From positions 1,144,001 to 1,208,000 of the forward strand of contig NC_022792.1 in assembly GCF_000504085.1 (NCBI RefSeq): a stretch of DNA of 64,000 nucleotides. Direction: 5' to 3'. Source of the DNA: Pseudothermotoga elfii DSM 9442 = NBRC 107921 (GTDB taxonomy: Bacteria; Thermotogota; Thermotogae; Thermotogales; DSM-5069). The notes below the pieces were generated by a model that worked only from the letters and a program-made list of their open reading frames with translations, was not told the DNA's origin and made no database searches. Each line of letters starts with the position of its first letter. The first letter of the stretch is position 1. The translations under genes were made by a program, and so were the position numbers. Shown one piece after another: positions 1-64,000 of the stretch.

Positions 1-23
1 TTATTAGATTATCCCCAAGTATA

Positions 24-71
24 AATAGAAAAGAACCGCCCATCAAGAAGTATTTCTCCTCAATCGGCGGT
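24..71 (-). terminator. possible terminator after the recombinase remnant
   Basis: On the minus strand ACCGCC (71-66) can pair with GGCGGT (40-35), followed by a T-rich run (34-24). The loop is long, about 25 nt, so this is only a weak intrinsic-terminator candidate. It lies just downstream of the stop codon of the recombinase remnant. Confidence 0.3.
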
Positions 72-81
72 CAAGTTCATT

Positions 82-311
82 TTAAATTAATACATCAATC
101 TCTACTCCAGACTTAAACTCAACGGTCAGCTTATTATCAAATACCGTAACTTTTTCAATAAGCCGCCTTACCAGTTGCTCATCATATTCCTCCAGCTCAT
201 AGGACTGTTCATTCAAGAAGTCTGTCATTTCAGCTATTCGCTGCTTCTTCCTTCACGCTCTGCATTTTTAACCAGCGCATTTTGCTTCTGCTCCCGCAAT
301 CGGTAATCCAA
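82..311 (-). pseudogene. C-terminal fragment of a second large serine recombinase
   Basis: The minus strand here encodes a C-terminus clearly related to that of the intact recombinase at 382-1950: [10 protein letters not shown] is shared exactly, followed by LVR-LIEK and VEFKSG-EI, ending at the TAA at 84-82. Upstream, the homologous coiled-coil part (YRLREQKQNAL) is in a different frame and the frame of the tail contains stops, so a small indel has broken it. Only about 70 codons remain and similarity stops near 311. I read this as the leftover of a tandem recombinase copy. It could also be the intact end of a gene that was truncated by insertion of the neighbour. Confidence 0.75.
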
Positions 312-381
312 TTATGTCTCCTGTAGTTATTTATAATAGTATAAGTACTCTTCCCCTACTGGCGGCTATCTTAATACGAGC

Positions 382-1950
382 TTATAGGTTTACTTCTATT
401 TCTAACCCTGACTTAAACTCTACCACTAGCCTGTCATTATATACAGTTGCCTTTTCAATTAGTTTTCTAACCAGTTTATCATCAAATTCCGTAATACCAC
501 CGGTTTGCATATTAAGGAAGTCCGTCATCTCAGCGATCCGATCCCGCTTATCTTGACGGAGAGCGTTTCTTGAAAGGGTTTCTTGCCTTAAGTCCCGTAA
601 GCGGTAAATCTCATTGACAATATTATCATATGCTTCCTTTGAATTTGCCAATTGGATCAACTCGGCTTGAAGCTCTTCCAGCCTTTTATCAATATCTGCC
701 GTACTCTCGTCCAAATCCTCGTTTAATACGGTTTCAATATTCTTTTTCAGTATGGCCAGGAAAGAGTTTTTCCCGCTGACGGCTATATTGATAGCTTCTA
801 CAATCTTCTCTTTGAGAGTATCTTCAAGTATAGTGGAAGCGGTACAAAACAAACCGGTGTTTTCCAATCTGCTGACGCATCTCCATACGATTGATTTCTT
901 TCCTCGGTTATTCCAATGAACCCTGCGGAATACTTCATGACACTTGCCGCAGAACACCATTTGGGATAAGGGATGATTATTGCTGTAGTTTCTCTTCTTT
1001 CCGTTCTTACTTATATGCACACATCTTCTGCGGACAAGCTCTTCCTGAACCTGCATATAAATTTCACGCGGGATTATGGGCTCATGGCTGTTTTCTACAT
1101 AGTATTGAGGAACTATGCCGTTATTGGCCACCCTTTTCTTCGATAAAAAATCTACTGTATAGGTTTTCTGCAACAGCGCATCACCGATATATTTTTCATT
1201 CCTCAAAATCTTATTGATGGTGCTGGTATGCCATCTGTGATTGCCTGCACCTGTCAGAATTCCGTCAGCTTCCAGACCTCTTGCTATCTGTAGCATACTG
1301 GAACCTTCAAGGTATTCTCTGTAAATGCGTTTAACGATCTCTGCTTCTTCAGGTACGATAACTAAATTGCCATCCTTATCCTTTGTATAGCCAAGAAACC
1401 GGTTGTGATTAATATGGATTTTTCCTTGCTGATATCGGTACTGAATACCCAGTTTTACATTCTGGCTTAACGATTGGCTTTCTTGCTGCGCCAAAGAAGC
1501 CATAATGGTCAGCAGGATTTCCCCTTTGGAATCCAATGTGTTTATATTTTCCTTTTCAAAGTAAACTGGAATATTTTTTTCTTTAAGCTGCCTTATGTAC
1601 TTTAGGCAGTCCAGCGTATTTCTTGCAAAACGGCTGATAGATTTCGTAATTATCATATCGATTTTGCCCTGCATACATTCTTCTATCATCCGGTTAAACT
1701 CTTCACGCTTTTTCGTGTTGGTTCCAGTAATCCCTTCATCCGCAAATATGCCAGCTAACTCCCATTCCGGATTGCTTTTAATGTAGTTTGTGTAGTGCTC
1801 AATTTGCGCTTCATAACTGGTTGCCTGCTCCTCGCTGTCCGTAGATACGCGGCAATAGGCTGCTACCCGAAGCTTAGGCAATTCTTCAGCCTTTGCACTA
1901 TTTCCAATCCGTTTACGAGCAGGGATTACCGTAACATTCCTGATTGCCAT
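382..1950 (-). CDS. large serine recombinase (site-specific integrase/resolvase)
   Basis: This 522-residue protein has the three-part build of large serine recombinases. The N-terminal resolvase domain (about 28-170) has the nucleophile motif [11 protein letters not shown] with Ser36, and ISRFARN. A central recombinase domain (about 180-290) follows. Next come a zinc beta-ribbon (FCGKC near 355, later Cys residues in WRC and FCT) and a C-terminal coiled coil (about 430-500). Such enzymes excise and integrate mobile elements through a 2-bp staggered serine-linked break. The start is well supported: GAGGTGA sits a few bases before the ATG. Beyond its truncated sister copy no other element genes are in view, so the mobile element may extend off the left edge or be degraded. 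Attachment sites were not identified. Confidence 0.93.
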
Positions 1951-2035
1951 CTGAAATCACCTCGCTCTTAATAAGACTATAAGCATACTCTGCCTGCTGA
2001 AATGGATCATCATATAGATTATATTGCATATCGCT
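1951..2035. other. short spacer between recombinase and CRISPR array (leader remnant?)
   Basis: Only 85 bp separate the recombinase start codon from the first CRISPR repeat. The half next to the array is AT-rich (catcatatagattatattg), as leaders are. The half next to the recombinase carries that gene's ribosome-binding site. If the array is read on the + strand, its leader must lie here and is unusually short or truncated. Confidence 0.5.
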
Positions 2036-3244
2036 GTTTCAATCGAACCTTAGAGGGATGGAAACCAATTTTGCTAAGCCCTCTTTTTGTGTGAATATAG
2101 AGTTTCAATCGAACCTTAGAGGGATGGAAACGAGTAGATTTTGAGAGAGAACTTCTCTATTTGCCAAGTTTCAATCGAACCTTAGAGGGATGGAAACACC
2201 ATATTTTCAACCCCTTTTAAGCAGTATAAAGCTGTTTCAATCGAACCTTAGAGGGATGGAAACAAGTTTTCGGTATTCACATAAGCACAACATTTAGCGT
2301 TTCAATCGAACCTTAGAGGGATGGAAACCTAAAATTAGCCATGTGAATGGTAATACTGGGGATGGGTTTCAATCGAACCTTAGAGGGATGGAAACTTTTC
2401 AAAGTCGGGATTTGTCAACTCACAACCACAAGTTTCAATCGAACCTTAGAGGGATGGAAACCAACCAAGGTTTGTGGTGATACAACTGTTTTCAATAGTT
2501 TCAATCGAACCTTAGAGGGATGGAAACCAACCAAGGTTTGTGGTGATACAACTGTTTTCAATAGTTTCAATCGAACCTTAGAGGGATGGAAACTGTTCAT
2601 TCCTCCTTTAAGATTTTGCAGTTTATACTGGTTTCAATCGAACCTTAGAGGGATGGAAACTATCCCTTAATATGTTGCCTAATAAAGCCTTCACCAGTTT
2701 CAATCGAACCTTAGAGGGATGGAAACCAAGTATCTTTTTAGTCCTTCGCAAAATAAAAGGTTGTTTCAATCGAACCTTAGAGGGATGGAAACGTTAAAAC
2801 TGAAAATTCTAATAACGCCTTTTTTCGGGTTTCAATCGAACCTTAGAGGGATGGAAACTCATGAAACGGACATAAGATTTTCTTTCCGTACCCAGTTTCA
2901 ATCGAACCTTAGAGGGATGGAAACTATCCCTTAATATGTTGCCTAATAAAGCCTTCACCAGTTTCAATCGAACCTTAGAGGGATGGAAACAAAATCGATC
3001 CTGCAGGTTTTGCAAAATTTTTATCCGTTTCAATCGAACCTTAGAGGGATGGAAACAAAATCGATCCTGCAGGTTTTGCAAAATTTTTATCCGTTTCAAT
3101 CGAACCTTAGAGGGATGGAAACAAAATCGATCCTGCAGGTTTTGCAAAATTTTTATCCGTTTCAATCGAACCTTAGAGGGATGGAAACGTACCTAAAAAA
3201 TCTGATGCATCTGGATCCCATTCTGGTTTCAATCGAACCTTAGA
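2036..3244 (+). CRISPR. CRISPR array, 18 full 30-bp repeats plus a truncated last repeat
   Basis: The repeat begins GTTTCAATCGAACC and ends GGATGGAAAC (30 bp). Repeats start at 2036, 2102, 2168, 2234, 2299, 2366, 2432, 2498, 2564, 2631, 2697, 2763, 2829, 2895, 2961, 3027, 3093 and 3159; as far as read they are identical. A last copy at 3226 keeps only its first 19 bases. The 18 spacers are 35-37 bp. The broken copy at the right marks the leader-distal end, so transcription should run on + with an 8-nt ATGGAAAC tag. Spacers repeat: 2462-2497 equals 2528-2563; 2661-2696 equals 2925-2960; 2991-3026, 3057-3092 and 3123-3158 are identical. No cas genes are in the window. Small reading frames across the array are artefacts of the repeat. 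Confidence 0.98.
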
Positions 3245-3270
3245 ATATCAGAACTTATTTTTCCTGAATA

Positions 3271-3298
3271 TTGATTTTCTGGAAAATCGTGGCATAAT
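3271..3298 (+). promoter_or_regulatory. sigma-70-type promoter of the glpA-like operon
   Basis: TTGATT (3271-3276), a 16-bp spacer, then CATAAT (3293-3298). Transcription would begin near 3305, so the hairpin at 3328-3355 would lie inside the 5' untranslated RNA, 70 nt before the start codon. Confidence 0.6.
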
Positions 3299-3304
3299 AT
3301 AAGT

Positions 3305-3360
3305 GGTGTGGTAAAGAGACCCGGAGAAAGCCACATCCCTTTTGGGGTGTGGCTTTTTTC
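3305..3360 (+). promoter_or_regulatory. leader RNA with terminator and competing antiterminator (GlpP-type candidate)
   Basis: A 12-bp stem (3328-3339 with 3344-3355, one G-U pair, TTTT loop) followed by six T forms a strong intrinsic terminator ahead of the glpA-like gene. An upstream segment GGTGTGG (3305-3311) can instead pair with CCACATC (3331-3337), the 5' arm of the terminator. The same two alternative helices, with compensatory base changes, occur in the leader of the glpK/glpP operon (10286-10335). In Bacillus the glpD leader terminator is overridden by GlpP with glycerol-3-phosphate, and a GlpP-family gene lies at 6390-6947. The link to GlpP is inference. Confidence 0.75.
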
Positions 3361-3376
3361 TTTGGAGGTGTTCTTG

Positions 3377-4816
3377 ATGAAAGTAGTAGTGATTGGTGGA
3401 GGAGTGGTAGGAGCTTTAATTGTAAGAGAGCTTTCTATGTATGATCTGGAAATAACTTTAATAGAAAAAAACCTTGATATAGGCTGGGGTGTTACAAAGG
3501 CTAATTCAGCTATATTGCACGCTGGTTATGATGATCCAATCGGTTCAGTAAGAGCAAAGTTCTGTGCAAAGGGAAATGAACTTTATACTCAGCTTGCAAA
3601 AGAGCTTGATTTCGAAATAAAACGTATAGGATCATATGTGATAGCTTTTGATGAACAAGAATTAGATACCCTAAAAAAATTACTCCGCCAAGGTGAAGTT
3701 AATGGGGTTCCGGGTTTGGAGATTCATGAAAAGGAAATTATCCTTGAAAAAGAACCAAATTTAAGTAAAGAAATAAAATACGGTTTGTGGGCACCGACGG
3801 CTGGCATAACTGAACCGTGGATGATCGCAATCGCAGCAGTAGAGAATGCAGTAGACAACGGGGCAAAACTGATTCTTGGTGAAAAAGTTGTTGATTTTGA
3901 AAAACACTATGACAGAATAACGAAGGTTATCACAGATAAATCATCTTATGAAGCAGATGTTGTTATAAATGCGGCAGGTCTTTTTGCTGACGAAATAGCT
4001 GAACTTGCAGGTGCAGAGTATGTGCCATTACACCCAAGGCGTGGAGAATACATACTTCTCGACAAAAAAATTGGCAATATGGTTTCTTCTGTAATTTTTC
4101 CAACACCAACCATTTTGTCTAAGGGTATTCTCGTTCTTCCAACGATAGATGGTGGTTTGCTTTTGGGCCCAACAGCGGTGGATTTGGCCAGTGACATGAA
4201 AGATAATTTATCGACAACCAGCGAGGGATTAAAGGAGATCATATCTTTCACGAAACGGTTTGTCCCATCGCTCGATTTTTCGCAAACTGTAAAAACTTTC
4301 TCCGGCTTACGTCCTGAAAGTCCTCAAAAAGACTTCTTTATTAACAACAGTGAACGGGTGAAAAATTTTATCAACATTATGGCAATGCGATCCCCGGGGT
4401 TAACTGCAGCTCCAGCAATAGCAAAACATGTTGTAGAAGAAATCATTCAGGAAAGGCTCAAAATTTCTCTATCAGCCAGGAAAGATTTCAATCCCATAAG
4501 GAAGGGAATAAAAAGTTTTTCAAAATTATCACCGAAAGAATGGCAAAAGCACGTTGAACAAAATCCATTGGCAGGTAGACTTATATGTTATTGCAACGAG
4601 GTTACGGAAGCTGAGATAGTTGAAGCGATAAAAAGAGGTGCGAGAACACTGGACGGTGTGAAGTTCAGAACGAGAGCGATGTTCGGCCGGTGCCAAGGGG
4701 GGTTTTGTTCTATAAAGATCATGAAAATTCTTGAAAGAGAATTGAATGTCGATATGTCACAAATTGTTCAGAAATCCTACAACAGCTGGATTGTTAGTGG
4801 GAGGGTCAGAGAATGA
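3377..4816 (+). CDS. glpA: FAD-dependent glycerol-3-phosphate dehydrogenase (GlpA-like) with C-terminal [2Fe-2S] domain
   Basis: This 479-residue flavoprotein would oxidise glycerol-3-phosphate to dihydroxyacetone phosphate. It opens with a dinucleotide-binding motif (VVVIGGGVVG, residues 3-12) of the DAO family. It ends in a BFD-like iron-sulfur domain with four cysteines (about C404, C406, C439, C444; CYC and GRCQGGFC). I chose the ATG at 3377 because GGAGGTG (3364-3370) precedes it; the in-frame GTG at 3308 would lie within the leader hairpin region. The stop overlaps the next ATG (ATGA), so the two oxidoreductases are translationally coupled, as expected for subunits of one complex. There is no GlpC-like subunit in view. 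The gene symbol is by family and context. Confidence 0.88.
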   Translation: MKVVVIGGGVVGALIVRELSMYDLEITLIEKNLDIGWGVTKANSAILHAGYDDPIGSVRAKFCAKGNELYTQLAKELDFEIKRIGSYVIAFDEQELDTLKKLLRQGEVNGVPGLEIHEKEIILEKEPNLSKEIKYGLWAPTAGITEPWMIAIAAVENAVDNGAKLILGEKVVDFEKHYDRITKVITDKSSYEADVVINAAGLFADEIAELAGAEYVPLHPRRGEYILLDKKIGNMVSSVIFPTPTILSKGILVLPTIDGGLLLGPTAVDLASDMKDNLSTTSEGLKEIISFTKRFVPSLDFSQTVKTFSGLRPESPQKDFFINNSERVKNFINIMAMRSPGLTAAPAIAKHVVEEIIQERLKISLSARKDFNPIRKGIKSFSKLSPKEWQKHVEQNPLAGRLICYCNEVTEAEIVEAIKRGARTLDGVKFRTRAMFGRCQGGFCSIKIMKILERELNVDMSQIVQKSYNSWIVSGRVRE

Positions 4817-6024
4817 AAACAGATGTGCTTGTTATAGGAGCAGGTGCTGCGGGCATGGCAGCCGCACTGAGTGCAGCTAAAATGGGAGCAAGTGTGGTTC
4901 TCGTAGATAGGGATGAAATTCTTGGCGGAATATTAAACCAGTGCATACACAATGGTTTTGGCCTTCACTATTTCAAGCAGGAATTAACAGGACCAGAGTA
5001 CGCAGAACGATTTTTATCAATGATAAATAATAATAAAATCGAGGTTTTAACAGATTGTCATGTTCATAAATTATCGCCTGATAAGAGAGCTATACTGGTT
5101 TCTCCCAAAGGGATTTTTGAGCTTGAAACGAAAGCAATTGTCTATGCTTCAGGTGCAAGAGAAAGACCTTTTGGAGCACTCATGATACCAGGTGACAGGC
5201 CCTCAGGGATTTTTACAGCTGGGGTTGCTCAAAAATATGTGAATATAGAAAACAGGCTTATAGGAAAGAGAGCATTGATTCTCGGATCTGGAGATATTGG
5301 AATGATAATGGCACGCCGATTGACCCTTGAGGGAATAGAAGTTGTAGCAGTTGTTGAAAGATTGCCTTATTTTGGTGGTCTTTTGAGGAACGTAATTCAG
5401 TGTCTTGAAGATTATAATATTCCTTTATTATTATCAAGTACAATAACAGAAGTTAGGGGAAAAGAAAGACTCAGCGAAGTTGTTGTCGCGCAAGTGGATG
5501 AAAACTATAAACCCATTCCGGGAACGGAAAAAATATTCAAAGTTGACACACTTGTTTTGTCCGTGGGGCTTATTCCACAGGTTGAGTTACTTCAGGGCAT
5601 GGTTGACTTCAACAAAAATTCAAAAGGTGTTTTATGCTCTAATATTGCCCAAAGCACAAATGAATGGATTTTCGCAGCAGGAAATTGCACGATTATTTAT
5701 GATCTTGTAGATTACGTCACTATGGAAGGAGAAAAAGCGGGTAAATATGCCGCACTATATGCTCAAGGTGAGAAATTCGACTCGGGTATTCCTATCGAAG
5801 CTGGAGAAAATGTCGGTGTACTTTTTCCAAATCGGTATGTTGGTTTAGAAGATTTGACATTGTACGTTAGGAGCAATAAACCTATTGAAAAAGCCACAAT
5901 AACTGTTGGCGAATTTGAAAAAGTTTTTGAAGATATTGTCCCAAGTGAAATGATAAGAATAGTTGTCCCAAGAAAGAAAATCGACTCTTTTCAAAAATTG
6001 ACAGTTTCCTTAAGGGAGGAATAA
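4813..6024 (+). CDS. NAD(P)/FAD-dependent oxidoreductase, partner of the GlpA-like protein
   Basis: A 403-residue pyridine-nucleotide-disulfide-type oxidoreductase. It has an FAD motif at the N-terminus (VIGAGAAGMAAA, about 7-18) and a second nucleotide-binding fold near residue 155 (ALILGSGDIGMIMARR). A conserved cysteine sits near 44 (NQCIHNGFG). It overlaps the preceding gene by 4 bp. In Thermotogales the same three-gene order (GlpA-like, oxidoreductase, DUF1667) is found beside glycerol kinase, so it probably passes electrons from glycerol-3-phosphate oxidation to an acceptor. The acceptor (NAD, thioredoxin or other) cannot be told from sequence. Confidence 0.85.
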   Translation: MKTDVLVIGAGAAGMAAALSAAKMGASVVLVDRDEILGGILNQCIHNGFGLHYFKQELTGPEYAERFLSMINNNKIEVLTDCHVHKLSPDKRAILVSPKGIFELETKAIVYASGARERPFGALMIPGDRPSGIFTAGVAQKYVNIENRLIGKRALILGSGDIGMIMARRLTLEGIEVVAVVERLPYFGGLLRNVIQCLEDYNIPLLLSSTITEVRGKERLSEVVVAQVDENYKPIPGTEKIFKVDTLVLSVGLIPQVELLQGMVDFNKNSKGVLCSNIAQSTNEWIFAAGNCTIIYDLVDYVTMEGEKAGKYAALYAQGEKFDSGIPIEAGENVGVLFPNRYVGLEDLTLYVRSNKPIEKATITVGEFEKVFEDIVPSEMIRIVVPRKKIDSFQKLTVSLREE

Positions 6025-6026
6025 AG

Positions 6027-6389
6027 ATGAACAAAATAGTATGTGTGCAATGCCCGGTTGGCTGTAAAATAAAATTTGAACAGCAAGACGGCAAGATAAT
6101 CAAAATAGACGGTAACAGGTGCCCGCGTGGTATAGCTTATTTGCACGATGAACTCAAAGAACCCAGAAGAATTGTTCCAACAAGTGTGAAAGTGATTAAT
6201 GGTGTTTTCCCGTTAGTTTCTGTGAAAACCTCTAAGCCTGTACCAAAAAAATACATATCAGAGCTGATGAATGAAATCAAAAAAATTAGTGTCCAAGCTC
6301 CTGTTAAATCGGGCGACGTTATTTTAAAAAATGTCTTCGGTACAGGTGCAGATATTATTGCAACAAGGACTGTTCCACAAAAACAGGGT

Positions 6390-6398
<9 letters not shown>
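6027..6398 (+). CDS. DUF1667 cysteine-rich protein
   Basis: This 123-residue protein has an N-terminal cysteine cluster, CVQCPVGC (residues 5-12) and CPRG (about 32), which could bind an iron-sulfur cluster or zinc. It starts 2 bp after the oxidoreductase stop, with AGGGAGGA as ribosome-binding site, and so is the third gene of the glycerol-3-phosphate oxidation operon. DUF1667 members habitually accompany this oxidoreductase pair, and a small electron-transfer subunit is the natural guess. The last 9 bp overlap the convergent glpP gene. Confidence 0.82.
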
Positions 6399-8455
<2,057 letters not shown>

Positions 8456-10252
8456 TTATGAAGCAAATTCTATTGCTTGGCCAGCCACAATATACCATGT
8501 AATGAACAAACTGTTAATAAAGGCTCCTACATATATGCTACCAGTTCTTCTATAGAAAAATGATGAAATGATTCCTGACAAAGCGGTAAGAAAAACAAAC
8601 TGATAGGCAACTATACCGAGCAATGATTGAGTTGGGAAAAATAGTGTCTGTGTAGTGTAGAGTTTTCCAACTTGCAATATGACGAGTATAGCTATTCCAA
8701 GGCAATTAGCAAGTGCTGAAGATATCATCCAGCTGATAGTTGAAACCGATTCGCTTTTGAACTGTTTCGCTTTTAACTGCCCATTGAGAACAAGTGCATT
8801 GACAAATGCAAAGAATGCAAATGGAGGGAGATATCTTAGGAATATTAAGAATCTTGAAAAATCCATTGGTTTGAGAGCGATAACCCACCAACGAAAATCA
8901 ACTTTGAATGCCCATTGGACCATTGACAGTACTATGTGTGTAGCAAAAACTATACAAACAGCAAAAGCAAAAGCTTTCCACAGTTGTTTCAGGCTGAATT
9001 TTTTGTTTTGAACGTCTGTTATTAAACCATACGTACTCAGGTTTCCACCAATTTTTCTGTGATAAATAAAATGCCATACTACAAACAGACAGATTGCAAT
9101 TAGAGCATTGAATGTTGCCCATCTGGCGAAGCCAATAGTTAAACTTTGTGGCCAGAACGATGTTGGTGCAGGACTTCTTCCACCAGGTTGTTGAAATTTG
9201 AAGAAAGTTATGGCAGGAATAGAAGTAATAAGCGCAAAACCTATCCACCAAGCTATTTTGTCCAGAATAGTATTTTTTGTTTGAAACACAACAGGTTTAC
9301 CAGCAAGCGATGAGAAATACTCTGTTTTCAGCATACAAACTCCATAGCTCATCATGAACATGATGCCACCAATCAATCCAAGTAATGTGCCGAATTCTTT
9401 CCATGGCCAAATTTGATCATTCGGGTCTATAAATTTTGGTGGTGTTATAGAATTCTGTAAAAATTCTATTGCATACCCTATGGCTTCTTTCGAAAGGTGG
9501 TCACCAGGATGAGTACAATTCGGTATGTACAGTTTCCGTGCAGATTCGTTCTCAAAAGATCCATAAAGTTTCCCAACAACGACATCTTCTGTTACCCCGA
9601 ATGCGGTTTTTAATTTTTCCGTTTTTACAATATCTGAAGGTATTTTTACCCCCCACAACAACTGGCTGAATTCATCGTATTTACTGAATACAACAGCAAA
9701 ATTAAATCCTGATTCTGCCGTGACCTTAGGAGCTCCATAAGTTTCTGAAGATGACCCCTCAAGTATCACTGTTTTTACAAGTTCTGGATATTTTCCAGCT
9801 GCACTTAAAACAGACAATCCTCCCATAGAATGACCTTCTACAGCTATATTATTTTTATCCACAAATGGCAAACTTGCAAGATACAAAAGACCTGTATCTG
9901 CTCCTCTTGCTGGATTTGCTACCCCACCTTTTACCTGTTCAGAATATCCATGTCCTGCCATGTCCATAGCAAGGACAACATAACCTCGCCGGGCAAACTC
10001 AATATTAAAACCACTTTGTGTTTCTTTTGAGTTGATACCGCCATGCATTGTCAAAACAGCAGGTGCCGGATTTTCAGCTGATACTCCTTTAGGAATAAAT
10101 AAGAATGCGCTTAGAATTTTTCCATCTTCGCTGGCAATTTTTACTTCCTTAACTTTAACTGCCGTGAAATTTGTTTGAACAAGGAAAGCGATCAGAGAAC
10201 CCATGAAGACTATGAGCAGCGACAACAAAAGCCAACCTACCGCCTTTTTCAT
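8456..10252 (-). CDS. membrane-anchored alpha/beta hydrolase
   Basis: About 598 residues. An N-terminal membrane segment (about 5-25) is followed by an alpha/beta-hydrolase domain (about 35-270). That domain has an oxyanion HGG (near 70) and a nucleophile elbow GHSMGG (Ser about 142); a late GDH near 250 is a likely catalytic His. The C-terminal half is a bundle of about seven or eight hydrophobic helices. I use the ATG 7 nt after GGAGG rather than the GTG 6 bp earlier. It is the first gene of the operon with glpK and glpP, so it may release glycerol from an ester or lipid at the membrane. That is inference from position; a dienelactone-hydrolase or peptidase-like activity is also possible. 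Confidence 0.8.
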   Translation of the reverse strand: MKKAVGWLLLSLLIVFMGSLIAFLVQTNFTAVKVKEVKIASEDGKILSAFLFIPKGVSAENPAPAVLTMHGGINSKETQSGFNIEFARRGYVVLAMDMAGHGYSEQVKGGVANPARGADTGLLYLASLPFVDKNNIAVEGHSMGGLSVLSAAGKYPELVKTVILEGSSSETYGAPKVTAESGFNFAVVFSKYDEFSQLLWGVKIPSDIVKTEKLKTAFGVTEDVVVGKLYGSFENESARKLYIPNCTHPGDHLSKEAIGYAIEFLQNSITPPKFIDPNDQIWPWKEFGTLLGLIGGIMFMMSYGVCMLKTEYFSSLAGKPVVFQTKNTILDKIAWWIGFALITSIPAITFFKFQQPGGRSPAPTSFWPQSLTIGFARWATFNALIAICLFVVWHFIYHRKIGGNLSTYGLITDVQNKKFSLKQLWKAFAFAVCIVFATHIVLSMVQWAFKVDFRWWVIALKPMDFSRFLIFLRYLPPFAFFAFVNALVLNGQLKAKQFKSESVSTISWMISSALANCLGIAILVILQVGKLYTTQTLFFPTQSLLGIVAYQFVFLTALSGIISSFFYRRTGSIYVGAFINSLFITWYIVAGQAIEFAS

Positions 10253-10285
10253 AAACACACCTCCCGCGAATTTTGAAAAACAAAA

Positions 10286-10335
10286 AGACCATACCTCACA
10301 TTGAGATATGGTCTTCTCCTATTCTCCACCATATC
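10286..10335 (-). promoter_or_regulatory. leader RNA of the glpK/glpP operon, terminator and antiterminator
   Basis: Read on the minus strand, AGACCATATCTC (10314-10303) pairs perfectly except for one T-G with GAGGTATGGTCT (10297-10286), loop AATGT, then TTTT. The upstream segment GATATGG (10335-10329) can pair with CCATATC (10311-10305) and break the terminator. Compared with 3328-3355, the stems have the same 12-bp length and the same T-G position. All four differing pairs change on both sides, so pairing is kept. This is direct evidence that the structure, and not only the sequence, is under selection. Confidence 0.75.
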
Positions 10336-10368
10336 GTATAAGCAAATTTCTATTTACTTTCAAGACAA

Positions 10369-10397
10369 ATGATATACTTTTTCTTAAAAAATGTCAA
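10369..10397 (-). promoter_or_regulatory. sigma-70 promoter of the hydrolase-glpK-glpP operon
   Basis: On the minus strand TTGACA (10397-10392), 17 bp, TATCAT (10374-10369). Transcription would start near 10362, upstream of the leader RNA structure, with the hydrolase start codon about 110 nt downstream. Confidence 0.7.
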
Positions 10398-10469
10398 CAC
10401 AGTTTGCAACGCGAGTAAAATAAATTTGCCGCCAAATGATATAAAATTGCTATGGGAGGTTGATGAAAA

Positions 10470-11153
10470 ATGAAAGCACTTTATTTGGGCCACGCTGCGG
10501 TTTTGTTACAGACGGGAGAAAGAAATATACTGATCGATCCTTTTATAAACGAAAATCCGTCGTGCCCGATCAAAGTCCAGGATTTACCAAAAATCCATTA
10601 TATCCTTGTTACCCATGGACATGGAGATCATCTTGGAGATACTGTTGAAATTGCAAAAAGAGATAGCTCAACTGTTATAACAAATTTTGAATTGAGCAGC
10701 CTTATATCAAGACATGGAATTTCAACCCATCCAATGCATATTGGCGGAAGATACACCTTTGAATTTGGCTCAGTTAAATTAACACCTGCCCTTCATGGGT
10801 CAAGCATTTCCGAGGGAGATACCCCTGTTTATGCCGGTAATCCATGCGGCTTTCTGATAGAAATTCATGATAAAAAAATTTACCACGCTGGTGACACAGG
10901 GCTAACGAAAGATATGGAACTACTCAGGCGCGAGAATATTGATCTGGCATTTCTGCCAATCGGAGGCAATTTTGTTATGGATCTTTGGGATGCTGTCGAG
11001 GCAGTCAAGATGATCTATCCAGAAATTGTTGTTCCAATACACTACAACACATGGGAAGTAATAAAATCTGATCCAGCTATATTCCAGAAAGAGGTAGAAA
11101 AATTAGGATTGAAATGCCGTGCCCTAAAACCTGGAGAATCAATTGAATTGTGA
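10470..11153 (+). CDS. UPF0173-type metal-dependent hydrolase (metallo-beta-lactamase fold)
   Basis: 227 residues, typical for this family. The metal motif [10 protein letters not shown] lies near 48-57, more ligands are expected at the LTPALHGSS and YHAGDTGL segments (about 110 and 140), and the last histidine at PIHYNTWE (about 190). The exact reaction of the family is not known; many members act on lactones, phosphodiesters or similar. The start ATG is preceded by GGGAGG (10454-10459). It is transcribed divergently from the glpK operon and overlaps or abuts the next gene, which suggests one transcript. Confidence 0.9.
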
Positions 11154-11163
11154 GGCGGTTCGT

Positions 11164-11907
11164 ATGCGTATTTTATCTTCTATTTTTTTACTTATAGGAG
11201 TGCTGGCAATGTCAAATTTTATATATTATGTACCGGTGAATTTCACCTTCCCTGATGAATTTTATGAACGTGTAGGATCAAGAACTGCCAATTTTCAGTA
11301 TATAGTTCTTTCGAAATCTAACTGTTTTGCCATAATTCTTAAAGGATGGCTTTTTCAGCCTGCTGAAGTTGTTCAACCAAAATCTTTTATTGTTGAAGTC
11401 ACAACAGAAGATGGTTTTTACCAGATAAAAATTCCTCCCGTGAGAAAAGGAATTTATTTAAATCTGCCGGAACACCTTTTTGTTCTACCAGAAAATACAA
11501 AAAAGGTGAGTGTAAACAGCATAGAAATACCTCTTTTTTCTCTCGAATATTCTGTTGAAGAAACAAGAGGGCGGGATACTCCCGGTATCGAAATTCTTAA
11601 CAGCTCATTTGAACCATCCTCGGTTTTTGACTATGGTGAACAGATTTTTGTGAAAGTGAGCGCTGGCAGAAAAAATACAGGAGGATATAGAGTGAGTGTA
11701 GATTCGCTAAATATTGAGGGTAGAACAATCAAAATTTCTGCGCATGTTGAATCCCCTTCGCCCAATACTCCAGTCATTCAGGTTATTACATATCCTGCTG
11801 CTCTTATAAAGATTGATGGACCGCTTGATGCTGGAGAATACAAGGTGATTTGTACACTTTCGGATAGTCAAAATGTGCAATTTGAGGTAGAATTTACAGT
11901 AGAATGA
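11164..11907 (+). CDS. secreted or anchored protein with PrcB-like C-terminal domain
   Basis: 247 residues from the ATG at 11164, chosen because GAGGCGG lies just upstream; an earlier in-frame start would overlap the MBL gene. The N-terminus is a signal peptide or anchor (about 1-20, hydrophobic). Residues about 150-245 match the PrcB C-terminal domain pattern: FVKVSAGRKNTGGYRVSV, then PSPNTPVIQVITYP. That domain is often found in extracytoplasmic proteins of unknown role. No catalytic motif is evident, and the link to the sugar genes downstream is only positional. Confidence 0.72.
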   Translation: MRILSSIFLLIGVLAMSNFIYYVPVNFTFPDEFYERVGSRTANFQYIVLSKSNCFAIILKGWLFQPAEVVQPKSFIVEVTTEDGFYQIKIPPVRKGIYLNLPEHLFVLPENTKKVSVNSIEIPLFSLEYSVEETRGRDTPGIEILNSSFEPSSVFDYGEQIFVKVSAGRKNTGGYRVSVDSLNIEGRTIKISAHVESPSPNTPVIQVITYPAALIKIDGPLDAGEYKVICTLSDSQNVQFEVEFTVE

Positions 11908-11940
11908 TTTTGCTTCAGGGATCTGCAGGGAGAGATTATC

Positions 11941-13035
11941 GTGAACGTTTACGATTTCGAGTTTAAAAATGGAACTCTTTTTAAAATTAACTCCCACACA
12001 ATACACTCTTATGTCGAGAAAGTTGATTTTGGCTACAAAATTATTCCGAAAGTGCCGTGTGATCAAAAAATAGAAGCATTCAGAATAAATTGCGATAAAG
12101 CAAAAGTTTTTTGCGATACAGCTATCGTTGGTGAAAATTATGTGGTAGGTTTTCTAAAACAAAACACGCTTATTTCGATTGAAAAAATACAAAATAATTT
12201 CATTGCCTATGTGGAACCTGGACAGGGTAATGACCTCGATCCCATCGTAATATTGCACGGGTATGAAAATAACTTCCTTATCAAAGAATATGTCAGGCTG
12301 GTATCTCAGGAAAATAATATAACCAAATCTGTAAAACCTTTGAAAGTTTTTTTTGCCGCTTCAAACAAACTGGAAAAAGTTGTAGGTGATGCGAAAAAAT
12401 ACAATTACCATGTAATTATGGCGAAAGATATCGATGATAAAGGTAACTTTGTCAACATCTGCCATAAAGAAGGGTTTCTCGCAGGCATTGAGGCAACTTT
12501 TAATTTGAATAAGCTTGAGCAAATGAGATCCTTAGGGTTCGACTTTTTCATAGTTTCTTTTGAAAAAAACAGTTACAAAGATATAGCTGCTGCAAGAGCA
12601 ATTTTAAAAAATTCAATTTTGGTGGCAAAAAATATACCACCTCTTGCTGCAGCTGGATTGGCAGATGGTATCGTGCTAAATGGTTTGAACGTCAATAATC
12701 TCATTTTATACAGCCTCTTTAACAACAGTCTTGTAAGGTTTTATATTGAGATCACTGCACAAAACAAAGATTTGCTAAAAATTTCTTCTTTACTTAACTA
12801 TGGCTTGGTGTGCAGCGAAATTTTCGAAACGTATTATCCACAATCTGTTGAAATAAAAAAGATATTCGATGGTTTTGAGGCAATATGCCTGAGTGAAGAG
12901 CCGAAAAAACTCACGATGGAAAATGGAAACATCAGAGTGAAAAATGTAGCAAATTCAGGATTGTTTAAATCAACAGTAGTTCGTGATGACGGTAGATTTT
13001 TCCATTTTTACAGAACGGGTGATAAGGGTGTTTGA
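11941..13035 (+). CDS. shortened GH36 alpha-galactosidase homologue, probably catalytically inactive
   Basis: 364 residues from a GTG start preceded by GGGAGAG. It sits where Thermotoga gal operons carry the GH36 alpha-galactosidase galA (about 550 residues). The N-terminal beta domain (VEKVDFGYKI near 25-34, YVVGFL near 67, IKEYVRLVSQENN near 114-126) and C-terminus (VVRDDGRFFHFY near 345) resemble the Thermotoga enzyme as I remember it. The catalytic barrel is much reduced. The nucleophile segment, normally KIDF, reads FIVSF (Ser206 in place of Asp). The acid/base segment, normally GPD, reads NGLN near 247-250. The frame is open and overlaps galT by 8 bp, so it is not a simple pseudogene. 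A binding or scaffold role, or ongoing decay, are both possible. Confidence 0.65.
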   Translation: MNVYDFEFKNGTLFKINSHTIHSYVEKVDFGYKIIPKVPCDQKIEAFRINCDKAKVFCDTAIVGENYVVGFLKQNTLISIEKIQNNFIAYVEPGQGNDLDPIVILHGYENNFLIKEYVRLVSQENNITKSVKPLKVFFAASNKLEKVVGDAKKYNYHVIMAKDIDDKGNFVNICHKEGFLAGIEATFNLNKLEQMRSLGFDFFIVSFEKNSYKDIAAARAILKNSILVAKNIPPLAAAGLADGIVLNGLNVNNLILYSLFNNSLVRFYIEITAQNKDLLKISSLLNYGLVCSEIFETYYPQSVEIKKIFDGFEAICLSEEPKKLTMENGNIRVKNVANSGLFKSTVVRDDGRFFHFYRTGDKGV

Positions 13036-13987
13036 ATTAAGGTATAATCCTTTAACTGATGAATGGATAATAGTTTCTGCAGAAACACAAAAAAGGCCTG
13101 TACAGCCATCGCAAAAAAGCTGTCCTATTTGTGTTGGTGGCATAGAGCTTCCTGAGGATTACGATTTGGTGGCATTTGAGAATAGGTTTCCTTCATTGAA
13201 GAAAAATCCACCGGAGATCGAACAGGATGGCTTTTTCAAAAAAGACAGATCCTTTGGTATTTGCGAAGTAGTTGTATACACAAAAGATCACAACACCGCA
13301 TTGCCTGGAATGCCAGTACAGCAAATAGAAAAACTCGTCAATATGTGGATTGACAGAACTGTTGAGTTATCAAAATATGAGTTCATCAAATATGTTTTTA
13401 TTTTTGAAAATCGGGGAAAAGAGGTAGGAGCCAGTCTTCCTCATCCACATGGACAAATTTATGGATTTCCATTTCTCCCAAAAAGAATACAGGTCAAACT
13501 TGACTCTTTCAGAAAATACTATAAGGCCAATAAAAAATGTCCTATCTGCCAAATTGTAGATGTTGAATTACAGCGCAAAGAAAGGCTGGTTTATGAAACA
13601 GATAATTTTGTTGCCTTAGTCCCGTTTTATGCAAGGTTTCCCTTTGAAATTCATATTTATCCTAAAAAACATGTGGGCGCTCTGTATGAATTATCCTTGG
13701 AAGAACAAAGAGATTTTGCCCTGACGCTCAAGGTTGTAACCGCTAAATATGATAACCTTTTCGACCAGGAATTTCCTTATATGATGATGTTTTTTCAAAA
13801 GCCATTTAACATGAATGACGATGGTCTGTTTCATTTTCATGTTGAATTTAATCCACCAAAAAGAGATAAAGACAAAATTAAGTGGATGGCAAGTGTTGAG
13901 ACAGGTACCTGGACGTTTATAAACCCTGTGGTACCTGAAGAAGCAGCAAAAATGCTAAGAAATACTGAGGTGGAGGGAATTGAATGA
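13028..13987 (+). CDS. galT: galactose-1-phosphate uridylyltransferase
   Basis: 319 residues. The Leloir-pathway enzyme exchanges UMP between UDP-glucose and galactose-1-phosphate. The active-site motif LPHPHGQIYG (about 146-155, nucleophilic His of HPH) is intact, as are two zinc-type CPIC motifs (about 31 and 172) and HFHVEFNPP near 270. The GTG at 13028 is preferred because GGTGATAAGG precedes it and the protein then opens FELRYNPLTDEWIIV as in relatives. Starts further upstream lie deep in the previous gene. It overlaps both neighbours, consistent with one operon. Confidence 0.94.
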   Translation: MFELRYNPLTDEWIIVSAETQKRPVQPSQKSCPICVGGIELPEDYDLVAFENRFPSLKKNPPEIEQDGFFKKDRSFGICEVVVYTKDHNTALPGMPVQQIEKLVNMWIDRTVELSKYEFIKYVFIFENRGKEVGASLPHPHGQIYGFPFLPKRIQVKLDSFRKYYKANKKCPICQIVDVELQRKERLVYETDNFVALVPFYARFPFEIHIYPKKHVGALYELSLEEQRDFALTLKVVTAKYDNLFDQEFPYMMMFFQKPFNMNDDGLFHFHVEFNPPKRDKDKIKWMASVETGTWTFINPVVPEEAAKMLRNTEVEGIE

Positions 13988-15042
13988 CAAAATTCAGATC
14001 GCCTGGCAGGGTAAATATAATAGGAGAGCACACAGATTACAATAATGGGTTTGTTTTGCCTTTCGCTATTGATAAGTACATTGAGGTTGATGTAAGTTCA
14101 TCAAATGAGTTCGTTTTTGTTTCACATACTATGAATGAAACTGTTGGGCTGAAGAAATATGAAAAACTCGGCAAATGGACTGACTACCTGATGGGAGTTA
14201 TCTGGGCAATTGAAAAATCTGGTTGTGAAGTCAAACCGGTAAGAATTGATGTGTCATCGACTCTTCCCTTAGGAGCTGGTTTGTCGAGTTCTGCAGCTCT
14301 GGAAACAGCTGTTGCTTACGGACTGAATTCAGTTATGAATCTAAACCTCAGCAAAAAGCAGATTGTCGATGTGTGTGTCCGTGCAGAACGTGAGTTTGTT
14401 GGAGTACAGTGCGGAATCATGGACCAATTTACGGTTGTATTTGGAAAAAAAGATCATGCCATCTTCCTGGATACATTTAATTTAAGCTACGAATATGTGC
14501 CACTGAACCTCGGAGAATATGAATTTGCTTTGATCGATTCAAATACCAAACATGAACTTTCGTCTTCTGAGTACAACAAAAGACGTGAAGAGTGTGAAAG
14601 AATACTAAAAGCGCTGCATAAAAATTCTTTCAGGGAGATTACTTACGAAGATCTCAATCAGTTAGAGCCTGCTTTGAGAAAGCGAGCAAGGCATGTTCTT
14701 GACGAAAATAAGCGTGTAAATATGGCTGTGAGGGCGCTGAAAAAATCTGAAATGTTTTTACTTGGTAATCTTTTATATGAATCTCATGTTAGTTTGCGAG
14801 ATCTTTATGAAGTTTCCTGTGAAGAAATAGATTTTATCGTTGGGTTCCTTAGAGGAAGACTTGGAATACTTGGGGCACGCATAGTTGGAGGAGGATTCGG
14901 GGGAAGTGTACTTGTTTTTGGAAGAAAAGGCTGTATAGAAGAAGCTTATCACGAGTTGAGGGACAGATATTACAAAATGTTTGGAATAACGCCGGAGTTG
15001 ATCCATATAAAAAGCGATTGCGGTGTACATGCGGTGGTGTAA
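13984..15042 (+). CDS. galK: galactokinase
   Basis: 352 residues, GHMP kinase family, phosphorylating galactose at C1. The galactokinase signature GRVNIIGEHTDYNNGFVLP lies at residues 8-26, the ATP loop LPLGAGLSSSAALE near 95, the catalytic Asp in CGIMDQF near 145, and the last motif GGGFGGSVL near 300. It overlaps galT by 4 bp (ATGA). Its TAA stop is followed at once by an IS-like structured element. Confidence 0.97.
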   Translation: MTKFRSPGRVNIIGEHTDYNNGFVLPFAIDKYIEVDVSSSNEFVFVSHTMNETVGLKKYEKLGKWTDYLMGVIWAIEKSGCEVKPVRIDVSSTLPLGAGLSSSAALETAVAYGLNSVMNLNLSKKQIVDVCVRAEREFVGVQCGIMDQFTVVFGKKDHAIFLDTFNLSYEYVPLNLGEYEFALIDSNTKHELSSSEYNKRREECERILKALHKNSFREITYEDLNQLEPALRKRARHVLDENKRVNMAVRALKKSEMFLLGNLLYESHVSLRDLYEVSCEEIDFIVGFLRGRLGILGARIVGGGFGGSVLVFGRKGCIEEAYHELRDRYYKMFGITPELIHIKSDCGVHAVV

Positions 15043-15230
15043 GTCAACTACCCACTGCCTATAGAGGCGGGGGCTTGAAAAGCTTAGTTGATTACCCTCA
15101 GCCACACAAGTGGCTACGTTAGACAGTTACACCCCGGGATGCTGCTCAAGTTCCAGGCTCTGTCGTGCAGGTCTAAACAGTCCTGAGAGGTAGGGACAGT
15201 GACAGACATAACAAGCCTGTCTAACATTGG
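15043..15230 (-). mobile_element. structured IS200/IS605-like end (omega-RNA-like) without transposase
   Basis: Read on the minus strand, the segment ends in CCCCCGCCTC-tata-GGC and GTGGGTAGTTGAC (15066-15043). This resembles the right end and guide-RNA scaffold of IS200/IS605 TnpB elements. Other pairings support a folded RNA: GTTAGACAG (about 15226-15218) with CTGTCTAAC (about 15127-15119), a hairpin GCCAC-ttgt-GTGGC (about 15114-15101), and TAGTTGAC with an upstream ATCAACTA. There is no tnpA or tnpB reading frame. It starts directly after the galK stop. It could instead be an unrelated structured RNA or the 3' end of the gal transcript. Confidence 0.5.
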
Positions 15231-15374
15231 GGATGAGCACATTACAGGGATAATCTCTGAGTTATCGTCAAAAGACGATTGGAGTGATTGTGTGGTTTAT
15301 GTAATTTCAGTGGAAAGGAGGAATCAGCGCACTTTTTTTCATCTTAAAAAAGATGAAGTTTCCTGCGCTGGTTT
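15231..15374 (+). promoter_or_regulatory. leader of the GntR regulator: strong SD, hairpin and 14-codon frame
   Basis: AAAGGAGG (15314-15321) is a strong ribosome-binding site but the regulator ATG lies 54 nt further on. Between them AGCGCA (15326-15331) pairs with TGCGCT (15364-15369), and inside it TTCATCTT pairs with AAGATGAA. A 14-codon frame, MKFPALVYDEKDFV, starts at 15353 and overlaps the start of the regulator. Nothing else is recognised in this stretch. Confidence 0.4.
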
Positions 15375-16034
15375 ATGATGAAAAAGACTTCGTCTGAGTG
15401 GTTAAAAAACGAGATAATCAGATATATAGTGAGAATGGGTTTAAGACCAGACGAGAAACTTCCCTCTGAAAGAGAACTTTCAGAGATGTTTTCTGTAAGT
15501 CGAACTACGGTACGTGAAGCGGTGAAAATGTTAGAAGAGAAAGGGATTGTTAAAGTAGAAGCTCCAAAGGGAATATTTGTTTCAAGTGAACCACATGAAT
15601 TGATTTTCGAAGTCTCTTTTTCGACAAAATTTGCCCCTACAAAAAATTTCATAATAGATCTGCTCAGAGTTAGAGGTGCAATGGAGGAGCTTGCAGTAGA
15701 ACTTACTATAATGAACTCAAGAGATGCCGAAATATTCAGAGCTGTTGAAGATCTTAAGACCCTTAACCTGGTTGACCCAGATCAGGATATGAAATTTCAC
15801 AGAAGATTTTTTGAGATGTCTGGAAATGCGGTTTTGATGAATTTCTTTGAGGCTTTTAATGATCTATTAAGTGTGATATGGCATCCACCGTTTGTCGAAA
15901 GAACTTTTGGTAGGGCAAGCCTACCCTACCATAAAGATCTTCTCCAGGCCATCGCCGATAGAAATTTGCATTCTGCGAAAGATGCAGTTAGAAAGATTAT
16001 AGAAACAGATATCAAAATCCTGATTTCTTCATAG
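15375..16034 (+). CDS. GntR-family regulator, FadR/FCD subfamily
   Basis: 219 residues. An N-terminal winged helix-turn-helix (about 8-70; LPSERELSEMFSVSRTTVREAVKMLEEKGIV) is followed by an all-helical FCD ligand domain (about 85-215). The metal-binding pattern is there: Asp and His in DMKFH near 137, and H in YHKDLL near 190. Such repressors release DNA when they bind an organic acid or sugar acid. There is no clear ribosome-binding site next to the ATG at 15375 or 15378. It is convergent with, and overlaps by 23 bp, the PLP enzyme at the end of the ABC operon. It may control that operon through the palindrome at 20227-20238. Confidence 0.9.
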   Translation: MMKKTSSEWLKNEIIRYIVRMGLRPDEKLPSERELSEMFSVSRTTVREAVKMLEEKGIVKVEAPKGIFVSSEPHELIFEVSFSTKFAPTKNFIIDLLRVRGAMEELAVELTIMNSRDAEIFRAVEDLKTLNLVDPDQDMKFHRRFFEMSGNAVLMNFFEAFNDLLSVIWHPPFVERTFGRASLPYHKDLLQAIADRNLHSAKDAVRKIIETDIKILISS

Positions 16035-17172
16035 CAAAAAAAGCTTGCTGGAGATCTTCGATAAGTATCTCTGAATTCTCTAACCCTATGTGCAAACGCA
16101 CGATTTTGTTTTTCTCAGTTAAACCTTCTCTATTAGTAGCAGCATAGGGCATAACAAGGCTTTCGTAGCCTCCCCAGCTTACAGCCTTTCTGAAGATTTT
16201 CAGAGCATTTGTAAATTTGATAATTTTCTCGATACTATCCACTCTGAGTTTGATACTCAGCAAACCACTGCCGCCTCTCATCTGTTTCTTTGCAAGTTCA
16301 TATTGAGGATGTTTTTCATACAGTGGGTAATAAATGTCTTCTACTTCTTTAACTGTTTTTAAGAAATCCACAATCTTCAAAGTATTTTCCATGTGTTTTT
16401 GCATCCTCACATGGATAGTGCGTAATCCCCTGAGCAAAAGCCAGGCTTCAAATGGCCCTGGAGCAGCACCGATATTCATGAATTCTGTGTTAAAAATATA
16501 GCGAATATCCCGTTCATTTCCTGCAACGATACCAGCTACGACATCGCTATGGCCTCCTATATATTTGCTTGCAGAATGAACAACGATGTCTATCCCGAGC
16601 TCTATTGGGTTTTGAAACAATGGTGTTGCCCAGGTATTATCAATAACTGTTTTTATATTTTTGTCCTTAGCGAACTCTGCGATGGCTGATAGGTCTTGAA
16701 GTTGAAAAGTAAAAGTTGTTGGACTTTCTAAAAAAAACAATTTTGTATTAGATTTTGTACTTTTTATAAAATCGTCCGGATTTTTTCCATCTACAAAAGT
16801 GACTTCCACACCAAAACGATTTAAATATTGCGAAAAAAGCCTGTTGGTCCAGCCATAAGCATCTTTCACACATACAACATGATCTCCACTCTTCAAGAAA
16901 GCCATTGTAGCTGCGCTGACAGCGGCTATTCCGGATGAAAAAAGTTTTGCACTTTCTGCTTTTTCAAGCGCGGCAATTTTCTTTTCAAGCACTTCAACTG
17001 TGGGATTTTTGCCTCGCGTATAAAGATGTGCATCAAATTCACTTAGCAAAGATTCCTGAAATTGCTCGAAACTTTCAAAAGAAAATATAGAGGTTTCGTA
17101 AATCGGTATACTGACTGGAGAGTACGAAAATCCATTTTCACCGAAGCTATGCAGAATTTTTGTTATATCCAT
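16012..17172 (-). CDS. PLP-dependent trans-sulfuration-type enzyme (cystathionine/methionine lyase family)
   Basis: 386 residues of the Cys/Met metabolism PLP family. The PLP lysine lies in HSASKYIGGHSD (Lys near 205) and the preceding DNTWATPLFQNP is typical. The start at 17172 follows GAGAGGAGG. The family covers cystathionine gamma-synthase, cystathionine beta- and gamma-lyase and methionine gamma-lyase, which cannot be separated here by eye. It is the last gene after two sugar-type permeases, an unusual partner, and ends overlapping the convergent GntR gene. Confidence 0.85.
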   Translation of the reverse strand: MDITKILHSFGENGFSYSPVSIPIYETSIFSFESFEQFQESLLSEFDAHLYTRGKNPTVEVLEKKIAALEKAESAKLFSSGIAAVSAATMAFLKSGDHVVCVKDAYGWTNRLFSQYLNRFGVEVTFVDGKNPDDFIKSTKSNTKLFFLESPTTFTFQLQDLSAIAEFAKDKNIKTVIDNTWATPLFQNPIELGIDIVVHSASKYIGGHSDVVAGIVAGNERDIRYIFNTEFMNIGAAPGPFEAWLLLRGLRTIHVRMQKHMENTLKIVDFLKTVKEVEDIYYPLYEKHPQYELAKKQMRGGSGLLSIKLRVDSIEKIIKFTNALKIFRKAVSWGGYESLVMPYAATNREGLTEKNKIVRLHIGLENSEILIEDLQQAFFAMKKSGF

Positions 17173-17185
17173 TGGTTTCCTCCTC

Positions 17186-18010
17186 TCACTCCTTAACAGC
17201 ACCTTGAGTTAAACCTTGAACAATATATTTTTGAGCAAAAGCGAAAATAAGCATCGCCGGCAATAATGCGATAATGACACCTGCTGACATGGCTCCCCAG
17301 TCTATATCTGCTTTTCCAACAAAGGAGTTTAGCCCAACAGGTATTGTTTTTTTGTGTTCGCTGTTTAAGAGCATTATCGCTAAAAAAAGCTCATTCCAGC
17401 AATTGACAAAAGCAAAACAAAATGTGGCTGCAAGTCCAGGAGCAGTAACAGGAAAGATAACTTTGAAAAGCATCTGGTGTCTTTTACATCCATCTATCAA
17501 CGCGGCTTCTTCGATGCTTTCAGGTATTCTCTCAAAAAAGCCTTTCATCATTATAGATGAAAATGGTGTCATCATTCCAGTATATATGAAAATTAAAACC
17601 AGCAAATTGTCAACCATTCCAATTGGTCCGAGCATAACGTAGATAGAAGACATCAGCATAAATCCGGGGATGATCTGAGTAATAAAGAGCGTGAAAAAAA
17701 TCATTTTGCTGCCGCGGAATTTTTTCCTCGCGAGCACATAGCCACTGAAAGAAGCAACGATCAATGCACTCAGGGCAGAGACAATTGAAACAAAGACACT
17801 GTTAAGCGTGTACTTGCTAAAATTGAGCGATCTCAGAAGATATTTGTAATTTTCAAAAGATACATTTTTTGGCCAGTATGTGATCGGGTAAGTATAAATT
17901 TCTGTGGCATCCTTTAATGAAGTTATTAGTGTCCAGTAAAGCGGAAACAAAGCACAAATTAGAAAAATACCAAGAGCAATGATTTTTAAAACCAGAAGAA
18001 GATTTTTCAT
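17186..18010 (-). CDS. sugar ABC transporter permease, MalG type
   Basis: About 274 residues with six predicted membrane segments and the cytoplasmic EAA loop (EEAALIDGCKRHQMLFKVIFP, near 185). The EAA loop docks the ATPase. ATG at 18010 is used because GAGGGTGG lies 6 nt upstream. It shares a base with the stop of the MalF-type permease. The substrate is unknown. Confidence 0.93.
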   Translation of the reverse strand: MKNLLLVLKIIALGIFLICALFPLYWTLITSLKDATEIYTYPITYWPKNVSFENYKYLLRSLNFSKYTLNSVFVSIVSALSALIVASFSGYVLARKKFRGSKMIFFTLFITQIIPGFMLMSSIYVMLGPIGMVDNLLVLIFIYTGMMTPFSSIMMKGFFERIPESIEEAALIDGCKRHQMLFKVIFPVTAPGLAATFCFAFVNCWNELFLAIMLLNSEHKKTIPVGLNSFVGKADIDWGAMSAGVIIALLPAMLIFAFAQKYIVQGLTQGAVKE

Positions 18011-18882
18011 CAAAATCCACCCTCACTGCGTGAAAACTTGAGATAAAAGTACGAATACAAAACAAGTATTGCCATTATAGTTACTCCTATTGCCGAGGCA
18101 ATTCCGTAATTATATTCATTGTAGACCTTGCTTATGAGGAGAGTAGAAAGTATGTGTGAGCTTCCGGCTGGTCCTCCATTGGTCATTGAGAAAATGATAT
18201 CGGGAAAATTGAAAATCCAGATAAATCTGATCAGCGTCGTGTTTACTATCACTGGCTTCACGTATGGAATAGTTACGCTGATAAAACGCCTGAAAGAATT
18301 GGCCCCATCTATCTTGGCTGCTTCATACAGTTCCTGAGGTACCGATTGTAGAGCAGCGAGAAGCATTATTGCAAAAAATGGCACGCCATACCAGATATTT
18401 GCGATAATCGCAGAATAAAGTGCATATTTTGGATCAGAAAGAAAAGCTATTCTTTCACTTATCAATCCAGCTCTCAATAAAAGATCGTTTATCACACCGG
18501 CAGACCCGTGAAACATCCACCTGTATTGAAGTCCTATTACAAAGCCAGAAACAGCCCATGGATAAAAAACGAGTCCTGTGTAAATACTTCTCCCTTTGAA
18601 AGGTTTTCTGAGCAAAAGAGCCAGTGAAAAACCCAGTGAAAACTGCACAATCAAAGAAACAAAAACCCATATAAATGTATTTTTTATAGCTAACAAAAAC
18701 AGAGGATCTTTGAAAGCATCACAAAAGTTTTTGAAGCCAATGAATTTTTTAGTTAAAAAGTACATGTTGTAATCCTGAAATGCCATAAGTAAAGATCTTA
18801 TGGCAGGTACAAAAATGACAAGAGAAATTAAAAGCAGTGTAGGGAGAATCATGTTCAATACGAAGTTTTTCTCTTTTCGCAC
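18010..18882 (-). CDS. sugar ABC transporter permease, MalF type
   Basis: 290 residues, six membrane segments, with an EAA motif YEAAKIDGANSFRRFISVTIP near 190. GTG start after GGAGAGAGTGG. Second gene of the operon, separated from the binding protein gene by a hairpin (18899-18924). Confidence 0.93.
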   Translation of the reverse strand: MRKEKNFVLNMILPTLLLISLVIFVPAIRSLLMAFQDYNMYFLTKKFIGFKNFCDAFKDPLFLLAIKNTFIWVFVSLIVQFSLGFSLALLLRKPFKGRSIYTGLVFYPWAVSGFVIGLQYRWMFHGSAGVINDLLLRAGLISERIAFLSDPKYALYSAIIANIWYGVPFFAIMLLAALQSVPQELYEAAKIDGANSFRRFISVTIPYVKPVIVNTTLIRFIWIFNFPDIIFSMTNGGPAGSSHILSTLLISKVYNEYNYGIASAIGVTIMAILVLYSYFYLKFSRSEGGF

Positions 18883-18898
18883 GTTACCACTCTCTCCT

Positions 18899-18924
18899 CA
18901 AAAGGCGGGGTATTAACCCCGCCT
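18899..18924 (-). terminator. hairpin between binding-protein and permease genes
   Basis: On the minus strand AGGCGGGG (18924-18917) pairs perfectly with CCCCGCCT (18910-18903), followed by TTTT. It probably ends part of the transcripts or protects the binding-protein mRNA, giving more binding protein than permease. Confidence 0.75.
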
Positions 18925-18929
18925 GAATC

Positions 18930-20192
18930 TCATTTTGCTAGGTTGTATTCTTTTTTCCAGAAATCAGCCCACTCTTTTACGGCTTCATTCAAATTTTTTC
19001 TTCCAAGTATGATATTTTGAATGTCGTTTTTGTGCTTCTCTGCGTAAGCTGGGAAACCCGGCATATGGACAGGTCTTTCGTAAAAAACGTATTTATCAGG
19101 ATTTGTCAGTTCCTCATACCAGGCTTTGTATGGGCCTGTCGCGTAGTATGGATCAGAAAACGCAGATTTGCAATTTGGTATTGTACCGTTGAGTTTTGAA
19201 AAACGAGCGTTCACTTCTGGTGAAGACAGGAACTTAATCAATTCCCAGGCTTCTTTTTTATATTTTGAATAAGAAGCAATACCCCAACCAGCATTTCCAT
19301 AGTCTAAATAAACTTTTCCGTGAGGTCCGACAGGCATTGGGGCAACACCGTAAAGATTGCTATCCCCAAGTCTTCGCTCAACTATTGGAACAGTATCGGG
19401 ATCCTGTATCAAAAAAGGCGTCATGCCAGAAACAAAACCATTTACCTGTTCTGCCCATCCCCAGTTAAGCGAATCTTTTGGCGAGCAATCCCTGTACAGA
19501 TTAATCCACATTTTTAACCCTTCAATTGCGCCAGGTGTATCGTGATACGGAATTCCGTCTGTTGTAAGATATCCTCTGTCTGGGTTAGGGTCGATATTGG
19601 GAACATATGACATTATAACTATCTCTGAAAAAGAGTGCTCACTTGATCCTCCTCTGAAAGCAAAACCGTATTTATTTTCAGAAGGGCTGGTCAATTTTTT
19701 AGCATATTCATAAAGTTCTTCCATAGTTTTTGGAACAGGCATGTTATTTTGTTCAAGGATATCTTTTCTGTAGAAAAGTGCTTTTATGAAAAATCCATAA
19801 GGTATGTAATAAACTTTCCCATCAATTTTAGTAGCGGCTTTCTTTGTCAGATCTAAAAGATCGTCCCATCCACTCCAGGAAGTGGCAAAATCGGTTAAAT
19901 CTGCCAGGTTCTTGTTGTTTGCATGAATTGCCAGAAAATTATCTCTTACTTCAAACACATCAACTTTCTGTTTTGTGTTCAGCATCATTATAAGCTTTTG
20001 ATCTGAACTTTCGTAAGGTGGGGAAATCAGTTCAACTTTGATATCTGGGTGTGCCTTTTCAAATTCGTCAAGAAGTTGCCTGAGCAATTCTGTTCTGGCA
20101 GGACTTGTAATTGTTTCAACCATTGTAAGTGTAATGCTAAACATGAATACGACAGCAAAAAATACCAGAGAGATTGTTAAAAAACGCCTCAT
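18930..20192 (-). CDS. ABC transporter extracellular solute-binding protein (sugar, family 1)
   Basis: 420 residues from the ATG at 20192, which follows AGGAGGTGAG. It has an N-terminal signal peptide (about 1-22) and the family-1 pattern: LLDEFEKAHPDIKVELIS near 35-52, later EAWELIKFLSSPEVNARFSK near 330. The mature protein would capture a sugar or oligosaccharide outside the cell. The ligand is unknown; no glycosidase lies in the operon. Confidence 0.92.
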   Translation of the reverse strand: MRRFLTISLVFFAVVFMFSITLTMVETITSPARTELLRQLLDEFEKAHPDIKVELISPPYESSDQKLIMMLNTKQKVDVFEVRDNFLAIHANNKNLADLTDFATSWSGWDDLLDLTKKAATKIDGKVYYIPYGFFIKALFYRKDILEQNNMPVPKTMEELYEYAKKLTSPSENKYGFAFRGGSSEHSFSEIVIMSYVPNIDPNPDRGYLTTDGIPYHDTPGAIEGLKMWINLYRDCSPKDSLNWGWAEQVNGFVSGMTPFLIQDPDTVPIVERRLGDSNLYGVAPMPVGPHGKVYLDYGNAGWGIASYSKYKKEAWELIKFLSSPEVNARFSKLNGTIPNCKSAFSDPYYATGPYKAWYEELTNPDKYVFYERPVHMPGFPAYAEKHKNDIQNIILGRKNLNEAVKEWADFWKKEYNLAK

Positions 20193-20219
20193 GAACTCAC
20201 CTCCTCTTTTGGTATCATT

Positions 20220-20249
20220 ATCATACCATGATGTCATGATTTATGTCAA
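20220..20249 (-). promoter_or_regulatory. promoter with internal palindrome, probable GntR operator
   Basis: On the minus strand TTGACA (20249-20244), 18 bp, TATGAT (20225-20220). The spacer holds CATGATGTCATG (20227-20238), a 5-2-5 inverted repeat. A repressor bound here would block polymerase. The FCD-type GntR protein at 15375-16034, at the other end of this operon, is the nearest candidate. Confidence 0.6.
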
Positions 20250-20333
20250 ACAAGATCGAAATATCTTCCAGTGTAGCATATGTTACAGAATCAGGTCTGT
20301 GCAACTGGTAAGCTTAATGTAGGAGGTGTGTAT

Positions 20334-20645
20334 ATGATTTATGATATGAACAGCGCAAAGATTGTTGTAAAAAACGAAGCCGTCGATGCAAGAAAAATAT
20401 ACGAAAAACATGTTGTTGTAGCGCACATTTCCATACAGCCCAATAAAGTTCTGGAGAAACACTCTTCTGATACAGATGCTTTGATGTATGTCCTTGAGGG
20501 AAAAGCGAAAGTCACAATAAATGATCAAACGGTACTTTTATCGAAAGACCAAATAGTTGAATTTCCAAAAAATGTAATGCATGAGATTGAAAACATAGGT
20601 AATGATGTTCTGAGAATACTGGTGTTCAAATACCCCGAAGAGTGA
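20334..20645 (+). CDS. small cupin-domain protein
   Basis: 103 residues, a single cupin barrel: EKHSSDTDALMYVLEGKAKVTI near 43-64 and FPKNVMHEIENIG near 81-93 hold the His/Asp-rich metal site pattern. The ATG at 20334 follows TAGGAGGTG. It is divergent from the binding protein gene. Such stand-alone cupins are metal-binding enzymes or sensors and the role is not known. Confidence 0.85.
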   Translation: MIYDMNSAKIVVKNEAVDARKIYEKHVVVAHISIQPNKVLEKHSSDTDALMYVLEGKAKVTINDQTVLLSKDQIVEFPKNVMHEIENIGNDVLRILVFKYPEE

Positions 20646-20648
20646 AGA

Positions 20649-21932
20649 TTATCTACCACCTTTTTTAAAGAATACTGTATAAAGTGTTTGTAATATGATT
20701 TTCAGATCGATCAATATATTTCGGTTTTTTACGTACCACAAATCATAGCTTAGCTTGACTCTGGTTTCTTCTATTGTTTCTGAATAAGGATAGTTTATCT
20801 GCGCCCAGCCAGTCAGGCCCGGTTTTATGTTATGACGGTAACTATAAAAAGGTATCAGGGCACTATAGCGGTCAACAAATTCTGGTTGTTCCGGTCTTGG
20901 ACCTACTATACTCATTTTTCCTATTAAAATGTCATAAAACTGTGGAATTTCATCAAGCCTGAATGGCCGCATCCATTTACTTATTTTCATCATTCTATGG
21001 ACTTCTTGACTGGCCAATTTTGCCTCTTTGTTCTCTCCTTTCATGGTTCTGAACTTGTGTATTGTAAATGGTTCTAAATTTAATCCAATTCTCTTCTGGC
21101 GAAAAATAACAGGTAGGCCATCTTCAAGCAGTATGCAAATTGATATAAGAATCACCAGTGGAGAAAAAAGAACCAGTCCAACAATACTTCCAGCTATGTC
21201 TAAAATTCTCTTTGCAGGACTTGGCATATATTCTCGTTGAAAAACCGCTTTGTAGTATTCCTCGAAAAGCTCCAGCAATTCAACAGGGATTCTTTTAAGG
21301 GTGTCTTCAGCTAAATGAGGTAAGTAGATCACCCGCTTTCCATTCTGCCTGGCTTGCATTATTAAATCTTGTGCCTGTGGCTCCAAGGAAGGATCAGCAA
21401 TCAACAATTTATCAATTACCGCAGAAAGCTTTATTTTTTCTTCCATAGCAACCGTATGAGGATTTGTGTAGGCATAAACTCTTATCTTTCCCAAAGATGC
21501 TTTTTCTATTTCTGCCATGATTGCCTTAATTCTTTCGTTCGTACCGATTACAAGATAGTACTGAGGTTTTATCTTCTTGAACTGAATATTCCATAAAATA
21601 TTTGAAATTATTGGAAAATAAATAGCACTGAGCAAAAATGATACCAGAAACATTTTCTGTGAGAAAGAAACTGAGGTTAACAAAACTATCAGTAACATAA
21701 TGAGATGAGCAAAAAATGAGCCAAGAATATAAGATATGAAACAGCTACTCAGACTGGAAAGTATATCCACTTCATAACCCTTGAAAGAGTAAATGACAAC
21801 AAATAAAAAAACATTTAAGAAAGCATATATGTAAAAAGTTCTCCACGGGATTATTAATAGCTGAACAGCTATCAAAGAAAACAATTGTAATAAAAACACC
21901 GACGTTTTCAAGGACATAAACCGCTTCTTCAC
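20649..21932 (-). CDS. membrane-bound initiating sugar transferase (undecaprenyl-phosphate glycosyl-1-phosphate transferase type)
   Basis: About 427 residues. The N-terminal part has four or five membrane segments and a Rossmann-like middle (YYLVIGTNERIKAIMAEIEK). The C-terminal bacterial sugar transferase domain (about 240-425) has FRQKRIG, FTIHKFRTM, LDEIPQFYDILIGKMSIVGPRPE and KPGLTGWAQ. It would move a sugar phosphate from a nucleotide sugar to the lipid carrier, starting exopolysaccharide or O-antigen-like synthesis. I chose GTG at 21932, 6 nt after GGAGG. It stands alone without glycosyltransferases nearby, and converges on the cupin gene. Confidence 0.92.
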   Translation of the reverse strand: MKKRFMSLKTSVFLLQLFSLIAVQLLIIPWRTFYIYAFLNVFLFVVIYSFKGYEVDILSSLSSCFISYILGSFFAHLIMLLIVLLTSVSFSQKMFLVSFLLSAIYFPIISNILWNIQFKKIKPQYYLVIGTNERIKAIMAEIEKASLGKIRVYAYTNPHTVAMEEKIKLSAVIDKLLIADPSLEPQAQDLIMQARQNGKRVIYLPHLAEDTLKRIPVELLELFEEYYKAVFQREYMPSPAKRILDIAGSIVGLVLFSPLVILISICILLEDGLPVIFRQKRIGLNLEPFTIHKFRTMKGENKEAKLASQEVHRMMKISKWMRPFRLDEIPQFYDILIGKMSIVGPRPEQPEFVDRYSALIPFYSYRHNIKPGLTGWAQINYPYSETIEETRVKLSYDLWYVKNRNILIDLKIILQTLYTVFFKKGGR

Positions 21933-22100
21933 AGTATTCCTCCATTTGAAATAATTTTTGCCACGAAAATTATATCTCAGGAATACTGTGGCGGTCAAAT
22001 AATGAAAAAATGTGGATTAAATTCTAATTTTGTAACATTGATATATTGCTTTATTATAGAGTTCGCACGGCTTATTTTAATTTATAGATTATATTTTACA

Positions 22101-23054
22101 TTATTCGCTCGACAAACTATTGCCCAATTGCTCTATCATTTGTTTGGCTTCCTCATTGAAATTTTTCCACTGAAATACAGCATCCTGAGCCTTTAGCCAC
22201 AGTTCCCGAAGTGAATTCAATGTTGATAAAGATTCTGATAACTTATTTCGCAGCTGTTCTTCCCTTTTTTGCGAATCTGCCAACTTCTTTACCAAAGCAT
22301 CTATCTGATCTTGTTTTTGTTGCAGGGCATCTGTCAGATTTGTCACAGAACCCTCGGCTGTTTCAAGAAGCATCGTGAGAGACTGAATTTGTTCGTTTGC
22401 ATTTGCCAATTCTTCTTCCAATTCTTCGATTTGTTTCTCTCTTTGATAAAGCATTTCCTGCAAAGTTGTTATGGAAGCTTGTGCATCCGAGAGTTGATCA
22501 GTTAACATGAATATTTGCTCATCTTTTTCTTTTACAAGCTTTGTTGCTGTAGCAGGTACTGTACCTTCTAAAATAGAAATATATTCATCTTTTTTCTCAA
22601 TTAACTCTTTTTGACTTTTGTTGATATTTTCTTGATTCTGGAGTTGCTGTTTCAAATTGTTTATCATATCATCTTTTTTTCTAAGCTGATTTTCCAGGTC
22701 AGCTATTAACCTGTCTCTTTCATGTAAAGACGTCTGCAGATTTGTTACACTGGCAGTCATACTTTCAAGCTGATTTTGAAGATCTTCTACCTGCTTGTTC
22801 GATGTTTCTAATTGATTTTCCAGCTTGTCAACATATCCTTTGTTTTTCTGAAGAATCGACAGAATTAGATCAAATTTCTCGCTGTGTATATCGATATACT
22901 CTTTCTTTCCCACCCAGGTATGCAACTCTGAATCGAGCATATATTCAATTTCGTACTCAGTTTTGCTTTCGAATTCCGTAATATAAAACACGTCTTTTGC
23001 AAGCAAAAACATACAGATTAAAACAAACAAAACTATAAGGATCCTTGCTTTCAT
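22101..23054 (-). CDS. coiled-coil protein with N-terminal signal or anchor
   Basis: 317 residues. A hydrophobic N-terminus (about 3-19) is followed by a short globular part to about residue 60 and then almost unbroken heptad-like coiled coil (about 70-300). The coiled coil has repeated units of the form SVTNLQTSLHERD, SITTLQEMLYQRE, SVTNLTDALQQKQ. The start is supported by GGAGGGG 5 nt upstream. I do not recognise the family. An envelope spacer or scaffold in the toga/periplasm would fit but is speculation. Confidence 0.82.
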   Translation of the reverse strand: MKARILIVLFVLICMFLLAKDVFYITEFESKTEYEIEYMLDSELHTWVGKKEYIDIHSEKFDLILSILQKNKGYVDKLENQLETSNKQVEDLQNQLESMTASVTNLQTSLHERDRLIADLENQLRKKDDMINNLKQQLQNQENINKSQKELIEKKDEYISILEGTVPATATKLVKEKDEQIFMLTDQLSDAQASITTLQEMLYQREKQIEELEEELANANEQIQSLTMLLETAEGSVTNLTDALQQKQDQIDALVKKLADSQKREEQLRNKLSESLSTLNSLRELWLKAQDAVFQWKNFNEEAKQMIEQLGNSLSSE

Positions 23055-23389
23055 TCCAACCCCTCCAATGTCATCTTTTCATGTAGGAAATTATAACATA
23101 AGAGATAAAATCAATATAATACAAGGTAGAGGTATTGATTTTTCAGGATTTTATAAATGATTCCTATACCATAAGTACTTTTGATTTGATCTTCCATTGA
23201 ACTCAACTGATTGACAAATTATCAAGTTTTCGTTTGCGTTTTATTATACTACAACTCTGCGTTATATATAGTTCAAACCAGGGCGCTTGCCTTTCATTCA
23301 GCCTTTAAATAAAGAGAGGGCTTCCCGGGGGGGAATTGTAAATTTGGTTGATGTCAATATCGGTAAACTCACCCCGATCAGAGAAGCTG
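23055..23389. other. intergenic region, no gene recognised
   Basis: AT-rich with a run of seven G near 23330. A + strand frame of about 45 codons (ending KLTPIREAVTVRAS, TAA at about 23407) runs into the lyase gene tail but has no start signal that I trust. A promoter for the coiled-coil gene would lie at its left end. No terminator is convincing. Confidence 0.4.
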
Positions 23390-24829
23390 TTACAGTAAGA
23401 GCAAGTTAAAATCATGATTCAGGTTTTCAAAAGATGTTGCGATTTGTTTTTCAAAAGATTCAATAAATTGTTCATGCTGAATTATAAGGTTTTCCAGTTT
23501 ATTTATCATTGAAATAATGCTGCTTTTCTCTGGTCCTCCCAATACTTTTCTGATCTCTATAAAATGCTCGCACGATAAAATGTGTTGAAATTCCTCCGGA
23601 TTGATTTCCATTTCTGGTTTTTCTTTTAGATGTTCTTTGATTACATTGCTGAAGTTTTCGAAGTTCAAACCAGTTTTGACAACCTCAGAGACTATCAGGT
23701 GGGCTTTACGGAAACTTATTCCAAAACGCCTGACCAGTTCGTCAGCGAGTTCAGTGGATGTTGCCCCAAACTGGGCGGCTATTTCTCTCACTCTATCTGT
23801 TCTCACGATGACTTTTTCAACCATTTCACTCAGCAAAATTAGAACCTGGTTTGAAATATCCATCGCGTTCAAAAACTCACGAAGGACAAAATCTCCATTT
23901 TCATTTACGTCTTGATACGGTACATTCAGAAAGACATTTTCAATATTGCTGAAGGCGTTTGCTGCCATGTTTGCCCTTAGTCTAAGATGTTCTAAAACAA
24001 CCGGGTTTCTTTTTTGAGGCATTATGCTGCTGATTTGAACAAGTTCATTCGGAAATTGCAACACGCCCACTTCGCTCGATGATTTGTGCATTATATCTTG
24101 AATGAACCTGGTAATATCAATCATTAGATTTCTCAACAATGCACCTGGTAAAGTAATCCAGTGAGAGGTTGATATAGCCTGATACGAATTTTCCAGAGGC
24201 CTGTTGAAACCTAAGTAATTGCTCACAAGATTCCTATCTATGGAAAAACCAGTAGTGGTTATCGCTCCAGCACCCATAGGGCACTCGTTGACAATGTCAA
24301 ATGTTTCAATAAGCTTTTTCGATACTTGAGTCAATTCTCCTGAAAAAGCGAGCAGATAATGGGCAAAACTTGATGGTTGAGCTGGCTGACCATGCGTGTA
24401 GAGAAGAAATACTGTGTCGATATTTTGCCCAGCTTTCCTGATAAATTGTTTTATCAAATTAAGTAATTCTTTCTCAAACTGGATTAAAACGTTTCTCAAA
24501 GCCATTCGAAATATTGTTGCATCAATATCATTTCTACTCCTTGCTGTATGCAAAAAGCCCGCCACATCTTCGCCCATGAGATCGCCAAGCTTTTTTTCAA
24601 AGAGTAAAACCAGATCTTCAACATTCTCAGGTAATTCTTTCACTTTTTCATTCTGCAATTTTTTCAACCCGGTGGCTATTTTGAATACCACGTCATCTGG
24701 AAGAATTCTACACTTATGAAGCATCAATAGATGAGCTTTATTCAGCTGATGATAATGGTCGATCATCTTTTTCCAGTTTTCAAAAGAGCTATCCAGAACG
24801 ATGTTTTTATAAACCTGTGAAAATCTCAT
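23390..24829 (-). CDS. argininosuccinate-lyase-like enzyme of the fumarase/aspartase superfamily, substrate uncertain
   Basis: 479 residues. Superfamily motifs are present: HTARSRNDIDA near 93, THGQPAQPSSFAH near 145 (catalytic His), and the mobile loop SSIMPQKRNP near 265. SRND and the length are as in argininosuccinate lyase, but arginine-gene context is lacking and the loop lacks the usual first Gly. The neighbours are a sugar-type ABC transporter, an amidohydrolase and a ROK regulator. It probably removes fumarate or a similar acid from an imported compound. True ArgH activity is an alternative. It overlaps the amidohydrolase stop by 4 bp. Confidence 0.78.
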   Translation of the reverse strand: MRFSQVYKNIVLDSSFENWKKMIDHYHQLNKAHLLMLHKCRILPDDVVFKIATGLKKLQNEKVKELPENVEDLVLLFEKKLGDLMGEDVAGFLHTARSRNDIDATIFRMALRNVLIQFEKELLNLIKQFIRKAGQNIDTVFLLYTHGQPAQPSSFAHYLLAFSGELTQVSKKLIETFDIVNECPMGAGAITTTGFSIDRNLVSNYLGFNRPLENSYQAISTSHWITLPGALLRNLMIDITRFIQDIMHKSSSEVGVLQFPNELVQISSIMPQKRNPVVLEHLRLRANMAANAFSNIENVFLNVPYQDVNENGDFVLREFLNAMDISNQVLILLSEMVEKVIVRTDRVREIAAQFGATSTELADELVRRFGISFRKAHLIVSEVVKTGLNFENFSNVIKEHLKEKPEMEINPEEFQHILSCEHFIEIRKVLGGPEKSSIISMINKLENLIIQHEQFIESFEKQIATSFENLNHDFNLLLL

Positions 24830-25704
24830 GGAACCAGCTCCAGTACTTGTGCAGCGTTTTTGTATAAAACCATATCAATTTCCTCATCACTATAGCCGAC
24901 ATGGACCATAGCTCTGATTTGTTCGTCAAGATAAGCCTTGCAAAAACCCCTCGGGAACCAGCTTGAATCTGTTCCAAAAATAATTCTTTCTGGTCCTATT
25001 GTTTCTCGATATTTTCTAAAAAGTGCCTCGAGATTAACTTCATACGGCATCCATCGCATCCATTGATTGGAGCCGCTTGTATCGATATAAACATTTGGGC
25101 ACGCCCAGCATAGATTCAATGTCTCAAAGACATAGCCACAACCAAAATGTGGTACGATAAATTTAATTTTTCTGAATTTTTTTGCCACATCGTGGATTAT
25201 CAAAGGATTGATATTCACATGATAAGCAATCCCTCCTGCAGCGCCCATTATCCCGAAATGAATCAGCACAGGCAGTTCAAAGTGATTCGCAACTTCCCAG
25301 ACTGGATACAAACTTTTATCATTCAGCGGTGTATCGACAGTTGGACCCAATATTTTGTATCCTTTAAGCCCTTTTTCAACAGATTTTTCTAAAATTTCTG
25401 CTGCGTCTTTTGTTGAAGGATCATGGTGCGCATAGCCAATAAATTTATCAGGGTGTTTTTTCACAAGATTTATCATGTTCTCATTTCCACCAGACGTTAC
25501 AAAAACGACTTTTTCGATGTCATATTTCAAAGTTTCCTGATACCAGAGTTCCGCAATTTCATCAAAATTGCTGATTTCGATTGGTTTTTCAAATCTCCAT
25601 GCCTTAAACCATTTTTCGTTCTCATGTCTTAACCATGGCTCTTCGATATCTTTTTTTATTTTAAACATATAAGGAAAATGAACATGCGAATCGATTAGCT
25701 TCAT
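24826..25704 (-). CDS. amidohydrolase-2-type TIM-barrel metal hydrolase or decarboxylase
   Basis: 292 residues of the ACMSD/amidohydrolase-2 family: HVH at residues 7-9, LIHFG near 160, VPHFGCGY near 190 and FGTDSSWFPRG near 250 supply the metal ligands. Members hydrolyse lactones or amides, hydrate, or decarboxylate. It sits between the permeases and the lyase with only 4 bp to the permease and an ATGA overlap with the lyase. It should therefore act in the same short pathway. Confidence 0.88.
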   Translation of the reverse strand: MKLIDSHVHFPYMFKIKKDIEEPWLRHENEKWFKAWRFEKPIEISNFDEIAELWYQETLKYDIEKVVFVTSGGNENMINLVKKHPDKFIGYAHHDPSTKDAAEILEKSVEKGLKGYKILGPTVDTPLNDKSLYPVWEVANHFELPVLIHFGIMGAAGGIAYHVNINPLIIHDVAKKFRKIKFIVPHFGCGYVFETLNLCWACPNVYIDTSGSNQWMRWMPYEVNLEALFRKYRETIGPERIIFGTDSSWFPRGFCKAYLDEQIRAMVHVGYSDEEIDMVLYKNAAQVLELVP

Positions 25705-25708
25705 CAGA

Positions 25709-26530
25709 TCACCCTTTCAGCCCTGAAAGCATTATTCCCCGTATTATTTGTCTCTGGAATATCAAAAATATTATTATCAAGGGAAATGTTGAGACAGTCG
25801 CTCCAGTCATTATTAACTCCCATCTCATTAGGTTTTCGCTTGAAAAATATGAAAGGCCAACAGGTAAAGTATACATTTTAGAATTTGAAGCCACTATAAG
25901 AGGCCAGAGAAAAGCATTCCAGTTACCTATGAAATTCAGTATTGCAAGAGAGGCTAAAGCTGGTTTTACTAATGGTAAAGCCACTTTGTAAAATATTCCA
26001 AATTCTGATACTCCATCAATCCTTGCTGCATCGAGGAGATCATCCGGTATCGTTTCCATAAATTGCCTCATCAAGAAAATTCCGAAAGCCGTTATCATGC
26101 CAGGAAACATGATGCCCCAGTAAGTGTCAATCCACCCCAGCTTCGATGACATCACATACCAGGGAATTATCAGCATTTCTGTGGGAATCATCAGAGTGCT
26201 GAGTATGAATATAAAGATTATATTTCTGCCAGGAAATTTGAATTTTGCAAGAGTATAACCAACGAGAGAGTCGAAAAATAAAACAGATAGCGTTGTTGAC
26301 AGAGCCACGATCAGACTGTTCAAAAACCACTTTGGAAACAATGAGTAGCTCAAGATCTGCCTGTAATTACTGAGTGTAGGATTTTCTGGTAGAATCTTTG
26401 GGCGATATACCTCTCTAAAAGGCTTTAGAGACGAAAGAACCATCCATACAAATGGAAAAACCATCACAACAATGAGCAATGTCAAAATTACATAACTCAA
26501 AATCTTTACTGTCTTATCCATCTTCGACAC
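25709..26530 (-). CDS. sugar-type ABC transporter permease, MalG type
   Basis: 273 residues, six membrane segments, EAA loop LLDAARIDGVSEFGIFYKVALP near 180. GTG start preceded by GGTGAT. Third transport gene of the ROK-controlled operon. Confidence 0.92.
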   Translation of the reverse strand: MSKMDKTVKILSYVILTLLIVVMVFPFVWMVLSSLKPFREVYRPKILPENPTLSNYRQILSYSLFPKWFLNSLIVALSTTLSVLFFDSLVGYTLAKFKFPGRNIIFIFILSTLMIPTEMLIIPWYVMSSKLGWIDTYWGIMFPGMITAFGIFLMRQFMETIPDDLLDAARIDGVSEFGIFYKVALPLVKPALASLAILNFIGNWNAFLWPLIVASNSKMYTLPVGLSYFSSENLMRWELIMTGATVSTFPLIIIFLIFQRQIIRGIMLSGLKG

Positions 26531-26542
26531 AACATCACCGCC

Positions 26543-27430
26543 TCAATACTGAACCTTTTTGTTTAGCACCCTTAATTGAAGCACAGTTATTCCAAGTATT
26601 ATCAAAAAAAGAATAGTTGTTGCTGCTGACGCGGTACCCATCTCAAAAGATTTGAATGCTTTCTGGTAAATATACAAAACGAGCGGCTTGGTAGAATTTA
26701 AAGGACCTCCAGACCCTTGATCCGTCATATTATAGACTTGAGTAAAGATTCTCAGAAAAATAATAGTCTCCATGACGGTGAGAAACACAATCACAGGGTT
26801 TAAAAGTGGAATAGTTATTCTGACTAAAACTTGCCTTCTATTTGCGCCATCTATCCTGGCGGCTTCTATATACTCTTTTGGTATAGTCTGCAATCCAGCT
26901 AAAAATATAATCACACAGTAGCCAAGTTCAACCCAGACAGTTGTCGCGACTATTGATGGTAAAGCTTGCGCTGTATCTGAAAGAAAAGTCCCGGTCGGCA
27001 AACCAATGGCAGAAAGAAAGTTGTTTATAACACCAATTGGCGGTCTTTGATACATCCACCGCCAGACCCAGCTTACAGCCACAAGGGGTGTTATGTACGG
27101 TATTACGTATACCAGCCTGTATAAACTTTGAAATTTCGTTATGTTATTTAAGAGTAACGCCAGGCCAAGTGATAGAATTATCACAACTGGGACCCCAAGG
27201 ATAACATATTTAAGCGTGTTGAAAAGCGATATTCTAAAAACCTCATCTTGAAAAATTTTCACATAATTTTCTATTCCCACGAATTTTTTTACGGGCGATA
27301 TTATGTTCCAGTTAGTAAAGCTTATATAAAAAGCGTAAATCATAGGGTAAAAACGTATAAAAATGAAAAAAGCTAAAGGTAGACTTAGAAACATATAGGC
27401 GGTCAAAACTTTTTTTTGGCGGAGTTTCAA
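26543..27430 (-). CDS. sugar-type ABC transporter permease, MalF type
   Basis: About 295 residues, six membrane segments, EAA loop YIEAARIDGANRRQVLVRITIP near 190. A TTG at 27430 is best placed relative to AGAGGTGA; ATG at 27436 and GTG at 27439 are alternatives. It follows the binding protein gene across a hairpin. Confidence 0.9.
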   Translation of the reverse strand: MKLRQKKVLTAYMFLSLPLAFFIFIRFYPMIYAFYISFTNWNIISPVKKFVGIENYVKIFQDEVFRISLFNTLKYVILGVPVVIILSLGLALLLNNITKFQSLYRLVYVIPYITPLVAVSWVWRWMYQRPPIGVINNFLSAIGLPTGTFLSDTAQALPSIVATTVWVELGYCVIIFLAGLQTIPKEYIEAARIDGANRRQVLVRITIPLLNPVIVFLTVMETIIFLRIFTQVYNMTDQGSGGPLNSTKPLVLYIYQKAFKSFEMGTASAATTILFLIILGITVLQLRVLNKKVQY

Positions 27431-27445
27431 AACCATCACCTCTCA

Positions 27446-27471
27446 AAAAAGCGCGGCTTCAAGCCGCGCTT
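27446..27471 (-). terminator. hairpin between binding-protein and permease genes
   Basis: On the minus strand AAGCGCGGC and GCCGCGCTT form a 9-bp GC-rich stem (27471-27449, loop ttgaa), followed by six T. This is a strong intrinsic terminator, probably leaky, since the permeases have no other visible promoter. Confidence 0.8.
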
Positions 27472-27474
27472 GTG

Positions 27475-28716
27475 TTATTTGCCGATGCCTTTCCAGAACT
27501 CATCAAGTACTTTCTGTTCTGTTTCTGCTGATTGCTTGAAAGCTTCTTCCGGAGAAATACCCTTCAACCAGACCTTATCTACAGCATCCATTATTACCTG
27601 TCTTTGCTCTTTTTCATCAACAAAGAATGTTGCATGGGCGTACTCAAGTCCTTTCAAGAAAGGACCATATACTGGATCATCATAGTATTTTTCCGCAACT
27701 TTCGGATTTGCTGGCAATTCGCCTACTTTCTCGAGCCATAATTGCATAGATTTTTCACTTGCAAGGAATTTAAGAAATTTGATCGCAGCGCTTAATTTCT
27801 CACCGGTTGCGTTCTTCGTGATAGCATTTGCCCAGAAAGAGGCAAAATTGGATTTAATACCGTTGTATTCAGGTAACTCTGCTACACCAAAGTTTATCCC
27901 TGCATTCTTGAGTGCGCCTATCCGGAAAGAGCCATCAATATTCATAGCTGCTGATTGGGACATAAAAGCTGTTATGTCATCATTCATGAAACCTGGATAA
28001 CCAACTTTGTGAACAGTTATCAAATCTGTGTAAAATTTGAGTGCTTCCGGTACATTCTGGTACGTAACTTTTTTATAATCTTCGCTGTAAGGGGCTCCAC
28101 CAAATTGTCTTACAAGTACTTCTCTGATCCAATGGTGACCTTGCCCCGAAGGTTGTGTGGCCATACCTGCCTGAACGATATTACCCTGCTTGTCATATTT
28201 CGTGAGTTTTCTGGCATATTCAACCAATTCATGAAGAGTCTTCGGTGGCCTGTCTGGATCCAGTCCGGCCTCTTTGAAAAGATCTTTGTTCCAGAACAAT
28301 GCAAGACTTCTGACCGCTATTGGAAGTGCATAATATTCTCCAAGAAATTCCACTCCTTTTTGTACAAAAGCGAAGAAGTTTTGATTAAAATACTCATCGT
28401 TGAATTCATCTCTTGGAAGTGGTTGAAGATATCCAGATGTGACATATTTCGGGATCCATCCATAATATAAGTTCACTACATCTGGTCCTGTACCAGCCGG
28501 AACTGATGCGGCTACTTTCTCATTGAATGTCTCGTAAGGGAATGTAACGTGTTCAACTTCAATATCCGGGTAAAGTTTTTCAAATTCCTTTATCAGTTCA
28601 TCGATCGCTTTGACTTTCGTTTCGAAATAATACTGCCAGTACACAATCTTTGTTTTTGCTGAAACAGAAATCAAGAAAAACATTACCAAAAGAATCACCC
28701 AAAATGCCCTTTTCAT
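27475..28716 (-). CDS. ABC transporter extracellular solute-binding protein (family 1)
   Basis: 413 residues from an ATG preceded by GAGGAGGTGG. Signal peptide about 1-20. Family-1 patterns LIKEFEKLYPDIEVEHVTFP near 38-57 and AIKFLKFLASEKSMQLWLEK near 325. The ligand is unknown, but the downstream lyase and amidohydrolase suggest a nitrogenous or acidic compound rather than a plain sugar. Confidence 0.92.
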   Translation of the reverse strand: MKRAFWVILLVMFFLISVSAKTKIVYWQYYFETKVKAIDELIKEFEKLYPDIEVEHVTFPYETFNEKVAASVPAGTGPDVVNLYYGWIPKYVTSGYLQPLPRDEFNDEYFNQNFFAFVQKGVEFLGEYYALPIAVRSLALFWNKDLFKEAGLDPDRPPKTLHELVEYARKLTKYDKQGNIVQAGMATQPSGQGHHWIREVLVRQFGGAPYSEDYKKVTYQNVPEALKFYTDLITVHKVGYPGFMNDDITAFMSQSAAMNIDGSFRIGALKNAGINFGVAELPEYNGIKSNFASFWANAITKNATGEKLSAAIKFLKFLASEKSMQLWLEKVGELPANPKVAEKYYDDPVYGPFLKGLEYAHATFFVDEKEQRQVIMDAVDKVWLKGISPEEAFKQSAETEQKVLDEFWKGIGK

Positions 28717-28730
28717 GATGATCCACCTCC

Positions 28731-29858
28731 TCAATCCACCACAAAGAACTCCTTTTGAACCAAATAATTTGCGCCAACAATCACTCCCATATCTCCAAGC
28801 TCTGATTTTTTGAACGATATGCTTTGGAATATTTCTGCCGGTACTGTTTTTTCAAAAACAGGCATGATTTTTTCAATAATTTTGTCGTATTGATTAAAAC
28901 CAATCCCACCCGTGATAACCACAACTTCCGGATCAAGCAGGCAAATAGCATTTACCATAGCAAGAGCAAGATGTTCGCATGCTTCATTTAAGATGTTGTT
29001 TAAATCTTCTGAGCTTGCCGTTCTTCCAAAAAAGTCTTTTAAAGACATATTTTCTCCGATTTCTTTTAATTTTTTCTCAAGTGCATATCCAGAGAACCAT
29101 TTTTCTAAGTTGCCGAATGGAAAATCATTATATTTTTCACGCGACCAATCAGTAATCATGTATCCTATTTCCCCTGCCATGCCTCTTGAGCCGTTGCACA
29201 TGTGCCTATCTAATATGATCCCAGCACCGGTACCGGTACCAAGTGAAATAAGTAAAACATTTTTGTGTCCTCTGGCAGCTCCTTTCCACATTTCGCCAAG
29301 TGCGTTCAAATTTACATCATTTGCAACTAATGTAGGGAGATCGACCTCTTTTTGCACCATCGACTTTAATTCAATGTTTCTGAGATTAAATGCTGGCATA
29401 TAATATACGAATCCATTTTTCATATCAACTGTTCCAGGAACTCCAATGCCTATTCCAAGGATTTTTTCTCTTTCCTCAAGAAAAGGAGAAATATTTTTGC
29501 AAATTAAGTTGAGAAGATCGTCTTTTCTCGTAACGCCCTTTGAAGAAACCACTCTGGTTTCAATTACTCTGCTTTCCAGATCTGTAAGGGCAACTCTTAA
29601 CTTGGTTCCACCAACATCGATTGCAATTATGTAACGGTAGTCTGGTTTAAATTCAAGCAAAATAGGTCTCTTACCACCTTTCGAAGAACTTTTTCCCTTT
29701 TTCACCTCCCTTATCACTCCCAAACTGATGAGCCCTGATACAATCTCGGAAACAGCGGGTTTACTCAAACCAGTTTGAAGGGATAATTTCGATCTCGAGA
29801 TATGACCTGACCTTCTTAAAATTCTCAGAATCTCGCGTTCGGAGTTTTTCTGTATCAA
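28731..29858 (-). CDS. ROK-family transcriptional regulator
   Basis: 375 residues. A winged helix-turn-helix (about 8-65; ISRSKLSLQTGLSKPAVSEIVSGLISLG) leads into a ROK sugar-kinase-fold domain (IAIDVGGTKLRVALTDLE near 80, LGTGTGAGIILD near 205). The usual zinc motif CxCGxxGCxE is missing: the matching segment after GEIGYM reads FGNLEKWFSG without cysteines, and the GH of GEIGH is GY. So ligand binding differs from NagC/XylR types. The start is a TTG after AGGGGGC. First gene of the operon, 14 bp before the binding protein gene. Confidence 0.9.
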   Translation of the reverse strand: MIQKNSEREILRILRRSGHISRSKLSLQTGLSKPAVSEIVSGLISLGVIREVKKGKSSSKGGKRPILLEFKPDYRYIIAIDVGGTKLRVALTDLESRVIETRVVSSKGVTRKDDLLNLICKNISPFLEEREKILGIGIGVPGTVDMKNGFVYYMPAFNLRNIELKSMVQKEVDLPTLVANDVNLNALGEMWKGAARGHKNVLLISLGTGTGAGIILDRHMCNGSRGMAGEIGYMITDWSREKYNDFPFGNLEKWFSGYALEKKLKEIGENMSLKDFFGRTASSEDLNNILNEACEHLALAMVNAICLLDPEVVVITGGIGFNQYDKIIEKIMPVFEKTVPAEIFQSISFKKSELGDMGVIVGANYLVQKEFFVVD

Positions 29859-29877
29859 GAAATATGCCCCCTTGTAT

Positions 29878-29900
29878 GTTAGTTATCTTTCTTTACTAAC
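29878..29900 (-). promoter_or_regulatory. inverted repeat upstream of the ROK gene, probable operator
   Basis: GTTAGT (29878-29883) and ACTAAC (29895-29900) form a perfect 6-bp inverted repeat with an 11-bp gap, just before the ROK start codon. A minus-strand TTGACA lies near 29927. Location and form fit autoregulation by the ROK protein. Confidence 0.55.
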
Positions 29901-30189
29901 TGTAGACACAAACCGCGTGATCTGTCAAATTCAATAAAACCATACAATAATTGACAAAAAGCATTTATTAGAAATTTGCGTACATATTCTTTGTTTACCT
30001 TCAAAATTCTTGCATTTTCAACAAGATAACAATAAATTAGTTTCCAACAAAAGATCTTAATTAAATGTCTTGTTGATTTTGCCGTAAAAAAGCGGTTCAA
30101 ATATTATCCTTGCAAGAGCGTATGGCAGATAATTTTTTAAAAAGAAAGATTTTAATATGACGATCTAATTTCTTCACATTACGTAATTA

Positions 30190-30218
30190 TTGATTTTTTA
30201 AATATTGTATGTTATACT
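30190..30218 (+). promoter_or_regulatory. sigma-70 promoter of the liv operon
   Basis: TTGATT (30190-30195), 17 bp, TATACT (30213-30218); the livJ start is 38 nt further on. The rest of the 30-kb-region gap (29901-30189) is AT-rich and shows nothing else that I can support. Confidence 0.7.
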
Positions 30219-30255
30219 TTAGCCATGTTTAACTTTTCACAAGGGGGTGTTTGAG

Positions 30256-31494
30256 GTGAAAAAATTTTTCACTCTGGTTGTTATGTTTATATCCATTCTG
30301 ATTTTTGCCGAAGATGTCATCAAAATTGGGGCCATATTTCCTCTGACTGGACCAGCAGCAGCCACAGGAGTGAAAATAAAATACGCCATAGAAGTTGCTC
30401 AGGAAATAATCAATGGGGTTTATCCTGACGTCGATCTTGATCTTGCAAAATCTCAGGGACTCAGCAATTTGAATGGAGCAAAAATTCAGTTCATTTTTGC
30501 AGATCATCAAGCAAATCCGGAACTTGCTATGGCAGAAGCTGAAAGACTTATTCAAAATGAAAAAGTTGTTGCCTTAATTGGTTGTTACCACTCTTCAGCA
30601 ACAAAGCCGGCAAGTCAGATTGCAGAAAAATATGGAATACCATTTGTCGCTGGTTCTTCGAGTTCGGCAGCACTCACAGAAAGAGGTTTGAAGTGGTTTT
30701 TCAGAATAGCACCTCATGATGGAATGGAGACAGATTTCTTTTTCCTGTATCTTAATTATCTTAAGGAAAAATACGGCGCGAACCTGAGCAGAGTGGCAGT
30801 AGTGTACATCGATAATGAATATGGCGTCCATGCTTCTCTTATGGTCAAAGAAAAAATAAAGAAATACAGTGGATTCAATTTAGTAGCTGATATCAAATAT
30901 CCTGCTAATGTAACTAATGTTGATATTGAGGTTCAAAAAATCCGAGCAGCTAAACCAGATGTTATTATCCATGCTTCTTATATAGGGGATATGACAATGT
31001 TTGTGAAAAAATACAAGGAATTTAATGTGATGCCAAAAGTAGTTTTATCATTTTGCGGAGGATATCAGGACCCACAGTTCGTTATAAACCTTGGAAAAGA
31101 TGCCAATTTCTTCTCTGGAACAAATGCAACGACTTCAGCACTCTTTTCAAAAATGGCAATCCTTGCAAAAATAAACCAGCTTTACAAAGCAAAATCTGGT
31201 GTTGATATCGACGGACCAACATTGGAAGATTTCGCTTCTGCAATGGTTATAGCTGAAGCGATAAATATTGCAAAATCTACAGATCCGTCAAAAATACTCG
31301 AAATACTGCAAACTCAAACTTTTTCAGCACCGTATTTTGTCTCTGGAAAAATCAAATTCGGTCCCGATGGGCAGAATCTCTATTCTGCGTCGGTTATGAC
31401 TCAAATTCTTGATGGTATTTATGAAGCTGTCTGGCCAGAAGCTTTCCAGACAAAGGAGCCAGTTCCATACTTTCCTGAATGGAATAAGAGGTGA
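30256..31494 (+). CDS. livJ: branched-chain amino acid ABC transporter, substrate-binding protein
   Basis: 412 residues with a signal peptide (about 1-18) and the type-I periplasmic-binding fold of the Leu/Ile/Val family: IKIGAIFPLTGPAAATG near 24-40, VVALIGCYHSSATKPAS near 105-121, and VAVVYIDNEYG near 180. GTG at 30256 fits AGGGGG spacing better than the GTG 9 bp upstream. Transported ligand may be an amino acid or another small acid. First gene of a complete five-gene liv operon. Confidence 0.92.
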   Translation: MKKFFTLVVMFISILIFAEDVIKIGAIFPLTGPAAATGVKIKYAIEVAQEIINGVYPDVDLDLAKSQGLSNLNGAKIQFIFADHQANPELAMAEAERLIQNEKVVALIGCYHSSATKPASQIAEKYGIPFVAGSSSSAALTERGLKWFFRIAPHDGMETDFFFLYLNYLKEKYGANLSRVAVVYIDNEYGVHASLMVKEKIKKYSGFNLVADIKYPANVTNVDIEVQKIRAAKPDVIIHASYIGDMTMFVKKYKEFNVMPKVVLSFCGGYQDPQFVINLGKDANFFSGTNATTSALFSKMAILAKINQLYKAKSGVDIDGPTLEDFASAMVIAEAINIAKSTDPSKILEILQTQTFSAPYFVSGKIKFGPDGQNLYSASVMTQILDGIYEAVWPEAFQTKEPVPYFPEWNKR

Positions 31495-31522
31495 ACATCG
31501 GGGGCCTTCCCCGATGTTTTGT
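31494..31522 (+). terminator. hairpin between livJ and livH
   Basis: AACATCGGGG (31494-31503) and CCCCGATGTT (31509-31518) form a perfect 10-bp stem followed by TTTT-like sequence. It overlaps the livJ stop and precedes the livH ribosome-binding site by a few bases; probably partial termination. Confidence 0.75.
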
Positions 31523-31535
31523 AAGGAGGATGTCC

Positions 31536-32390
31536 ATGATTCTTCAGATTGCCCTAACAGGGATACTTGTAGGATGTGTATATTCGCTGGTTTCAGTTGG
31601 GCTTACACTTGTTTGGGGATTGATGGATATCATAAATTTTGCTCACGGCGATTTTATGATGATTTCTATGTACACAGTTTTCTGGCTTTACAGCTTGTTT
31701 AAATGGGATCCATTCATATCTCTTCCAATTGCAGTTATAGTTGCAGCTGCACTTGGATTAACCACGTATAAACTTATCATCAAACGTTTGGTAAATGCTC
31801 CAGGTCTTATGGCTTTGCTTGCCACTTTTGGGCTGAGTTTGTTTATAAGAAATTTTGCTCAATTTCTCTGGAGCCCGAATTACAGATTCATCGGTGAATC
31901 GATTCTTTCTGGAAAGCGGATCATTTTTGGCGACATAATTATTGGCTTTCCACAACTTTTTGCCGCTGTTGGAAGTATTTTAATAACCTTATTGATAGCA
32001 CTTTTTATAAAAAGAACCAGAATAGGGAAAGCTATACAGGCAACAGCACAGAACAGGGATATTGCCGAATTAATGGGGGTTGATACTGAGAAAATTTACA
32101 TGCTTACATTTGCAATTTCTGGTATTTGTGTTGGTGTGGCTGGTACACTTCTTTCGGGAATCTTTCCCGTTTATCCTGAATCTGGAGCAATGTATGGTTT
32201 ACTTGCTTTCGTTATAGTAGCACTTGGTGGTTTTGGAAACATATGGGGGGCATTTTATGCAGGTATACTCATTGGCCTTGCCGAAGCTTTGGGGGGATTT
32301 TATTTTGGGACTCAATTTAAATATGCAATAGCATTTCTGATATATCTTTTGGTTTTACAGTTCAGACCAAAAGGTTTATTTGGATGGTGA
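31536..32390 (+). CDS. livH: branched-chain amino acid ABC transporter permease LivH
   Basis: 284 residues, about eight membrane segments, with LivH patterns SLVSVGLTLVWGLMDIINFAHGDFMM near 20-45 and ALGGFGNIWGAFYAGILIGLAE near 235. Start ATG at 31536 has AAGGAGG 6-8 nt upstream. Confidence 0.94.
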   Translation: MILQIALTGILVGCVYSLVSVGLTLVWGLMDIINFAHGDFMMISMYTVFWLYSLFKWDPFISLPIAVIVAAALGLTTYKLIIKRLVNAPGLMALLATFGLSLFIRNFAQFLWSPNYRFIGESILSGKRIIFGDIIIGFPQLFAAVGSILITLLIALFIKRTRIGKAIQATAQNRDIAELMGVDTEKIYMLTFAISGICVGVAGTLLSGIFPVYPESGAMYGLLAFVIVALGGFGNIWGAFYAGILIGLAEALGGFYFGTQFKYAIAFLIYLLVLQFRPKGLFGW

Positions 32391-32396
32391 AATAAA

Positions 32397-33365
32397 ATGA
32401 AAAAACTTCCTTTGTATGTGATTCTAACAGCGTTTTTTCTTTTACCTCTGATCATTCCAGATGTAAATTTTCAACACATCATGATTATGTTGCTCTTATT
32501 TGCAGGTCTTGGTGAATCTTGGAACATAATTACTGGCTTTGCAGGTCAGACATCTTTTGGGCATGCCGCTTTTTTTGGAATAGGAGCTTACACCTCCACG
32601 GTTCTGTTTTACAAATTTGGAATTTCGCCATGGGTTGGCATGATTTCAGGTTCGATTATTGCAGCTGTGATTGCTTTTCTGGTGAGTTATCCATGTTTCA
32701 AATTGAAAGGCCATTACTTTGCCATAGCAACATTGGCAGTCGCGGAGATAATAAAACAGCTTTTTGTGAGCTGGGACTATGTTGAAGGTGCTACTGGCAT
32801 TTCAATCCCTGTTGTTGATAACAGTTTCTGGTTAATGCAATTTCACAACTCTAAAATTCCTTACATTTTAATTGTATATGCACTTTTTTGTCTCAGCCTC
32901 TTTGCTGCTATAACGATTGAAAAAAACAAAACGGGATACTATTTGAAAGCGATACGCGAAAGTCATGAGGCGGCAGAAGCTTTAGGGATCAATACTACCA
33001 GATACAAACTTTTTGCAATGATAACAAGTGCTGCTTTGACCTCACTCTTTGGTACTCTTTATGCACAATATATTTTGTATATTGATCCATTCATGGTTTT
33101 CAGCCTGGAGATTTCAATGAAAATAGTTCTTTTAACTGTGCTTGGAGGACTTGGAAATGTTTATGGACCTATAATAGGCGCTTCTATTCTTATCCCACTT
33201 TCAGAATACACACGAAATTACTTAGGGGGAACAGGCAAGGGGATAGATTTGATGATTTACGGCGCATTGATAATATTGATAGCATGTTTTGAACCCCAAG
33301 GTGTTATTGGTATTCTAACAAAGCGCAAAAAGCGGGGTGCCGTATATGGCAGAAGTTCTGCTTGA
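32397..33365 (+). CDS. livM: branched-chain amino acid ABC transporter permease LivM
   Basis: 322 residues, multi-spanning, with LivM patterns NIITGFAGQTSFGHAAFFGIGAY near 44-66 and VLGGLGNVYGPIIGA near 245. It follows livH by 6 bp and overlaps livG by 20 bp. Confidence 0.94.
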   Translation: MKKLPLYVILTAFFLLPLIIPDVNFQHIMIMLLLFAGLGESWNIITGFAGQTSFGHAAFFGIGAYTSTVLFYKFGISPWVGMISGSIIAAVIAFLVSYPCFKLKGHYFAIATLAVAEIIKQLFVSWDYVEGATGISIPVVDNSFWLMQFHNSKIPYILIVYALFCLSLFAAITIEKNKTGYYLKAIRESHEAAEALGINTTRYKLFAMITSAALTSLFGTLYAQYILYIDPFMVFSLEISMKIVLLTVLGGLGNVYGPIIGASILIPLSEYTRNYLGGTGKGIDLMIYGALIILIACFEPQGVIGILTKRKKRGAVYGRSSA

Positions 33366-34101
33366 AGTCAAAAATGTAACAATGAAATTTGGCAATCTTG
33401 TGGCGAACAACAATATTTCATTTGAAATAAAAGAAGGAGAGTTAGTCAGTCTAATAGGACCCAACGGCGCAGGTAAGACCACAATTTTTAACTGCATCAG
33501 TGGGTTTTATAAACCAACCTCTGGAAAAATATTTTTCAACCACACCGATATAACAAACAAAAAGCCGCACGAGATAGCCAGTATGGGATTGGTTCGAACT
33601 TTTCAGATTGTGAAACCTCTCAAAGATATGACAGTTATGGAAAATGTTATAACAGGTGCTTTCCTAAGAACTTCAAGCAGAAAGGAAGCCGAGGATATCG
33701 CAAATCGTGTTTTAAAATTGACCAATCTTTTGCCAAAAAAAGATATGTTAGCCGGAAGCCTCACAATAGCAGACAAGAAAAGACTGGAGATTGCGAAAGC
33801 CCTTGCGACCAGGCCGAAAATGTTAATGCTTGATGAAGTGATGGCGGGTTTGAACCAATCAGAAATAAAAGAAGCAATGGAGTTATGTGTGAATCTCAAC
33901 AAACAGGGTATAACACTTTTGATAGTAGAGCACGTTATGGAAGCTATCATGCCCATATCGCAGAGAGTAATAGTTTTGAGTGCGGGAGAAAAAATCGCCG
34001 AAGGCACACCAGAGGAGATTGTAAATAACGAAAAAGTAATAACTGCTTACTTGGGGGAGAGATATTATGCTAAGGTTAAGCAATCTAACAGCAGGTTATG
34101 A
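33346..34101 (+). CDS. livG: branched-chain amino acid ABC transporter ATPase LivG
   Basis: About 251 residues. Walker A GPNGAGKTT near 38-46, Walker B LMLDEVMAGLN near 160, H-loop VEH near 195. The signature LTIADKKRLEIAKAL is of the LivG kind, where the canonical LSGGQ is altered. Start taken at ATG 33346 inside livM; a GTG 9 bp earlier is possible. Confidence 0.94.
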   Translation: MAEVLLEVKNVTMKFGNLVANNNISFEIKEGELVSLIGPNGAGKTTIFNCISGFYKPTSGKIFFNHTDITNKKPHEIASMGLVRTFQIVKPLKDMTVMENVITGAFLRTSSRKEAEDIANRVLKLTNLLPKKDMLAGSLTIADKKRLEIAKALATRPKMLMLDEVMAGLNQSEIKEAMELCVNLNKQGITLLIVEHVMEAIMPISQRVIVLSAGEKIAEGTPEEIVNNEKVITAYLGERYYAKVKQSNSRL

Positions 34102-34774
34102 CACCGTGCCTGTTGTTTTCAATATTTCACTTGAAGTTGCTGAATCGGAATTAGTAGCAATCGTTGGATCGAATGGCGCTGGTAAATCAACCATTTTGAA
34201 AACAATATCAGGGTTGCTGAAACCCTTTTCTGGGGAAATAGAGTTTCTGGGTAAAAAGATCCACAAATTGACTCCCCACGAAATAGTAAAGCTTGGAATT
34301 GCTCATGTTCCGGAAGGCAGGCATATTTTCGCAAAAATGACTGTCAAAGATAATCTTTTAATGGGAGCGTATACTATCAAAGACGAAAAGAAAATACACA
34401 AACTTTTACAAGACATATATGATCTTTTTCCCAGGTTGAAAGAAAGAGAAAATCAAAAAAGTGAAACTCTCTCTGGTGGAGAACAGCAAATGCTTGCTAT
34501 AGCAAGGGCACTCATGGTTGATCCAAAGCTGCTTCTTGTTGATGAGATGTCCTTGGGATTAATGCCAGTCATGGTCGATAAAGTGCTCGAAACATTGAAG
34601 AAGATCAATGTAGAAAAAAAAGTAGCTATCTTACTCGTCGAACAAAAAGTGCAAGAGGCACTCGAGATAGCTGATAGGGGTTATGTAATACAAACAGGAA
34701 AAATTGTGGCGGCAGATAGCGCCACAGCTCTTCTAAATAGCGAACTTGTCAGGAAAGCTTATCTCGGTTTGTGA
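34067..34774 (+). CDS. livF: branched-chain amino acid ABC transporter ATPase LivF
   Basis: 235 residues. Walker A GSNGAGKST near 36-44, signature LSGGEQQMLAIARALM near 137, Walker B LLLVDEMSLGL near 158. It overlaps livG by 35 bp and follows GGGGAGAG. Its stop is only 2 bp from the stop of the convergent transaldolase gene. Confidence 0.94.
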   Translation: MLRLSNLTAGYDTVPVVFNISLEVAESELVAIVGSNGAGKSTILKTISGLLKPFSGEIEFLGKKIHKLTPHEIVKLGIAHVPEGRHIFAKMTVKDNLLMGAYTIKDEKKIHKLLQDIYDLFPRLKERENQKSETLSGGEQQMLAIARALMVDPKLLLVDEMSLGLMPVMVDKVLETLKKINVEKKVAILLVEQKVQEALEIADRGYVIQTGKIVAADSATALLNSELVRKAYLGL

Positions 34775-34776
34775 AA

Positions 34777-35430
34777 CTATTTTGTTCTATTCTGATAATC
34801 TTTCCAGTCTTTCATGAATCTATCTATTCCTATATCAGTTAACGGGTGATTAAACATTGATTGGAGCACCTTGAACGGTACAGTTACTATATCTGCTCCG
34901 ATTAAAGCAGCATGAACGATATGCATTGGATGGCGAACACTTGCAACTATTATTTCTGTGCGAAAATCATAATTCTCTATAATCTGCACGATCTCTTCTA
35001 TTAATTTCATACCATCAGAAGAAATATCGTCCAATCTGCCTACAAATGGGCTAACGTACCTTGCTCCTGCTTTCATTGCCAGAAGAGCCTGTGCAGAAGA
35101 GAATATAAGCGTCATATTTACCGCTATATTTTCTTCGCTCAGAACTTTTGTTGCTTTCAAACCATCTTTTGTCATGGGAATTTTTATAACCACGTGTTTA
35201 TCAATTTCTGCCAATTTTTTTGCTTCCTCAATCATTCCATTCCAGTTTAAAGCTGTTACTTCAGCTGAAACCGGCCCCTTGACGATTTCACAGATTTCTT
35301 TTATTCTTTTCTCGAAAGGCACATTTTCTTTTGCCACCAGTGTGGGATTTGTTGTCACTCCATCTATTACACCCCAATCTGCAGCTGTTTTTATCTCTTC
35401 CAGATTTGCAGTGTCAAGGAAAATCTTCAT
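34777..35430 (-). CDS. tal: transaldolase-like protein (small TalA/FSA-type)
   Basis: 217 residues, the size of the short transaldolase/fructose-6-phosphate-aldolase subfamily. N-terminal [11 protein letters not shown] with the [13 protein letters not shown] motif near 24-36, Schiff-base lysine in VVIKIPMT near 85, and [19 protein letters not shown] near 108. It would serve the non-oxidative pentose phosphate pathway; activity as FSA is an alternative. Ribosome-binding site GGAGGTG is present. Confidence 0.92.
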
Positions 35431-35447
35431 ATTTTCACCTCCAAAAG

Positions 35448-35490
35448 TGGTAACAATTGATACAGTGAATCTTCTTTTAATATGTTACCA
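35448..35490 (+). promoter_or_regulatory. divergent promoter region with 8-bp inverted repeat
   Basis: TGGTAACA (35448-35455) and TGTTACCA (35483-35490) are perfect inverted copies 27 bp apart. Between and over them lies a + promoter candidate, TTGATA (35457-35462), 18 bp, TATGTT (35481-35486), for the DUF438 gene. The transaldolase ribosome-binding site is at the left edge. Confidence 0.45.
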
Positions 35491-35510
35491 TGCGATTGTG
35501 AGGTGATAAA

Positions 35511-36836
35511 ATGAGTGAATTCTTAAAAAATAGTGAATTTAAAAAGCAAAAAATAAAGGAATTCTTGAAAAAGATCCACGATGGAGAAGATGTGAAAATT
35601 ATAAAGAAAGAATTTAAAGATTTCCTGAGCGGTATTTCCCCACTTGAAATACCGGTGCTTGAACAGGAACTTTTGAAAGAAGGCATCACGGCAAAAGAAA
35701 TAGCAAAGATGTGCGATATTCACGTTGAGTTATTTAGAGATGCAGTTTCTGACTCTGTTAAAAATCTTGAAAATTTACCGGATGGGCATCCTTTGAAAAC
35801 ATTGATTCTGGAAAACAGAGAAATAGTGAAAGATGCGGAATTAGCAAGCCTTATATCAGCTTCAATTAAAGCAGGCAGCGATCTTAAAAAAGATTTGCTT
35901 GATAAACTGGTCCAAATACTGGAAGATCTTTCTTCAATAGGAAAAACACATTACAGTCGTGAAGAAATGTTAATCTTTCCGTACCTTGAAAGACGTGGGA
36001 TAACTGCTGTACCGACAGTTTTATGGACAAAACACGATGAAATAAGAGTTCAAATAAAATTATTGCTATATTTTCTAAGAAGTAATAACAATATAACTGA
36101 TGAATTCCTCAAGTCAGTTCATGAAAAAACATACAAACTTTCAAGTGCCATAATAGACATGGTTTTCCGTGAAAATAATATTCTGTATCCAACGATAAAT
36201 ATTTTATTAAATGAAGGCGAATGGTTAGCAATAAAAGAGCAAGAGCACGTTTTTGGATATTACAAAATTCAACCAGAAGATCAATGGCAAACCTTAGATA
36301 AGCCTTTGCAGCCATTTGAAACACAAGATGAAATAGACGATGAACAATTTAAAAAATTACCAGATGAGATAAAGATGGTTTTGCAGAACGCAAAACCTCG
36401 AGCCGAACAGCTGGCCATTCAAAGAGAGGGCGATATTAAGCTTGATATAGGTTATCTTTCTATCGAAGAACTCAACACCATACTCAACAACCTTCCGTTT
36501 GATATAACTTTTATAGACAAAAGTGACAGAGTTAGATTTTTTTCCTCAAACCACAGAATTTTTCCAAGAACTCCATCTATCATAGGTAGGTTTGTTCAAC
36601 ATTGCCATCCACCAAAAAGTGTCCCTATAGTAAACAAAATTCTCAAAGCGTTCAAAAACGGTGAAAAAAATTTTGCAGAATTCTGGATACAAATGAATGG
36701 TAGATTTGTTTACATAAGATATATTCCTGTGTATGACAGCAAAGGAGATTATTCAGGCACCATCGAATTAGTGCAGGATATAACCGATATAAAAAAATTG
36801 GAAGGCGAAAAGAGATTGCTTGATTGGAAAGATTAA
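35511..36836 (+). CDS. DUF438, hemerythrin-like and PAS domain protein
   Basis: 441 residues. The N-terminus (about 10-75) is DUF438. A four-helix hemerythrin-like domain follows (about 85-240) with HVELF, HPL, KTHYSREEMLIFPYLE and TKHDEIR providing His/Glu iron ligands. The C-terminal third (about 320-435) is a PAS sensor domain (FDITFIDKSDRVRFFSSNHRIFPR, ending FVYIRYIPVYDSKGDYSGTIELVQDITDIK). No kinase or DNA-binding part. In anaerobes such proteins are thought to sense oxygen, NO or redox state, or repair iron centres. GTGAGGTG precedes the ATG. Confidence 0.88.
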   Translation: MSEFLKNSEFKKQKIKEFLKKIHDGEDVKIIKKEFKDFLSGISPLEIPVLEQELLKEGITAKEIAKMCDIHVELFRDAVSDSVKNLENLPDGHPLKTLILENREIVKDAELASLISASIKAGSDLKKDLLDKLVQILEDLSSIGKTHYSREEMLIFPYLERRGITAVPTVLWTKHDEIRVQIKLLLYFLRSNNNITDEFLKSVHEKTYKLSSAIIDMVFRENNILYPTINILLNEGEWLAIKEQEHVFGYYKIQPEDQWQTLDKPLQPFETQDEIDDEQFKKLPDEIKMVLQNAKPRAEQLAIQREGDIKLDIGYLSIEELNTILNNLPFDITFIDKSDRVRFFSSNHRIFPRTPSIIGRFVQHCHPPKSVPIVNKILKAFKNGEKNFAEFWIQMNGRFVYIRYIPVYDSKGDYSGTIELVQDITDIKKLEGEKRLLDWKD

Positions 36837-36837
36837 A

Positions 36838-38202
36838 TCACCTAACTCGATACTCTTTCCACTTGCCTTTTGAGAAAACAATTGCGGCATATGCTAATTC
36901 GGCAATTTCTGCAATTATGAAAGAAAACCAGACGTATAGGCTTGGTAGTTTGAACAGCAGAGTAACGATTGCAACGTAAGGTAGCTGTGCAAACCATCTG
37001 CCGATGATGCTCGATAACATTGCTGGCAACGTATATCCAGCGCCGAAGAAACTACTCATTAGTGCGACTGCAAAAGCAGCGATAAGAATAGACCAGGAAC
37101 CAATTCTCACAGCACTGACTCCTTCGGCAATTACTTCTGGTTCATGAACAAAAAAATTCATAATTGTCTCGGGGAAAATGTTTGCCAGAACAACAAATCC
37201 AAGAACAAACAGAGAACTATAGATAGCTGCAAGTAACACAGTCTTTTCGGCTCTTTCAATTTTATTGGCGCCAAGATTTTGTCCGATGATTGTGCTTGCA
37301 CCCATTGAAAAACCCATCAAAGGTATGAATGCAAGCCCCATAAGTCTGCTAACAACGCCTACTACTGCTAATGTAGTCGAGCCGTAAGCTGCCAGAAATT
37401 TCATCAAAACGGCATTTGACAGACTCCTCATGAACACTTCGACGCCGCTTGGAAGCCCAATAGTCATAAGTTTTTTATCGATTTCTCTGTCAAGCCTGAA
37501 AAGCCCACGAATTGAAATCTTTATTTCTCCTCTTCCCTTCAGCAAAAGACCAAATCCCCATATAAATGCCACACATGTTGATATAACTGTCGCAACTGCT
37601 GCACCGCTTACACCAAGACCGAATCCTTTCATGTTGATACCAGGTATTTTTTCAAACATAAATACCGGATCAAGAATTATATTCAATACGGCACTTGCTC
37701 CCATTATAATCATAGGCAGTCTTGATTCGCCTGTGGTTCGCTGCGCTGTATACGTTGAATAAGTTGCAAAAAAGATTGGCATGAAAAAACTTCGCCAGTA
37801 TCCATATTCAAGGCCTGCTTGTATTACTTCCCTGTCTTTACTAAAAAAGCTCATCAATGGCTTGAGGAACAAAACCAAAAGAAGCGAAGCTATTAATGCA
37901 ACAAAAGCTTTAAAAACAATAGTTTGTTCTATAACCCTGTTTGTTCTCTCATAATCTTTTGCACCATAATTTTGCGAAATGAGAGATATTGAACTAACGC
38001 CTATTATTTCATTGAGAACTTCTATCAACCAGAATACCGTTGAAAAAACGGCTACTCCGGCAATTGCTTTGGCGGAAATTCTGCCTATCCAGAACATGTC
38101 GACAACGTCATACAATGCTTGCAACGCAAAACCGCCCATTGTGGGCAGTGCCATATAAAATAAATTCTTGGTCAGGTTACCTTGCGTCAAATCTCTACTC
38201 AA
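36838..38202 (-). CDS. MATE-family multidrug/sodium antiporter
   Basis: About 454 residues with twelve predicted membrane segments in two homologous halves. The family opens here with DLTQGNLTKNLFYMALPTMGGFALQALYDVVDMFWIGR. It exports organic cations using a Na+ or H+ gradient. AAAGGTG fits a TTG at 38202; a GTG at 38211 is the alternative. Convergent with the PAS gene, stops 1 bp apart. Confidence 0.93.
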   Translation of the reverse strand: MSRDLTQGNLTKNLFYMALPTMGGFALQALYDVVDMFWIGRISAKAIAGVAVFSTVFWLIEVLNEIIGVSSISLISQNYGAKDYERTNRVIEQTIVFKAFVALIASLLLVLFLKPLMSFFSKDREVIQAGLEYGYWRSFFMPIFFATYSTYTAQRTTGESRLPMIIMGASAVLNIILDPVFMFEKIPGINMKGFGLGVSGAAVATVISTCVAFIWGFGLLLKGRGEIKISIRGLFRLDREIDKKLMTIGLPSGVEVFMRSLSNAVLMKFLAAYGSTTLAVVGVVSRLMGLAFIPLMGFSMGASTIIGQNLGANKIERAEKTVLLAAIYSSLFVLGFVVLANIFPETIMNFFVHEPEVIAEGVSAVRIGSWSILIAAFAVALMSSFFGAGYTLPAMLSSIIGRWFAQLPYVAIVTLLFKLPSLYVWFSFIIAEIAELAYAAIVFSKGKWKEYRVR

Positions 38203-38429
38203 ACATATCACCTTTATTCAGCTATTTTGTGTACAGGCATCTTAGATTTTACACATTTAATGTATCTTCACAAAATATCTTTTGTTTACATAATGGTAAC
38301 TTAAAAATCTTTGAAGTTATCGTAGATGTAATAGATTGTAATCGCGAGAAATATTTAGAATTAGGTGGATATTTGCTGATTTTGGTTAATAATCCTGTCA
38401 AATGATTATTTATAAGATAGTAATGTTAT

Positions 38430-38485
38430 TTGACAAAAACGCAAAAAATGTGTATTTTACTAATTGTTTCTCGGTAACGTTACCG
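38430..38485 (+). promoter_or_regulatory. promoter and LacI-type operator
   Basis: TTGACA (38430-38435), 17 bp, TATTTT (38453-38458). Just downstream of the expected start of transcription is CGGTAACGTTACCG (38472-38485), a perfect 14-bp palindrome with the central CG typical of LacI-family operators. The LacI gene of this operon (41505-42491) is the likely ligand. Between 38203 and 38430 nothing else is recognised. Confidence 0.8.
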
Positions 38486-38511
38486 TTATAAACCAAGGGG
38501 AGGTGTTTCAG

Positions 38512-39741
38512 GTGAGGAAGACTTTTATTTTCCTACTTCTAACACTGCTTGCGCTTTTTATTTTTGCAAAAGAAAAAATAGTTATCAACAGCTATATGTC
38601 GGACCCAGCTCCAAGAAAAGCATTCGCTGAACTTGTGAAGATTTTTCAGGAGAAGTATCCAGAATACGAGGTTACTGTGAACACTTTCGCCCATGAAGAT
38701 TTCAAAACACTCTTAAGAACATGGCTTGCTGCTCCAAAAGGAACTGCTGATGTAGTAACATGGTTTGCAGGCGAACGCATGAGATATTTTGCCGAAATGA
38801 AGTTGATCACACCTGTAGAAGAAGTATTCAAAGAGTCATCCTGGGAAAATTATTTTCCTGCATCCTTTAAAAGCACCTGCTCCTATAACGACAGAATCTA
38901 TTTCATACCTCAGAGCTGGTATTGGTGGGGAGTCTATTACAGAAAATCGGTCTTTGAGAAATATGGGATAAAAGAGCCAAAAACATGGGATGAATTCCTG
39001 AAAGTTTGCGAAACTCTAAAGGCAAATGGAATATCGCCAATCGCGATTGGTAGCAAATTTCCATGGACTGCAGCTGGCTGGTTTGATATCTTGAATCTCA
39101 GAATTAACGGCCTTGATTATCATATTGATCTTACGGCTGGTAAAATCCCGTACAACGATTCAAAACTTTTAAAGGTATTTGAATACTGGAAACAGCTTGT
39201 GGATAACGGATATTTATTGCCAAATCACACGTCTTATGAATGGCAGGAAGGCGCTACTTTTCTTTTTAGAGGTCAGGCAGGTATGTATTACATGGGGCAG
39301 TTTATCAAAGATGTAGCCCCGGAAGAAGTGAAGAATGATCTGGATTTCTTCAGATTCCCAATCATCGATCCTTCTGTACCGCTTTATGAAGAAACGCCCA
39401 TCGATGGTTTCATGATTCCAGCCAATGCTCCAAACAGGAAGGGAGCAATAGAGTTTTTGAAATTCATTGCTTCCAAAGAAGCACAGGAGAAATTTGCCAG
39501 AGATCTTGGAAGGCTTGCTGCAAATATCGAAGTTGCCCCGCCTGATGAACATGCCAAAAAAGGTCTTGACATGATACTTGCTTCTGCCGGTGTTTCGCAA
39601 TTCTACGATAGAGATACCAATCCAGAGATGGCTGAAATTGGAATGAATGCACTTATAGAATTTCTACAGAATCCTGGAAAAATAAACTCCATACTCGATA
39701 ATCTGGAGATGGAAAGAAAGAGAATTTACGGAATCAAATGA
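38512..39741 (+). CDS. ABC transporter extracellular sugar-binding protein (family 1)
   Basis: 409 residues from a GTG after GGGGAGGTG. Signal peptide about 1-20. Family-1 features: ELVKIFQEKYPEYEVTVNTF near 37-56, WGVYYRKSVFEKYGI near 140, and AIEFLKFIASKEAQEKFARD near 310. First gene of the LacI-controlled transporter operon. The ligand is unknown. Confidence 0.93.
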   Translation: MRKTFIFLLLTLLALFIFAKEKIVINSYMSDPAPRKAFAELVKIFQEKYPEYEVTVNTFAHEDFKTLLRTWLAAPKGTADVVTWFAGERMRYFAEMKLITPVEEVFKESSWENYFPASFKSTCSYNDRIYFIPQSWYWWGVYYRKSVFEKYGIKEPKTWDEFLKVCETLKANGISPIAIGSKFPWTAAGWFDILNLRINGLDYHIDLTAGKIPYNDSKLLKVFEYWKQLVDNGYLLPNHTSYEWQEGATFLFRGQAGMYYMGQFIKDVAPEEVKNDLDFFRFPIIDPSVPLYEETPIDGFMIPANAPNRKGAIEFLKFIASKEAQEKFARDLGRLAANIEVAPPDEHAKKGLDMILASAGVSQFYDRDTNPEMAEIGMNALIEFLQNPGKINSILDNLEMERKRIYGIK

Positions 39742-39746
39742 CTTTG

Positions 39747-39770
39747 CCCGTGGGAATCCCCCACGGGTTC
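39747..39770 (+). terminator. hairpin between binding-protein and permease genes
   Basis: CCCGTGGG (39747-39754) pairs with CCCACGGG (39760-39767), followed by a short TTCTT. With so few T it is more likely an mRNA-stabilising or weak attenuator hairpin than a full terminator. Confidence 0.65.
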
Positions 39771-39780
39771 TTGGAGGTAT

Positions 39781-40650
39781 ATGATGCGAAAAAATATCAC
39801 ACCATACCTATTTCTCGCAATTCCTTTTTTAATGTACTGTATATGGGTTATTTTTCCTATTTTACAAACCTTCATAGTTTCTTTCACAAAATGGGATGGT
39901 ATGACACAAATGAAATTCATAGGTATAGAAAATTTCAAAAGATTGATCAATGACAAATATTTTGGTTTATCACTTGTGAACAATATAAAATGGATGATAG
40001 GTTTTGTTATCCTTTCTATACCCCTGGGATTATTCTTTGCTATTTTGATGGATCAGAAATTTGCTGGTCATAAAATATATAAATCTCTTGTTTACTTACC
40101 AATGGCTCTATCTTTTGTTGTTATAGGTCAAATATGGTCATGGATATTAGAGCCAACTGGTGGTATTGTCAACGCATTCTTGAATTTCATTGGTTTGGGT
40201 AATCTGGCAAAACCATGGCTAAGTGATCCAAAAATTGTGACTTATTCACTCATAGCTGCTGCCTTGTGGAGGCAGATACCTTACGCGATGGTCCTGTTTT
40301 TAGCAGGATTAAAAAATGTCTCGAGCGAGTTAGTTGAAGCAGCAGTTGTTGATGGCGCAAATGCTTTTCAAAGATTCTTTTATGTTATATTACCAGCGTT
40401 GAAACCCGCGATGGTTATTGCCATAACTGTCAATATAATAGATTCTTTGAGGGCATTCGATATAGTTTTTGTCATGACTCGTGGTGGTCCTTACTATTCC
40501 TCAAGTGTGATGGCTAACTACATGTATGTCCAGGCCTTTCACAATTACAGGATGGGCTATGGAGCATCTGTAGCAGTAGTCCAATTTCTCATAACATTTA
40601 GTTTTATCCTCTTATATTTGATAAATGTTCTTAAAAAGGAGGAACGTTAG
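39781..40650 (+). CDS. sugar ABC transporter permease, MalF type
   Basis: 289 residues, six membrane segments, EAA loop LVEAAVVDGANAFQRFFYVILP near 180. GGAGG lies 3 nt before the first ATG and 6 nt before the second (39784), so the second may be the real start. Overlaps the next gene by one base. Confidence 0.93.
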   Translation: MMRKNITPYLFLAIPFLMYCIWVIFPILQTFIVSFTKWDGMTQMKFIGIENFKRLINDKYFGLSLVNNIKWMIGFVILSIPLGLFFAILMDQKFAGHKIYKSLVYLPMALSFVVIGQIWSWILEPTGGIVNAFLNFIGLGNLAKPWLSDPKIVTYSLIAAALWRQIPYAMVLFLAGLKNVSSELVEAAVVDGANAFQRFFYVILPALKPAMVIAITVNIIDSLRAFDIVFVMTRGGPYYSSSVMANYMYVQAFHNYRMGYGASVAVVQFLITFSFILLYLINVLKKEER

Positions 40651-41480
40651 TGAAGAAATCCATCAGAGCTATGACTTTTTATATTCTCTCAACAAGCATT
40701 GTTGTTTTATGGATGATTCCTTTTCTCATAGCCATTTTTACTGCATTTAAGACAATGGATGAGATATTCATGCTCAGAAATTTCTGGTCTGTTCCGAAAT
40801 CGTGGACTTTTGATAATTTCAAAACAGCCTGGGTTGAAGGAAATATGGGGAGATATTTCATAAATACTTTTTTTGTAACCGCAGTATCAGTGGTTTTGAC
40901 TTTGTTTTTATCAAGTTTGAGTGCATTTGCCTTATCATGGTATAGGTTCAAATTGAGAACTGCTATTCTTGTGATTTTTGTTGCTGGAATGCTTATACCT
41001 TTTCAAATGCTTTTGATACCTGTATACAAATTTTCTCTGTCTACTGGGCTTTACGATTCCCTCTGGGGATTGATACTATTCCACGCGGCTTTTCAAATAG
41101 GATTTTGCACATTTTTTCTCAGAAATTTTATGGTAACTATTCCGACGAGTATATTCGAAGCCGCCAGAATAGACGGTGCAAATGCTTTCAGGATATATTC
41201 GAAGATAATTATGCCACTCGTTAAACCTGCAATAGCTGCTCTATCAATACTGGAATTTACCTGGATATGGAACGATTACCTCTGGTCTCTCATACTTATT
41301 CAGAGCGATAGTAAAAAGACTGTTACTCTTGGATTAACGTCACTTCAAGGTCAATGGATCTCAAGCTGGAATGTTATTGCTGCCGGTGCTCTTCTGGCAG
41401 CTGTTGTCCCGATTATCGTATTTCTTTTGTTTCAAAGGTATTTCATAGAAGGTCTAACCATGGGAAGTGTAAAAGAGTAG
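40650..41480 (+). CDS. sugar ABC transporter permease, MalG type
   Basis: 276 residues, six membrane segments, EAA loop IFEAARIDGANAFRIYSKIIMP near 170. GTG start 7 nt after AAGGAGG, sharing its G with the stop of the previous gene. Confidence 0.93.
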   Translation: MKKSIRAMTFYILSTSIVVLWMIPFLIAIFTAFKTMDEIFMLRNFWSVPKSWTFDNFKTAWVEGNMGRYFINTFFVTAVSVVLTLFLSSLSAFALSWYRFKLRTAILVIFVAGMLIPFQMLLIPVYKFSLSTGLYDSLWGLILFHAAFQIGFCTFFLRNFMVTIPTSIFEAARIDGANAFRIYSKIIMPLVKPAIAALSILEFTWIWNDYLWSLILIQSDSKKTVTLGLTSLQGQWISSWNVIAAGALLAAVVPIIVFLLFQRYFIEGLTMGSVKE

Positions 41481-41504
41481 AATAACTTTCAAGGGGGTTT
41501 TTAG

Positions 41505-42491
41505 ATGAAAAAATTTGTCACAATAAAAGATATTGCCAAGAAAGCTGGCGTATCAATTAACACGGTTTCTCGAGCCCTTAACAACAAACCCGATATAAAT
41601 CCAGAAACAAAGAAAAAAGTCCTCGAAATTGCTAAGGAACTTGGTTATATAAGAGATTTAAGCGCTCTGTCTTTAAAAAATGGTGTGACAAGAACCATCG
41701 GAGTTGTTTTTGAAGATAGTTCGAACCCATTTTATGCGGAAGTTTTTAAAGGTGTGGAGCACCAGGCAAGAAAATACGGTTACCAGGTTATATTGATGAA
41801 CACCGAAAGAGATTACATAAGAGAAATCCAGGCTGTTGAAACCCTTATAGAAAAGCGGGTGGATGGAATAATAATTTCCCCAACCCAATTCGATAAAAAA
41901 GATATCGAGCATCTAATCAATTTGAATTATCCGTTTGTAGTTCTGGGAGTTCATTTCGAAAACTCACAATTTGATGAGATCTATTCAGATGATTTAAAGG
42001 GAGGTTATTTAGCCACCAGACATCTGCTTGAAAGAGGAAAGCAAAAAATTTTGATGATAAACGCCTATATGTATAAATCTGTAGCAAAAATGAGATACCT
42101 CGGTTATAAAAGAGCACTTGAAGAATCTGGATTGCAACCTTATTTTATGGTGGAAATAGAAGAAGGGTATGAGTCGTGTTTCAATAAAATACTGGAACTT
42201 AAAAACATGAGCTACGATGCTGTGTTTTGTTTCAATGACGTCTTTGCCATAGCGGCTCTCAAAGCGCTTAAAGCCCTCAACAAAAGAGTTCCTCAAGACG
42301 TTGCTGTTGTAGGTTATGATGATATATCATATGCATCGTTTGTTAATCCGTCGCTTACAACTGTGAGAATCGACAAGTACAAAGAGGGCATGATCGCTTT
42401 CGATCTTTTACATGAGAGATTAACCGAAAAACGAACTGAGCCTGCCCAGATAGTTCTTGATGTCGAGCTCATCGAAAGAGAAAGCAGCTAA
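41505..42491 (+). CDS. LacI-family transcriptional regulator
   Basis: 328 residues. LacI helix-turn-helix and hinge at 1-60 (TIKDIAKKAGVSINTVSRALNNKPDINPETKKKV), then a periplasmic-binding-like sugar domain (TIGVVFEDSSNPFYAEVFKGVE near 65-86; AVVGYDDISYASFVNPSLTTV near 265). Last gene of the transporter operon, 24 bp after the permease with AAGGGGG. It likely represses at the palindrome 38472-38485. Its end overlaps the convergent GH4 gene by 4 bp. Confidence 0.95.
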   Translation: MKKFVTIKDIAKKAGVSINTVSRALNNKPDINPETKKKVLEIAKELGYIRDLSALSLKNGVTRTIGVVFEDSSNPFYAEVFKGVEHQARKYGYQVILMNTERDYIREIQAVETLIEKRVDGIIISPTQFDKKDIEHLINLNYPFVVLGVHFENSQFDEIYSDDLKGGYLATRHLLERGKQKILMINAYMYKSVAKMRYLGYKRALEESGLQPYFMVEIEEGYESCFNKILELKNMSYDAVFCFNDVFAIAALKALKALNKRVPQDVAVVGYDDISYASFVNPSLTTVRIDKYKEGMIAFDLLHERLTEKRTEPAQIVLDVELIERESS

Positions 42492-43888
42492 CTGTAGTAA
42501 TTTTTCATCTCTTTGTTGAAGGGCAGATCTAAGATATCTTTGATAACCCCTTTGACCTGTTTATATGATCTGGTTCGCGGATCTCTCAGGAGAATCTCCT
42601 CTATGGCTCGCAAATCTGCTGTTTTAAAAGCTTCAAGTGCCCATTTCATTTTCAAAATTCTTGGCATTAAATACCACTCTTTTATTCTATCTGTTAGATC
42701 CGGTTCTATTTTTTCAGGGTGTATGCCGCTTTCATCAACAGTAACAGGAATTTCAACAACAATATCGTCGGGAAGGTTTTTCAGCGTACCGTTATTTTCA
42801 ACATTCAGCACCAGTCGTGCCTTTTTGTTGTTAATAAGCGCATTTATGAATGGAATATGCTGTTCCTGACTGTCAATTGATTCTGGAAAAATTTCAGGGG
42901 CAACATCAGTCAATTTCAAGTTACGATTCTCGCGCAATTCCTCAGCAAGTTTTATGAGTTTTGATCGTGTTTTTCTCAATTGATCATAAAATTTTGGTCT
43001 TTCTATCTCATTGTCTATACCACCAAATTTTCCATACCATCTCTTTTTTGTCTCAAGATCATAATGGTATTTCCACGTTCCGCTTCTGACAGTATCTCCT
43101 ATGGGAAGCATTCCGTAGAATTCGTACATGTCTATTGCAGCAAAAGATAAATCTACATCCCAGGGATCTTTTGGTTGCCATTTTTCGGATTTATCTTTGA
43201 TCCATTTTTTGAGTATCTCATAGCCGTTCAAGTTTTCAAAATAGAATCTGTTTAACCATATGGCGTGGTTAACTCCGGCAACCTGCCAATCAACTTTTTC
43301 GGGATCTATGTTGAGTGCCTCGGTTACCTTGAAAATGTGCGCATATCCATGACAGAAGCCGACTACTTTCACTTTTGTAAGGTCTTTGATCAGCTGTGTT
43401 ATTTCAAAAACAGGGTTTGAAGTTTGCAGAAGCCAGGCATCTGGACATACTTTTTCAATTGTTCTCGCTATATCCAGACTCATTTTCAGGTGGTTGTAAT
43501 TGCTAAGAGTATAATAATCTGAAACCATATTGAATTCCTGGCTATCTATACCCCTGTAATAACCGTGCTCCTCGCCTATTTTTCTCACGATTTCGTATTG
43601 TACATATCCATCTTCATGACCTTCCGCCCTGGCAAGCGCAGTATTGATAATGAAATCAGCATTTTTTAATGCTTCCTCTAAATCAGTTGTGCTCTGTATA
43701 TTCAAATTTGCCCCAAGTTCCTCAGAATATTTTTCTGCCAGAATATGAGTGGCTCTCAGACGTTCTTCATCTATATCCATTAATCCAATATCTACGTTAT
43801 TCAGCTCACAAGTTTTTGCCAGATCACCGATTAACTTTATTGTATATCTAACACTACCTGCTCCTATGAAAACTATTTTTTTACTCAT
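42488..43888 (-). CDS. GH4 family NAD-dependent glycosidase, probably an alpha-glucuronidase or alpha-galacturonidase
   Basis: About 466 residues. GH4 enzymes use NAD and a divalent metal to cleave glycosides through transient oxidation at C3. NAD motif FIGAGSVRYT near 8-17, TSNPV near 157, and the metal/subclass motif CHGY near 179. In this family CHxx variants track substrate; as I recall CHG goes with uronosidases. Its neighbours (two Gfo/Idh/MocA proteins, ABC transporter, pectate lyase) support a role on oligogalacturonides. A plain alpha-glucosidase or galactosidase is less likely. The second ATG of ATGATG is better spaced from GGAGG. Confidence 0.88.
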   Translation of the reverse strand: MSKKIVFIGAGSVRYTIKLIGDLAKTCELNNVDIGLMDIDEERLRATHILAEKYSEELGANLNIQSTTDLEEALKNADFIINTALARAEGHEDGYVQYEIVRKIGEEHGYYRGIDSQEFNMVSDYYTLSNYNHLKMSLDIARTIEKVCPDAWLLQTSNPVFEITQLIKDLTKVKVVGFCHGYAHIFKVTEALNIDPEKVDWQVAGVNHAIWLNRFYFENLNGYEILKKWIKDKSEKWQPKDPWDVDLSFAAIDMYEFYGMLPIGDTVRSGTWKYHYDLETKKRWYGKFGGIDNEIERPKFYDQLRKTRSKLIKLAEELRENRNLKLTDVAPEIFPESIDSQEQHIPFINALINNKKARLVLNVENNGTLKNLPDDIVVEIPVTVDESGIHPEKIEPDLTDRIKEWYLMPRILKMKWALEAFKTADLRAIEEILLRDPRTRSYKQVKGVIKDILDLPFNKEMKNYYS

Positions 43889-44882
43889 CATCTCCCTCCT
43901 TCAATTCTATTATCTTTTCTGTATCGGCAGATTCTCTTGCCAGAAGCGCAATCTCTGTTGCTAATATAGAATCCTGTGGTGTAACCATACAAGGACCTTT
44001 TCCAGTTATCTGCGCAATGAAATCAGTGAATATCTGTTTTTCTTCAACCAGATCTGGCTCTACAGGCCCTTCATCGCTGATCAAATAAACTCGCCCGTTG
44101 ATCACTTCCATTACCCCTTTTGTCCCCGCAATTCTTATTCTATCGTCATCATGAGTAGGAGCACTGGATGGCCTTAGATAATCAATACTCAATGAGGCAA
44201 AGACCTCGTCTTCGAGCGTGAAATGGCAGAGCGCCGTGCTTTCAAGTTCCCCATGGTTCTTATTTGCTATTCTTGAATGAGTTGCATAGATTTTTAAGAA
44301 TTTCTTTTTTGAAAACCAGTTAATCCAATCAATTGCATGTATGCCAACCCATAAAATAGTTCCTGTGTAAGTGTCTCGTCTTTTGTAAAAATCCGGCCTT
44401 GTACCAAGTTTGTATGATTTCTGAGTATTTATAAGTCTTATTTCACCAATTTTACCGGAGTCTATTAAAAGTTTTGCTGTCAAAAAATGTGCTTTATAAC
44501 GTAAACCAAACATTGCAGTGAAAAACATTTCTTCTTTCACTTTCTCATACAGATTTTTAATCTCGTTCAATTCCTCAAGAGAAGCCGCAATGGGTTTTTC
44601 CACAAAAGCATTTATCTTTCTTTCAAGCAAATATTTAAGGATTTTTCCATTATTGGAAAAAAACGTGTTTACAACAACTATATCAGGCTTTTCTATATCA
44701 AGCATTTTTCTGTAATCACTGTACTCTTTTGCCAAAAGTCCCATTTTTTTCATATCGTTTCTCAATACACCGATATTTTCCCCGGCTGAACCAGGTGCAA
44801 TACCAGATATTTTCATACCTTTGCTTAAAGATTTAAGCACATACCCATAATGACCACTTGCACCTATTATGCAAATTTTCAT
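43881..44882 (-). CDS. Gfo/Idh/MocA-family NAD(P)-dependent oxidoreductase
   Basis: 333 residues. N-terminal Rossmann fold (ICIIGASGHYGYVLK at 3-17), the family motif EKP in FVEKPIAAS near 94, and a C-terminal alpha/beta domain. It overlaps the GH4 gene by 8 bp and its own ATG overlaps the next gene's stop (ATGA). It presumably oxidises or reduces a sugar or uronate released by the cluster. Confidence 0.9.
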   Translation of the reverse strand: MKICIIGASGHYGYVLKSLSKGMKISGIAPGSAGENIGVLRNDMKKMGLLAKEYSDYRKMLDIEKPDIVVVNTFFSNNGKILKYLLERKINAFVEKPIAASLEELNEIKNLYEKVKEEMFFTAMFGLRYKAHFLTAKLLIDSGKIGEIRLINTQKSYKLGTRPDFYKRRDTYTGTILWVGIHAIDWINWFSKKKFLKIYATHSRIANKNHGELESTALCHFTLEDEVFASLSIDYLRPSSAPTHDDDRIRIAGTKGVMEVINGRVYLISDEGPVEPDLVEEKQIFTDFIAQITGKGPCMVTPQDSILATEIALLARESADTEKIIELKEGDDE

Positions 44883-46087
44883 TTCGTACCACCTTTGAAA
44901 AATTCGTAATTGTCAAGCTCTATTTTTCTGCCATGCTTTGCCCACGATATGCCCATTTCTGAGAAAAGCTTATTTTTTTCAAAACAACTTTTCATAAATT
45001 CAGAAAGTCCTTTAACCCAGAAAAGCGATTTATCTTTATCGAATTTCACTACGGCTTCTGGAAAATCGATTATTTCAGAAGACTCATGAGCACCGTTTAT
45101 AACGAGAGTTTGAGAAAGAGCTGATTCAAGAGTACATACAGGTTCATTTCTGCCTTTTCCCAAGTTTTCCATAACCACCCATAATTTTCTCATGCTGCCA
45201 TGTTCTACCGGACCATAAATCTCTTTTCTGTTTTTATAAATTGCAATTATTTTTCCCTGGCTTTCCGGTATTTCTGGATCATTGTAGACAATTTTTGCAC
45301 CTTCAAAATCAAAAGCAAATTGGGGCCCCCAGAGTTCATTAACTGCATGTGATGCATAAAACATAATTTCTGCAGAAAGGGTTTTAATTTTCATGCAGCA
45401 GGTGTCAAAGCTTTCTATTTTATTTACTCTGTAAAGTTCTGCTTCGACAGCTTTGGGGGTAATTGAATTTTGTAAATCATTGCCTATTAAAAAAAGCATG
45501 GCATGCAAGAAATGGGATGTTGCGTTGTTTGCAACACTATCCAGTACAAATTTTCCGTTCATTATCAATCTCCCAGCCCAGGACGTTCTTTTGTAATAGA
45601 AAATATCCCTTGGCCAGAGAACCAGCGCTTTAAGTCTCAAAGGAGCACCGAATTTTCCTGCAATCACGTCCTGTTTCAATTTTAAAAAAACAGGGTCATA
45701 AGCCCACTGAAATCCTACTGCAACAAGTTTTCTGTGACGTTCTCTCTGGTATATCATTTCTTTGATCTCTTGAACAGTTGCAGCTGCTGGTTTTTCACAC
45801 AGAACATTACTGCCATTTTCAAGTGCTTCGCAAGTTTGCTCACAGTGATAATGTATAGGAGAAGATATAATGGCAAGATCTGCTTTTTTATGCCGATAAA
45901 ATTCTTTGAGGGTTTTGAATATCGGTATATCCATATCTTCCAATCTGCTGTACATAGTGCTTTTCTCTGGGTAAGGATCCACTACTCCAGCTATTCTGAA
46001 CCAGCTGTCAGTTTTCTTCAGAATGTTTTCCACATATTTAGCGCTATAACCACCAATGCCTGCTAAAACAACCGATATTTGTTTCAT
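44879..46087 (-). CDS. Gfo/Idh/MocA-family oxidoreductase (second copy, divergent)
   Basis: 402 residues from the ATG at 46087. Rossmann motif VVLAGIGGYSAKYVENIL near 5-22 and CEKPAAATVQEIKEM near 97. It is longer than and only distantly related to its neighbour. Two such enzymes beside a GH4 enzyme, which also works by NAD redox chemistry, suggest a C3-oxidation route. Confidence 0.9.
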   Translation of the reverse strand: MKQISVVLAGIGGYSAKYVENILKKTDSWFRIAGVVDPYPEKSTMYSRLEDMDIPIFKTLKEFYRHKKADLAIISSPIHYHCEQTCEALENGSNVLCEKPAAATVQEIKEMIYQRERHRKLVAVGFQWAYDPVFLKLKQDVIAGKFGAPLRLKALVLWPRDIFYYKRTSWAGRLIMNGKFVLDSVANNATSHFLHAMLFLIGNDLQNSITPKAVEAELYRVNKIESFDTCCMKIKTLSAEIMFYASHAVNELWGPQFAFDFEGAKIVYNDPEIPESQGKIIAIYKNRKEIYGPVEHGSMRKLWVVMENLGKGRNEPVCTLESALSQTLVINGAHESSEIIDFPEAVVKFDKDKSLFWVKGLSEFMKSCFEKNKLFSEMGISWAKHGRKIELDNYEFFKGGTK

Positions 46088-46100
46088 CAATAACACCACC

Positions 46101-46913
46101 CTAATATTTCAAGCCACCTGCCATAATACCTTTCATAAAGAATTTCTGGAAGACAAGAAAAATGACCAGTGTTGGTATTATAGTCAGAGTTGAAAATGCG
46201 AGAATCGTATTCCAGGGTACACCCCCATATTCGCCCTGAATAACAGCAAGTGCCAGTTGAAGTGTATAAAGACTCCTTCTATTTACAACAAGCAATGGCA
46301 GGACAAAATCATTCCACCTCCATGTGAAAGAAAATATACAAAGTGCGGCTATTAAAGGCTTGGAAAGGGGCATAACAATACGCCAGAAGATCTGCCATTC
46401 GTTAGCGCCATCTATTTTTGCACTTTCGAGCAATTCATCTGGCATATCCTTCATATACTGTATAGCTGTGAACATACCTGTTGGTGTATAAATCGCAGGT
46501 AGAATCAAACCCCAGAGGCTGTTGATCAGCTCCAGGCGTCTTATCACCACGAAAAGAGGCACCATTATGACCTGAGCAGTCACAAAAAGTGTCATTACTA
46601 TCAATCTATTCAGAGCAATTCTACTCACGAATGTACCTTTTGCCAAACCATAACCTCCCATCACGCAAACAAGTACAGTTATAACTGTTGCGGTAGTTGC
46701 AACAAAAATAGTATTTTTTAAATATGTCAAAAGCTCCTGATTTTTTATGGCCTCACGGTATCCATCAAGAGTCAGGGATTTTGGGAATATAGAAGGAGGG
46801 TATGAATAAACCTCTTTCAAGCTTTTGAAAGACGAAGCAATTGAATAATAAACAGGTAGCATATAAAAAATCAAAGCAACTATTAAGAAAAACCATTTTA
46901 TGAACTTTGCCAT
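46101..46913 (-). CDS. sugar ABC transporter permease, MalG type
   Basis: 270 residues, six membrane segments, EAA loop LLESAKIDGANEWQIFWRIVMP near 177. ATG after GGGGGAATT. Uronate-cluster transporter. Confidence 0.93.
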   Translation of the reverse strand: MAKFIKWFFLIVALIFYMLPVYYSIASSFKSLKEVYSYPPSIFPKSLTLDGYREAIKNQELLTYLKNTIFVATTATVITVLVCVMGGYGLAKGTFVSRIALNRLIVMTLFVTAQVIMVPLFVVIRRLELINSLWGLILPAIYTPTGMFTAIQYMKDMPDELLESAKIDGANEWQIFWRIVMPLSKPLIAALCIFSFTWRWNDFVLPLLVVNRRSLYTLQLALAVIQGEYGGVPWNTILAFSTLTIIPTLVIFLVFQKFFMKGIMAGGLKY

Positions 46914-46932
46914 TTAATTCCCCCCAGAAGAC

Positions 46933-47787
46933 TCACTTAGATTCGCGTACTCTCAAAGTAACCATTGCTATTGCAAACGATATCAGCAAAAATACAACTG
47001 ACATTGCATAGGCATATCCTATTCTAAATTGTGTAAAAGCAGTGTTGTAAATATACAGAGGCGTTACCATTGTGGAATAACCGGGGCCACCGCCTGTCAA
47101 AACGTAAACACCCGCAAAATCTCTGAACACATGAGCTATAGATGTTGTTAAGACAAGTAAATTGGTATTTTTAAGCAAAGGGAAGGTGACATACCAGAAT
47201 ATCTGCCATCTGTTTGCCCCATCTATTTTTGCTGCTTCATGATATTCTTGGGAAATATTTTGAAGCCCTGTTATAAACATCATCATTAACAAACCTGTCA
47301 TGCCCCATGTTCTGAGAAATGCTATGGAAAAAAGGGCAGGTGTAGGTTTCAATAACCATGCAACAGGTTTCATGCCCAAAGATTTCAAGATGTGATTCAA
47401 TAATCCAAGGTCATAAGATAGAAGCCATTTCCACATTGTTGTTCCTGCAACGGCAGGCATCATATAAGGCCAATAAAACAATGCCCTGAGTATTTTCGAA
47501 GAGGTATTTTCCCTGTGTAAAGCAAGCGCAAGAGCAAGTGGAACAAAGAAGGTAAGAGGGACTGTTAAGAGTAGAAGTTTTATGGAAACCCAGATAGAAT
47601 TCCAGAACCATTTATCCTCAAGCATCCTTTTGAAATTGCTCAGTCCGGTGAATCTGGCCGGACTGAGAAGATCCCAGCTATAAAAACTTGTGAAAAAAAC
47701 ACTCACGATAGGAGCCAGAACAAAAATTCCAAGGAAGATCAAAGCAGGTAAAACAAAAATGAATCTGCTTTTCACCAGGGCACTCAA
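46933..47787 (-). CDS. sugar ABC transporter permease, MalF type
   Basis: 284 residues, six membrane segments, EAA loop YHEAAKIDGANRWQIFWYVTFP near 182. TTG start 6 nt after GAGAGG. Confidence 0.93.
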   Translation of the reverse strand: MSALVKSRFIFVLPALIFLGIFVLAPIVSVFFTSFYSWDLLSPARFTGLSNFKRMLEDKWFWNSIWVSIKLLLLTVPLTFFVPLALALALHRENTSSKILRALFYWPYMMPAVAGTTMWKWLLSYDLGLLNHILKSLGMKPVAWLLKPTPALFSIAFLRTWGMTGLLMMMFITGLQNISQEYHEAAKIDGANRWQIFWYVTFPLLKNTNLLVLTTSIAHVFRDFAGVYVLTGGGPGYSTMVTPLYIYNTAFTQFRIGYAYAMSVVFLLISFAIAMVTLRVRESK

Positions 47788-47807
47788 GATAATCCTCTCC
47801 CAGATAA

Positions 47808-47831
47808 GAAAGGGTGCTCAGGCACCCTTTC
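47808..47831 (-). terminator. hairpin between binding-protein and permease genes
   Basis: GAAAGGGTGC (47808-47817) pairs perfectly with GCACCCTTTC (47822-47831), loop of four. On the minus strand it is followed by TTATC, a weak T-run. Probably a partial terminator. Confidence 0.7.
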
Positions 47832-47834
47832 TCA

Positions 47835-49100
47835 TTATTTCTTTTCTCCAAGTTCTGACAGCAATTTTTCGTATTCTTTTTTCAAATTTTCTATAACCTG
47901 ATCGATAGAAACCTGCCCGGCAACCGCGGCAGACATCTGGCTAACTATAGGAGATTGTAATCTTGAGTAAATTGTCGAATTTCTCACAGTAACAACCCAT
48001 TCTGGAGTCACTTCAGCGAGTTTGCCACATACGCTCTGCACCTGATCCATCACGGTAGCATCGTATTGAACTTTGTGATTTTTATAAGCAGACATGTGAT
48101 AGGTCTTTTTTAAATAAATGTCATAACCAAGTCCCTTCCATCCAATCCACAGTGCAAATTTGGCAGCTGCTTCCTCTCTGTCTTTTTTGCCTGTTTTGAA
48201 TGCCCCGAAAAATCTCCCGCCTTCCAAACTGAGCCACTCCACATCTTTCGGAAGATAAGCGGGAACGAAATTCTTTTCAGCTTTTAAAAGATCCAGTGTA
48301 CTCCAGCTACCAGCCCAGAGAACGGCAGTCAACCCACCTGTGAAAGCCATATTTGGATCCTGTGCGCTTATCCACTCAGCCGACACCATTATATTTTGTT
48401 TGAACAAATCTACAAATTCTATGAACAGCTGTTTTGCTTTAGGATCTCTGTCTAAGGTATAGTCAAGATTTTCATCAAGAATCTTGACTCCTCTTATACC
48501 AAGGTAACAGAACAACCTTTCAGCAGTACGCTGCATAGATAACGCATATGGCAAATTGTTGGCTTCTTTTACTTTTTTAAGTACATCTATGAATTCTTCC
48601 CAGGTCCAGGGTTCCTGTTTGCCGCCAAACGGAGGATATGGTATACCTGCTTTCTTAAAATAATCATCGTTCACCCACAAACATTGCAAAGTGAAATGTA
48701 ATGGAACATATTTTACAGCATCTCCTTCAGAAACACGAATTCGCACAACATCATACATGGCGTTTTTAAATTCTTCAAGGCTGATGTTCAAATATTTCTG
48801 GACGTATTGGCCAAGATCGATCATATATTGCATGTATCCGGGGGCATAAGGATAAGTAATTGTTACAAGATCTGGTAAATCACCGCTCATTATACCCAAT
48901 CTGACTTTTTGCTCATATTGGGCATACGGTACATCAACCAGTTCGAAGTCTACATCAGGATTAAGTTTTTTGTATTCTGCTATCGCTGCTTCAAGGCCTT
49001 CTCTTTCCGTACCACCGCCACACCAGACAACAAGTTTCACAGCCGCCATACCTGATATGAATAGAGCCGTAAGCATAAAAGCAATCAGAAAACGCTTCAT
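47835..49100 (-). CDS. ABC transporter extracellular solute-binding protein, probably for oligogalacturonides
   Basis: 421 residues from the ATG at 49100 after GGGGAGGGG. Signal peptide about 1-20 and family-1 patterns (LEAAIAEYKKLNPDVDFELVDVPY near 35-58; AAAKFALWIGWKGLGYDIYLK near 310). Divergent from the pectate lyase gene and leading the operon with GH4. The ligand assignment rests on that context. Confidence 0.9.
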   Translation of the reverse strand: MKRFLIAFMLTALFISGMAAVKLVVWCGGGTEREGLEAAIAEYKKLNPDVDFELVDVPYAQYEQKVRLGIMSGDLPDLVTITYPYAPGYMQYMIDLGQYVQKYLNISLEEFKNAMYDVVRIRVSEGDAVKYVPLHFTLQCLWVNDDYFKKAGIPYPPFGGKQEPWTWEEFIDVLKKVKEANNLPYALSMQRTAERLFCYLGIRGVKILDENLDYTLDRDPKAKQLFIEFVDLFKQNIMVSAEWISAQDPNMAFTGGLTAVLWAGSWSTLDLLKAEKNFVPAYLPKDVEWLSLEGGRFFGAFKTGKKDREEAAAKFALWIGWKGLGYDIYLKKTYHMSAYKNHKVQYDATVMDQVQSVCGKLAEVTPEWVVTVRNSTIYSRLQSPIVSQMSAAVAGQVSIDQVIENLKKEYEKLLSELGEKK

Positions 49101-49138
49101 AATAACCCCTCCCCATTGATAAGATGTGAACCAAAAAA

Positions 49139-49168
49139 ATTTTATCAAATTTTATCACAGTATTTCAA
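49139..49168 (-). promoter_or_regulatory. promoter of the uronate ABC/GH4 operon
   Basis: On the minus strand TTGAAA (49168-49163), 18 bp, TAAAAT (49144-49139). The 186-bp divergent region also carries a + strand TATAAT (49229-49234) suited to the pectate lyase gene. A short direct repeat GATAAAATTT occurs twice in a row on the minus strand. Confidence 0.5.
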
Positions 49169-49286
49169 TCAGATTTTCCAGCTTAATATAAGCAATTTTT
49201 ATGGTTAAAAAGCATCCAGATTGTACATTATAATATATACGTGGTAGAAAGAAATTTTTTGCTAAATTTTGAAGGGGGGATCTTCA

Positions 49287-50375
49287 ATGAAGAGATTGTT
49301 ACTCTGTGTAACTATTTTGATAACTCTAAACATGTGCTTTGCTCTGGAAACAACGCTTTCTGAGCAACCTGTTGGGTTTGCGTCAGTCGATGCTCTTGGT
49401 TTAAATGGGACAACCGGCGGTCTGGGTGGAAAAGTAGTTTATGTTAAAACAGGTGAAGAACTTGAAAAATGGAGCAGCTCAGAAGAAAAATACATAATCG
49501 TAATCGACGGTGAAATTATTTTTGAACCAAGGAGAGAGATCAAGCTAACCTCAAACAAAACTGTTATTGGAATTAACAATGCAAAACTTATCGGAGCAGG
49601 TTTTATCATTAAAAATCAAGAAAACATCGTTATAAGAAATATTCATTTTGAAGGTTTCTATATGGAAGATGATCCACAGGGGAAGAAATACGATTACGAT
49701 TATATCAATATCGAAGGTTCTCATCATGTATGGATTGATCATTGCACATTTGTAAATGGAAATGATGGAGCAGTAGATATCACGAAATTTTCGAGTTATG
49801 TAACTGTCTCCTGGTGTAAATTTGTCGATCATGACAAAGTATCACTTGTGGGAAGTAGTGACAGAGAAGATCCTCAAAAGGCTTCAGATAGCTATAAAGT
49901 TACTTATCATCATAATTATTTCAAAAACTGTATTCAGCGGATGCCAAGGGTGCGTTTTGGCACGGTTCATGTATTCAACAACTTTTACAGTGCAGGTTTC
50001 AGAACAAATGTTTCCGGGAATGTCGTTCCATTGTATGCGATTGCTTCTACTACAAATGCCAGAGTTCATGTCGAAGCAAACTATTTCATGGGATTTGGGG
50101 CAAAATTAATGGAAGAGGCCAATGTTGCATTTATTCCAACAACCGTAACAGCGGGTTCGTCCCCTGAAGGTTATCTGAGTTTGGGAAATAACGAGGCTGA
50201 AAATATTTTTGTCTACTGTAAAGAGCCACAAGTGAAGTTCTTGAGGGAATCAGAGCCAGTCTTTGAGCCACGCCAGTTTTACAATTACAAATTAAACAGT
50301 GCTAATGAAGTACCAAAAATAGTTGTTGAAAATTCAGGATCTGGTAAATTGGTTTTTGTTGATATCGAAACCTGA
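49287..50375 (+). CDS. pelA: pectate lyase, polysaccharide lyase family 1
   Basis: 362 residues, close in size to the Thermotoga PL1 enzyme. Signal peptide about 1-19, then the right-handed beta-helix. Calcium and active-site patterns: WIDHCTFVNGNDGAVDITKFSSYVTVSWC near 145-172 (Asp ligands) and QRMPRVRFG near 215 (catalytic Arg). Secreted; cleaves polygalacturonate by beta-elimination to unsaturated oligogalacturonides. ATG at 49287 follows GGGGGGATC. It feeds the divergent ABC transporter. Confidence 0.94.
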   Translation: MKRLLLCVTILITLNMCFALETTLSEQPVGFASVDALGLNGTTGGLGGKVVYVKTGEELEKWSSSEEKYIIVIDGEIIFEPRREIKLTSNKTVIGINNAKLIGAGFIIKNQENIVIRNIHFEGFYMEDDPQGKKYDYDYINIEGSHHVWIDHCTFVNGNDGAVDITKFSSYVTVSWCKFVDHDKVSLVGSSDREDPQKASDSYKVTYHHNYFKNCIQRMPRVRFGTVHVFNNFYSAGFRTNVSGNVVPLYAIASTTNARVHVEANYFMGFGAKLMEEANVAFIPTTVTAGSSPEGYLSLGNNEAENIFVYCKEPQVKFLRESEPVFEPRQFYNYKLNSANEVPKIVVENSGSGKLVFVDIET

Positions 50376-50405
50376 TTGATAGCAGGAACTGTTCTTCTTC
50401 CTAAC

Positions 50406-50456
50406 TTGACTAATATTGAAAAAAAGCGTACAATTTATGTACGTACGTTTACGTAT
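50406..50456 (+). promoter_or_regulatory. promoter and AraR-type operator (autoregulation)
   Basis: TTGACT (50406-50411), 17 bp, TACAAT (50429-50434). Directly after it lies ATGTACGTAC (50437-50446), three bases, TACGTAT (50450-50456). The same two-part arrangement occurs at 52372-52391, and the first half at 55890-55899. The GTACGTAC core is the core of the known Bacillus AraR box. Confidence 0.75.
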
Positions 50457-50465
50457 GCTGTGGAG

Positions 50466-51530
50466 GTGGTATCAATAGTACCAAAATACAAAATAATAGA
50501 GCAAACTTTGATAAAAGAGCTGAAATCCGGGAAATACAATTCTGGCGATAAACTTCCTACAGAGAAAGAATTGATGGAGCGGTTTGAAGCCAGCAGAGAA
50601 ACTGTGAGAAAAGCGCTTGATAGATTGGCTGTCAAAGGTATTATTACCCGCAAACCTGGTGTAGGGACATTTGTGAACCTCGGGAAAGAAAACCACATGG
50701 TTGGTATAATAGTTCAGCAGATAACGAGCTACATATTTCCCTATATAGTTTTTGGAGCAGAAGATTATCTATTCAGAAATGGCTACAAGATGTTGCTTGG
50801 GAACGCATCGGAAGATCCCAACAAAGAAAAGCAAGTTATCGGTGAGTGGATTGAATCGGGAGTAACCGGTTTAATAATAGACCCTGTGTGCAGCGCAACA
50901 AAAAGGGCAAATAAAGAGTATGTAGAATCGCTGGTAAAAGAAGGAATAAAAATAGTTCTTGTTCACAGCGATTGGAATATAAATGGTACTGGCAGTGTTG
51001 TTCTTGATGATTCATACGGGGGTAAAAAAGCTGCAGAGATTTTTCATCAATTTGGTCACAAAAAAGTTGCTGTACTATATAAATCAATTCACCTGCCAAG
51101 TGTTATAAGAGCAAAAAGTTTTGTGGAGAGAGCAAATGAGCTGGGGTTTGAAAAAATTTATGAAAAATCATTCAATGTTTCCGAATTTACAGGAGCTCCA
51201 ATGCAGGGTTCTTTTGAGCTTCTCAGCCTGCCAAAGCAACTGCGCCCCACAGCTATTTTCTGCTATAATGATGCGACGGCACTTCAGCTACAGCTTGTTG
51301 CAAAACGACTTGGCCTGAGAATTCCGGAAGATGTCTCAGTTATAGGATTTGATGATGCTCCTCTGGGAGATTTCAGAGAAACTCTGACAACATTTGCTCA
51401 CCCCAAAGAAGACGTAGGCAAAAAAGCGGTAGACATTCTCTTGAAAATGATTCATGGTGGAAGAGCAGAGAAAATAATTCTACAACCGGAGTTGATAGAA
51501 AGAAGTTCTGTTTCTTCACCATCAGAATAA
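50466..51530 (+). CDS. araR: AraR-type regulator: GntR winged helix fused to LacI-like sugar domain
   Basis: About 354 residues. The GntR winged helix (about 8-70; DKLPTEKELMERFEASRETVRKALDRLAVKGIITRKPG) precedes a LacI/periplasmic-binding domain (from MVGIIVQQITSY; AIFCYNDATALQLQLVAKRLGLRIPEDVSVIGFDDAPLGD near 275-315). This architecture defines AraR, the L-arabinose-responsive repressor. Start uncertain: GTG at 50466 is given, but GGAGGTGG (50462-50469) covers it and is ideally placed for the ATA at 50475. Followed within 15 bp by an AraD-like gene. Confidence 0.87.
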   Translation: MVSIVPKYKIIEQTLIKELKSGKYNSGDKLPTEKELMERFEASRETVRKALDRLAVKGIITRKPGVGTFVNLGKENHMVGIIVQQITSYIFPYIVFGAEDYLFRNGYKMLLGNASEDPNKEKQVIGEWIESGVTGLIIDPVCSATKRANKEYVESLVKEGIKIVLVHSDWNINGTGSVVLDDSYGGKKAAEIFHQFGHKKVAVLYKSIHLPSVIRAKSFVERANELGFEKIYEKSFNVSEFTGAPMQGSFELLSLPKQLRPTAIFCYNDATALQLQLVAKRLGLRIPEDVSVIGFDDAPLGDFRETLTTFAHPKEDVGKKAVDILLKMIHGGRAEKIILQPELIERSSVSSPSE

Positions 51531-51544
51531 TCAGGAGGGGTTTC

Positions 51545-52180
51545 ATGTACGAAAAAGAAAAACAATTACTTTATGAGGCTCATTTGACCCTTGAAAAATA
51601 TGGTCTGGTAGCTTATACAAGTGGAAATGTTAGCTTGAGAATCGACGATAAGGTCTTGATTAAACCCTCTGGTGTGCCATACTCTTCTCTTAAACCATCT
51701 GACATGGTTCTTGTGGATTTAGGCGGGAAGATTTTAGATGGAAATATGAAGCCATCAGTTGATACAGCTACGCATTTGTATCTATACAGAAATATAGAAT
51801 GGGCAAAATCTATCATACACACACACTCTACCTTTGCAACTGTTTTTGCTGTACGCGAAAAACCATTGCCTGTTTTATGCACTGCACATGCAGATGTTTT
51901 TGGTGAAGAGATTCCAATTACTGAGTATGCCCCGGTAGGATCTGAAGCAATTGGAAAGGCTGTTTTAAAGGTAATGGGAAAATCAGGAACAGTTCTTTTG
52001 AGAAAGCACGGCGTAATAGTTGTTGGAACCTCAATTGAAGACGCTCTCAAAAAGGCAATTTTTCTGGAAGAAGTGGCGAAAATGAGCTATTTTGCTCTTG
52101 CAAAACAGCAAGTCACCCCACTCGATATAGATGAAATAAATAAATTACACCAACAGTACCACACAAAATACGGACAGTAA
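51545..52180 (+). CDS. araD: L-ribulose-5-phosphate 4-epimerase-like (class II aldolase family)
   Basis: 211 residues. Substrate and metal motifs of the class II aldolase/epimerase family: SGNVSLR near 22, KPSGVPY near 36, IIHTHSTFATVFA near 90-102 (zinc His), TAHADVFGEEIP near 115. The C-terminus LHQQYHTKYGQ is of the AraD kind. AraD converts L-ribulose-5-phosphate to D-xylulose-5-phosphate. L-fuculose-phosphate aldolase is the main alternative. Linked to the AraR-type gene with AGGAGGGG before the ATG. Confidence 0.83.
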   Translation: MYEKEKQLLYEAHLTLEKYGLVAYTSGNVSLRIDDKVLIKPSGVPYSSLKPSDMVLVDLGGKILDGNMKPSVDTATHLYLYRNIEWAKSIIHTHSTFATVFAVREKPLPVLCTAHADVFGEEIPITEYAPVGSEAIGKAVLKVMGKSGTVLLRKHGVIVVGTSIEDALKKAIFLEEVAKMSYFALAKQQVTPLDIDEINKLHQQYHTKYGQ

Positions 52181-52210
52181 AATATCCCTGAAAGATAGGG
52201 ATATTTTATT
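52180..52210 (+). terminator. intrinsic terminator after araR-araD
   Basis: AATATCCCT (52181-52189) pairs with AGGGATATT (52197-52205), loop of seven, then TTATTT. It overlaps the stop of the araD-like gene. Confidence 0.8.
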
Positions 52211-52331
52211 TGTTCTTGCCAAAACCCACTATAGCCAAAGATAATTCAAAAAAATCGAAGTAATTAGTCAATAAGATCATTTCTCTGGCTAAAGACACGT
52301 ATTTTGGGCATTATCTAACCAAATTTGGAGT

Positions 52332-52393
52332 TTGAACTTTGAGTTTACAATTGAGTATAATTTGTGTAGTAATGTACGTACCAATACGTATTG
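52332..52393 (+). promoter_or_regulatory. promoter with double AraR-type operator
   Basis: TTGAAC (52332-52337), 18 bp, TATAAT (52356-52361). From about the transcription start onward come ATGTACGTAC (52372-52381) and the perfect 12-bp palindrome CAATACGTATTG (52382-52393). A repressor there would block elongation. The remaining 52394-52561 is AT-rich leader with no other feature recognised. Confidence 0.78.
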
Positions 52394-52561
52394 CAGCTAA
52401 TGCTGTTTTAGACAGTACTTGATGATTTGTGATGTGAGATTGGTTAGAAAATTACAAAATTAATTAACATAGCCGTGGTTGTTTCTCCACTTTGCTTTAT
52501 TTCTTAGAATTTTTGTCGTTTATCAATGATTGTTGCGACTAAAATCAGGGGAGGTGGTTTC

Positions 52562-53887
52562 ATGAAACTCAAATTATTGTTTGCAGTCATGGTTATGCTT
52601 TCTATGCTTACTTTAGCCCAGATCACCATAAGTGTTGTTGCCTGTTCTGACAATGCTGATTCACTGAAATGGTTAGCTCAGGAGTTTATGAAACAAAATC
52701 CAGACATCAAGGTTGAAGTCACTACATTGTCCTGGGAAGTACTGTATCCAAGAATTCTCGCAGACATAAGCGCTAAATCAGGGGCATTTGATGTTTTCAA
52801 CTGGGATGTTATGACAGCAGGAGCTGTCAGCCAGGGGTGTGTAGATTTATTCGAGTTTATGAAGCAAAATCCAGATCTTGTAGACCCAAACTACGATATG
52901 AACGATTTATTGCCACTTGCGAAGAACTTAGGCATCTGGGATGGTAAACTGGTTGGTTTTCCGTATTTCAACAACACTATGCTTTTTTATTACCGCAAAG
53001 ACCTCTTTGAAAATCCAAAATACAAAGAAGAATTTCAAAAAATGTTTGGTAGACCATTAAGGGTTCCAACAACATGGGCAGAAGCCGTGGACGTTGCACG
53101 ATATTTCACAAAATCTTATAACAAAAATTCCCCAACACAATATGGTATAGCACTGATGTTTCCAACAACACACACGATGTTTTACATGTATCTTATTTTC
53201 TTTGGACCATACAGAAGAAGTGTGGAAGGAATAACTCGTTTTGGTGAAGTGGACCTGGATTATGGCGATTATTTCACCGCCAGCAAAAAACCAGCTTTCG
53301 CAAGCGATTTAGGCTTAAAAGCGTTTGAAGATATGAAAGCCCTTATGCCGTATTCACCAGACCCGCTTGGCTCTGATTACGGTGAAACAATAGAGTATTT
53401 TTCAAAAGGTATAGTCGCAATGGTGCCACAATGGACCAACCCATATTTGCAATTCAAGTCTTCTCCGGCTCTTCAACCTGACGAAGAAAAGATAGGCATC
53501 GCACCAATGCCGGGTCGTTCTGTGGCGGGCAACTGGGCCCTTGGAATTAACAAATTTATTTCTCCTGAAAAACAAAAAGCGGCTTTCAAATTCATTCAAT
53601 TTGCCACATCTAAATGGGCAGATAAGGAAAAACTCATCAGGTTTGCCATAGCCCCTGTGAGAAAATCTACGCTCGAAGATGCAGAAGCGCAGAATGCTAT
53701 ACCGTGGGTAAAGGTTCTTCCATCAATCTATGCTGATGAGACATTCAGGCCAAGAATTCCTGAGGAACCTCGATTGGAAGATATATCGAACATCAATTTT
53801 GCAAAAATACTTGCCGGCGAGTTACCTCTTACGCTGGAAACTCTACAGAATATTGCCACGCAGTGGGAAGATGTGTTATCAAAGTAG
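52562..53887 (+). CDS. ABC transporter extracellular sugar-binding protein (arabinose block, first system)
   Basis: 441 residues from an ATG after GGGGAGGTGG. Signal peptide about 1-19. Family-1 patterns: WLAQEFMKQNPDIKVEVTTL near 38-57, LFYYRKDLFENPKY near 140, and AAFKFIQFATSKWADKEK near 340. Promoter carries the AraR-type operator, so the ligand is likely arabinose or an arabino-oligosaccharide. Confidence 0.92.
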   Translation: MKLKLLFAVMVMLSMLTLAQITISVVACSDNADSLKWLAQEFMKQNPDIKVEVTTLSWEVLYPRILADISAKSGAFDVFNWDVMTAGAVSQGCVDLFEFMKQNPDLVDPNYDMNDLLPLAKNLGIWDGKLVGFPYFNNTMLFYYRKDLFENPKYKEEFQKMFGRPLRVPTTWAEAVDVARYFTKSYNKNSPTQYGIALMFPTTHTMFYMYLIFFGPYRRSVEGITRFGEVDLDYGDYFTASKKPAFASDLGLKAFEDMKALMPYSPDPLGSDYGETIEYFSKGIVAMVPQWTNPYLQFKSSPALQPDEEKIGIAPMPGRSVAGNWALGINKFISPEKQKAAFKFIQFATSKWADKEKLIRFAIAPVRKSTLEDAEAQNAIPWVKVLPSIYADETFRPRIPEEPRLEDISNINFAKILAGELPLTLETLQNIATQWEDVLSK

Positions 53888-53895
53888 ATCAGGTG

Positions 53896-53918
53896 GGGAG
53901 CAGGTTTTTCCTGCTCCC
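53896..53918 (+). terminator. hairpin between binding-protein and permease genes
   Basis: GGGAGCAGG (53896-53904) pairs perfectly with CCTGCTCCC (53910-53918), loop TTTTT. No long T-run follows, so attenuation or mRNA protection is more likely than full termination. Confidence 0.7.
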
Positions 53919-53947
53919 TATCTTATTCATGCCAGGAGGGAGTCGCA

Positions 53948-54838
53948 GTGATTACGGCCAACAAAAAGAAAATAGGCTTGCTAATGGTACTGCCAGCTAT
54001 AATACTTTTTATAATCATGACCATCTACCCCTTTGCTTATATGATCTACGCTTCATTTACTGATCTTGATCTTTCCAGAGCAAACACAGGCAAAATAATT
54101 GGATTAAGGAATTATTTAGATATTTTCAAAGATCAGCTTGCTATTTCTTCAATAGAATTTACCGCTTTGATGGTTTTGATAGCTGTTCCTGTAGAAATGG
54201 TACTTGGCCTGGCTCTATCTTACCTGATTCGCAATCTGGTTGGGGAAAAGATTCTGAGAGCCCTTTTTCTCATTCCAATGATGGTACCGGCTGCTGTGGG
54301 TGGTTTCGGGTGGAAAATGCTTTTCAATTTCATCTTTGGTCCTGTTAATTATTTTCTCAATCTTTTTGGAATTCAGTCTGTAGAATGGTTTGGAAGGCCC
54401 GGTAGCGCTCGTATAGCTGTATTGATAGTTGAAATCTGGCAATGGGCGCCTTTTGTTTTTCTGATACTTTATGCTGCCCTTCAGGCATTACCAAGGGATA
54501 TCCTTGATGCAGGAAAGGTTGATGGGGCAGGTGGCTGGAAACTTTTCCTTCATATAGAATTACCGCTACTCAGGCCTATATTTTATGTGACTCTATTGTT
54601 GAGAGTAATAGACGTTTTAAGAACTTTCGATATTGTTTATATGACAACATATGGAGGACCTGGTTCTGCAACTTCAACCTGGAGTTTCTATGCGTACAAG
54701 GTTACAGTATCTTATGGATGGAATATAGGATATGGTTCGGCGTTGTGCGTAATTTTAATAATTGTCAGTGCTATTTTGATAAACACCCTCACAAAGGTTT
54801 TGAATATAGGTAGGGAGCTTGGGCTTTCTAAGGAGTGA
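53948..54838 (+). CDS. sugar ABC transporter permease, MalF type
   Basis: 296 residues, six membrane segments, EAA loop ILDAGKVDGAGGWKLFLHIELP near 185. GTG start after AGGAGGG. Next gene follows after 5 bp. Confidence 0.93.
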   Translation: MITANKKKIGLLMVLPAIILFIIMTIYPFAYMIYASFTDLDLSRANTGKIIGLRNYLDIFKDQLAISSIEFTALMVLIAVPVEMVLGLALSYLIRNLVGEKILRALFLIPMMVPAAVGGFGWKMLFNFIFGPVNYFLNLFGIQSVEWFGRPGSARIAVLIVEIWQWAPFVFLILYAALQALPRDILDAGKVDGAGGWKLFLHIELPLLRPIFYVTLLLRVIDVLRTFDIVYMTTYGGPGSATSTWSFYAYKVTVSYGWNIGYGSALCVILIIVSAILINTLTKVLNIGRELGLSKE

Positions 54839-54843
54839 GATAA

Positions 54844-55692
54844 ATGAAAAGAAAAATAAAAATGGCAATAAAATTTTGTGCGGCTATTATCGTTTTGTCT
54901 GTTTTCCTCTTTCCTATATACTGGATCTTCATAACTGCATTCAAACCCGAAGCTGAATGGTTTACCATGCCACCTATTTTCTGGCCATCTAATTTCACTA
55001 TCTCTAACTTTTTAGGAACAGGCTCAACCACTTTCGGAACGACCACAACATCAATATCAGGTATAGTACCTTTCCTGCGAAACAGTATCGCTGTTGCAAC
55101 AATAACTTCTTTAATTTCAACTTTCATTGCTGCACTTGCAGCGTATGCCATTTCAAGAACCAAAATAGGCGGTACTGCTCTTGCCGGTTGGTTTATATCC
55201 ATGAGATTTCTTCCCCCAATAGCCACTGCTATTCCGTTGTATGTAATATTTTCAAAGATATCCCTTTTAAACACCTGGTGGGCATTAATATTGCCGTATC
55301 TTGTCCCTACAACGGCTCTTTCAATATGGTTGTTGATCTCGTTTTTTAATGAAATTCCTCAGGAAATAGAAGAAGCAGCTTACATAGACGGCGCATCACA
55401 CGCTCAAACATTTCTTAAAGTAGTTTTGCCACTCAGTGCCCCCGGACTTGCCGCAGCAGCCATTCTATCCTTTATTCAAAGCTGGGGTGAGTTTTTACTT
55501 GCATTGATTCTTACAAGTAATGCATCTGCCCAGACCTTACCGGTTTATCTTGGCAGATATATCACAGGCTGGAGAGTAGCATGGGGCCCTTTATCGGCTG
55601 CAGGGCTGGTAACTATGTTACCGGTGATAATTTTCGCTCTGATAACGCAACGTTATCTAATTCGTGGCCTCACCCTGGGTGCAGTAAAGTGA
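54844..55692 (+). CDS. sugar ABC transporter permease, MalG type
   Basis: 282 residues, six membrane segments, EAA loop IEEAAYIDGASHAQTFLKVVLP near 178. The ribosome-binding site AAGGAG overlaps the end of the preceding gene. Confidence 0.93.
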   Translation: MKRKIKMAIKFCAAIIVLSVFLFPIYWIFITAFKPEAEWFTMPPIFWPSNFTISNFLGTGSTTFGTTTTSISGIVPFLRNSIAVATITSLISTFIAALAAYAISRTKIGGTALAGWFISMRFLPPIATAIPLYVIFSKISLLNTWWALILPYLVPTTALSIWLLISFFNEIPQEIEEAAYIDGASHAQTFLKVVLPLSAPGLAAAAILSFIQSWGEFLLALILTSNASAQTLPVYLGRYITGWRVAWGPLSAAGLVTMLPVIIFALITQRYLIRGLTLGAVK

Positions 55693-55878
55693 ACTTACCT
55701 GAAAACAAATTATTAACAATATCTGTTTAATAAAAAGAAAATCCAAGATATTCTGAGTAAACAGGAGAAAATCTTAGAATTTACCCACGATCATCCTTGT
55801 TGAGTCTTCTTTTTTCTGTTAAATGGTATTATCCACTCTTAAAGAATGTTTACACCTTTTGGAATCTATGGTCAAATA

Positions 55879-55900
55879 TATACTGATATATGTACGTATC
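55879..55900 (+). promoter_or_regulatory. AraR-type half operator upstream of the second arabinose ABC operon
   Basis: ATGTACGTAT (55890-55899) follows a TATACT (55879-55884) that could be a -10 box; the -35 is weak. It matches the first half of the sites at 50437 and 52372; the second half is not conserved. The rest of 55693-55999 is AT-rich with no gene recognised. Confidence 0.6.
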
Positions 55901-55999
55901 TATAAATACATTATCCATTTTCCTTTTTTGATTGCTATCTGTTCTTTTTTATTTTTACCAGCTGATTCAGGCATGTATCTTTAAGGGAGGAGGGATAAA

Positions 56000-57337
56000 G
56001 TGAAAATGAAGCTTTTTTTACTGCTCATGATATGTGCTATTACAGCATTTGCGGCAAAAGCGAAGGTCGTCGAGTTAACATTTACTTTTTGGGGTACCGA
56101 TCTTGAAGCAAAAGTTGTAACTGAAGCTTGCGAAAAATTCAACAAAGCTCATCCAAATATCAAAGTTACACCAATGCATATACCTACCAACTATACCGAG
56201 AAACTTACCGCAATGGTAGCTGCCGGAACCCCACCGCACATAGGTTACTTATATGAACCAACGGTTCTTGACTGGGCCTCTCAGGGAATACTTTACGATC
56301 TTTCAGAAGCCATTAAAAATGATTCGCTGCTGTCAGATAAGTTGCCCCAGCTTTACTGGTATTACGACGGAGGAAAAAAGATTGCAGGTATAACTGTAGC
56401 GGCAGAATTCATGATTACTTACTACAACAAAGATTTATTTGACAAAGCAAAGGTGCCCTACCCACCGACAAAGCCCGAAGAATGGACATGGGATAAATTT
56501 GTTGAAACGGCAAAAAAGCTGACTTTTGACAGCAAGGGAAGAACTCCCTATGATCCTAATTTCGATCCGGACAACATAGTACAGTACGGTGCAGTTATAC
56601 CCTTATGGTGGTGCCCATTGCTTCCACTTATCTGGTCCAACGGGGGAGATATAGCTGATGAAACTGGAACAAAACCAATGATAAATTCTCCCGAGACGAT
56701 GGAAGCATTGCAAAAAATTTACGATCTCATCTATAAAGAACATGCAGCTGCCCCACCAACAGTGTCTGATGCATTTCCAAGCAGCAACATAGCTTTGCAA
56801 ACTGGCCAGGTTGCAATGGTACTTGATGGGCAGTGGTCTATGCAAGAGGCCGGAGAAATGGTTAAAGAAGGGAGCCTCAATCTTGGGCTGGCACCAATGC
56901 CGTATTTCAAGAAACCTGTAACAGGCGTTATAGGAACACCAATAGTAATTTTCAAAGATGCAGTGAAGAATGATCCAGATGTTCTGAATGCCGCTTTGGA
57001 GTTCCATAAATTTATTCAGGATCCAGAAAATGTTCTTCCTTTGATTCGCTGCGGTTTATGGCAACCAACCACACTTGATTGGTACACAAAAGAAGAATAC
57101 ATAAACAAATGGCTGAATCCTGAGATACATCCGGCTGAATACAAAGCCGCAGTGATTGATTATTATCCATACGCCAGACCTTATCCAATATCTTATTTGA
57201 AGAACTCGGCAGAAATCAACACGATTTTTGGTCAGGAAATGACAAGGATTTTTTATGGCAATGAAGATATTGTAAAGGTCTGCAATGAGGCCGCTGAGAG
57301 GTTGAAATCATTACTTGTCGGCAGGTACGACAGGTAA
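56000..57337 (+). CDS. ABC transporter extracellular sugar-binding protein, tandem copy A
   Basis: 445 residues, GTG start after GGAGGAGGG. Signal peptide about 1-18; then TFTFWGTDLEAKVVTEACEKFNKAHPNIKVTPMHIP and other family-1 patterns. It is a close paralogue of the next gene, with long stretches identical at DNA level (56402-56532 and 57051-57171). Copy A is less like copy B around residues 195-215 and 290-345, which may line the ligand pocket. An AraR-type half site lies upstream. Confidence 0.93.
   Translation: MKMKLFLLLMICAITAFAAKAKVVELTFTFWGTDLEAKVVTEACEKFNKAHPNIKVTPMHIPTNYTEKLTAMVAAGTPPHIGYLYEPTVLDWASQGILYDLSEAIKNDSLLSDKLPQLYWYYDGGKKIAGITVAAEFMITYYNKDLFDKAKVPYPPTKPEEWTWDKFVETAKKLTFDSKGRTPYDPNFDPDNIVQYGAVIPLWWCPLLPLIWSNGGDIADETGTKPMINSPETMEALQKIYDLIYKEHAAAPPTVSDAFPSSNIALQTGQVAMVLDGQWSMQEAGEMVKEGSLNLGLAPMPYFKKPVTGVIGTPIVIFKDAVKNDPDVLNAALEFHKFIQDPENVLPLIRCGLWQPTTLDWYTKEEYINKWLNPEIHPAEYKAAVIDYYPYARPYPISYLKNSAEINTIFGQEMTRIFYGNEDIVKVCNEAAERLKSLLVGRYDR
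56402..56532 (+). repeat. 131-bp block identical to 57778-57908
   Basis: DNA of binding-protein copies A and B is identical over these 131 bases (both begin GCAGAATTCATG), third codon positions included, while flanking parts differ freely. A sign of recent gene conversion between tandem genes. Confidence 0.85.
57051..57171 (+). repeat. 121-bp block identical to 58436-58556
   Basis: Second identical block between the tandem binding-protein genes, in the 3' third (both begin GCGGTTTATGGC). Similarity continues with single differences for about 20 bp on the right and drops sharply on the left. Confidence 0.85.
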
Positions 57338-57375
57338 TTTCAAAACAAAACTGTGAATTCGGGGAGGTTAGTTTG

Positions 57376-58722
57376 ATGAGGTTTAGAATTTTCATCTTAG
57401 TATTGACGGTCCTTTTTTCTGTTCTTTTAACAGCTAAAACCATTGAATTGACGTTTGCATTCTGGGGAGATCAATTAGAAGCAAAAGCAGTAACTGAAGC
57501 TTGCGAGAAATTCAACAAAACTCATCCAAATATCAAAGTTACACCAATGCATATACCTCAATATCTCGAAAAGATATCCGCAATGATTGCCTCAGGAAAT
57601 CCACCGCATATAGCTTATCTTGTTGAAAGTCGTGTTCTTGGCTGGGCTTCCGAAGGTATTCTGGTTGATTTAACAGAACTTTTGCAGAAAGACCCTGACC
57701 CTATTATCAAAAATAAATTACCCCAGCTTTACTGGTATTACGACGGAGGAAAGAAACTCGCTGGCGTGAGTTTTGCCGCAGAATTCATGATTACTTACTA
57801 CAACAAAGATTTATTTGACAAAGCAAAGGTGCCCTACCCACCGACAAAGCCCGAAGAATGGACATGGGATAAATTTGTTGAAACGGCAAAAAAGCTGACT
57901 TTTGACAGTAAGGGAAGAACTCCCTATGATCCTAAATTCGATCCAAAAAATATCGTTCAATATGGTGCAGCAATAGGTGGAGGAGGGACAAGCCCATGGG
58001 TTCTTTATCCTCTACTGTGGTCCAATGGAGGAGATATAGTTGATGAATCAGGATATGAGGTAAGATTGGACTCACCTGAGACGATGGAAGCATTGCAAAA
58101 AATTTACGATCTTATCTACAAAGAACATGCGGCGATAGCACCTGCTGCCGCAGATGCATTTCCAAGTCTGAATGTTGCTTTGCAAACCGGCCAGGTTGCA
58201 ATGGTACTTGATGGGCAGTGGGCCATGCAGGAGGCCGCTCAGATGGCAAAGGAAGAAGGCATGAGATTTGGTGTAGCACCCCTGCCATATTTCAAAACTC
58301 CCGTCACTGGCGTAGAAGGTGCCCCTATGGGTATATTCAAAGATGCTGTAAAAGATGACCCGGAGGTATTACAGGCGACCTGGGAATTCTACAAATTTAT
58401 TCAAAATCCTGAACAGGTTGTTGACGTAGTGAGAAGCGGTTTATGGCAACCAACCACACTTGATTGGTACACAAAAGAAGAATACATAAACAAATGGCTG
58501 AATCCTGAGATACATCCGGCTGAATACAAAGCCGCAGTGATTGATTATTATCCATATGCCAGACCTTATCCAAATGCTTATTTAAAGAACGTTGCCGAAA
58601 TCAATACTATAGTTGTTCAGGAAATGAGCAGGATTTTCTACGGCAATGAAGATATCGCAAAAGTATGTAAGGAAGCTGCCGAGAAAATTAAACCGCTTCT
58701 GGCAGGAAGATACGATAAATAA
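57376..58722 (+). CDS. ABC transporter extracellular sugar-binding protein, tandem copy B
   Basis: 448 residues from the ATG at 57376 (GGGGAGG upstream). Signal peptide about 1-18. Paralogue of copy A, 38 bp downstream, sharing the permeases that follow. Two binding proteins feeding one permease pair usually widen the range of ligands, e.g. arabino-oligosaccharides of different length. Unlike copy A, it is followed by a hairpin. Confidence 0.93.
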   Translation: MRFRIFILVLTVLFSVLLTAKTIELTFAFWGDQLEAKAVTEACEKFNKTHPNIKVTPMHIPQYLEKISAMIASGNPPHIAYLVESRVLGWASEGILVDLTELLQKDPDPIIKNKLPQLYWYYDGGKKLAGVSFAAEFMITYYNKDLFDKAKVPYPPTKPEEWTWDKFVETAKKLTFDSKGRTPYDPKFDPKNIVQYGAAIGGGGTSPWVLYPLLWSNGGDIVDESGYEVRLDSPETMEALQKIYDLIYKEHAAIAPAAADAFPSLNVALQTGQVAMVLDGQWAMQEAAQMAKEEGMRFGVAPLPYFKTPVTGVEGAPMGIFKDAVKDDPEVLQATWEFYKFIQNPEQVVDVVRSGLWQPTTLDWYTKEEYINKWLNPEIHPAEYKAAVIDYYPYARPYPNAYLKNVAEINTIVVQEMSRIFYGNEDIAKVCKEAAEKIKPLLAGRYDK

Positions 58723-58751
58723 AATAAAGGGGGGCTTTCCCCCTTTTATTT
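58722..58751 (+). terminator. hairpin between binding-protein and permease genes
   Basis: AAATAAAGGGGG and CCCCCTTTTATTT pair around a short GCTTT loop (58722-58751). The AT-rich outer stem gives a T-rich 3' side, so it can act as a terminator on this strand. Confidence 0.7.
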
Positions 58752-58772
58752 GGAACAAAGGGGTGTGGACAC

Positions 58773-59654
58773 TTGAGAAAGTTCGAACGTAAATGGGGAA
58801 TTTTGCTCGCTTTGCCTGGGATTCTCGGATATTTTATCTGGGTTCTGGGTCCAACAATTGCTGCGATATTCATGAGTTTTACCAACTGGTCCCTTGCAGG
58901 AAATCCTCAATGGATAGGTTTTGAAAACTACGCAAAGCTCTTTGATGATTTCATTTTCAAAAAATCAATTTTTATAACTTTTTACTACGCTGTTGGGAGT
59001 GTCGTAGCAGGGTTAGTCGTGAGTTTTTTCTGGGCTCTGCTCTTAAATTCCAAAGTTCCTGCGAGATCTATTTTTCGAACCATATTTTTTATACCATCAA
59101 TAACTCCTGCTGTTGCAGTAGCAATGGTTTGGTTGACACTTTATCATCCTCAATTTGGTTTGCTCAATCATCTTTTCAAGTCTATAGGTTTACCTGCTCT
59201 AAAATGGATTTATGATGAAAAACAGGTGATTCCTGCTTTTATTGTGATGAGCACCTGGACAATAGGTTATACCATAACAATTTTTTTGGCAGGCCTTCAG
59301 GGTATACCAAATTATCTCTACGAAGCTGCCATGCTCGATGGTGCAACATGGTGGCATAGACTCAGGCATGTCACAATTCCCATGATGACACCGACAATTT
59401 TTTTCAACCTCCTGATGGGTGTAATAGGTGCTCTTCAAGGGGGATTTACGCAGGCTTATATTATGACAAGTGGCGGGCCAAATTATGCAAGTATGTTCTA
59501 TACATACTATATTTTTCTGAACGGGTTTCAGTACGGAAAAATGGGCTATGCCTGCGCCTTATCTGTAATAATGTTCTTAATTATCATGTGTCTCACTGTA
59601 TTAATATTCAGAACCTCTCGTTACTGGGTGTACTACGAAGCACTGAGAAGATAA
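58773..59654 (+). CDS. sugar ABC transporter permease, MalF type
   Basis: 293 residues, six membrane segments, EAA loop LYEAAMLDGATWWHRLRHVTIP near 185. TTG start; AAAGGGGTG upstream. Confidence 0.92.
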   Translation: MRKFERKWGILLALPGILGYFIWVLGPTIAAIFMSFTNWSLAGNPQWIGFENYAKLFDDFIFKKSIFITFYYAVGSVVAGLVVSFFWALLLNSKVPARSIFRTIFFIPSITPAVAVAMVWLTLYHPQFGLLNHLFKSIGLPALKWIYDEKQVIPAFIVMSTWTIGYTITIFLAGLQGIPNYLYEAAMLDGATWWHRLRHVTIPMMTPTIFFNLLMGVIGALQGGFTQAYIMTSGGPNYASMFYTYYIFLNGFQYGKMGYACALSVIMFLIIMCLTVLIFRTSRYWVYYEALRR

Positions 59655-59667
59655 GGGGGTATACAGT

Positions 59668-60516
59668 GTGATAAGTACCGTTGGTAGAAAATCAAATTAT
59701 CTGACAGGCAGAATAATCGTATTTGTCATTCTTGTGATGGGAGCAATTATTTATTTGATGCCATTTTTATGGCTTATAAGGAGTTCTTTCATGACAACTG
59801 GCCAGATTTTCCGAATGCCCCTTGAGTGGATGCCTAAACCTTTCAAATGGCAGAATTACCCTCAGGCTCTCACTGCTATGCCTTTTTTCCGTTATTTGTT
59901 CAACACACTTATAGTTTTATTTTTTGTGGAAGCGGGAACGTTACTCACAGCACCTATGGCTGCTTTTGCTTTTTGCAGACTGCGCTGGCGAGGAAGAGAT
60001 CTAATGTTTTTCATAATATTAACTTCATTGATGATTCCTTATGCTGTTACGTTGATACCGACATTTATTCTCTGGAAAACACTTGGTGGGGTTAATACAT
60101 ATTTACCGTTGACGGTTCCGGCGTGGTTTGGAGGGGGAGCTTATAACATATTTTTGCTCAGACAGTTTTTTGCAGGTCTCCCAATTGAACTTGATGAAGC
60201 TGCTTATCTTGACGGAGCCACACCGTGGAATGTTTTGTGGAAAATAATCGTTCCACTATCTAAACCGGCTTTGATTACCGTTGCTGTGTTTACATTCCTT
60301 GGAGTTTGGGGAGATTTGATGGGACCTATAATTTATCTGAATGATGCAAAAAAATACACACTCGCTGTCGGACTTACTATATTTCGTGGTGCTTATAGTA
60401 CAAAATGGAATTTACTTATGGCAGCTTCAGCCGTTATCATGGTCCCGCCAATTATTCTGTATTTCATTGGTCAGAGATACTTCCAGCGCGGTATAGTCAT
60501 GACTGGTATGAAATAA
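59668..60516 (+). CDS. sugar ABC transporter permease, MalG type
   Basis: 282 residues, six membrane segments, EAA loop LDEAAYLDGATPWNVLWKIIVP near 178. GTG start after AGGGGGTA. It is followed after 14 bp by the GH127 gene, so glycan uptake and cleavage are linked. Confidence 0.93.
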   Translation: MISTVGRKSNYLTGRIIVFVILVMGAIIYLMPFLWLIRSSFMTTGQIFRMPLEWMPKPFKWQNYPQALTAMPFFRYLFNTLIVLFFVEAGTLLTAPMAAFAFCRLRWRGRDLMFFIILTSLMIPYAVTLIPTFILWKTLGGVNTYLPLTVPAWFGGGAYNIFLLRQFFAGLPIELDEAAYLDGATPWNVLWKIIVPLSKPALITVAVFTFLGVWGDLMGPIIYLNDAKKYTLAVGLTIFRGAYSTKWNLLMAASAVIMVPPIILYFIGQRYFQRGIVMTGMK

Positions 60517-60530
60517 AGGAGGCGACCTTT

Positions 60531-62426
60531 ATGGATAATAAACAAGTGATCAGAACTGAGAAAAGCCCATATTCTGTTATGAAAGGCGTAGATCTATCCG
60601 CTGTGGTGATGAAAGGTTTCCTTGGCAGGTATTTTGACAGAGCAGCTGATGTTACTCTTCCAAAGATGTATGAAACTCTTGAAAAAACTGGGAGAATTGA
60701 CAATTTCAGATTTGCTTCTAACAGGAAAGAAGGTTCTTTTCAGGGCTTTAGATTTAATGACACGGATGCATACAAATGGATTGAGGCAGTCTCATTTCTC
60801 TTTGCTTCTCGAATAAATCCCGATCTTGAGGAAAAAGTCGATCTTGTCATAGACGAAATCATAGCTGCTCAGGATGAAGATGGTTATCTTGACAGCTACT
60901 ATCCAAAGAGCAGAAATCATGAAAGATGGACAGAATTAAGCTGGTCTCATGAGATGTACTGTGCTGGACATTTGCTGCAGGGTGCTATAGCACACAGGAG
61001 AATCACCGGGAAAGAAACTTTATTTAAAGCGGCTCAAAGGTTTGCAGATCTTATCGAAAAACTTTTTGGACCGGGTAAAAAACCTGAGCTTGATGGCCAT
61101 CCAGAAATTGAGATGGCTCTTGTGGAACTCTACAGAGAAACAGCTGACAGAAGATATCTTGATCTTGCAGATTATTTTATCAGAGCGCGAGGCAAGGGTA
61201 ATGCGAGCAGCAAGAAATATCCAGGTATAACGCCTGAATATTTTGTAGATCACAAGCCTTTTGTGGAACTTGAAGAAATGGTTGGACATGCAGTTAGAAT
61301 GCTTTATTTATGCTGTGGGGTTACTGATCTTTATCTTGAAACTGGAAGAGAAGATCTTTTTACCACTCTCGAGAGACTCTGGCAAAATCTGGTGGAGAAA
61401 AAAATGCATATCACTGGTGGATGTGGCTCGAGATCAGAATGGGAAGCGTTCGGGGAAAATTATGAACTACCAAACAAAAGGGCATACACAGAAACTTGCG
61501 CAGCGATAGCAAATTTCATGTGGAATTACAGAATGCTGTTTGCAACCGCTGATGGAAAATATGCCGATGTCATGGAACAAACGCTGTACAATGGACTTCT
61601 CTCAGGCATATCTACGGATGGCTGGCATTATTTTTATGACAACCCTCTTGAAAGTGATGGAACTCATCGAAGGCGCGAATGGTTCGAGTGTGCATGTTGC
61701 CCACCAAATATAGCAAGGCTTATAACATCACTCCCCGGATATTTGTACAGCCTTTCAAAAGATGAAACCAGGCTCTGGATAAATCTGTACGAAGCGAATG
61801 AGATCAATCTCAACACATCCCATGGAACCATGAAACTTTTGCAGGAAACTGAATATCCATGGTCGGGTGATATAAGGTTGACTGTTTTAGAATCAAATAT
61901 AGAACAATCTCTATCTTTGTATCTCAGAATACCGGGATGGGTAAGAGATTTTTCGTTGATGATTAATGGCGAACCCGTGGATGTCAAAATTGAAAAAGGC
62001 TATGTTGAAATAAGGAAAATATGGAAGAATAAAGACCAGATAGAACTAAAATTTGTAATGCCAGTTGAGTTGATTCAAAGTCATCCATATGTTGAAGAAA
62101 ACCGTGGAAGAGTGGCTATTAAAAGAGGACCAGTTGTTTATTGTGCCGAAGGGGTTGACAACGATTTTGATGTTCGAGCTCTTTCATTATCTTATAAATC
62201 TATGAGTGTGGATTTTGAACAAGTCGGTGGTCTTGGAAAGATTCCTGTGATAACGGGCAATGGGCATGTAGAAGAATTGTCTGCATGGAAAGGTAAACTT
62301 TATCTTCCCGTCAACACACAAAATCCGAGAACGAAACCCGTAAACTACAAATTGATACCTTACCACCTCTGGGCTAACAGAGAAGCTACCCCCATGGTAG
62401 TCTGGATCAAATTTTCTCAAGATTAG
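60531..62426 (+). CDS. GH127 beta-L-arabinofuranosidase (DUF1680 family)
   Basis: 631 residues, as expected for GH127. An all-alpha (alpha/alpha)6 catalytic domain occupies about 1-420, with beta domains after it. The cysteine-based active site is intact: TETC near 330 (Glu and Cys zinc ligands) and ECACCPPN near 385 (zinc Cys and nucleophile Cys), with GGCGSRSEWEAFGENYELPN before it. Known members release beta-1,2-linked L-arabinofuranose from hydroxyproline-linked oligosaccharides of plant extensins. No signal peptide, so it acts on imported material. Start at 60531 after AAAGGAGG. Related GH146 cannot be fully excluded. Confidence 0.9.
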   Translation: MDNKQVIRTEKSPYSVMKGVDLSAVVMKGFLGRYFDRAADVTLPKMYETLEKTGRIDNFRFASNRKEGSFQGFRFNDTDAYKWIEAVSFLFASRINPDLEEKVDLVIDEIIAAQDEDGYLDSYYPKSRNHERWTELSWSHEMYCAGHLLQGAIAHRRITGKETLFKAAQRFADLIEKLFGPGKKPELDGHPEIEMALVELYRETADRRYLDLADYFIRARGKGNASSKKYPGITPEYFVDHKPFVELEEMVGHAVRMLYLCCGVTDLYLETGREDLFTTLERLWQNLVEKKMHITGGCGSRSEWEAFGENYELPNKRAYTETCAAIANFMWNYRMLFATADGKYADVMEQTLYNGLLSGISTDGWHYFYDNPLESDGTHRRREWFECACCPPNIARLITSLPGYLYSLSKDETRLWINLYEANEINLNTSHGTMKLLQETEYPWSGDIRLTVLESNIEQSLSLYLRIPGWVRDFSLMINGEPVDVKIEKGYVEIRKIWKNKDQIELKFVMPVELIQSHPYVEENRGRVAIKRGPVVYCAEGVDNDFDVRALSLSYKSMSVDFEQVGGLGKIPVITGNGHVEELSAWKGKLYLPVNTQNPRTKPVNYKLIPYHLWANREATPMVVWIKFSQD

Positions 62427-62437
62427 GAGGATAGATA

Positions 62438-63523
62438 ATGAAAAGATCTCAACAACTTTTGAATCTTGTCAGGTCCTCAATTAATCCAGATGTAGATACC
62501 ATTATGATATGGAATTACGAAAATTCTTCCAGAGCAAACACTATTTATCTGTCTGGCTTTAGAGGATCTTTCAGCGTCTTAATTTTGCGCGACGACAGTT
62601 GCTATATAGTAACTGATTCAAGGTATTTCGAACAGGCAGAAAGCGAGACTGATTTTGTTCTCGTCAGGCATGCAAACAATACACTTGCAGACACTGTATC
62701 AAATCTGCTCGAAAGATTATCTGCAAAAGTTGTTGGTTTTGAAGCACAGAGACTGGACTGTAAAAGTTACAGTGATCTGACTGAGAAAATCAATGTGAAA
62801 TTCGTCCCAATTGACAGTGCAATTCATCAACTCAGGTCTGTCAAGACACAGGAAGAAATTGAGTCCATACGCAAAGCAACCATGGTAGCAGAACAGGCAT
62901 TTTTAGAAACTCTAAAGTTCATTAAAGAGGGTGTGACAGAAGCTGAAATATGTGCCGAACTGGAGTACAGAATTAAAAAGCTTGGAGGGCAGGTTGGGTT
63001 TGAAACGCTCATAGGTTCTGGCCCAAGAACATCTATGCCGCATGTTAAGCCGACAAATAAGCAGGTAAGAAATGGCGAACTGATTTTATTTGATTTCGGT
63101 GCACGAGTAGATGAATACTGTTGTGATATAACACGAATGGTAGTGATAGGGAGTGCTTCTGAAAAAATCAAAGAGTGCTATTATATTGTAAAGCAATCTC
63201 TCAAGAAGGCAACCGAGGCAGGCAAAGCCGGTATGAGTGGCAAAGATGTCGATTTTGTGGCAAGAGAGGTTGTTCAGAAAAGCAAATATTCCGAGTTCTG
63301 CTTCAGATATGGTTTAGGACATGGTATAGGACTTGAGGTTCACGAAGAGCCAAGGTTCAGTCCTAAAGCTACTGATCCATTGCCAGAGAATGCTGTTGTA
63401 ACTATTGAGCCTGGTATTTATATTCCCGGTGAATTTGGGATAAGAATCGAAAACGACGTGATTGTAAAAAGTTCATCTTTTGAAACAATAACAACTCTGT
63501 CAGAGGACCTGACAGTACTTTAA
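62438..63523 (+). CDS. M24 metallopeptidase (Xaa-Pro aminopeptidase or dipeptidase type)
   Basis: 361 residues. N-terminal creatinase-like domain (about 1-125) and pita-bread domain (about 130-355) with all five metal ligands: LFDFGARVDEYCCDITR near 213-229 (two Asp), GLGHGIGLEVHEEP near 290 (His), TIEPGIYIPG near 325 (Glu), RIENDV near 340 (Glu). Such enzymes split bonds next to proline, and some accept hydroxyproline. Placed 11 bp after GH127 and 24 bp before a glycyl-radical enzyme, with GGAGGA as ribosome-binding site. Confidence 0.92.
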   Translation: MKRSQQLLNLVRSSINPDVDTIMIWNYENSSRANTIYLSGFRGSFSVLILRDDSCYIVTDSRYFEQAESETDFVLVRHANNTLADTVSNLLERLSAKVVGFEAQRLDCKSYSDLTEKINVKFVPIDSAIHQLRSVKTQEEIESIRKATMVAEQAFLETLKFIKEGVTEAEICAELEYRIKKLGGQVGFETLIGSGPRTSMPHVKPTNKQVRNGELILFDFGARVDEYCCDITRMVVIGSASEKIKECYYIVKQSLKKATEAGKAGMSGKDVDFVAREVVQKSKYSEFCFRYGLGHGIGLEVHEEPRFSPKATDPLPENAVVTIEPGIYIPGEFGIRIENDVIVKSSSFETITTLSEDLTVL

Positions 63524-63547
63524 GATCTATTTCTGGAGGTGGCCAGT

Positions 63548-64000
63548 GTGGAAAGGACCAAAATATACGAAGAGCTTGAAAAAAGGCGCTCCGCTATAAA
63601 ACCGATCAACAAGCGGATCAAAAAACTCAGAGATGAAAGTGTAAGCGCTAAAGCTAAAGTTTCTCTTGAACGCGCGAAGCTTATAACTGATTTTTACAAA
63701 ATGGCGCCGAAAAATGTTTCATACCCTGTCTTACGCGCGCTGGCTTTCAAATACCTCATGGAAAACTGCAGCCTTCCAGTTGAAGATGGGCAGTTAATAA
63801 TTGGCATCAGAGGTACTGGCCCCAAAGAAGTTCCCACTTATCCAGAAATATGCGTTCACACTCTGGAGGATCTCGAGACACTGGCAACAAGAAAAAACAT
63901 GCCATTTCAGGTCGATAGTCAAACACGTAAAGTGTATGAAGAAGAAATAATACCTTTCTGGCAAGGACAGGCAATGAGAGACATTCTCTTTCAAAATTTG
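63548..64000 (+). CDS. glycyl-radical enzyme, N-terminal part, resembling trans-4-hydroxyproline dehydratase (cut by window end)
   Basis: 151 codons are visible from a GTG after GGAGGTGG, open to the window edge. The N-terminus of the PFL/diol-dehydratase-like family is clear: ISLERA-like VSLERAKLITDFYK near 36-49, ENCSLPVEDGQLIIG near 72-86, PTYPEICVHTLEDLE near 95-109, YEEEIIPFWQGQ near 131-142. PTYPEIC and EEEIIPFW are features I associate with HypD, which turns trans-4-hydroxy-L-proline into pyrroline-5-carboxylate. Glycerol or propanediol dehydratase and others share parts of this. The active-site Cys, the Gly loop and the activase gene lie beyond the window. Confidence 0.75.
   Translation, partial: MERTKIYEELEKRRSAIKPINKRIKKLRDESVSAKAKVSLERAKLITDFYKMAPKNVSYPVLRALAFKYLMENCSLPVEDGQLIIGIRGTGPKEVPTYPEICVHTLEDLETLATRKNMPFQVDSQTRKVYEEEIIPFWQGQAMRDILFQNL

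Follow-up and report, generated by a model that had tools for sequence, protein, structure and literature searches.

A predicted AraR-controlled operon joining GH127, an M24 peptidase and a HypD-type glycyl-radical enzyme in Pseudothermotoga elfii

In the window analysed here, a 64,000-nucleotide stretch of the Pseudothermotoga elfii genome, genes for a GH127 glycosidase, an M24 peptidase and a glycyl-radical enzyme (GRE) lie in a row, directly downstream of an ABC transporter with two binding proteins. Comparative sequence evidence gives good support to a functional coupling of arabinose and hydroxyproline use in this operon. The operon, predicted to be controlled by AraR, probably serves to use both parts of imported hydroxyproline-O-arabinosides, or of short glycopeptides, in the cytoplasm. 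On balance, I also lean towards a dedicated pathway for the glyco-amino acid hydroxyproline-O-arabinoside, held in one arabinose-sensed operon, with a GH127-HypD pairing that came together on three occasions, one of them in an archaeon.

Organization of the operon and its predicted control by AraR

The genome is a single contig of 2.17 Mb. The open reading frame (ORF) list places GH127 and M24 11 bp apart, and M24 and the GRE 24 bp apart, in agreement with the original prediction of three adjacent genes with this spacing after the transporter. The features are listed below, in window positions; G008 and G009 are the genomes of two sister species.

50435-50450, no strand: predicted AraR operator 5' of the regulator gene; 20.1 bits, ranked first over 75.9 kb (matrix from other genomes)
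50472-51530, + strand: AraR-like repressor; ORF matching GntR-type DNA-binding and LacI-type sensor domain models
51545-52180, + strand: AraD, L-ribulose-5-phosphate 4-epimerase of the arabinose pathway; NF005123 above cut-off
52370-52385, no strand: predicted AraR operator 5' of the first arabinoside transporter; second-ranked site, 17.6 bits
55888-55903, no strand: predicted AraR operator 5' of the GH127-M24-HypD operon; third-ranked site, 14.3 bits
56000-57337, + strand: ABC substrate-binding protein 1 of the operon; nearest solved relative 6rjy, an arabino-oligosaccharide-binding protein
57373-58722, + strand: ABC substrate-binding protein 2 of the operon; nearest solved relative 6rjy
58773-59654, + strand: ABC permease; ORF with syntenic counterparts of 90% identity in G008 and G009
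59668-60516, + strand: ABC permease; ORF with syntenic counterparts of 86-87% identity in G008 and G009
60531-62426, + strand: GH127 (beta-L-arabinofuranosidase family); three GH127 Pfam domains, presumed catalytic and zinc residues of HypBA1 kept
62438-63523, + strand: M24 metallopeptidase (Xaa-Pro peptidase type), an extra paralogue; Pfam
63548-65959 (the window ends at 64000), + strand: GRE of HypD type; NF043068 above cut-off, 13 of 13 active-site residues
65949-66857 (L002 9950-10858), beyond the window: radical-SAM activase of 302 amino acids, overlapping the GRE gene

The activase gene is followed, further on, by another ABC transporter and by genes for one GH10-like and two GH51-like enzymes.

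The AraR-like repressor shares 72% identity with the regulator encoded in the T. maritima-like ara cluster, and its start codon was trimmed from position 50376 of the ORF list, guided by the operator position. For the operators, I used a matrix of eight training sites from three other genomes (G002, G003 and the T. maritima-like G035), and scanned 75.9 kb beginning with the window; since the consensus used to choose the training sites had first been noticed partly in G008 and G009, the scan is not fully blind. The three best sites precede the regulator gene, the first arabinoside transporter and the GH127-M24-HypD operon, and the score of the operon site exceeds 13.5 bits, the maximum over ten simulated stretches of equal length. 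A plain palindrome scan missed this operator, which the consensus and matrix scans both detected. The best AraR site of G008 (19.7 bits) precedes the same operon (L010 2661), and the GH127-GH51 promoter of G035 also carries a site (L131 7693). In T. maritima, the GH127 operon TM0280-abfA belongs to the AraR regulon, and arabinose induces it and araA 61- to 161-fold (PMC3750489). The predicted operator would therefore place the P. elfii operon under AraR control, with a response to arabinose by analogy with T. maritima.

The glycyl-radical enzyme, the glycosidase and the peptidase

The GRE gene starts with a GTG codon at 63548, preceded 8 bp upstream by GGAGG, and its reading frame continues intact outside the window to 65959. 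It encodes the only PFL-family GRE of the genome, with PFL-like and Gly_radical Pfam domains. The protein scores 1127 bits with the HypD model NF043068 (cut-off 1100), against 624 bits for the next model, and its nearest solved relative is HypD from C. difficile (930.7 bits, vs 503.7 for glycerol dehydratase). The two share 52% identity, and are identical at all 13 active-site positions tested, most of which the structure paper on C. difficile HypD covers in its discussion or by mutation (PMC7077986); the same is true of the two sister proteins. These positions comprise Cys434-x-Glu436 and the glycyl-radical Gly765 (C451, E453 and G781 in the ORF-list numbering), and the substrate-site residues F152, R156, H160, D278, K326, S334, D339, F340, Y450 and T645. 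In an alignment of 88 proteins, the 13-residue pattern is found in all 85 complete members of the comparison set, the remaining three being truncated or split at tested positions, and the full pattern is missing from five other GREs, glycerol dehydratase among them. A glycerol or propanediol dehydratase was rejected on the residue pattern and the scores, and the assignment of the GRE as HypD is strongly supported by its sequence. The adjoining activase scores above the cut-off of TIGR02494, and at 401.9 bits falls slightly under the equivalog cut-off of NF043069 (425).

The original prediction, which called the GRE HypD-like from its first part, had proposed that grouping with glycerol or propanediol dehydratases, or loss of HypD substrate residues, would speak against it. 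Neither was seen: the enzyme groups with HypD, and all of the HypD substrate residues tested are retained. The rest of the enzyme, with its Cys and Gly motifs, and the radical-SAM activase are where that prediction had suggested looking for them.

The GH127 protein contains PF07944, PF20736 and PF20737, all above their cut-offs. Residues E322, E338, C340, C417 and C418 of HypBA1, which I take to have catalytic and zinc-binding roles in that enzyme, are kept, and are identical in all 17 rows of the alignment. The sole NCBIfam match, aceric acid hydrolase (NF049879), was rejected at 520.7 bits, far under the cut-off of 950. No signal peptide could be recognised by eye on either GH127 or the M24 protein, and both are therefore expected to be cytoplasmic; it follows that the imported compound should retain its bond between sugar and amino acid. 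The GH127 family also covers other specificities, including other beta-L-arabinofuranosides. GH127 is not diagnostic for hydroxyproline use on its own, since related Thermotogales carry close homologues in ordinary arabinose clusters without HypD. As a HypD-specific marker it also fails by its distribution, with GH127 above cut-off in 19 of the 45 genomes of the order and HypD in only three.

The M24 protein combines PF01321 (Creatinase_N) and PF00557 (Peptidase_M24), and passes no NCBIfam equivalog cut-off. The metal-ligand motifs GHGIG, IEPGIY and IRIEN are present, and the two-aspartate motif DFGARVDEYCCD was recognised by eye. One M24 protein, at 44-50% identity, is encoded in each of the 11 family genomes; the housekeeping paralogue lies at G000:C1:1592307. 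A second, operon-borne copy is limited to the three HypD genomes of the family, and the operon copies form their own supported clade together with the M24 protein of locus L035, which suggests that the operon M24 is a dedicated paralogue. Its substrates would, from its family, be imido-peptides. M24-type proteins occur near HypD in 13 of about 80 loci, for a chance expectation of about two, a rough estimate that assumes three M24 genes in a genome of 2,000 genes.

Recurrence of the GH127-HypD pairing and alternative explanations

Within the order, three genomes out of 45 have a HypD-type GRE, and these belong to a single genus; it is absent from a fourth member of that genus and from the 41 others. 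With the gene pair confined to these three genomes, hypD and its activase were probably acquired laterally. All three (P. elfii; G008, locus L010; G009, locus L011, the same contig as L034) share the order ABC transporter, GH127, M24, HypD, activase, and identities to the sister-species proteins are 65-66% for GH127, 66-67% for M24, 83-84% for HypD and 62% for the activase. Because it is kept in two sister species, this gene order is not a chance juxtaposition.

The pairing recurs in two other lineages. In G079, from another Thermotogota family, GH51, GH127, M24, HypD, activase, an AraR-like regulator and a glycerol-1-phosphate dehydrogenase-like (AraM-like) protein are encoded in one run; the M24 protein here is of the aminopeptidase P type, with 593 amino acids, and is not an orthologue of the 361-residue operon M24. 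In the Crenarchaeota genome bin L067, a divergently oriented GH127 gene adjoins a peptide-type ABC transporter and HypD, on a contig without the Thermotogales arabinose cluster. A wider scan covered 80 further HypD loci, from 372 relatives, and L067 is one of them. In the HypD tree, well-supported branches force three changes, and the three GH127-bearing lineages are thus separate; in the GH127 tree the most likely topology needs three changes, and well-supported branches alone force one. The HypD-linked GH127 proteins fall in three places of their tree, and a single GH127 lineage that moved together with HypD is not supported. Assuming one or two GH127 genes in a fifth of genomes, about 0.2 GH127-HypD loci would be expected by chance among 80, so that three such lineages are unlikely to have arisen by chance, as far as this rough estimate, which is not a computed test, can tell.

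These observations bear on how the operon is best explained. It is possible, though rather unlikely, that it serves two nutrients with no physical conjugate between them: HypD and M24 would act on hydroxyproline in free form and on Pro/Hyp peptides, the transporter and GH127 would handle ordinary beta-L-arabinosides from arabinan or pectin, and the promoter would be shared since plant debris gives both. The occurrence of GH127 in the arabinose regulon of T. maritima and other Thermotogales without HypD would fit such an arrangement, as would the two binding proteins (72% identical to each other), which resemble binders of arabino-oligosaccharides and not of peptides. The scanned HypD loci also lend it some weight, since HypD mostly occurs without GH127, and most loci have peptide-type transporters and M24 peptidases. 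However, it is GH127, and no other arabinose gene, that was paired with HypD three separate times, including in an archaeon lacking the Thermotogales cluster on its contig, and no peptide transporter is encoded within the operon. Both points speak against the two-nutrient arrangement.

The enzyme might instead be a HypD-like GRE whose substrate has shifted to another hydroxyproline isomer, or to a modified hydroxyproline from plant glycoprotein. The proteins of the thermophiles form a clade apart from C. difficile HypD, with 52% identity to it, and two relatives (L035 and L067) score just under the HypD cut-off of 1100, at 1097.6 and 1087.9 bits. Against this, the active site is unchanged at every position compared, and HplG, as represented in the PDB, is a far more distant match (378.7 bits, vs 930.7 for C. 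difficile HypD), which makes a shifted substrate improbable. I regard it as highly improbable that hypD and its activase were inserted behind an arabinose operon and are merely carried along by read-through: their restriction to three genomes of the order would be in keeping with this, but the conserved order in three species, the dedicated M24 paralogue, the intact active sites and the independent GH127-HypD neighbourhoods in two other lineages are not.

Proposed pathway and relation to known systems

For the favoured reading, import and dual use of hydroxyproline-O-arabinosides of the kind carried by plant extensins, I infer the exact substrate, the peptide step and the energy role. In the presence of arabinose or arabinosides, AraR would come off its operator. 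The sugar-type ABC importer, through its two binding proteins of arabino-oligosaccharide type, would take up Ara(n)-Hyp or short Hyp-arabinosylated peptides. In the cytoplasm, GH127 would split off beta-L-arabinofuranose for the neighbouring arabinose pathway, and the M24 peptidase would release Hyp from imido-peptides. The activase would install the radical on HypD, which, as its sequence identifies it, would dehydrate trans-4-hydroxy-L-proline to pyrroline-5-carboxylate (P5C). P5C may then be converted to proline via ProC, or to glutamate via P5C dehydrogenase.

The genome encodes one ProC, above cut-off, about 0.77 Mb from hypD, and no proC was found in the 9 kb read after the activase. The one aldehyde dehydrogenase detected in the genome is P5C dehydrogenase (TIGR01236, 761 vs 613.6 bits), encoded far from the operon. 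No other genome of the family has it, the sister HypD genomes G008 and G009 included, and it was rejected as a fixed partner of the operon. No ProA scored above cut-off in the 11 family genomes, and PF09338, of the glycine/proline-reductase family, taken as the mark of D-proline reductase as an electron sink, had no match in this genome, nor in any control genome. The original interpretation is partly supported: the identity of the GRE as HypD and the link between arabinose and hydroxyproline have gained support, the latter from the conservation, the three independent pairings and the AraR operators; the proC gene that it had suggested looking for in the next 5 kb is not there.

HypD pathways have been described mainly for gut bacteria (PMC7077986, PMC11574389). 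The P. elfii protein belongs to the same enzyme family as C. difficile HypD, with which it shares the tested active-site residues and an adjacent activase. In gut Clostridiales, however, hypD lies near the gene for P5C reductase and feeds Stickland fermentation (PMC7077986), whereas in P. elfii it lies in an arabinose operon with GH127 and M24, and proC is distant. The AraR-like repressor, the matching operator, the arabinoside ABC transporter, GH127, GH51 and AraD are all reminiscent of the T. maritima AraR regulon (PMC3750489), but the T. maritima-like G035 has no HypD, and neither a second M24 nor an activase in its arabinose cluster.

The HypBA1/HypBA2/HypAA system of B. longum is also similar, combining an intracellular GH127 with a sugar ABC importer for beta-L-arabino-oligosaccharides of hydroxyproline-rich glycoproteins (PMC7263609). 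There, extracellular GH43 and GH121 enzymes, an importer for beta-Ara2 and the intracellular GH127 recover arabinose from these glycoproteins; beta-Ara2 is cut off outside the cell, and the system as described includes no hydroxyproline-catabolising enzyme (PMC7263609). In P. elfii, by contrast, the peptidase, HypD and the activase share one operon with GH127, and the hydroxyproline part is therefore predicted to be imported and used as well. An earlier genome paper on Latescibacteria predicts the action of GH127 on extensin, and the portion of its account concerned here gives no hydroxyproline step (PMC4454575). I found no open-access paper linking GH127 or an arabinofuranosidase with hydroxyproline dehydratase or GREs. 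Judged on open-access text, what is new is how known parts are combined, and not the kind of enzyme.

The B. longum system, a described microbial route into hydroxyproline-rich plant glycoproteins, recovers arabinose only, and the P. elfii operon would unite both halves. The arabinose-type promoter offers a direct experimental handle. If the proposal is true, the operon would be a source of thermostable enzymes for Hyp-arabinosides, and would explain what becomes of extensin's hydroxyproline core where habitats are hot and anoxic.

Putative regulatory features and a possible second importer

A stem-loop is found within the transporter portion of the operon, and may hold the levels of the binding proteins above those of the downstream genes. 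In both sister species carrying the same operon (G008 and G009), further AraR-type sites, predicted operators of the arabinose repressor, occur close to the gene of a peptide-type ABC transporter. This transporter may act as an additional importer of the operon's substrate.

Window 58726–58746, both strands: stem-loop of high G+C content with a T run after it, in the gap that separates the permease gene from the gene of the second binding protein
G008, contig stretch L010, 18814 and 18899: AraR-type sites
G009, contig stretch L011, 6018, 6105 and 6802: AraR-type sites

Related clusters and the wider HypD clade

The GH127-M24-HypD-activase block is also present on a contig assigned to Candidatus Atribacteria (L035), where its closest relative is the block of the P. 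elfii genus (60–77% identity); this would reflect either mis-binning or lateral transfer. The HypD cluster of genome G096 (L027) is without GH127, and its adjoining M24 gene (1975–3420) is broken across several frames, as might be expected of a copy undergoing decay or of a faulty assembly.

A large HypD clade (L036–L082), mostly from thermophiles and archaea, includes members from Bipolaricaulota, Acetomicrobium, Thermosediminibacteraceae and others. The full set of HypD active-site residues is kept across this clade, and several members have M24, proline-racemase-family, ornithine-cyclodeaminase-family and FAD-oxidoreductase genes nearby.

In four related genomes (L126–L129), a further GH127 gene adjoins a distant GH127-like paralogue and an uncharacterised gene of ∼1,000 codons, with no HypD in its vicinity.

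Proline synthesis and P5C oxidation

A family-wide search identified no ProA over the cut-off in any of the 11 genomes, raising the question of the route of proline synthesis in these bacteria. A P5C dehydrogenase gene is present in P. elfii, as the sole aldehyde dehydrogenase found in this genome.

G000:C1:1526958–1528553 (L156, L161): P5C dehydrogenase gene

The remaining ten genomes of the family lack this gene, and close homologues of the P. elfii sequence occur in another Thermotogota family (52–58% identity). The gene was probably acquired laterally.
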